Positions 1 to 20,899 of a stretch of 20,899 nucleotides of DNA are shown in pieces. The position numbers and the translations under genes are program-made. Under the pieces are notes generated by a model, which saw only the letters and a program-made list of their open reading frames with translations, made no database searches and was not told where the DNA came from. The stretch is taken from the IMG/VR virus record IMGVR_UViG_3300037847_006095, positions 1-20,899 of that record. The stretch is one strand, 5' to 3'. Every line of letters begins with the position of its first letter. Position 1 is the first letter of the stretch. This DNA comes from a virus.

Positions 1-1027
1 GACCGCGTTGCCCGTCGCCACGACCCTTGTTGTACGCAGCGCGCACAATGGTGTCGATGTTGTCGAGCACAGCCATCTGTGTAGCCAAGCCGTCGTAGTC
101 GAAGCTTCCGTCCTCTCTGAAGAAAGGATCGAAATACTCGTCAAGTCTAGCACCTCTTTCCATCATGGATCGGCGATATTGATCATTCAGGCCGAACGTA
201 AAGTTCTCTCCGTCGCCAAGGTCAAACTCCAACCCGTCGACGGCATTAAACTCGTTAGCCATGTTATTGATCCACTGCTGATCGAACAGAGGTTCTTGGC
301 TCGATTCGTTTGCGATAGGGGCTGCGTATTGATTCCGAATCTCCTGGATCTCTGCGCGTGCCTGTTCCGCATCTACTTTCAAGCGAAGTGCTGCAAGTCT
401 TGCAGTCTCTTCTCCGTGCTTCTCAGCATCTAGTTTATAACTGTCTCTTACCAGCAGATCGATCTCTTGCGGGGTCAGGCTGTTGTAGCCTGCCGCCGCT
501 GCGACCTTCACTGCAGTGATGTCATCCATAGACTCTGGATTGAGCGACTGATATCTAAACCAATCTTGTGGCGAACGTCCTGTCTCTTGGACGAAGCGGT
601 TGATGGCGTCGACACCCTCGTCAATCTGGGGTCTACCGAAATCATCGAAAGAGTTTATTTCTCTACCGAGCCTTTGGCTCATATAGTTTAACACCTGAGC
701 ATCAAGCTCTCTAGGGTCCATACCCTGCTCCTGCTGCGGCTGAGGAGATCTTTCCTCCACCACGGCATCGTACTGTGGCTGCTCTGGAGCGCTTGTCTGT
801 GGCTCTGGAGAAGCTTCTGGATCGACGTAGGGGGTAGACTCCGAAGGCTGCTCTGTAGTCTGCTCAGAAACCTGTGGTGCGGCTTCCTGAGGAGCCGACT
901 CCTGTACTGGTTCTGGGCTTGACTCTGGTGCAGACTCTGGAGCAGAACTTGCCTCCGCGTTCATAGCGGCAGCAAGATCCTGCGGGTTATCAAAAACTTG
1001 AGGCGTGGGAGTGTTGTTTTCTTCCAT
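1..1027 (-). CDS. Probable capsid scaffolding/assembly protein (3' end cut by window edge)
   Basis: An open frame of 342 codons reads leftward from ATG at 1027 and leaves the window without a stop. Residues 1-100 are low-complexity and acidic (Glu, Pro, Ser, Gln, Ala), with repeats such as APESAPESSPEP and many Gln-rich stretches. After this come predicted helices with a charged coiled-coil-like segment around residues 195-235 and an Asp/Phe-rich region near the edge (DEYFDPFFREDG). A disordered acidic N-terminus followed by helices is typical of phage scaffolds encoded just upstream of the major capsid gene, which would then lie beyond position 1. The leader at 1028-1050 is A/T-rich with no Shine-Dalgarno site, as usual in Bacteroidetes. 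The coding call is firm; the scaffold role is inferred from composition and place. Confidence 0.7.
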   Translation of the reverse strand, partial: MEENNTPTPQVFDNPQDLAAAMNAEASSAPESAPESSPEPVQESAPQEAAPQVSEQTTEQPSESTPYVDPEASPEPQTSAPEQPQYDAVVEERSPQPQQEQGMDPRELDAQVLNYMSQRLGREINSFDDFGRPQIDEGVDAINRFVQETGRSPQDWFRYQSLNPESMDDITAVKVAAAAGYNSLTPQEIDLLVRDSYKLDAEKHGEETARLAALRLKVDAEQARAEIQEIRNQYAAPIANESSQEPLFDQQWINNMANEFNAVDGLEFDLGDGENFTFGLNDQYRRSMMERGARLDEYFDPFFREDGSFDYDGLATQMAVLDNIDTIVRAAYNKGRGDGQRG

Positions 1028-1050
1028 TGTATTTAAATTTTGATATTGTA

Positions 1051-1392
1051 TTACTTGAGGTAGCAGATGAACTTATCACCCGCTGTGCCCGTCACCCTTT
1101 TGAAGTCACCATAAATGATGTTTCCAGCAACGCACGGGAGGGTGGTGTCTACAGTGCTCAACCTTTCATAAAAGCCCGCCGAGTGCGATGCGCCGAGCGT
1201 CTCTCCGTCTTCGCCAATGTGCGTTCCGTTGCCAGCATTGACTCCGATCTGCTCAAAAATTCCTGCCGCACGAACGGTCATGTTGGCATCAGCCGCAACG
1301 AGGACGTGTACCGCAAAGATATCCGCATTTACAGTCACCGCTCCGTCAACGAACGCAAAGTTTTTAGGTATTGATTGTGATGGGTGTGCCAT
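1051..1392 (-). CDS. Small virion-associated protein, possible capsid decoration protein
   Basis: 113 aa starting MAHPSQSIPKNF. Its ATG overlaps the stop of the upstream gene in a TAATG junction, so it is probably translationally coupled. The protein is rich in Ala, Gly, Val and Thr, with alternating hydrophobic residues suggesting beta strands (AVTVNADIFAVHVLVAADANMTV), and it has two cysteines near the C-terminus. There is no membrane segment. It lies between two related beta-rich proteins and the scaffold-like gene. Head-decoration and head-completion proteins often sit there, but I recognise no family and the role is inferred from position only. Confidence 0.7.
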   Translation of the reverse strand: MAHPSQSIPKNFAFVDGAVTVNADIFAVHVLVAADANMTVRAAGIFEQIGVNAGNGTHIGEDGETLGASHSAGFYERLSTVDTTLPCVAGNIIYGDFKRVTGTAGDKFICYLK

Positions 1393-1808
1393 TATCCGAG
1401 AGTGTTATCTGAGTTATCCAATCCGAAGACAGCATATTCTACCATAGGCTGGAGACCTGTGTTTCCGCCAGAGTAGTAAGCCTTGAATGTTTTGTTTACG
1501 GCTACGGGTATAAACGCAAACTCCTGACCTCCGATCTTGGCTACGAGATCGTCGTTGTCAGAATCATTATACACGTACACATACTTTTCGCTTTCGATGC
1601 TCATGTTCTTTACGTACAGGTACGCAGACGTGAGCTTGTCGTCAGCCTTGTAAACTGTCAAGGCAGACGCTTCAGCAGTGGTGCTCTTAAGCTTAGCTTT
1701 AATGATAGACCCAGAGTCCGCAGACATAGAGGAATCTACCGATATCGTAAACGGTGCTGTAAGAACGTCATTGCTGCTGATTCGCAGAGAGACGTTTACG
1801 CTGGCCAT
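1392..1808 (-). CDS. Beta-rich structural protein, paralogue-like family member
   Basis: 138 aa starting MASVNVSLRISSND. TAATG junctions occur at both ends (1808 and 1392), so it sits in a coupled run of genes. The sequence is dominated by Ser, Thr, Val and Asp with alternating hydrophobics. It shares a layout with the upstream neighbour: a YVKN(M/L)S segment mid-protein, then a GG-x-(E/D)(F/W)-AF-(I/F)P segment, then a C-terminal VEYAV strand. The same pattern is weaker in the protein at 18703-19161. I infer a virion surface or head-tail structural role from context; no named family is recognised. Confidence 0.75.
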   Translation of the reverse strand: MASVNVSLRISSNDVLTAPFTISVDSSMSADSGSIIKAKLKSTTAEASALTVYKADDKLTSAYLYVKNMSIESEKYVYVYNDSDNDDLVAKIGGQEFAFIPVAVNKTFKAYYSGGNTGLQPMVEYAVFGLDNSDNTLG

Positions 1809-2218
1809 TATTCGTAGATTGCGAGATACTCAATAGTCATTGCAGTAGCAGACGTATCGATCTCGATATCGTTGACTCCGTCCCAAGGGAAGAAAGCCCA
1901 GTCACCGCCGTACAACTTGCCCAACTCGATAGTGTTCGAGGCATCGTTGATTTGAAGGGTTACTGTCTCGGACTTAGTGCTGGACAGATTCTTTACGTAG
2001 ACTTTAGTTGCCTGAGTTCCAGTAGCATAGTCTGTTGCGTCAAGCAAAACCGTAGCGGTTTGAGCCGTTGAATAGTACTTACGAGCGACACCCGTGGTTT
2101 GCTCAAGACCCGTGTTGGCGCTCTGAGCCTTAGTGAGTGTAGCTGTAGTGCTCAACGACAATGCGTCACCTGTCAGGTCGGCGCTGCTGATAGTTACAGT
2201 TGCGGTAGTAGTAGCCAT
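1808..2218 (-). CDS. Beta-rich structural protein, first of a coupled head-gene run
   Basis: 136 aa starting MATTTATVTISSADL. It is Thr/Ala/Ser-rich with strand-like alternation. It contains VYVKNLSSTKS and GGDWAFFPWDG segments that match the next gene in order and spacing, suggesting duplication. A promoter box TATATTTG (2236-2243) lies 17 nt upstream of the ATG, and the short leader AAACTAAAACACAA is A-rich, so this gene probably begins a transcript covering the small structural genes and the scaffold-like gene. The stop overlaps the next start as TAATG. Function is inferred from context. Confidence 0.75.
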   Translation of the reverse strand: MATTTATVTISSADLTGDALSLSTTATLTKAQSANTGLEQTTGVARKYYSTAQTATVLLDATDYATGTQATKVYVKNLSSTKSETVTLQINDASNTIELGKLYGGDWAFFPWDGVNDIEIDTSATAMTIEYLAIYE

Positions 2219-2235
2219 TTGTGTTTTAGTTTCTG

Positions 2236-2243
2236 CAAATATA
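2236..2243 (-). promoter_or_regulatory. Bacteroidetes-type -7 promoter box TATATTTG
   Basis: On the minus strand the sequence reads TTATATTTGCAG, a perfect match to the TAnnTTTG -7 element used by the Bacteroidetes primary sigma factor. It lies in the only non-coding gap here (2219-2247), 17 nt before the ATG at 2218. I see no clear TTG -33 element at the expected distance. Confidence 0.65.
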
Positions 2244-2247
2244 ACAA

Positions 2248-2511
2248 TTATCTGTAACGCGCAGTTTTCTTGGCTATACCCTTAGGCTGCTTTACAAATT
2301 GCTTCCGACCTTTGGCCTTGGCTCTGTTTGTAGCAGCCTTTTCGGAAGAGGACAGGGCGTCCCATGCGGCCTTGGGTAGGTACCGCTTCTTTCCCTTGGA
2401 CTTTACTTCTTTGGAGCTTCCGCGCTTCTTGTTGGAGTGCGTGCCAGAAGTCATCCACTTCTGCGCACCCCAGTTCTTCAGGGACCTCTGTGACTTCCGT
2501 AGCCTAGGCAT
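2248..2511 (-). CDS. Very basic small protein, DUF5872-like
   Basis: 87 aa starting MPRLRKSQRSLKNWG. I chose ATG 2511, which overlaps the upstream stop as TGATG, rather than the longer open frame to 2580. Features are NWGAQKWMTSG, KGKKRYLPKAAWDALSSSEK, ATNRAKAKGRKQFVKQP and a basic tail KKTARYR. From memory, this W-S-G ... RYLP-W-L-S-A-TNRAK-G-QFV-QP pattern is the DUF5872 family found in phages and in some large DNA viruses of eukaryotes. Molecular role is unknown; strong positive charge suggests binding to nucleic acid or packaging with DNA in the virion. Confidence 0.8.
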   Translation of the reverse strand: MPRLRKSQRSLKNWGAQKWMTSGTHSNKKRGSSKEVKSKGKKRYLPKAAWDALSSSEKAATNRAKAKGRKQFVKQPKGIAKKTARYR

Positions 2512-2834
2512 CAGTCCCTGTATCCACCTCCTGCCTTCTTGTAGGCAGAGGCAAGCATCTGGGCTTTGCGTGCAGACCACTGTCCAGGTCTGCCGCCCTT
2601 GCTGCCAGCCTTGATTCTGTTGAACAAACGCTTACGCATACCAGGCTTGGTGTAGTTGCCAGCCTCGTTGACTCGGCTCTTAGACTTCTTCTTGGTCCTG
2701 CCCCCCTTGCCCATGTCGACAATACCACCTGCCTCTTGCTTCTTCCGCTTCTTCTTGAGCCTACCCTTGAGTACATCTGCGAACGTAACCTTTCCGTCGC
2801 CGTTCAGATCTGGAAACTTCTTCTTACTTGCCAT
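2511..2834 (-). CDS. EF-hand-like DLNGDGKVTFADV motif plus basic tail protein
   Basis: 107 aa starting MASKKKFPDLNGDG. Residues 8-20 form an EF-hand or dockerin-type calcium-loop signature (D-L-N-G-D-G-K-V-T-F-A-D-V). This is followed by LKGRLKKKRKK and a long Lys/Arg/Gly-rich body, with a C-terminal QMLASAYKKAGGGY segment. Similar short proteins are frequent in marine phages beside tail or head genes. The gene overlaps the previous one by 11 nt and ends in a TGATG overlap with the next. One calcium loop joined to a basic tail is visible; the actual role is unknown. Confidence 0.8.
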   Translation of the reverse strand: MASKKKFPDLNGDGKVTFADVLKGRLKKKRKKQEAGGIVDMGKGGRTKKKSKSRVNEAGNYTKPGMRKRLFNRIKAGSKGGRPGQWSARKAQMLASAYKKAGGGYRD

Positions 2835-2979
2835 GTGTAACGAGTTTAAACTGGGCTTTTGCTACAGCCCCAGCATGAGGTTTGTAATCTCCCTTCATGA
2901 GAAAGTACCTTCCACGCTCCTCCATCCAGTGATAGCCCTTAGGCGGGTCTACCGATATCTTCTTTTTGAGAACCTTCAC
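2824..2979 (-). CDS. Small PPKGYHWM-type protein with GTG start
   Basis: 51 aa, fitting exactly between two other genes. It reads (V/M)KVLKKKISVDPPKGYHWM, then EERGRYFLMKGDYKPHAGAV, then a basic end with FKLVTHGK. No in-frame ATG exists upstream, and the GTG at 2979 forms a GTGA overlap with the stop of the previous gene; a second GTG immediately precedes it. The PP-(K/E)-G-(Y/F)-HWM ... LMKG ... FKPH-GA pattern is one I associate with conserved hypothetical small phage proteins. Function unknown. Confidence 0.75.
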   Translation of the reverse strand: MKVLKKKISVDPPKGYHWMEERGRYFLMKGDYKPHAGAVAKAQFKLVTHGK

Positions 2980-3263
2980 CACTTCACCTTGTTTGCCCAG
3001 TAAGCCGCGCTGGTCTTTCCTTTCGCGATGTTCTTTCTGTGACGCGCCTTGAAGCTCTTACGCTTGGCCTTCATGCGTGCAGATTCCCCAGCTTTGGGCT
3101 TGCCTGCTGTTTTCGCACCTCTCTCCCCGAATCTTATGATCTTAATCTTGCCCCCGTCACGTACGGCTACGACGTGAGACTTCTTACCCTTAGGGGATCT
3201 CTTGGGCTTGTTGAGCCCAGAGAGCCCATACCTTTTGAGCTTGTCTTTTATCGTCTTTGCCAT
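2976..3263 (-). CDS. Very basic conserved small phage protein
   Basis: 95 aa starting MAKTIKDKLKRYGLSG. It is extremely Lys/Arg-rich, with segments NKPKRSPKGKKSHVVAVRDG, KIKIIRFGERGAKT, and a C-terminal RRKSFKARH-like stretch ending SAAYWANKVKW. The family recurs in phages alongside the EF-hand-like and DUF5872-like genes found immediately downstream here. A perfect TATATTTG box lies just 4 nt before the ATG, so transcripts may be leaderless. Chemical function is unknown; a DNA-condensing or virion-internal role is only an inference from charge and place. Confidence 0.8.
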   Translation of the reverse strand: MAKTIKDKLKRYGLSGLNKPKRSPKGKKSHVVAVRDGGKIKIIRFGERGAKTAGKPKAGESARMKAKRKSFKARHRKNIAKGKTSAAYWANKVKW

Positions 3264-3267
3264 AAGG

Positions 3268-3275
3268 CAAATATA
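3268..3275 (-). promoter_or_regulatory. Bacteroidetes-type -7 box TATATTTG abutting a start codon
   Basis: On the minus strand TTATATTTGCCTT runs directly into ATG 3263. It occupies most of the 17-nt gap after the fibre gene that ends at 3281. A start site about 5 nt after TTTG would fall on or next to the ATG. Confidence 0.6.
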
Positions 3276-3280
3276 ATCAC

Positions 3281-4426
3281 TTACGCATAACTAATTTCTA
3301 GGAAGGCAACAAGGTCTCGGTACGTAGTGGTGGTGCCATAATCGTTGACATATTGAACGTAAAGCCCAAGGCTGTCTCCAGCACTAAAAGAAATCGACCC
3401 AGAAGTTCCAGGGCTATTTACAGTATGGGTTCCGTTGACGTTGTTGCCGCCGCTGTAATCCGTTGTTGCATCGGTAAAAACCCCAAAGGAGCCTGCACTA
3501 GATCCGTTTTTGTACACAAAGAAATTTATGTTTGTACTTCCAGTCCCAAATGTGCTGACATCAACGTTGTATGACACTCCAGTTACATAGCAGTCTCTAA
3601 TCACCCTCATCTCGCCCATGTGACCTGTGTCATTAGTACCCAACGAGCTCCCCAGGAATGTCTGCACCATTTCTGAATCGTTTGAATTTACTGGTTCATC
3701 AACATGCGTCCAGGGGCCTAGAAGAGTTGGGGTCATAAGGGATCTTAACGTGTTCCCGTAAATCTTTATAGCTGTGAGATCGTCATACTGATCTGTCCTT
3801 GCATTGACTGATAAAGCACCTTCGCTTTGAACCCCAGAGTCCGCAACTCGGACTTCGAACCTCCCATCTTCTTTGGTGGTAGTTGTATCATCTGCAAACC
3901 CCCTTACCTGGACGTAGGTTTTCTGCTCATTTATGTCGCCATTGATCGTATTGTAACCCTGAAAGAAAACTCCCCCTAGAGCATTTACACCAGAGACGGC
4001 AGGTGCTGGGTCTAATTTTTGCATTACAAGCCGAGGTCGAGGGTCGGTGTTTCCCTCTTCGGTCTGGGATATTATAAAACTTCCTACACCCGCTCCACCA
4101 CCAGGATTACTCTCGAGCTCTAACAACATCTCATGGGTGTTGATGTCGACAACTTCGGTATCAACCTGAACCTCTGCATTAAGGACATTGACAGAAGAGT
4201 TGCTCCTTTGGAGGTTAATGGTGCCACCAAAATCGCTGTCTCCTAATCTTATCTGACCCTGACTAAGAAAAAAGTCAGCACCAACGGGACCGTTAATATC
4301 AAAAGTCGAGCCGCTAGAGATCGTGTGGCTTCGAGTGACCCCTCCTGGCATAGTCAGGTTGGCATTAAAGAGGTGGTCCCCCGCACCGCCCTCGCCCTCG
4401 AAAAGAACCTTTTTCCACGTAGCCAT
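3281..4426 (-). CDS. Tail fibre / receptor-binding-type protein
   Basis: 381 aa starting MATWKKVLFEGE, nearly the same N-terminus as the fibre at 4762-6123. The body is Gly/Ser/Thr/Asn-rich with strand alternation, for example INLQRSNSSVNVLNAEVQVD, typical of trimeric fibre shafts. The C-terminal third (about residues 235-381) has a jelly-roll-like run ending YVQYVNDYGTTTTYRDL. A shared N-terminus with divergent C-terminal parts suggests both proteins dock at the same virion site and carry different binding tips. The start forms a TAATG overlap with the preceding small gene. Fibre assignment is by composition and the MATWKK start common in marine phage fibres. Confidence 0.7.
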   Translation of the reverse strand: MATWKKVLFEGEGGAGDHLFNANLTMPGGVTRSHTISSGSTFDINGPVGADFFLSQGQIRLGDSDFGGTINLQRSNSSVNVLNAEVQVDTEVVDINTHEMLLELESNPGGGAGVGSFIISQTEEGNTDPRPRLVMQKLDPAPAVSGVNALGGVFFQGYNTINGDINEQKTYVQVRGFADDTTTTKEDGRFEVRVADSGVQSEGALSVNARTDQYDDLTAIKIYGNTLRSLMTPTLLGPWTHVDEPVNSNDSEMVQTFLGSSLGTNDTGHMGEMRVIRDCYVTGVSYNVDVSTFGTGSTNINFFVYKNGSSAGSFGVFTDATTDYSGGNNVNGTHTVNSPGTSGSISFSAGDSLGLYVQYVNDYGTTTTYRDLVAFLEISYA

Positions 4427-4587
4427 TACTGCGCGGCTTCTTTCTTCTCTTCGATTTTACGGAGGCGCTCGAACTCTTTGTCGATCTTGACCTGAAGAGA
4501 GTGGACCATACCTGCGTCAGTGGCCTTGATGGTGGTTGCATCTACGGCCTGCTTGATGAAGTAAACTTCTTGAATATCGACTTTCAT
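4426..4587 (-). CDS. Small helical protein between fibre genes
   Basis: 53 aa, MKVDIQEVYFIKQAVDATTI onward, ending in a charged coiled-coil-like helix (EFERLRKIEEKKEAAQ). The ATG overlaps the upstream stop as ATGA and the stop overlaps the next start as TAATG, so it is locked into the coupled series of fibre genes. A fibre chaperone or connector is possible, but no family is recognised. Confidence 0.7.
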   Translation of the reverse strand: MKVDIQEVYFIKQAVDATTIKATDAGMVHSLQVKIDKEFERLRKIEEKKEAAQ

Positions 4588-4751
4588 AAATTAGATTTTT
4601 GAGGTTCTTTTTCTGTGAGCTTCTCTACAATACTGTACACGATGTAGACTTCTTTCCCCTCAAATTTAGTGTCGGAAATCAGTTTAAGCAAGTATTGTCT
4701 CTCTTGTTTTGTAAGCTCTTTATTTTGTTTAGATTGAAATTGAGACGCCAT
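4584..4751 (-). CDS. Small charged protein between fibre genes
   Basis: 55 aa, MASQFQSKQNKELTKQERQY onward, with KEVYIVYSIVEKLTEKE near the end. It starts 11 nt after the stop of the 453-aa fibre gene behind an A/T-rich leader and ends in an ATGA overlap with the following small gene. It is mostly helical and charged, without a membrane segment. Function unknown; position suggests an accessory to fibre assembly. Confidence 0.7.
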   Translation of the reverse strand: MASQFQSKQNKELTKQERQYLLKLISDTKFEGKEVYIVYSIVEKLTEKEPQKSNL

Positions 4752-4761
4752 TCGTTATTTA

Positions 4762-6123
4762 TTACGCGGTTCTTACATACAGGTTGCCGCCTGAGGAGTC
4801 CATAAAGAGAGATCCGATGCCAGCTGAGTTTTGCGTTGTTGGAGCGGATGAACCGAAGTCCATAATGGCAACAGCGTACTCCGCTTGGTTGGACGTCTGA
4901 GAGTTTGCAACTTTCCATCCCGTCAGTCCATCGGCAGTACCTGCACCATCCGTGTTTCCTCCGCCCTGGGCCTTATGCCACTTAAACGTAGAGAACTTGG
5001 CAGCAGCGTCACCTGCCTCGATTTCAATACCAGACTGGTCTGCAGTTGTGACTGTTGGAGTAGCAACATTCGCGAGGGTTATAACCTTGTCCTCGACAAG
5101 AACCTCCGAGGTGTTTATCGTGGTGGTGGTCCCATTGACGGTCAGGTCTCCAGCGATTACAGTTGTGGAACTGCCATGACCTATCGTGAGGGTGTTCGCT
5201 CCAATGCCACTGTATATAGTCTGATTGGCAGCCGTGCAGTTCAGATTAGTAAGCTCCGTAACCTGAAACCCAGTGGAGTCCCCCTCTATCGATGTTATGC
5301 CAGCGTATGCCGTGACGGAACCAGCTGCGTTGCCTAAGTTAACCTGGGTGTCTCCGATGGTAACGAACCCATCAGAAAGATCAGAGCCGCTCAACCCGCT
5401 TACGCCTATGTTTAAGAAGTCTCCGTTGGTGAACGTAACATCGGAGGTACCAAGAGCGGTGCCGTCTCCGAGAGAAACCTGAACAGGCGATACTGGATGT
5501 ATGGTGGTGGAGATGTCTGTTATGAAGTTAGCAGTCTGATCAGTGACGAATGTATGGATCTGGTCTGCGGTAGCGAGTGCCGCTCCGCCGTCAGATATCG
5601 CTGCAGTAACTGCGCTAACAGCTCCACTACCGTTATTATTGTTAAGTTGAATAGTAACCCCGTCTACGGTAACCTCTATCTCATCTGCATTCGCTGTAAT
5701 ACCGTCTCCTCCAACGACGTCGAGTGTCGTAGAAAAAGCACCAGAATCAGCGTTCGCAGTCCCAGTAAGACCGTTTCCAGCCGTTATAGTGACTCCTGTG
5801 ATGTCACCCGAACCTGATCCAAAATTCTGATCGTTAATGTACTCGACGACAGCGGCTGTTGTGGCCAATATACTGTCACCCCCATTGTCTTTGTCCTTAA
5901 AGTCTGCGGCGTTAGAGTTGACCTCTGTACCAGTAGCGACAGCGGCATCAACAAAGTTACTTACCTGAAGGACATTCCCTACTGTTGTAGTGAGTTGAAC
6001 GGCACCAGTTCCGTTAAAAGCTACGGTGTCGGATGTGACCTCCCCCGTAAGAGAGAAGTTCTGTGATGTCAATACGACGTCTCCGTCAGAGTTCTCTGTT
6101 ACTATTTTTCTCCAAGTTGCCAT
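4762..6123 (-). CDS. Tail fibre protein with repetitive beta shaft
   Basis: 453 aa starting MATWRKIVTENSDGD. It is dominated by Gly, Thr, Asp, Val and Ala in short repeats typical of trimeric beta-structured shafts (GDITGVTITAGNGLTGTANA and GDLTVNGTTTTINTSEVLVE). The second string is a segment often seen in marine phage fibres. About residues 355-453 form a separate C-terminal part (FKWHKAQGGGNTDGAG ... FMDSSGGNLYVRTA). The N-terminus is close to that of the 381-aa fibre downstream. The leader is A-rich (CGAAAAATAACTACA) with a one-mismatch -7 box (TATCTTCG) at 6143-6150. I am confident it is a fibre-type protein; receptor unknown. Confidence 0.75.
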   Translation of the reverse strand: MATWRKIVTENSDGDVVLTSQNFSLTGEVTSDTVAFNGTGAVQLTTTVGNVLQVSNFVDAAVATGTEVNSNAADFKDKDNGGDSILATTAAVVEYINDQNFGSGSGDITGVTITAGNGLTGTANADSGAFSTTLDVVGGDGITANADEIEVTVDGVTIQLNNNNGSGAVSAVTAAISDGGAALATADQIHTFVTDQTANFITDISTTIHPVSPVQVSLGDGTALGTSDVTFTNGDFLNIGVSGLSGSDLSDGFVTIGDTQVNLGNAAGSVTAYAGITSIEGDSTGFQVTELTNLNCTAANQTIYSGIGANTLTIGHGSSTTVIAGDLTVNGTTTTINTSEVLVEDKVITLANVATPTVTTADQSGIEIEAGDAAAKFSTFKWHKAQGGGNTDGAGTADGLTGWKVANSQTSNQAEYAVAIMDFGSSAPTTQNSAGIGSLFMDSSGGNLYVRTA

Positions 6124-6138
6124 TGTAGTTATTTTTCG

Positions 6139-6702
6139 TTACGAAGATACGCCGTAAAAAAGTTCGTCGTTGTTGTTGGCGTATATCGCCCCCTCCGTTG
6201 CAGTGGGGGGCGAACTAAATCTTTTAAGTTTGATTCGACCGTCGAGGGTTACGAACCCCGTGGCCTTTGGTGTAAGCTGAATGTCTTCCGTGGTGAAGCT
6301 GATACTCCCGTCGTTCTCGTCGTGGAAAGAAGTAAACAGCTTGTATTGCTGAAGGTCTAGGTCTGCCCCGAGCTGAGGGGAGTCGTCTTCGACTACATCC
6401 TTGAGGAAGTCTAGATCTTGATTGACCCAGTTAGACCCGTTGTATACCAAAAGGTCGTCTTCGTTGAGGTCCGAGAAGTTAAGGCTTACGTCCTGCAGAT
6501 CATTGAGGTCTAGCAGACCACCAGCCCCGTCGCCTGCTGCCCCCTGAGGACCACGCGCCCCCTTGGAAGAAACCTCAACCTTGTATATGGGCGTAGACGG
6601 GATGGTCACCGTGGTGGCCTGAGTAGTCAGGGCCAGGGTGTTCTTCCCGTTGACTGTTACGTCAATCTTGTTGTCTGTTGTTGCTGCTACTTCTATAGGC
6701 AT
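6139..6702 (-). CDS. Fibre-type protein with short collagen-like segment
   Basis: 187 aa starting MPIEVAATTDNKIDV. An N-terminal strand-rich part is followed by a short collagen-like stretch (KGARGPQGAAGDG, about residues 47-59). Next come an L-D-L-N-D-L-Q-D-V-S repeat and the motif VYNGSNWVNQDLDFLKDV typical of phage fibre linkers, then a C-terminal domain with TATEGAIYANNNDELFYG. Such proteins usually bridge baseplate and fibre or form a short fibre. The start overlaps the upstream stop as TAATG, and the gene lies between a baseplate-like gene and the long fibre. Confidence 0.7.
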   Translation of the reverse strand: MPIEVAATTDNKIDVTVNGKNTLALTTQATTVTIPSTPIYKVEVSSKGARGPQGAAGDGAGGLLDLNDLQDVSLNFSDLNEDDLLVYNGSNWVNQDLDFLKDVVEDDSPQLGADLDLQQYKLFTSFHDENDGSISFTTEDIQLTPKATGFVTLDGRIKLKRFSSPPTATEGAIYANNNDELFYGVSS

Positions 6703-7148
6703 TATATAGCAGGTCCTGTCGCGAAGGCGACATCTGGGTTAACAATAAACAATCCTTCGAGCACGGTTCTAACCTCGCTACCATTAGTGTACTGTATGTC
6801 ATACACATAGGTCCCTGCATCCACGCCCCCCATAGAGGTGGCATCTACCGTGAAGGTCACCTCGTTAAAGGGACTCTGATTCAAGATCTCAGTGGTTATC
6901 TGAGAGCCCGTATCGAGATCTGCCGTGTTTGTAGACAATATGGTCTTCTCGTATATGACAGGGTTGTTGATGCCAGCAGACCTACCTCCCTGCACCCGCT
7001 TGTCCTTTACAGACATAGCGAAGGTGTAAGAAGATAGATCTGTAGCCGACCCGTTGCTCTCGGTAAACTTGAGAGTAATGTTCATGCTGTCACCGCGCTT
7101 GACAATGATGTCTAGCTTTTCCGATATGTCTAGATTAGCTGTAGCCAT
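6702..7148 (-). CDS. Baseplate / fibre-attachment-like beta-sandwich protein
   Basis: 148 aa starting MATANLDISEKLD. It contains IVKRGDSMNITLKFTE, DLSSYTFAMSVKDK and DAGTYVYDIQYTNGSEVRTV followed by a short C-terminal strand LFIVNP. The RGDS-F/M-N-TL-F ... DLTGYTF-M-VR pattern resembles the N-terminal domain of upper-baseplate proteins (BppU-like) that attach receptor-binding units to the virion, judged from memory of that family. It is coupled by TAATG to both the portal upstream and the fibre gene downstream. The attachment role is an inference. Confidence 0.65.
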   Translation of the reverse strand: MATANLDISEKLDIIVKRGDSMNITLKFTESNGSATDLSSYTFAMSVKDKRVQGGRSAGINNPVIYEKTILSTNTADLDTGSQITTEILNQSPFNEVTFTVDATSMGGVDAGTYVYDIQYTNGSEVRTVLEGLFIVNPDVAFATGPAI

Positions 7149-9529
7149 TACTCCTGTTCTTGTTGTTCAACGACCTGCGCTTCGATCTGCTTTTCTTGTC
7201 GCTGGTCTTTGTTTTGTTCTTTCATGACCTCGATCTTCTCCTTGAAGTTCTGGTCGTCTTCGCGGAATCCGAGAGTGGCCTGGGCCTTAATCATCTCGAT
7301 CTCCTTTCTCATCTCGTGCTTAGCCTGCTCAAGCTGCATCTCGAACTGATGTTTCATCTGCATCTCCTGCTGCTTCGCCTGAGCTTCGGCCTGTATCTTC
7401 TGCTGCTCTCCTTGGGCTGCCGCCTCTGCAGCCTGCTGAGCCTGCTGCCCCTGAACCTGAGAGTTCTGGGCAGCCTGCTCCTGCTGCATCTGCATACGCT
7501 TCTTTCTGCGCAGCATCAACAGACGCTCTGCCTGATTTATATCCTTCATGTTTCGAACAGCAATCGCATCCTCCAGGTCGATCTGACCCTGCTGAATAGC
7601 CATCTGGATATTCTGCTCAAGGTACTCCTTGTCCTTGTCCTCCATGTCCCTGACGACCATTACGCCAAAGTTGTACATAGGTAGATCTCGGAACGAGGTG
7701 AGGACCCCCATGTTCGAATCACCTATCGCGTTAGCGTAGATGTTGAACAGAGTGGAGTCTTCTGGTATGATCTGCAAGCACTTAACAACATCCTGGCACA
7801 CTCTCTTGTACAAAGACAGAGAGGCGTTTGTGATATCATGTATAGCGTTGTTCCCCTGGTGGATGGCGATCTGCTGCACGCCTACCAAGGCGTCCCCCTT
7901 CGGAGTGGTACCGTCCATCTGCTCGTTGATTCCCGTTGTGTCGCGAATCAACTGCATGTAATGATTGTACAGAGCAATCATCTCGTTGATGTTCCGAATG
8001 GAGTTCGGTATCTGCTGAATCGGTGGTGCCGATGGTGCCCCTTCTGGCGTCTTGCTCCTGTAGTAGAAGACACCAGTCTGCTCGTAAATGTCGTGCAGCT
8101 CTAGAGGCTGAAGCTCTCCACCCTTGCCGAGCTGGACATTCTCCAATCCTTCGATATCGATGATCAATCCGTCGGGCTTGGCCTTAGCCACAGCTTGCTG
8201 GATCTTCAGGTGCGTGAGCTGAAGCATGTCCGCAAAGCCAGTGCAGCTCTCCACCATAGACTTGGGGATCATGCGGCGGAGGTTGGTGGCAGCCACGGAG
8301 TATGACATGCGAGCCTTGCTGATGTCGTGGATGTTCTTAGGAACATTCATAGCAGGGCCGTAGTCGAACACGCAGTCTGTGCCGATGATAAACTTGCCCC
8401 CGTACACAGAAGCCACCTCCATCTTGTGAGGGGTTCTTTCGAACACAGAGTTTTTACGCTCCTTGTACTCGTAACCCTTCATGTAGAAGTTCGAGTTTCC
8501 GAACTTGTTCTCCTTCTCCTCGAAGTATATGCAGTCCACAGAGATGAACTCGAAGGACAGGACGTCTACCATGTAGTTGTCGTACCCGTACTCCGTGCGC
8601 TGCATGCGCTCGTCGTATCTCGTTTTGTTGAAGTCGGCGGCGTCGTTGCCAGAGTTGGTCTTAACCTTCTGAGCTATCTCTTTAAAAAACTCTTCTCCCT
8701 TCTCTCCAGCCATACGGCGCTTGAGCTCTCCAATAGAGATGCGTTCTACGTGGCCAGCGTACACCAAATCACCGAAGTGAGGGTCCTCTGTATAGCTGTG
8801 TACAAAATCGATAGGGTCCACATACTCGACGCTGATACCGTGAGAGGGGTCGTTGTTTCTTTTCGTCACAGCCATGCCGAGAGTCACGATGTCGTTGACA
8901 CACCTCCTGTAAGTTGTGTCGTTGAAGTTGGACCACTCAAGAGTCATGTTGGTGGCGATCTGAGCAGCCACCTCTGCATCAGTCTTAATGTTTGTGTCCA
9001 AGAAGATTTCCGCCTCCTCCAAAGAGTCGGGAATCTCGTCTGGGTCTAGATCGAGGACCATGCCCGTAGTCTCCTTGAGCTGACGAAGAGCCTGCTTGTT
9101 CTCTACCTGAACCCTGATCTTGTCCTTCTTCTTGTTCTTCTCAGATGAAGACAAAGGGTCAACCGACTCCAGGTTGGGGTACGGGTTGCGAGATAGGATC
9201 TTGTTGGCCACCACCCTAACAAACTTCGGGAGGATGGGGACTGGGGTGAAATCAAGGTTCAGCAAACTCCCGTCTCCCTTATTGGGGGACAGTGAGTTAA
9301 GAAGCTGCTTGTATATAGAGGTGTCCTGATTGCCGTTCGCGTAGTCTCTGTTTCTGTCAAAGACTTTGTTCCTCTTGCTCAGCAGAGACGTAGAGTCCGT
9401 CTGCTTACCCCACTGAGAGTATATGGCTTTTGCGTACTGAAGGCCGTACTCTTGCGAAGACTTTTCGGCACGAGGGGCCAAGGGATCTGGAAAGCTTCCC
9501 TTCTTGTTGATGTTGCCAGTACTGTACAT
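7148..9529 (-). CDS. Portal protein
   Basis: 793 aa starting MYSTGNINKKGSF. The portal is the dodecameric ring at the capsid vertex through which DNA is packaged. The N-terminal part has FTPVPILPKFVRVVANKIL, typical of large portal proteins. The middle has MTLEWSNFNDTTYRRCVND, VEYVDPIDFVHSYTEDPHFG and the HYMQLIRDTTGINEQMDG / ALVGVQQIAIHQGNNAIHD core that marks the stem and wing. From about residue 650 a long Gln/Glu/Lys-rich coiled-coil tail runs to the end. It directly follows the terminase gene, the usual packaging order. A TATATTTG box lies 5 nt before the ATG, so a separate, possibly leaderless transcript may start here. The first Met is the only sensible start in the 18-nt gap. Confidence 0.9.
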   Translation of the reverse strand: MYSTGNINKKGSFPDPLAPRAEKSSQEYGLQYAKAIYSQWGKQTDSTSLLSKRNKVFDRNRDYANGNQDTSIYKQLLNSLSPNKGDGSLLNLDFTPVPILPKFVRVVANKILSRNPYPNLESVDPLSSSEKNKKKDKIRVQVENKQALRQLKETTGMVLDLDPDEIPDSLEEAEIFLDTNIKTDAEVAAQIATNMTLEWSNFNDTTYRRCVNDIVTLGMAVTKRNNDPSHGISVEYVDPIDFVHSYTEDPHFGDLVYAGHVERISIGELKRRMAGEKGEEFFKEIAQKVKTNSGNDAADFNKTRYDERMQRTEYGYDNYMVDVLSFEFISVDCIYFEEKENKFGNSNFYMKGYEYKERKNSVFERTPHKMEVASVYGGKFIIGTDCVFDYGPAMNVPKNIHDISKARMSYSVAATNLRRMIPKSMVESCTGFADMLQLTHLKIQQAVAKAKPDGLIIDIEGLENVQLGKGGELQPLELHDIYEQTGVFYYRSKTPEGAPSAPPIQQIPNSIRNINEMIALYNHYMQLIRDTTGINEQMDGTTPKGDALVGVQQIAIHQGNNAIHDITNASLSLYKRVCQDVVKCLQIIPEDSTLFNIYANAIGDSNMGVLTSFRDLPMYNFGVMVVRDMEDKDKEYLEQNIQMAIQQGQIDLEDAIAVRNMKDINQAERLLMLRRKKRMQMQQEQAAQNSQVQGQQAQQAAEAAAQGEQQKIQAEAQAKQQEMQMKHQFEMQLEQAKHEMRKEIEMIKAQATLGFREDDQNFKEKIEVMKEQNKDQRQEKQIEAQVVEQQEQE

Positions 9530-9534
9530 TTTTG

Positions 9535-9542
9535 CAAATATA
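9535..9542 (-). promoter_or_regulatory. Bacteroidetes-type -7 box TATATTTG abutting the portal start
   Basis: The minus strand reads TTATATTTGCAAAAATG, a perfect TAnnTTTG element 5 nt from the portal ATG, in the 18-nt gap after the terminase stop (9548). No clear TTG -33 element is seen. Confidence 0.6.
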
Positions 9543-9547
9543 ATAAA

Positions 9548-11662
9548 TCATCCGATCGTCTTATATCTGCGGAAGAACACCTTCTCTGCAAGATCTGACT
9601 TCGGCTTCTGTTTCACCTTCTGCGCTGCAAGCAAAGCTAAGCCAGAACTGATTGTTAAGTCGTACTTGGTTCGGTCGTTGATTTTGAAGCCGATCCAGTC
9701 CTCCAATGTACGATTAAAATACATCTTCCCGTAGTCGCCTGTATCGTAGTTCTCGCCTACATGATCGTGGATATAGGCCTCGATAGATTGGGCGTGAGAC
9801 TGTATCACGTCCTGGGAGTTAGAGGGGATACCCTTTGTCTTTACGTTCACCCTAGAGTTTGGGGTTCTTAGGTGTGCTGGCCTATCCATTAGGTATCCGT
9901 CGTAACCCCTTGACTCAAAGTATCTTACGATACCATACTTATTGTTCTCCACGAGGAGTGGATACCCGTAAAAGAACGCGGCCATAAGAACATCTTCGTA
10001 GAAGATCTTGGCAAGGTCTGGGCGGGACGCATACTCCACGACGAACATGTTCGATGGATTCTCCATGTGGAACTTGTTAAACAGGTGCAGAGCCCCCTTA
10101 GACCCCCTACCGTCTACAGTCGAGTCTAGATCGTAGGAGTCAACTCCCCCACACCCTCTGTCTGCAAACGGAGCGACAAGTTTGTTCCTATCCCTCTTGA
10201 TTACGTTTCTCTGTTCCGTGGGTGGCATCCAGGCCACACGGAACCTACCGTTGGGGTCTGGAGAGAATACAACCTCTTTGTCTTTCTCCTTCCAAATGAA
10301 GTTTCCTTTGACTACGGGGTTGGGGTACAGCTCGTCGTTATACTGTATCTGCTGGTAGATCTTCCCGATATTGAAAAGACTGCCGTCGATGCTGTCTCTG
10401 AAGGCCTCGTCTGTGCTGAACGGAAACTGTCTAGTTATCTCGTTCAGCTCGGAGGGGTTCTCCTTCATGCTGTCCCTCTCGTTCTTCAGGTACGTTTTCG
10501 CCCCTTGAACAATGCTATCGCCGTCAAGACCGTCCACAGGACTGCCAGGATCGTTAATGATTGGTTTTCCATGAACATCAAAAAAGCCTTCTAGTGATTC
10601 GTATGCTGGTATAAAAAGCCTGTACAGGCCACTCTTGGTTCTTCCGTTAGCGTTCCGATCCATAGGGTCGGAGTCGTTCCACAGGGCCTTATATTCCTTT
10701 CCGCCCTTGTCCATAGGATTTACTGTGGAGCCGACCATAGCCTTCCCCACAACCCTCCTACCGACGATGAGACATGTTCTCTGAATCCTCCATGCGTCTC
10801 TTATGTCCGTAGGCTTCTCCCACTTACCCGCCTCGTCGAGATATAGAAGATGTAGCTTCTCACCGTCGTATGCGTTGTTCGTGGTATTCTTCCAGTTGAT
10901 TACCGTATTAAGAGCCTCGCCCTTCTGCGAAGTCTTATTGTTCTTCGTGATTCTCTTACTCGGCTCGCGAAAAGCCAGCTCCATGCGTGGGTTTGTGGTA
11001 CCATCTTGTATGGGTTTAAAGAAGAAGGGGTAATGCCTAAACATCTGCACAACCTTCTTCATAAATATGTTCTCCTGGGCGTCCTTACCAGTCTTGGACT
11101 GGATGCCCATAAGCTTGTCTTTTACCTGAGTTGCCTCGTCTAGCAGTACGGCAGAGCAGATATTTGTGTATCCGCTCCGCCGACACTTAGTGTACAGCTG
11201 CCCCAAGCATCGGGGGTCCGCCTCACACGCTGCCATGTGCAGAAAGATGTCGCGCTGAAACTCAAGATACGAAGGATATCCTATATCGATCTTCGTCCAC
11301 TGCAACATCATGTAGTGCCTGCCTGTTATATACGTAGGCCTACCTGCATTAAAAAACCAAAAACCCTCACGCCTACGGCGAAACTCCTCTTCGATATACG
11401 GAGAAAACTTCTGCCGAAACTCTCTGGGCATCTCCCCCCACTCATCCATACTTTTAATACGAGACAATTCTGCAGGCATAGGAATCCTTTCCCACACCTG
11501 CAGGTTATCTGGCTTTCCATATCCCGCAATTTCTTTTTCGGGAGGCTGAGCGGGAAGCATAATGAGTAGGTCACCACGTTCAATACACTCGCCTTTCGAA
11601 CCCTTGGGACAAATTGAGATAGCAGGGACATCATATTCCTCTATGTCTACGAGGACAGACAT
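9548..11662 (-). CDS. terL: Terminase large subunit (packaging ATPase-nuclease)
   Basis: 704 aa starting MSVLVDIEEYDVP. It drives DNA into the prohead with an N-terminal ATPase and cuts the concatemer with a C-terminal RNase H-like nuclease. Visible features: GRPTYITGRHYMMLQWTKID (about 107-126); a deviant Walker A, TKCRRSGYT (158-166), with Lys early and Tyr at the usual Lys place, much like KSARVGYSK of lambda gpA; Walker B LLYLDEA (272-278); and a GST coupling motif near 311-313. Nuclease acidic residues are probably D508 (GGVDSYDLD) and E572 (LLVENNKYG). Its ATG overlaps the upstream stop as TAATG, and the portal follows 18 nt downstream. Length is at the upper end for terminases because of extra N-terminal sequence. 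Confidence 0.93.
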   Translation of the reverse strand: MSVLVDIEEYDVPAISICPKGSKGECIERGDLLIMLPAQPPEKEIAGYGKPDNLQVWERIPMPAELSRIKSMDEWGEMPREFRQKFSPYIEEEFRRRREGFWFFNAGRPTYITGRHYMMLQWTKIDIGYPSYLEFQRDIFLHMAACEADPRCLGQLYTKCRRSGYTNICSAVLLDEATQVKDKLMGIQSKTGKDAQENIFMKKVVQMFRHYPFFFKPIQDGTTNPRMELAFREPSKRITKNNKTSQKGEALNTVINWKNTTNNAYDGEKLHLLYLDEAGKWEKPTDIRDAWRIQRTCLIVGRRVVGKAMVGSTVNPMDKGGKEYKALWNDSDPMDRNANGRTKSGLYRLFIPAYESLEGFFDVHGKPIINDPGSPVDGLDGDSIVQGAKTYLKNERDSMKENPSELNEITRQFPFSTDEAFRDSIDGSLFNIGKIYQQIQYNDELYPNPVVKGNFIWKEKDKEVVFSPDPNGRFRVAWMPPTEQRNVIKRDRNKLVAPFADRGCGGVDSYDLDSTVDGRGSKGALHLFNKFHMENPSNMFVVEYASRPDLAKIFYEDVLMAAFFYGYPLLVENNKYGIVRYFESRGYDGYLMDRPAHLRTPNSRVNVKTKGIPSNSQDVIQSHAQSIEAYIHDHVGENYDTGDYGKMYFNRTLEDWIGFKINDRTKYDLTISSGLALLAAQKVKQKPKSDLAEKVFFRRYKTIG

Positions 11663-11847
11663 TAGAAAACCTGGCCGAGTCGGTTCCTCTTGAAGGAGGC
11701 CACGCCTGACTTAGGGTTTTTAACTTCCATATACTTGCCGCACGGACACTTGATGTCGTGATAGGCACCGTCTTTACCGAACTTGATAGAGACGCCACTC
11801 TTTTCTTCTTCGTGCTTTTCTTCGCACTTACAAATGTATTCTGCCAT
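11662..11847 (-). CDS. Small zinc-ribbon-like protein upstream of terminase
   Basis: 61 aa starting MAEYICKCEEKHEEE. Two CxC-type pairs (C6/C8 and C34/C36, in ICKC and KCPCGKYMEV) can form a zinc ribbon, followed by NPKSGVASFKRNRLG. Small proteins of this type are common next to phage terminase genes. It is coupled to the terminase by TAATG and begins 2 nt after the previous small gene. Function unknown; a zinc-stabilised adaptor or DNA-binding role is only an inference. Confidence 0.8.
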   Translation of the reverse strand: MAEYICKCEEKHEEEKSGVSIKFGKDGAYHDIKCPCGKYMEVKNPKSGVASFKRNRLGQVF

Positions 11848-11849
11848 AA

Positions 11850-11981
11850 TTATCGACCTTGGGAAGCATATCGCTTCTTGTAGTTTTTAGATTGCTTGTT
11901 CTTAGACTGCTTTGTTTTAGCATGGACGCCTTTTCTGCGAACCGTCTTTGACTTGTATGTACTTACCTGAGCTTTAGCCAT
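11850..11981 (-). CDS. Very basic 43-aa protein
   Basis: 43 aa: MAKAQVSTYKSKTVRRKGVH then AKTKQSKNKQSKNYKKRYAS and QGR. Lys, Arg, Ser and Asn make up most of it. The pattern YKSKT-RRKGVHAKTK-SKNK-SKNYKK-YRGQGR is one I recall from small phage proteins in the same position near terminase. The leader CAAAATTTAATACA is nearly the same as the one before the scaffold-like gene at 1027, consistent with Bacteroidetes A/T-rich initiation sites. Function unknown. Confidence 0.75.
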   Translation of the reverse strand: MAKAQVSTYKSKTVRRKGVHAKTKQSKNKQSKNYKKRYASQGR

Positions 11982-11995
11982 TGTATTAAATTTTG

Positions 11996-12069
11996 TACGC
12001 CCGACAGGATTCGAACCTGTGACCGTCTGCTTAGAAGGCAGATGCTCTATCCAACTGAGCTACGAGCGC
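11996..12069 (-). tRNA. tRNA-Arg (anticodon UCU)
   Basis: The minus strand folds into a complete cloverleaf: acceptor GCGCTCG/CGGGCGT (one terminal G-U), D-stem GCTC/GAGC, anticodon stem TCTGC/GCAGA with loop CTTCTAA, and T-stem ACAGG/CCTGT with TTCGAAT. The anticodon TCT reads AGA. CCA is not encoded (discriminator A then CAAA). One base separates it from the next tRNA. Confidence 0.95.
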
Positions 12070-12070
12070 A

Positions 12071-12147
12071 TGGTTGGGGCGGCGGGACTTGAACCCGCGA
12101 CTTCCTGTGTATAAGACAGACGCTCTAACCAACTGAACTACGCCCCA
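12071..12147 (-). tRNA. tRNA-Ile (anticodon UAU), CCA encoded
   Basis: Cloverleaf on the minus strand: acceptor TGGGGCG/CGCCCCA, D-stem GTTC/GAGC, anticodon stem TCTGT/ACAGG with loop CTTATAC, T-stem GCGGG/CCCGC with TTCAAGT, discriminator A and encoded CCA. Loop positions 34-36 are TAT, which reads AUA. Most bacteria read AUA with a CAU-anticodon tRNA modified to lysidine, so a UAU tRNA is unusual. Confidence 0.93.
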
Positions 12148-12193
12148 GTTTGATTGCCCATTACTCGTAGCGGGCCGTCTGGCGATTACCAAC

Positions 12194-12337
12194 CTAGTCT
12201 TCAAATTCATCGTTCCAGGATTCCTCCCAGAACTTAAAGTCTGTTCTATTGTATTGCCATACTATTTTTTTCCAATCATTTAGAGAATCTTTCAGCAAAA
12301 CCTCCGCTGTAGTCTTTGGCTTCTTCGATCCCTCCAT
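12194..12337 (-). CDS. Small Trp-rich protein overlapping its neighbour out of frame
   Basis: 47 aa: MEGSKKPKTTAEVLLKDSLN then DWKKIVWQYNRTDFKFWEES and WNDEFED. The first 62 nt overlap the end of the gene at 12276-12566 in another frame; the rest is unique and explains an otherwise empty gap before the tRNAs. Four Trp residues and an acidic C-terminus give it a protein-like character unlike random frames. Function unknown; its place two tRNAs and two small genes before terL is compatible with a packaging accessory. Confidence 0.65.
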   Translation of the reverse strand: MEGSKKPKTTAEVLLKDSLNDWKKIVWQYNRTDFKFWEESWNDEFED

Positions 12338-12566
12338 TTGTCTGTAAATCTTTTATCATTTGCTCTAGACGCTGGCGCTCTACCAGCAGCTCTTTGCAGT
12401 CCGTAGCCGTCTGCTTGATGGCAGTAAGCTCGGCCTTGCGTGCGCTCCCGTTGATCTCAGGATCAACAGGTTTCTTGACTTCGTCGATCATGTTGTTGAT
12501 GGCTACCTCCATCGACCTCATGAGTCGCTCAGCAGCTTCAATGGTCGTGAACTTCTTCTTCGACAT
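12276..12566 (-). CDS. Small helical coiled-coil protein upstream of terminase
   Basis: 96 aa starting MSKKKFTTIEAAERLM. It is almost wholly helical by composition, with heptad-like segments (AIKQTATDCKELLVERQRLE, then QMIKDLQ). The start overlaps the co-chaperonin gene by 29 nt. A small helical protein just before terL could be the terminase small subunit, but I see no helix-turn-helix signature to support this. Hypothetical. Confidence 0.75.
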   Translation of the reverse strand: MSKKKFTTIEAAERLMRSMEVAINNMIDEVKKPVDPEINGSARKAELTAIKQTATDCKELLVERQRLEQMIKDLQTNGGIEEAKDYSGGFAERFSK

Positions 12567-13140
12567 AGAGAAGGTCTTCTGATCGTGTTCTGTAGTAAGG
12601 CTTGTCGTCGATAAAGATCTTGTAGTCCATATCCTTTTTGATGCCTACAATGTCTCCGATCTTGAGCCCCAGGTCCTCTATCCATGGGGCGGTGAAAGCG
12701 ACCCTCGCTTTGGTAACCTTAGACTCCTCTAGCTTGACGACCTCGATAAGATCGCTCTGCTCTCCTGGGTCTACCTCCTCTACGTGCTCTAAAAGCGACC
12801 AACCACCCAAGGGTCTAATCTCACCTGTGTCCTTGCACTTGTAGGCAATAGCCTGGTTGTTTACCGTGTGCTCTGGATCGTACCTGACGAGGAAGTGTTT
12901 GTCTACGCCTGTGAGAACTTGACCCTCATTAAGAACCACAAGGTGATGGAAGTACAAGGTGTCTCCCTCTTTGACGCCAGTGTCGTAGCGCAAAGGTGAA
13001 CACACTACAGGGCCCTCGGTAACTCTGTGCTCGAAGTCCTTGAACTTAGAGTCTATATAGAGCTCGAAACCGCTGTCCGTCTTAATAGTGTCCTTGAGCT
13101 GCTTTTCCAGCTCAACGACAAACAGTTCCAATGTCTTCAT
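12538..13140 (-). CDS. GroES-like co-chaperonin with two Cpn10-type domains
   Basis: 200 aa starting MKTLELFVVELEKQL, about twice the length of bacterial GroES (about 95 aa). The first half has TDSGFELYIDSKF, VTEGPVVCSPLRYDTGVKEG and DTLYFHHLVV. This follows the Cpn10 order of an N-terminal strand, a mobile-loop region, a G-x-V ... VK-GD-V-F hairpin. The second half repeats it (KARVAFTAPWIEDLGLKIGD, IVGIKKDMDYKI, YYRTRSEDLLYVEE), with the final Y(Y/R)-x-R-x-(E/D)-x(D/E)(I/L)LYVE strand typical of GroES ends. Phage GroES-like proteins replace or modify host GroES for capsid folding. Domain identity is judged by eye; confidence in a Cpn10 fold is fairly high. Confidence 0.75.
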   Translation of the reverse strand: MKTLELFVVELEKQLKDTIKTDSGFELYIDSKFKDFEHRVTEGPVVCSPLRYDTGVKEGDTLYFHHLVVLNEGQVLTGVDKHFLVRYDPEHTVNNQAIAYKCKDTGEIRPLGGWSLLEHVEEVDPGEQSDLIEVVKLEESKVTKARVAFTAPWIEDLGLKIGDIVGIKKDMDYKIFIDDKPYYRTRSEDLLYVEEEVHDH

Positions 13141-13147
13141 ATTTAAT

Positions 13148-13471
13148 TTAATATCCTCCTCCGCCTCCGCCTCCTGATGGGGCTGATGAAGACTGAGAAG
13201 GGGGTGGGGTCTGAGAGGAAGCTGGGTTAGATCCGTTTGCAGCGTTTCTTTTTCTTTCGGCAGCAGCCTCTGCCCTCAGGTGATTCTGAAGGCTCTTTAC
13301 TCTTTCTGCAGCTGCGCTGTTGGCTGGGACAAGGATGTCATGAGGTCTAGGTGTATGAACACCCCCGACCATAGCTCCACGAGAAACGTGTACATGATAT
13401 GGTCCTACGTACGGCTGCCCGCTGGGGAGATTGAACTCCCCTCCGCCTGTGTATAGGTTCTCGAACGTCAT
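13148..13471 (-). CDS. Small conserved phage protein, YTGGGEF-YxGPYHxH type
   Basis: 107 aa starting MTFENLYTGGGEFNL. The N-terminal 50 residues carry the pattern YTGGGEF-LPSGQPYVGPYHVHV, MVGGVHTPRPHD, which I recall from conserved small virion-associated proteins of marine phages. The C-terminal half is disordered (Ala/Glu/Arg helix, then NGSNPASSQTPPPSQSSS and an eight-Gly run). It is coupled by TAATG to the upstream gene. Role unknown; a structural part is likely. Confidence 0.75.
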   Translation of the reverse strand: MTFENLYTGGGEFNLPSGQPYVGPYHVHVSRGAMVGGVHTPRPHDILVPANSAAAERVKSLQNHLRAEAAAERKRNAANGSNPASSQTPPPSQSSSAPSGGGGGGGY

Positions 13472-13704
13472 TAGAAATTACAGTCGTATTCAATTATGCA
13501 CGGCATCTCGTCTACAGATTTCCATAGCACCTGGCTACCGTCCTGCTGTAAATATACGAGATATCTCTTACGACTGTATCTAATTAGGTGTTCTTCGTCC
13601 ATGACAATGGCACTAACCTCACCGCCACCCGCTCTCATCCCCACAAAATACGCCATGGCATCCTTGGGATCTCTCCCAATGATTATCTTTCTAATAAGGC
13701 CCAT
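13471..13704 (-). CDS. Hypothetical 77-aa protein
   Basis: 77 aa starting MGLIRKIIIGRDPKDAM, with predicted mixed alpha/beta structure (FVGMRAGGGEVSAIVMDEEH and KRYLVYLQQDGSQVLWKSVD). No family recognised. A perfect -7 box (TATCTTTG, 13719-13726) lies 14 nt before the ATG with an A/T-rich leader (AACTAAAATTTAGT), so a transcript probably starts here, after the antisense wHTH gene interrupts the run. It ends in a TAATG overlap with the next gene. Confidence 0.75.
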   Translation of the reverse strand: MGLIRKIIIGRDPKDAMAYFVGMRAGGGEVSAIVMDEEHLIRYSRKRYLVYLQQDGSQVLWKSVDEMPCIIEYDCNF

Positions 13705-13712
13705 ACTAAATT

Positions 13713-14015
13713 TTAGTTCAAAGATATGCCCAATCCGTCAAACAGATCGTCGAAGTCGAGGCCTCGGTCTATATCTTTGTTTTCTCTCCACGTCTCCGTA
13801 GCGAAGTCGATCAGAGTCTGGAGCTCTAGTTCGTCGTGCATGTTGTGGGAGTATATTGCCTTCATGCGGGACTTATCATCTTCCTCCTCCATGGCTTCGA
13901 GGACACCCACGACCATCATGGAAAGAACCTTGTCTCGCATCTCGTACTTGTCAATCAAGAGCTCGAGTTCGATTGCCAACCTATGAACCTCCATCAAGAA
14001 ATCATCATCCATCAT
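13713..14015 (-). CDS. Hypothetical acidic helical protein
   Basis: 100 aa from ATG 14015 (MMDDDFLMEVHRLAI). The frame stays open to 14126, but the longer start would overlap the plus-strand gene by 99 nt and adds a different composition, so I prefer 14015. It is strongly acidic and helical (YEMRDKVLSMMVVGVLEAME, RGLDFDDLFDGLG). No family recognised. Its start is only 12 bp from the divergent start of the plus gene at 14028, so the two share a minimal intergenic region. Confidence 0.7.
   Translation of the reverse strand: MMDDDFLMEVHRLAIELELLIDKYEMRDKVLSMMVVGVLEAMEEEDDKSRMKAIYSHNMHDELELQTLIDFATETWRENKDIDRGLDFDDLFDGLGISLN
13719..13726 (-). promoter_or_regulatory. Bacteroidetes-type -7 box TATCTTTG
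   Basis: Minus strand TATCTTTG fits TAnnTTTG and lies 14 nt upstream of ATG 13704, within the last codons of the preceding gene. It would restart minus transcription downstream of the antisense gene at 14028-14450. Confidence 0.4.
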
Positions 14016-14027
14016 AGCTATTAGTTT

Positions 14028-14450
14028 ATGCCAAAAAGCAAAGTCCCCAAGAAGCGGATGTTCCGCGACTTTAGTCGACAAGATAAGAAGTATATCAAGA
14101 GGAACAATCTCAAGAGGCTCAAGCAAATGCGCCAGAAGGTTACGTCTCAGTGGGAGATCTCCTTCTCGGATCTAGAGTTTCTTTTGTGGGGGTATGACCT
14201 ACAGTTCTTTACGATAGACTACGCAGCTCAGGATCTGGAGATGAACAAGACAAACCTGTCCAACCGAATCATCTACCCCATGCAGAGGGCGGGCTATCTA
14301 TATAAGCACTTTGACAAGCTCACCCCTTCAGACACATACGAGGATCATCTATTCCGAGATGAGACGAAGTACAACTACAGGGTTAGATACGGGTTGACTC
14401 AGAAGGCTAGGCTCCTGGTGCAGAGATTCTACAGGGAGCTAGAGGATTAA
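14028..14450 (+). CDS. Probable winged-helix (MarR-like) protein on the opposite strand
   Basis: 140 aa starting MPKSKVPKKRMFRDF, in plus orientation inside a minus-strand block. It has a basic N-terminus (about residues 1-45) and an LEFLLWGYDLQFFTIDYAAQ segment (about 49-68). Then comes a helix-turn-helix-like part (DLEMNKTNLSNRIIYPMQRA, GYLYKHF) and a wing-like strand region (DETKYNYRVRYGLTQKARLL). This order (helices, recognition helix, beta-wing with TxKGR/LLVQ) resembles MarR-family winged-helix proteins, and similar proteins occur in Bacteroidetes phages by my recollection. It fits exactly between minus genes ending at 14447 and starting at 14015. The TTAA at 14447-14450 supplies both convergent stops. 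Likely a DNA-binding regulator. Confidence 0.75.
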   Translation: MPKSKVPKKRMFRDFSRQDKKYIKRNNLKRLKQMRQKVTSQWEISFSDLEFLLWGYDLQFFTIDYAAQDLEMNKTNLSNRIIYPMQRAGYLYKHFDKLTPSDTYEDHLFRDETKYNYRVRYGLTQKARLLVQRFYRELED

Positions 14451-14698
14451 AGAATATCGTCTTCTGTTATGACCTCGGTCCACTCGGAGCCATCCAGCAC
14501 CTCTTGTATCTGAGACAGAGTGTATGTCGTCATTCCTGAAAAGAAAGAGGGAACGGGCGTTTCATACTGAATCACCGCCTTGGTTCCGTCTAGACTATAC
14601 CTCAGCTTTGAACTGTCCGAGTAAGACAGCTTAGAAAAGTCTATTGAGGAGTTTGGGTCGTCGAGATCCGACTTGTTTACAACTACGTACTTAATCAT
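14447..14698 (-). CDS. Hypothetical 83-aa protein downstream of the LamG adhesin
   Basis: 83 aa starting MIKYVVVNKSDLDDP, with SKLRYSLDGTKAVIQYETPV and SQIQEVLDGSEWTEVI. The ATG overlaps the stop of the LamG gene as ATGA. The I-Y-LS-QI-E-L-(N/D)SPEW pattern is one I associate with short phage proteins following fibre genes, possibly a fibre assembly factor. Its last codons meet the end of the plus-strand wHTH gene in a shared TTAA. Confidence 0.7.
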   Translation of the reverse strand: MIKYVVVNKSDLDDPNSSIDFSKLSYSDSSKLRYSLDGTKAVIQYETPVPSFFSGMTTYTLSQIQEVLDGSEWTEVITEDDIL

Positions 14699-15513
14699 GG
14701 TGAACCTGGTGGATTAGTGTTATCGACGAAATCTGGTGTCCCCTGGGCTGTTCCCGTGGTGCCGTTTCCAGTTTCATCGGTGTAGTCGTTTTCAAACCTA
14801 TACCAATGCTGAAGGTTAGAGGAGTTGTCGTAGTTCCCGCTATCTTCGGAAAGATCTATAGAGGACCCACTGTTGTATATGGCTGTTACGGCGTCTGCGT
14901 CTAAGGCTGTGCTCCAAATAGCAAACTCGTCCATCTTTCCAGAAAAGTGCCCGTCTATAGTTCCGTTTGTATTTGACCTTGCACCGATAGCTAACTCATG
15001 CCCGCTTGCGGCAGAAAAAGCTTCTTGAGTGGATTTTGTTGGTCCGTTGGTGTTGGTTTCTATCAGGCTTCCATTAAGGTAGAGCTTTACCGTAGCGGTA
15101 TCCGAAGCGCTGGCTCCCTTCTCTACCGTGACAACTAGATGATTCCAAGAACTACTGTTCCATGTGATAGGACCAGCAAGACCTGTTGCGCCAGAGCTGT
15201 CAAACTTAGTCGCGACTTGAATGTACTTTGGACCAAACGTTAGAAGCCTTAGTGACACCTCATAATTGGGGGCTCCAGAGGTGACAATTCCCATCGGGAA
15301 ACATGTAGAGAAACTACCGTCGTAGAGCCATATTTGATAGCTAAATGAGTCCGAAAAAACAGAACTTGTTTCAGAGCTTGACAATAGCTCAACGTACTCC
15401 GTGCCGTCTACAGCTAAATGGTAGTCATTAGAGTAAGAAGCCTCCCTACCGCCTATGCCGTACGAGCCTCCCCCAGTAACACCTAGCTTTGTACCTAGAC
15501 CTATATTCATCAT
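14695..15513 (-). CDS. LamG/concanavalin-like domain virion adhesin
   Basis: 272 aa starting MMNIGLGTKLGVTGG. After a Gly-rich N-terminal 30 residues (probable virion anchor), residues about 32-215 form a LamG/ConA-type jelly roll: YHLAVDGTEYVELL, FSYQIWLYDG, SSWNHLVVTVEKG, ATVKLYLNGSLIET, LAIGARSNTNGTIDGHFSGK and MDEFAIWSTALDADAVTAIY. The last of these is the strongly conserved end of LamG-3 domains. The C-terminal LQHWYRFENDYTDETGNG segment is also typical. Such domains bind glycans, so a receptor-binding or decoration role is likely. The start overlaps the M15 peptidase stop as TGATG. Confidence 0.85.
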   Translation of the reverse strand: MMNIGLGTKLGVTGGGSYGIGGREASYSNDYHLAVDGTEYVELLSSSETSSVFSDSFSYQIWLYDGSFSTCFPMGIVTSGAPNYEVSLRLLTFGPKYIQVATKFDSSGATGLAGPITWNSSSWNHLVVTVEKGASASDTATVKLYLNGSLIETNTNGPTKSTQEAFSAASGHELAIGARSNTNGTIDGHFSGKMDEFAIWSTALDADAVTAIYNSGSSIDLSEDSGNYDNSSNLQHWYRFENDYTDETGNGTTGTAQGTPDFVDNTNPPGSP

Positions 15514-15986
15514 CAGTCTATTATTGCTTCGTAGTAAACCTGTCCATTATCATCCCTGCAAGCGCGAAGGCACCTCTTGCGATTATCTCCGCCGTAAACA
15601 AAACTGACGTGAACCCAATCAGGGCTGCCTTCATCACCAAACTCCCAAATAAGCTGATCAAACTCCAGATTGTTTTTAATGTAGTGGAAGACGTCACAGT
15701 TCGATGTGCCTCCGAAAACATCCGCGTCGAGGTCGAGTGCGCGTCCCTCCATGTGCTGACTACGGGACGAGCCTTTGATAGCATTGTTGAGCTCAGGCGA
15801 ACGATAGCCTGACGACACGTATATAGGAACTCCGATACCGTCCCTAAGAGGTTGAAATACGTGTTCTGCAATCGCTTTGAGATTTTCGACAACCCAGTCA
15901 TCGTGTGGTTCGTTTTTTATTCCAAGACGCTTTGCCGTGTTGCTTCTAAGACACTCCGCCAGGGATAGGTTTTTTGATAAATTCAT
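15513..15986 (-). CDS. M15-family peptidase, probable endolysin
   Basis: 157 aa starting MNLSKNLSLAECLRS. The zinc site of D,D-peptidases is complete: SxHxxGxAxDxD as SQHMEGRALDLDAD (H78, D85) and H126 in DWVHVSF, with the upstream SSGYRSPELNNAIKG substrate loop. This Peptidase_M15_3-type domain cleaves D-Ala-containing peptide crosslinks and often serves as a phage endolysin. No signal peptide or transmembrane segment is seen, so release would need a holin, or the enzyme may be virion-associated given its fibre-side location. The only plausible alternative start gives a 22-aa frame and was not used. Confidence 0.88.
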   Translation of the reverse strand: MNLSKNLSLAECLRSNTAKRLGIKNEPHDDWVVENLKAIAEHVFQPLRDGIGVPIYVSSGYRSPELNNAIKGSSRSQHMEGRALDLDADVFGGTSNCDVFHYIKNNLEFDQLIWEFGDEGSPDWVHVSFVYGGDNRKRCLRACRDDNGQVYYEAIID

Positions 15987-16021
15987 CTTCTTTGTTGAGG
16001 GCAGATTCTTTCATTACGCCG

Positions 16022-16579
16022 TCACAGGAAGCGAGGATTGGAGTACTTATTTCTGAGTAGATCTACCTGCTCCTGAGCTCTAGCTTTTTTTGCAGCGTTT
16101 CTACTTATCTTAAGTACACTGTCACCATCCTTGGATTCTTTTATAACAATCTTGTCCCCAGTCCTTTCGTTTTTAAGTTTCGTTTTAGGGGCTCCATAAA
16201 TGGTTCTTCCTTCCTTAACATCGTACTCCCCCATGAAGTCAGGCACGTAATCCTCGTTCACCCTTCTAGAGTAATCATCAAGACTTTCCCCTTCTCTTCT
16301 AGCTATCTTAAAAGATTGCTGTGGTCCAACCCCATCGTCCTTGTACTCTCCAGCAGGGATCATTGTCTTGCTCTTGAGGGTGCTTATGCCTAGGGCGTTA
16401 ACAAGCTTCTTTAGCAGACCTGGCTCTGACCTTGTATCTCTATACAGGCTTATTCTCTTGTCCTCTATTGGGTTGCCCTCCTCATCGGTAAGGCCGTCAT
16501 AGTTCATAGCGTAGTCCTCACGAATAACGCCTCTAGCTCTTTGTCTGTCGAGTTTATTTTTTTTAATCAATCTAGGCAT
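16022..16579 (-). CDS. Hypothetical basic protein, 185 aa
   Basis: 185 aa starting MPRLIKKNKLDRQRARG. It is charged, with RRVNEDYVPDFMGEYDVKEG, GAPKTKLKNERTGDKIVIKE and a basic C-terminus AKKARAQEQVDLLRNKYSNP. No membrane segment and no family recognised. It follows a 157-bp divergent region shared with the plus gene at 16737; a perfect TAACTTTG box lies at 16695-16702, giving a leader of about 110 nt. It may start a new transcript after the bidirectional terminator at 16930. Confidence 0.7.
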   Translation of the reverse strand: MPRLIKKNKLDRQRARGVIREDYAMNYDGLTDEEGNPIEDKRISLYRDTRSEPGLLKKLVNALGISTLKSKTMIPAGEYKDDGVGPQQSFKIARREGESLDDYSRRVNEDYVPDFMGEYDVKEGRTIYGAPKTKLKNERTGDKIVIKESKDGDSVLKISRNAAKKARAQEQVDLLRNKYSNPRFL

Positions 16580-16736
16580 ATCTAGCGTATTCCCTGCACT
16601 TTTTGCTTGTAGTGAAAATTGATTTTAATGATTTTAACAGATTAGATTTTGCGGAAATCAAAATATCTCCATATCATGAGATCAGCAAACAGCTCAAAGT
16701 TACGAAATCTAATATAACCCTTTAATACCTACACAG
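16580..16736. promoter_or_regulatory. Divergent intergenic region between 16022-16579 (-) and 16737-16907 (+)
   Basis: 157 bp, very A/T-rich, without an ORF. On the minus strand TAACTTTG (16695-16702) fits the TAnnTTTG -7 box. On the plus strand TTAGATTTTG (around 16643) is one base off in spacing. Both directions need promoters here because a terminator lies on the other side of the plus gene. Confidence 0.4.
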
Positions 16737-16907
16737 ATGAAGTTCACAGTTTCAGCAGCCGCCCTTTGCCTCGTCGGATTCCTTTTCATGGATACCCCTC
16801 AGCGCAAGAACAACAGAATGGTGGATCGTATGAATGCCGCTCAGAGCTTGGATACGATGATCCTAATCAACCACCTCAACTCCCCAATGCCTTGGGAGCG
16901 TGACTGA
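16737..16907 (+). CDS. 56-aa membrane-anchored or secreted small protein
   Basis: 56 aa: MKFTVSAAALCLVGFLFMDT then PQRKNNRMVDRMNAAQSLDT and a short end NSPMPWERD. One hydrophobic stretch (about residues 4-18) after a single Lys is compatible with a signal peptide or N-terminal anchor, with an amphipathic remainder. It is on the plus strand between minus genes. The T-run terminator hairpin at 16930-16951 starts 22 nt after its stop, which supports it as a real transcription unit. A holin or lysis-accessory function is possible given the M15 peptidase nearby but is not shown by the sequence. Confidence 0.6.
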   Translation: MKFTVSAAALCLVGFLFMDTPQRKNNRMVDRMNAAQSLDTMILINHLNSPMPWERD

Positions 16908-16925
16908 TCAATGTATATAAAAAGA

Positions 16926-16951
16926 AAAAGGGGCGTGAGCCCCTTTTTTTT
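16926..16951. terminator. Bidirectional rho-independent terminator
   Basis: GGGGC (16930-16934), loop GTGA, GCCCC (16939-16943), flanked by an A-run before and eight T after, so the stem extends with A-T pairs and works on both strands. It separates the plus 56-aa gene from the minus 572-aa gene ending at 16968. Confidence 0.88.
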
Positions 16952-16967
16952 GTTCCAAAAAAGAAGG

Positions 16968-18686
16968 TTACATACCTCTCTTTCTGAGTTTAACTCTAGG
17001 CACACCGCCTCCATAAGACTGACGATCAAACATTAAATCTGGATAGTTACTTGGTTGCATCCCAAGAACCCCGATTCCTTGTACGCCGCCTCGTGTCAAG
17101 TTATCAAAAGATTCCCCATCCTCACCAGGGAAGTACTGAAGTCTACGAGAGGCTCCGCGACCCGTTTCGTTTCTGGACCGTCTACCGTCAAAGCTATTTG
17201 CACCCTCACCTGCAAAATAGTCCAGAAGCATATTAATGGTTCCAGGGTTGTATCTTTCTGTGGCGGCACCCGTTGATTCACCCTCTATTCCTTGGCTTTC
17301 CTTATATTCTTGAAGAGAAATCTTTCCTGTCATTATGTCCTCTATGGCTTTCTTTGCCGCTTGACCCTCTTCGTCACCATAAAGACCACTTGTTGGGGTG
17401 GGGTAGTTCGTCACCTGCCGTCTAAAGGATTGAGCGTCTGATCTTCTTCCAGCTGCATTGACAGTATCAACAAGCCCTTTAAACACTGGATCGTTCTTGA
17501 TGTCGTCTGGAAGATCTTCTATGGATTGGTCCCTGACCAAAAGATCTTGCGTCCCTCCCCCACTGGGAGCGTTCATTATGGTCCTAATGCCCTTAAACTT
17601 TGCTGGCCTATAGAATGGGGTTCCAGGGTTGCTGTAACCCTGTCGACTTATGTCCCTAAGAAGACTCTGCTCCACACCTACATTTGGCACATCTGCAGGC
17701 TTGTACTCAACAGGATCGGGAGTGGGAGTGTCAATAGGCTTGGGAGGGTAGGTGCATGAACCGTCGTCCTCCGTGGCCGCTGGGTTGTAATTCTCTGCAC
17801 TAGGGTCCATGCAGCCCTTTATTGGATCCTTCTTCTCTTCCTCCTCTTCCTCTTTTTCTTTTACCTCGATTGGTGGTCCCAGATCTGGCGGCATAATAAC
17901 CATAGGTGCAGCAGTTGCATCTACAGCCGTTGTAAACCCTCCAAAGTCATCAAGACGAAGTGCGCCTCTAGACTCATTTACGGATTCAGGATCTCCTACG
18001 AAGAGGGGTAGCGGTTCAACATCCGCATCCTCTTTTTTTTTAGGTGTTACTACGCCGTTGTCGGCATAGATCATGCCGCCATCTCCGTACACCATACCGC
18101 CTTCAGCCATGGGGCGCTTCATAAGCTTAACACCCTGCATACGTCTTGGAACCATTACGCCCTGCTCGGCACCCAGGAGGCCTTGAGCTATATTAAGCAG
18201 TCCGCCTCCTCCGCCCTGTCCAGCATTACCAGCCAGGTTCTGAAGAAAACCGCCTCCACCTCCTTGACCTCCACCGAGCATACCAGCAGCATTCTGCAAG
18301 AAGCCTCCGCCTCCGCCCTGACCGCCTGCTCCACCGCCAGCGAGAGCGCCGACAGCTCCTCCGAGGCCGCCGCCGCCTGGCATAAAGTTAGATGCCACAT
18401 TTGCGGCCTTTCCGATTTTCTGGAGGGCAGGGTTCTTAGACTTCTGAAGAAGGTTACCAGCGAGACTGGCTCCAGCTCCGATGCCAGATCCTGGGGTTAT
18501 CGCTGCCTTTCCAACACCCTTGAGGGCGCCTGATCCAAACCCTTTACCTGAAGCGAGATTAGAGCCGAGTTTAAGGAGTGCCCCGCCTATACCATAGTCT
18601 ACGCGAGCTCCCGCTCCCATGGATCTTTTCATCATGGGGTTCATGGGAGTTCCACCCATATACATGCTGTTTCTTTTGTGGTACAT
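16968..18686 (-). CDS. Gly-rich multidomain protein with Bacteroidetes Cys-motif
   Basis: 572 aa starting MYHKRNSMYMGGTPM. Residues about 22-175 are Gly/Ala-rich and weakly hydrophobic, with tandem GGGQGGGGGFLQN units at 105-165. Residues 176-215 have a Met/Gly-rich block (AEGGMVYGDGGMIYADNG). A Glu-rich linker (about 275-287) leads to one Cys-bracketed module at 291-313, GCMDPSAENYNP then ATEDDGSCTY, and a Pro-rich linker follows. The remainder is mixed and charged, ending GGGVPRVKLRKRGM. The Cys motif is familiar from secreted or surface Bacteroidetes proteins. A TATATTTG box lies 4 nt before the ATG. Probably a large virion or internal protein; no enzymatic motif is seen. Confidence 0.75.
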   Translation of the reverse strand: MYHKRNSMYMGGTPMNPMMKRSMGAGARVDYGIGGALLKLGSNLASGKGFGSGALKGVGKAAITPGSGIGAGASLAGNLLQKSKNPALQKIGKAANVASNFMPGGGGLGGAVGALAGGGAGGQGGGGGFLQNAAGMLGGGQGGGGGFLQNLAGNAGQGGGGGLLNIAQGLLGAEQGVMVPRRMQGVKLMKRPMAEGGMVYGDGGMIYADNGVVTPKKKEDADVEPLPLFVGDPESVNESRGALRLDDFGGFTTAVDATAAPMVIMPPDLGPPIEVKEKEEEEEEKKDPIKGCMDPSAENYNPAATEDDGSCTYPPKPIDTPTPDPVEYKPADVPNVGVEQSLLRDISRQGYSNPGTPFYRPAKFKGIRTIMNAPSGGGTQDLLVRDQSIEDLPDDIKNDPVFKGLVDTVNAAGRRSDAQSFRRQVTNYPTPTSGLYGDEEGQAAKKAIEDIMTGKISLQEYKESQGIEGESTGAATERYNPGTINMLLDYFAGEGANSFDGRRSRNETGRGASRRLQYFPGEDGESFDNLTRGGVQGIGVLGMQPSNYPDLMFDRQSYGGGVPRVKLRKRGM

Positions 18687-18690
18687 GACG

Positions 18691-18698
18691 CAAATATA
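18691..18698 (-). promoter_or_regulatory. Bacteroidetes-type -7 box TATATTTG abutting a start codon
   Basis: Minus strand CTATATTTGCGTCATG: the box ends 4 nt before ATG 18686, in the 16-nt gap after the gene that stops at 18703. A leaderless transcript is likely if this is used. Confidence 0.6.
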
Positions 18699-18702
18699 GC
18701 AA

Positions 18703-19161
18703 TTATGACATAGCTGCGAATACCTCTATCTGAGGGGTCCCTGCAGCTGCTCTAGCCATCACCAAATCGATGGCACCGCCGAAAGAATAAGAGGCTCCGA
18801 TGGCCACAGACGTAGATGCGTCGTTGGCATCGAAGTCTGTGTTCCTGAGAACGTAGGACTGTCCAGCCTCGAGGCTTACAATGTACTGTTCTGAATCGGT
18901 ATCCTCTATGGAGAGGGTGATCTTGTTAGCAGTTGTCGTACTGAGGTTGGTGAACCTCAGGTACTTTAGCTTAGATCGGTCGATTGTTCCTGCCCCATCA
19001 GCCGAACCAAACTTTATAAGCTCTGTGTCGGCAGACGTACCCAGGTCCAAAACCCTGGAGTACGTCTCTGAGATGTTATCTATATCTGTAACGTTCTCAG
19101 ATCCACGGTGAACACCGTTTATCAGGACGTCTTCCTTAACTGTGACTGTTAGTGTTGCCAT
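18703..19161 (-). CDS. Beta-rich structural protein, first gene of the leftward block
   Basis: 152 aa starting MATLTVTVKEDVLIN. It is Thr/Ser/Ala/Asp-rich with strand alternation. Its order of features, MATxTxTVxxx start, LRFTNLSTTTANKITLSIED, LEAGQSYVL, then a C-terminal strand region, parallels the two proteins at 1392-2218, suggesting a common family of small virion proteins. A TATATTTG box lies 18 nt upstream, so it heads the leftward late transcript from the divergent region. A 12-bp hairpin (19033-19067) lies early in the coding sequence. No membrane segment; no named family. Confidence 0.72.
   Translation of the reverse strand: MATLTVTVKEDVLINGVHRGSENVTDIDNISETYSRVLDLGTSADTELIKFGSADGAGTIDRSKLKYLRFTNLSTTTANKITLSIEDTDSEQYIVSLEAGQSYVLRNTDFDANDASTSVAIGASYSFGGAIDLVMARAAAGTPQIEVFAAMS
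19033..19067 (-). other. Strong hairpin within a coding sequence
   Basis: AGACGTAC (19033-19040) pairs with GTACGTCT (19060-19067). The stem continues as CCAG/CTGG (19041-19044 with 19055-19058), leaving one bulged A: 12 bp in all. It lies about 95-130 nt into the leftward transcript. An attenuation or mRNA-stability role is possible. Confidence 0.45.
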
Positions 19162-19512
19162 CGATTAGCTTGTTTGTCGCAAATATACACTAAGTAAACG
19201 TAGTCAGTCCACATAGCCCCCGCTCGCCCGCCTTAAAACACAGCTAACCCGTATTGAACAGCAATATGAGAACCGAATCAGTGTGGATGCCCTCAAGCAT
19301 CCCACTAACGATTGCTTCATTCTCACGATCGCAAAGTTATAACAGGAATTTTTAAAAGTCAACCCTAAAGTTTTGATTTAATAGCACCGAATAACAGCTT
19401 GATCCACAGCTTGTTAGCGGATTCTTGGCGAAATCCGCATGGATCGCAATAATTTTTGGGAGTAATGTTTATGGTGGGGATTATATGTCTACGTGTGAGA
19501 GACCTCCACCGA
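19162..19512. other. Divergent non-coding region between leftward and rightward blocks
   Basis: No credible gene. It holds the leftward promoter (19180-19187), an inverted repeat GGATGC/GCATCC (19285-19290, 19297-19302), a 7-bp inverted repeat GCGGATT/AATCCGC (19417-19423, 19432-19438), ACAGCTTG repeated at 19394-19401 and 19406-19413, and GATCGCAA at 19327-19334 and 19442-19449. It could contain the rightward promoter, operators or an origin. No perfect plus-strand TAnnTTTG was found; TAATTTTTG near 19450 is one base too long. Confidence 0.5.
19180..19187 (-). promoter_or_regulatory. Bacteroidetes-type -7 box TATATTTG for the leftward operon
   Basis: Minus strand GTATATTTGCGA, 18 nt upstream of ATG 19161. 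A leader of about 12 nt (ACAAACAAGCTAATCG region) is A-rich without a Shine-Dalgarno site. Confidence 0.65.
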
Positions 19513-19930
19513 CAGAAAACGAGTTTTCTGACCCCCCTCCCCTCGACAGACCCTTCGGGTCTGAGGAGCATTTTGTCCTAACTGCCTCACCGACAGGTCT
19601 TTAGACCTGAACCCTTAAAGCAAAGCTTTAAGAAGCAACGATTTCGGCGAAGTAGCGCCTTGTCCTGTGCATAATGCGCTGACAATCACACCCTTCGAAG
19701 CAACGGCTTGGAGTCTTACTCCAATGTGACTGGCCATTGACCATCGGTTTGCTATTGACAATCCTAATAGCTATGGCTATTAGCAATACTAATTTCAACA
19801 GCAAAATCCCTTGGCGGAGCTGTGTGCCCAGGCCGTAGCCTGCGTAGCCAACTTGTTGGCTTCCTGCGACTACCGAGATTCGGCTTCAACCATTACTCTA
19901 CTTCGTAGAGGAATGACGAGTCGGAAAAAT

Positions 19931-19990
19931 AGAGGGATAGGAAGAAGAGAGAGAGGAGTCTATGACTCTCTCTTCTTTCTATTCCCTCCT
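19931..19990 (+). repeat. Long imperfect purine/pyrimidine hairpin
   Basis: A purine-rich left arm (19931-19960) pairs with a pyrimidine-rich right arm (19964-19990). The core AAGAAGAGAGAG (12 bp) extends through TAG and GGGA with one mismatch and small bulges; GAGTC/GACTC closes on loop TAT. The purine/pyrimidine bias would also permit triplex-type structures. Confidence 0.6.
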
Positions 19991-20020
19991 AAGGGGCTTT
20001 GAGAGTCGGCCCTTTGGGAA

Positions 20021-20034
20021 GTTCAAACTTCAAA
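20021..20034 (+). repeat. 14-nt leader motif, copy 1
   Basis: GTTCAAACTTCAAA, 12 nt before ATG 20046. An identical copy stands at 20795-20808 before the gene at 20820. The flanking GAAGTT/AACTTC also forms a hairpin. Probably a shared translation-initiation or regulatory site. Confidence 0.55.
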
Positions 20035-20045
20035 CTTCATCTACG

Positions 20046-20567
20046 ATGAAAAACTTCAATTTCAGCGACTGCCGTAAGGCAGTGAACCAAGCCACTTTCC
20101 GTCCCACTGCAGAGCGTAAAGCTCTGGCCATCAAGCTTCTGAAAGAAGCTTTGGAGATGGTCACCTCCTTGGAGGAGGTGAAAGACAAGCCGAAGGCTTC
20201 CAAGACCAAAAAGCGTCGTCGTAAGACGACGAAGAGAACACCTTCTCAGAAGGTGGCAGACCGCCAAGACAAAGCGGCTCTCAAGACCAACGAAGTTGGT
20301 CCAATCAAGCCTTCAAAGAAGGCTAAGACAGCTTCGGTAGAAGCTGCAAAGGAGTCAGCTAAAGCTGTCTCCGAGGCCACTGGTGCTGCTCAAAGAGCAG
20401 CCAAGAAAGCTCAGCTGAAAGCTGAGGCAGAGGTCAACGACAAGGTAGCTTCTTTGGAAGCTAAAATCGAGGCTCTGACCGCAGTGCTCGCTGTGCACAT
20501 GGAGTCTACGACTCTGGCCTCTCCCTCCAACGAAGTTGGATTGGACGAAGTACCTTTCCAAGTCTAA
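20046..20567 (+). CDS. Lys/Ala-rich basic protein encoded by a hairpin-saturated gene
   Basis: 173 aa starting MKNFNFSDCRKAVNQ. I chose ATG 20046, after the leader motif, over the longer open frame from 19962, which runs through the non-coding hairpins. Residues about 8-45 form a helical domain. Residues 47-70 are highly basic (KPKASKTKKRRRKTTKRTPS). Residues 93-150 are an Ala/Lys/Glu helix or coiled coil, and the end is short and acidic. The composition resembles histone H1-like or nucleoid-associated proteins, so RNA or DNA binding is plausible. The coding strand carries about 15 strong hairpins in 522 nt (see findings). No homologue recognised. Confidence 0.75.
   Translation: MKNFNFSDCRKAVNQATFRPTAERKALAIKLLKEALEMVTSLEEVKDKPKASKTKKRRRKTTKRTPSQKVADRQDKAALKTNEVGPIKPSKKAKTASVEAAKESAKAVSEATGAAQRAAKKAQLKAEAEVNDKVASLEAKIEALTAVLAVHMESTTLASPSNEVGLDEVPFQV
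20068..20540 (+). repeat. Hairpin series inside the 173-aa gene
   Basis: Perfect stems (arms): ACTGCC 20068-73/78-83; CAGAGC 20110-15/21-26; AAGCTTCT 20133-40/44-51; TCACCTCC 20161-68/74-81; AAGCC 20187-91/95-99; CGTCGTC 20214-20/25-31; CACCTTC 20239-45/49-55; GACCAAC 20285-91/95-301; AGCCTTC 20308-14/18-24; CAGCTTC 20329-35/40-46; GGAGtCAGCT 20351-60/63-72 (one T-T mismatch); GCTGCTC 20385-91/95-401; CTCAGCT 20410-16/20-26; TAGCTTC 20446-52/57-63; GAGTC 20502-06/10-14; TCCAAC 20526-31/35-40. Loops are mostly GAA, AAA, GTAA, GGTA, TCA or TAC. Weaker 4-bp stems occur at 20261-20277 and 20484-20498. Confidence 0.85.
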
Positions 20568-20580
20568 ACCTTTGGTTTAG
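20564..20580 (+). other. Hairpin over the stop codon of the 173-aa gene
   Basis: CTAAACC (20564-20570), loop TTT, GGTTTAG (20574-20580). The TAA stop at 20565-20567 lies in the left arm. No T-run follows, so it is not a classical terminator. Confidence 0.7.
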
Positions 20581-20592
20581 TTGTTCAACTCT

Positions 20593-20611
20593 AATTCATT
20601 GAAAATGAATT
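20593..20611 (+). other. Hairpin containing the start codon of the 37-aa gene
   Basis: AATTCATT (20593-20600), loop GAA, AATGAATT (20604-20611). The ATG at 20605-20607 is in the right arm, so pairing would hide it from ribosomes. An all A/T 8-bp stem (one G-C) may melt easily. Confidence 0.65.
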
Positions 20612-20718
20612 TCTACGACTACTTCGAATCGGTCCCCGTGTTCTTGTGTGCACTGGCACTTGTGCCCTGCGCGGCCTACGTGGTGTGGGACGCGGTGGAC
20701 TTCTTCGTCAACGGCTAA
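20605..20718 (+). CDS. 37-aa membrane protein
   Basis: 37 aa: MNFYDYFESVPVFLCALALV then PCAAYVVWDAVDFFVNG. One transmembrane helix (about residues 10-29) is flanked by acidic ends. It starts 37 nt after the 173-aa gene in the same orientation, with GTTCAACT (20583-20590) as a partial copy of the leader motif. Codons match a protein (no rare frame features), and a 5-bp hairpin GGCAC/GTGCC lies at 20655-20666. Could be a small phage membrane effector or holin-like protein; nothing in the sequence decides this. Confidence 0.6.
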   Translation: MNFYDYFESVPVFLCALALVPCAAYVVWDAVDFFVNG

Positions 20719-20728
20719 CCCCTTAGAG

Positions 20729-20782
20729 GTCTTGTATATCTACTCTCTCTGAACGTAGTGAAGAGAGTAGATATACTAAGAC
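20729..20782 (+). terminator. Long hairpin after the 37-aa gene, possible terminator or attenuator
   Basis: Arms of 15 perfect base pairs (20734-20748 with 20762-20776), extended by GTCTT/AAGAC after a one-base bulge, about 20 bp in total; loop 13 nt (20749-20761). It lies 10 nt beyond the stop of the 37-aa gene and before the next leader motif. It lacks a downstream T-run, so RNA processing or attenuation is as likely as termination. Confidence 0.55.
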
Positions 20783-20794
20783 ACTCTTGGAAAC

Positions 20795-20808
20795 GTTCAA
20801 ACTTCAAA
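20795..20808 (+). repeat. 14-nt leader motif, copy 2
   Basis: GTTCAAACTTCAAA, identical to 20021-20034, here 11 nt before ATG 20820 with an A/C-rich spacer (ACCCCAAACTC). Confidence 0.55.
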
Positions 20809-20819
20809 ACCCCAAACTC

Positions 20820-20899
20820 ATGGATAAGCACATCCGCCGTCAGCTAATCGCTGACCTCATCGACAGCCACCTTTCTATGGACATCCTCGCCAACACAGC
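20820..20899 (+). CDS. Start of a further plus-strand gene (cut by window edge)
   Basis: ATG 20820 opens 26 codons that run off the edge: MDKHIRRQLIADLIDSHLSM then DILANT. The segment is helical and looks like the start of a DNA-binding or regulatory protein, but it is too short to assign. It follows the second copy of the leader motif. A 6-bp hairpin GTCAGC/GCTGAC (20839-20844, 20850-20855) shows the hairpin pattern continues into this gene. Confidence 0.55.
   Translation, partial: MDKHIRRQLIADLIDSHLSMDILANT

Follow-up and report, generated by a model that had tools for sequence, protein, structure and literature searches.

The window analysed here, 20,899 nucleotides of a viral record of 24,797 bp (positions 1 to 20,899 of IMG/VR record IMGVR_UViG_3300037847_006095), contains a gene, wH, that encodes a predicted MarR-fold regulator and lies on the plus strand at 14028-14450, opposite in orientation to the late genes of the phage. 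With confidence a little above even, wH is read here as an autoregulating MarR-like brake on the late block, with a late promoter box located inside the wH coding sequence. The locus is explained most economically by a MarR-like regulator that stands back to back with the late block. If true, it would be a clear case of a coding sequence that also supplies the promoter for the operon under its control, a dual role seen as frozen silent sites. Literature searches returned no account of this gene, of this layout, or of how these uncultured podoviruses, related to Bacteroidota phages, control their late genes. The proposal can be tested, since the candidate regulator is conserved, its target is predicted and relatives are in culture (phi18:3, elemo and phi38:1).

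The wH gene, recognised from its ORF, its homologues and a fold model, runs from ATG to TAA and encodes 140 amino acids. On its left is the minus-strand gene g100 (13713-14015), which starts at 14015 and leaves 12 nt (14016-14027) between the divergent start codons. On its right is the convergent minus-strand gene g83 (14447-14698), whose stop codon reads TTA on the plus strand at 14447-14449, while the stop codon of wH is the TAA at 14448-14450; the TTAA at 14447-14450 is common to both. A sequence-only reading of this DNA had described the 12-nt gap and the stops overlapping in TTAA, and both descriptions are borne out. The ORF is confirmed as real and its layout as fixed. Among 420-nt wH homologues, 25, 18 and 57% of the differences fall at codon positions 1, 2 and 3, respectively, and since differences concentrate by codon position as in coding genes, wH is regarded as a coding gene. 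The same reading called wH a lone gene. This holds for the relative G004, where no ORF other than wH was called on the opposite strand from 4332 to 39333; in G001, G002 and G005 a crude ORF caller reports further opposite-strand ORFs, mostly short, in the late block. A terminator or other conserved element at the shared stops was considered and rejected, as silent-site conservation is absent there. A consensus scan of 13000-15600 returned three terminator-like sites, all on the plus strand, versus 1.6 expected.

Leftward of g100, which is the first gene of a conserved block, the block continues on the minus strand with the small conserved gene g77 (13471-13704), a GroES-like co-chaperonin matching phrog_13932 (12538-13140), the small conserved gene g96 (12276-12566, recognised from relatives), the terminase large subunit TerL matching phrog_6681 (9548-11662), and the portal protein matching phrog_6547 (7148-9529). 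ORFs together with relatives define g100, g77 and g83. Next to g83 is a minus-strand Laminin-G/ConA-like protein with a match to PF13385 (14695-15513), which belongs to a variable region. Heading the late block is a canonical Bacteroidota promoter of the form TTG-N20-TAACTTTG on the minus strand (19332-19362); its sequence, TTGACTTTTAAAAATTCCTGTTATAACTTTG (19362 to 19332), recurs with few changes in G001, G002, G004 and G005. Genes for tRNA-Arg and tRNA-Ile lie between TerL and the GroES block (11995-12147, minus strand), and an Rfam search over 11000-16000 returned nothing besides tRNAs. Silent-site conservation in the first five codons of g77 (13690-13704, minus strand) is 0.83 versus 0.54, and it is also in excess over TerL codons 11-120 (47 genes). 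Within TerL there is a +1-frame ORF (11326-11634, minus strand) of 102 amino acids, rich in Cys and Arg. It is open for at least 104 codons in 76/76 TerL genes, whereas at least 90 open codons occur in only 3/371 control windows of the same frame, and it is a candidate overprinted gene.

Relatives of wH were collected from IMG/VR, where the window protein as query returned 157 and a divergent member returned 183. Eighty from each search were used, giving 160 loci from overlapping sets, and the omission of 58 loci whose wH DNA was identical to that of another left 102 distinct wH genes (63 from the first scan and 39 from the second). All 102 start with ATG. Synteny in relatives, the check proposed by the sequence-only reading, is strong on the left: g77 and GroES lie on the strand opposite to wH in 101/101 loci with a left flank of at least 1500 nt, and TerL, found in 97 of the 102 loci, is always on the minus strand. 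Loci that keep these neighbours and lack the ORF, which that reading had named as evidence against itself, did not appear among the recovered loci, all of which were fetched through the wH protein, so that contigs without wH could not surface. The start-to-start gap between wH and g100 is 11-25 nt in 58 of 81 rows, these being rows in which the g100 alignment reaches residue 1; another 18 rows give an upper bound only and five have no g100 match. To the right of wH, 73 of 76 loci have their longer ORF on the opposite strand and three have it on the plus strand (flank of at least 1200 nt, with 26 loci excluded for too short a flank). A minus-strand ORF of at least 50 amino acids ends close to the wH stop in 73 loci, and the stops overlap or abut in 51 of these 73, with the exact 4-nt overlap in 30. 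The right side is variable in content, as g83 was recognised in 9/81 loci and the laminin-G protein in 16/81, counts that include the window. Because the left side is kept and the right side varies, wH sits where a conserved block gives way to variable content.

The window terminase has relatives in 107 phage records, the closest being MW202828 (48%), and since these records are mostly of Flavobacterium and Cellulophaga phages, the host is probably a member of the Bacteroidota. The idea of a lysogeny repressor was rejected, as a link to prophages found no support. The one relative in a genome collection of 84,980 species was partial and came from a metagenome-assembled Bacteroidetes genome (contig of 3.3 kb), in a scan that used two short patterns which distant relatives may escape.

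The sequence-only reading took wH for a winged-helix protein, and structure prediction, which it had also proposed, agrees with this. Two AlphaFold2 models of wH (pLDDT 75 and 81) are mainly helical, and for both the top Foldseek rows in the PDB are MarR-family proteins; at E<=0.001 there are 14 chains for model 1 and none for model 2, which is the more confident model. VIA-align matches wH to FabT with a Z of 10.7 (93 residues, 3.2 A) and to MepR and many MarR proteins with a Z of about 10, values to be set against the program's own caution that models without a clear match typically score 7 to 8. The wing region (about residues 97-116) is of low confidence in the models and nearly invariant within the clade. 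A MarR-type winged-helix fold is supported by these predictions. The window protein matches no Pfam family, and no MarR model is among the families listed for 56 members (Pfam E<=10, NCBIfam E<=1), in searches whose HMMER filters discard most weak matches. The nearest profile is Staph_reg_Sar, matched by 2 of the 56 members (E 0.024), and a search of the PDB by sequence gave no wH relative (best E 0.22).

Distant relatives of wH were reached through phrog_17028, which matches the window protein weakly (E 6.8e-4, residues 13-95) and matches 20 of 35 wH members at E<=0.1 (best 9e-6). This family led to gp082 of phi18:3, UOF82529 of MW202828 and CDS0105 of Panino. UOF82529 is deposited as 'repressor protein', and the MW202828 relative matches phrog_12817, which is named transcriptional regulator (E 6.6e-4). 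An hhalign comparison of the A3 profile with gp082 and two relatives gave 96.9% and an E of 1.7e-10 over about 100 residues (E 2.3e-9 with fewer sequences). These profile comparisons support homology of wH to the distant relatives in phi18:3, MW202828, Panino, elemo and phi38:1 phages. The homologue is opposite to the late genes in phi18:3, MW202828 and Panino. In all six Panino-like contigs (6/6) it is one of two plus-strand genes that form an island flanked by minus ORFs; a search of these contigs for the late-gene neighbours of Panino gave no match, and the flanking ORFs are late genes only putatively. The homologues in elemo (gp45) and phi38:1 (within gp078) are co-directional with the late genes, and for that reason antisense placement is not essential.

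The strongest run of silent-site conservation in wH takes in codons 18-20 and 22 and exceeds any window in g100, groES, g96 or portal; among six neighbours scanned, comparable or stronger windows occur only at the start of g77 and the 5' end of TerL. Across 49 non-redundant genes (<93% identity), Q18 is CAA in 48/49, D19 is GAT in 48/48, K20 is AAG in 43/43 and Y22 is TAT in 48/49, and same-residue codon identity over the whole of wH is 0.47. The frozen element found by the silent-site scan, ATACTTCTTATCTTGT on the late strand (codons 17-22, 14078-14093, minus strand), contains a candidate -7 box, TATCTTGT (14085 to 14078, minus strand), and the late-strand reading of the frozen stretch is ATAYTTCTTATCTTGY. 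In Flavobacterium an SM5 box, TAnnTTGY, is described as occupying the place of the sigma-A box TAnnTTTG, and its contribution was confirmed by mutagenesis in one F. psychrophilum operon (PMC9723704). Codons 18-20 and 22 of wH read TATCTTGY on the late strand, which fits the SM5 pattern. The TATCTTG at codons 18-20 is present in 71 of the 102 genes and is followed by a pyrimidine in 68 of these 71, even though the amino acid at position 17 is variable (L, K, R, M, P, V, Y). A distal clade shows another pattern of frozen codons, with TACCTTTG in 13/16 genes and TATCTTTG in 1/16; TACCTTTG is a box of the sigma-A type, TAnnTTTG, about 6 nt from the position of the main-clade box.

A box lies within codons 16-27 in 83/102 genes, compared with a mean of 23.7 and a maximum of 37 in 1000 synonymous shuffles, a test that ignores shared ancestry, which inflates the 83/102 figure. 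With a looser pattern the count is 85/102 in codons 13-24 versus 0 to 14/102 in other 12-codon windows. The consensus box is missing in 19/102 genes and in 9 of 31 representatives at <80% identity, and among the 39 second-scan genes there are several clades in which the freeze does not hold. Strong silent-site conservation was not found in the 3' part of wH. The -33 TTTG, an element defined for sigma-A, occurs at a spacing of 17-23 in 0/83 box-bearing genes, and TTG occurs at that spacing in 16/83, which is not commoner than at other spacings. As the -33 TTTG is missing, the box in wH is described as promoter-like and not as a proven sigma-A promoter. Judged from the box position alone, a late transcript would be predicted to start near 14073, which would give g100 a leader of 58 nt. 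The 15-bp frozen element occurs once each in the window and four large relatives (0 or 1 mismatch). Its presence in phi18:3, MW202828, Panino and elemo was rejected, as these have only scattered matches with 2 or 3 mismatches, the sole match within a homologue being in phi18:3 with 3 mismatches. In elemo and Panino phages, TTCKTATCTT boxes, which resemble the frozen element, precede the starts of late genes by 20-33 nt (8849 and 22086 in L084; 13698 and 19614 in L083). A phage sigma factor for an SM5-like box was sought and rejected, with PF04542 and PF04545 each found in 0/8 records, which are possibly fragments.

On the late strand the box is followed closely, on its downstream side, by a palindrome, CGACTTTAGTCG (14066-14077), picked out by a palindrome test, and others of the window clade at that place are AGAGAATTCTCT, CCGAGAGTTCTCTCGG and TCGGGATTTCTCCCGA. 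For codons 12-18 the mean best arm in 55 representatives is 4.29 versus 3.18 in shuffled sequences (0/500), in a post hoc test whose codon range was chosen after inspection and in which two other ranges reach about 4 sd. A good palindrome is missing in several clades, and the palindrome of the window is suggestive as an operator candidate. In MW202828, the gap between regulator and late genes carries a -7 box for each direction, TATTTTTG for the late genes and TAAATTTG for the regulator, and a perfect 9-bp inverted repeat, TGTCACAAA-N10-TTTGTGACA, overlaps both; this overlap of a putative operator with the -7 boxes suggests repression and autorepression. The gap of phi18:3 also has -7 boxes on both strands, TACTTTTG and TATTTTTG. 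A search of the window for a plus-strand promoter of wH found none; its early strand has a single TTG-N17-24-TAnnTTTG site, which lies a long way from the gene. A TATCTT about 20-30 nt upstream of wH was rejected as its promoter, as it occurs in several clades and not in the window's own.

The mechanism proposed is that wH would be a MarR-fold DNA-binding regulator in a phage probably infecting Bacteroidota, and that it would share a control region with the back-to-back block g100-g77-GroES-g96-TerL-portal. In relatives with wider gaps (MW202828 and phi18:3) both promoters would lie inside the gap. In the window lineage, with a gap of about 11-25 nt, the late -7 box would lie in wH codons 18-22 on the opposite strand, and the wH coding sequence would double as promoter DNA of the late block. 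MarR genes often regulate themselves and a divergent neighbour. Most likely the wH protein would bind the palindromic control region and repress its own gene, and it would hold the late block down early, until diluted or titrated by accumulating phage DNA. Directly shown are the reading frame and its constant position, the fold prediction, the codon freeze, the similarity to a known box and the presence of boxes in relatives; promoter activity of the box, binding of wH there, repression and its timing we infer. A further reading, held with distinctly less than even confidence, is that the coding sequence of the regulator is, on the other strand, the promoter of its operon, selection having frozen silent sites and the -7 box having come to lie within the gene as an intergenic switch region collapsed; the two clades with TAnnTTGY versus TAnnTTTG would then indicate a shift in the sigma factor specificity of late transcription under an unchanged layout.

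The sequence-only reading had suggested that wH and the late operon could interfere through antisense transcripts and form a switch. A switch is plausible; its core, on the evidence here, would be a promoter/operator region in which the two sides overlap and share DNA, and not antisense RNA. That antisense transcription is itself the switch, with late minus-strand read-through silencing wH and wH transcription blocking the late operon, appears quite unlikely. It would suit the position of wH, which has minus genes on both sides and shared stops that leave a terminator no space, and a promoter facing an oppositely transcribed regulator would produce collisions too; the co-directional homologues of elemo and phi38:1 and the 3' part of wH, which lacks strong silent-site conservation, argue against it. 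Antisense interference may add to the control and is unneeded, because two lineages carry the gene the other way round. It is also unlikely that the frozen codons are some other cis element, such as an operator for a protein, a site of packaging or replication, or an element of the wH mRNA. The single copy of the 15-bp element in the window and each of four large relatives would be expected of such a site, as would a box that has no -33 element, but the match to TAnnTTGY extends to the pyrimidine despite the variable residue 17, and another clade carries TAnnTTTG about 6 nt away.

MarR proteins are capable of activation, and wH could be an activator or a DNA-binding protein merely co-expressed with the late genes, either of which we regard as improbable. 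Co-expression has a precedent in the bS21 gene of Bacteroidetes phages, a reverse-strand gene that lies within a conserved structural block and shares its late expression (PMC9723584). The palindrome of MW202828 that overlaps both -7 boxes fits repression better. A small-terminase-like or other packaging protein in place of a regulator would account for the basic N-terminus of wH and the nearby TerL, but is very improbable in view of the predicted MarR-type fold and the match of the MW202828 relative to a transcriptional regulator family.

Taking wH as a MarR-like brake on the late block, its resemblance to the MarR family (FabT, MepR, AbfR) lies in the predicted fold over about residues 25-140, at a Z of about 10. 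It differs in having no sequence match to any MarR model in Pfam or NCBIfam, and its wing is longer than in its own distant relatives. A trait of the MarR family is a homodimer bound to a palindromic operator, for which the palindromes seen here are candidates. The gp082 gene of the Cellulophaga phage phi18:3 (phrog_17028, Pachyviridae) is, like wH, a lone gene opposite to the late genes, and its convergent stop overlaps the neighbouring gene by 4 nt. Unlike wH, gp082 encodes 208 amino acids with N- and C-terminal extensions, and its 98-nt divergent gap has ordinary -7 boxes, with none inside the coding sequence. The boxes in wH are like the Bacteroidota sigma-A and SM5 boxes described in PMC6847099 and PMC9723704, with TAnnTTTG mostly in the distal clade and TAnnTTGY in the main clade; they differ from the boxes described there in lying antisense within the coding sequence of a regulator and in lacking the -33 element. 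The bS21 system, as described in PMC9723584, similarly has a single conserved reverse-strand gene within a terminase/portal block, but it is found in other phages and that gene encodes a ribosomal protein, whereas wH is predicted to encode a DNA-binding regulator.

Follow-up and report, generated by a model that had tools for sequence, protein, structure and literature searches.

Why does a single short phage gene carry a dense series of perfect hairpins along its coding sequence, and at which level does the pairing act? The window, that is, the whole stretch of DNA analyzed (20,899 nucleotides), corresponds to positions 1 to 20899 of a 24,797-base uncultured viral record. The terminase and portal encoded in it match phage families. 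Its closest relatives with names are a Manatee Spring phage, itself uncultured (terminase identity of 48%), and Maribacter, Flavobacterium, and Cellulophaga phages; the group of uncultured phages that carry the gene studied here thus has known relatives among marine Bacteroidota phages. A gene for a GroES-like co-chaperonin was also observed at positions 12538 to 13140, near the packaging genes. The gene of interest, at positions 20046 to 20567 on the plus strand, is the first rightward gene past the divergence from the leftward structural genes. A longer reading frame from the ATG at 19962 (201 amino acids) was considered and dropped; the homologues begin at the ATG equivalent to 20046.

Hairpins were defined as perfect, nonoverlapping stems of at least 5 bp with loops of 3 to 5 nt, and the scan counts perfect pairs only. 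The gene contains 15 such hairpins, 13 of them with stems of at least 6 bp and 10 with stems of at least 7 bp, for a total of 101 stem pairs. As a control, we used 2000 synonymous permutations in which the protein and the codon counts were unchanged. The permuted genes had a mean of 2.27 hairpins at the 5-bp threshold (standard deviation, 1.36; maximum, 8), 0.89 at the 6-bp threshold (maximum, 6), and 0.42 at the 7-bp threshold (maximum, 3), with 12.7 stem pairs (maximum, 46). The predicted minimum free energy of the real gene was -219.6 kcal/mol, compared with -161.8 ± 6.4 kcal/mol for the synonymous versions and -160.7 ± 7.0 kcal/mol in a second run (z score of -8.4); as RNA, the gene is thus 58 to 59 kcal/mol below the synonymous mean and 8 to 9 standard deviations more stable. 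When 23 other open reading frames of the window were treated in the same way, each had 0 to 3 hairpins of at least 6 bp, inside its own synonymous range, whereas the hairpin gene had 13 against a synonymous mean of 0.98 in that comparison. Stem length peaks at 7 bp, about 43% of the coding sequence lies in hairpins, and the median distance from loop to loop is 30 nt. The array reaches beyond the gene: it starts at approximately position 19513, within the leader, and runs past the stop codon as far as 20611. The gene and the hairpins in and immediately around it are as follows.

20046-20567, plus strand: open reading frame of 173 amino acids with the hairpin array; frame and start are common to the homologues
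20036-20050, plus strand: TTCATC-tac-GATGAA, start codon in the 3' arm; the CATC-NNN-GATG form recurs at other early-gene starts
20068-20083, plus strand: ACTGCC-gtaa-GGCAGT, widespread, also in distant homologues
20110-20126, plus strand: CAGAGC-gtaaa-GCTCTG
20133-20151, plus strand: AAGCTTCT-gaa-AGAAGCTT
20161-20181, plus strand: TCACCTCCT-tgg-AGGAGGTGA; many relatives have instead AACCTC-gaa-GAGGTT in a shifted register
20187-20199, plus strand: AAGCC-gaa-GGCTT
20216-20232, plus strand: TCGTCGT-aag-ACGACGA, or in an alternative reading CGTCGTC-gtaa-GACGACG
20239-20255, plus strand: CACCTTC-tca-GAAGGTG
20285-20301, plus strand: GACCAAC-gaa-GTTGGTC
20308-20324, plus strand: AGCCTTC-aaa-GAAGGCT
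20329-20346, plus strand: CAGCTTC-ggta-GAAGCTG
20385-20401, plus strand: GCTGCTC-aaa-GAGCAGC
20410-20426, plus strand: CTCAGCT-gaa-AGCTGAG
20446-20463, plus strand: TAGCTTC-tttg-GAAGCTA; 97.5% of cells paired among 29 sequences, with both-sided changes in three pairs
20502-20514, plus strand: GAGTC-tac-GACTC
20526-20540, plus strand: TCCAAC-gaa-GTTGGA; both-sided changes in 5 of 6 pairs among relatives
20564-20580, plus strand: CTAAACC-ttt-GGTTTAG, over the stop codon
20593-20611, plus strand: AATTCATT-gaa-AATGAATT, spanning the beginning of the 37-amino-acid open reading frame that follows

Scans of viral contigs, with E values relative to the search's own candidates, gave 22 loci with the protein as the query and 59 with an alignment as the query, the latter including most of the first 22; in all, the gene, in a near or a distant form, is encoded at 59 further uncultured-phage loci. 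Searches of named phages and bacterial genomes found no homologue of the gene, and the named relatives lacked a hairpin cluster in the stretches examined. Near homologues share about 50 to 80% identity, and distant ones, of 80 to 160 amino acids, have in common only the 45-residue N-terminal DCRKAVNQA domain, which is followed by a Lys/Ala/Pro-rich tail. Every homologue long enough to test is hairpin-rich: complete near homologues have 9 to 17 hairpins against 2 to 5 expected from the synonymous control, and distant homologues and tandem paralogues have 5 to 9 against 1 to 3. A few homologues have only a weak excess in folding stability (z scores of -1.2 for L052 and -1.9 for L081); their minimum free energy, unlike their hairpin count, could be reached by synonymous versions. 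Tandem paralogues of the gene were observed in L065, L066, L068, L074, L075, and L082 (at about positions 3000 to 3850); both copies are hairpin-rich, and only the N-terminal domain is shared. In a 65-kb relative, 22 hairpins of at least 7 bp lie between 37.0 and 38.9 kb, compared with 0 to 2 per kb elsewhere.

In a codon alignment, the hairpins occupy homologous places and the stem sequences differ. The last hairpin, for example, reads TCCAAC-GAA-GTTGGA, GCTAAC-GAA-GTTAGC, GCTATC-GAA-GATAGC, or ATCGATGCT-GTA-AGCATCGAT across homologues. In some 40 relatives, paired mutations keep the hairpins, with both sides of the stem changing even at the cost of an altered protein. With 29 sequences in the register of the window gene, both-sided change was found in 37 of 101 pairs, compared with 14 to 23 in slid controls and 25 ± 3 in shuffles; both-sided-change cells numbered 122, against 34 to 49 and 53 ± 6, respectively, and 75% of cells were paired, against 27 to 42% when slid, all in relatives drawn from a single collection of uncultured contigs and therefore mutually nonindependent, a relatedness that the shuffles keep in and the slid controls remove in part. 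When the labels came from a single sequence, synonymous third-position differences were lowest in stems (0.21, against 0.33 for loops and 0.35 for linkers); this labeling replaced an earlier comparison that required the hairpin in both sequences and was biased. Since some stems shift register between relatives (AAGCC-gaa-GGCTT versus AGCCTTC-gaa-GAAGGCT) and the loops vary freely, it is the shape of the hairpin and not its sequence that is conserved. Base pairing at this locus is under selection, and the conserved trait is a short perfect hairpin at a roughly given place. The same alignment gives the gene a seemingly mosaic appearance, the segments between hairpins being apparently combined differently from one relative to another, which suggests recombination.

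The array continues upstream of the gene into a leader, and two long hairpins lie nearby.

19474-20045, plus strand: leader, with the GTGGGGATTATA motif at its 5' end and a conserved GACAATC about 205 nt further on
19513, 19547, 19594, 19614, 19708, 19764, 19846, and 19896 (starts), plus strand: eight leader hairpins of 6 to 8 bp
19934-19985, plus strand: long hairpin just upstream of the gene, with 20-bp arms containing two G·T pairs and 12 nt between the arms
20734-20776, plus strand: long perfect hairpin downstream of the array, with 15-bp arms and a 13-nt loop

The GTGGGGATTATA motif lies at -572 in the window and at about -430 to -580 in relatives, most of which have GACAATC about 190 to 205 nt past it. 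The leader, of approximately 570 nt, is much more stably folded than its dinucleotide shuffles, whichever strand is taken (z score of about -5), and alignments of close groups contain covarying leader helices. Rfam covariance models gave nothing at the gathering score across the leader or the gene. The leader is thus likely a structured RNA and a candidate new noncoding RNA. A long-range leader helix pairing GGGATT with AATCCC was kept as a suggestion only; L074 compensates, whereas L052 and L083 do not. The hairpin at 19934 to 19985 varies in sequence among relatives and its pairing is kept. Long near-perfect hairpins, each with a TCAAACTTCAAA-type stretch after it, were also seen ahead of early genes at 20734 to 20776 in the window and near 3364 to 3408 and 5345 to 5380 in L002; such hairpins may possibly be RNase III-like processing sites.

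Downstream of the array and on the same strand, 16 loci carry a hammerhead-type ribozyme. Its conserved core, CUGANGA..GAAA with three helices, has 100% of cells paired, 8 pairs change on both sides, and all three stems covary; its Rfam score is under the gathering threshold. The stem-III hairpins are built like those of the array, with perfect stems and variable short loops, and in the helices C-G pairs are exchanged for U-A, G-U cells being almost absent apart from one invariant G-U pair. In L002, the ribozyme lies at 2354 to 2404, equivalent to 20953 to 21003 of the viral record, just past the window; others were located at L004:11086, L006:11121, L007:10771, L010:10834, L013:10770, and L022:10932. 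It sits upstream of an early gene (of about 120 to 130 amino acids where checked). In addition, the start codons of the hairpin gene and of several unrelated early genes lie inside a CATC-NNN-GATG mini-hairpin. Further ATGs of this type were observed at L002:2427, L086:18254, L086:18677, L019:8595, and L019:9299, often after TCAAACTTCAAA.

Could the hairpins be a by-product of a repetitive Lys/Ala/Glu-rich protein combined with codon bias? The composition is of low complexity, and some loops fall on Arg-Lys (CGT AAG) or Ser-Lys (TCG AAG) codons. Nevertheless, permuting synonymous codons at constant codon counts abolishes the array, the noncoding leader carries similar hairpins, and the loops occupy all three codon phases. 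On the last point, the phases given in an earlier note on this DNA are exact: measured from the ATG at 20046, the GAA loops at 20292 and 20532 are in phase 0, those at 20141, 20192, and 20417 are in phase 2, and the AAA loop at 20392 is in phase 1. That note's argument that a repeated peptide does not account for the stems also holds, as phases and residues differ, synonymous versions lose the hairpins, and homologues retain hairpins even though the amino acids encoded by both arms change. With the real gene clearly outside the range of its synonymous versions in both hairpin count and folding energy, peptide repeats and codon bias are refuted as the cause, and we give this explanation practically no weight. 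The note had further proposed selection, or mutation, at the nucleic-acid level. A mutational process, with template switching perfecting quasi-palindromes that have no function, would fit the perfect stems, the many double changes with few single-change intermediates, and a loop that appears inverted between relatives at one leader hairpin (CGAAG versus CTTCG). Such a process should act genome-wide, yet the hairpins cluster at this locus only, and the array persists across wide divergence and in tandem paralogues. We therefore hold it to be very improbable. The proposal itself is supported, and local selection is preferred over a mutational quirk because hairpin density is at background in the rest of the window and of the 65-kb relative, the array is kept in far-diverged homologues and paralogues, and stems are constrained synonymously whereas loops are not.

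Whether the selected pairing takes place in RNA or in DNA is a closer matter. Among 809 unique pairs of the array, we found mid-stem mismatches of 2 G·T, 1 A·C, and 8 other kinds, and only 2 of 762 pairs in the leader were mid-stem G-U. Single mismatches do not favor G-U over A-C and have no strand asymmetry, and folding is about as good for the antisense strand as for the sense strand. Such a near-absence of G-U pairs in the array is unusual for RNA and would be natural for DNA; taken by itself, it would favor DNA. The hairpins could act as extruded cruciforms or as single-stranded hairpins. They might, for instance, form an origin, a platform for primase or for recombination, or sites to be bound on incoming or replicating DNA, where the leftward late genes meet the rightward early genes. 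Besides the scarcity of wobble pairs and the symmetric mismatches, the location at a transcription divergence is consistent with this, as are two genes of a relative, one for a primase-helicase and the other for a possible T7 endonuclease I-like resolvase. The C(GAA)G triloops, common in the coding array, also resemble the DNA hairpin form used by the N4 virion RNA polymerase (PMC4496689). However, the loop sequence is not conserved; no T7-type RNA polymerase was found in 11 relatives (no PF00940 match, in a search whose control was equally silent), and a partial giant protein of 1667 amino acids had no PDB match. To our knowledge, some 15 hairpins within one reading frame are unlike any known origin. 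Moreover, the nearby hammerhead helices, whose function is exercised only in RNA, share the same low-wobble style, which weakens the argument for DNA from the missing G-U pairs. Loops are T-rich in the leader and A-rich in the coding array, and a strand preference drawn from them is not decisive because of the protein constraint. Overall, we consider a DNA-level role rather unlikely. The low-wobble hammerhead, together with the strand-specific context of leader, ribozyme, and start-codon hairpins, makes RNA the better reading, and RNA is probably the level of pairing, as judged from these sequence comparisons.

The explanation that we favor, with a probability of roughly 55%, is that the gene and its leader form one structured early transcript, in which selection keeps short, perfect, sequence-independent hairpins along a coding sequence that still encodes a small basic protein. 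We infer that the pairing acts in RNA, within a strand-specific unit that includes the structured leader, the candidate processing hairpins, and the hammerhead. Because the array is kept by paired substitutions, the same stretch must serve both as protein code and as folded nucleic acid; because stem sequence, register, and loop are all free, its function must depend on the recognition of shape. This function might be armor against nucleases, compaction, or the docking of a protein that recognizes short helices. The array would then protect or compact the transcript and offer shape-specific docking sites to a hairpin-binding protein, the simplest candidate being the basic product of the transcript itself, a putative binder. 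The fold model of the 173-residue protein has a confidently predicted two-helix N-terminal domain (residues 6 to 46), a Lys/Arg-rich basic middle modeled poorly, and a long C-terminal helix (residues 91 to 156). The protein matched no PHROG, Pfam gave nothing above the cutoff, and fold and sequence searches gave nothing significant and no homologue of known structure. With such a binder, the mRNA would belong to a ribonucleoprotein or would take part in autoregulation, and it is with low confidence that we suggest that transcript and protein act together as a putative pair of either kind. It is a speculative and doubtful further step that leader RNA, sequence-independent array, and mRNA of a coating basic protein make up a dual-function early transcript, a self-encoded ribonucleoprotein for host takeover. 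In any case, the locus marks a protein family with no counterpart in the databases that were searched, together with a leader RNA and a hammerhead ribozyme.

No described precedent for the array was found in the open-access literature searched, and its features can be set against several known systems. Phages are known to use RNA hairpins for autogenous control, as in the coat-protein operators of single-stranded RNA phages and in T4 gp32 and RegA. As in those cases, a small phage protein would here work through hairpins that cover its start codon and its mRNA; those proteins use specific operator sites, whereas the array lacks sequence specificity and any binding to it is putative. Among large RNAs, GOLLD has been linked to phages. 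Like GOLLD, ROOL, and OLE, which are large structured bacterial and phage RNAs (PMC12286853), the transcript would be long and highly structured; unlike them, it has no Rfam match, and the greater part of the array falls within a gene that is translated. The N4 virion RNA polymerase uses a DNA hairpin with a short stem and a C-G-closed triloop with a 5' G and a 3' A (PMC4496689), and the array has similar short perfect stems, three-base loops, and C-G loop-closing pairs. N4, however, has only three such promoters, and the bases of their stems and loops are conserved, whereas the array has some 25 mostly intragenic hairpins, whose stems and loops both vary among sites and relatives, and such a polymerase was not found in the 11 relatives searched, where the control gave no match either. 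A further likeness is with RNA viruses, in which RNA structure embedded in coding sequence, including genome-scale ordered structure, has been described (PMC4227794, PMC3695492). There, as here, structure and other functional elements within protein-coding sequence constrain synonymous sites, and the array likewise has pairing above that of synonymous versions, compensatory substitutions, and suppressed synonymous variation at paired sites. In RNA viruses, the structure spans a whole RNA genome; here, it occupies a single gene of a double-stranded DNA phage, as uniform mini-hairpins of 5 to 9 bp with free sequence and register. Structure within genes has been well studied in RNA viruses, and in this phage a whole gene is shaped by pairing, so strongly that the protein changes to fit the hairpins, which gives a natural case in which the conflict, and the compromise, between coding for a protein and folding as a nucleic acid can be tested.
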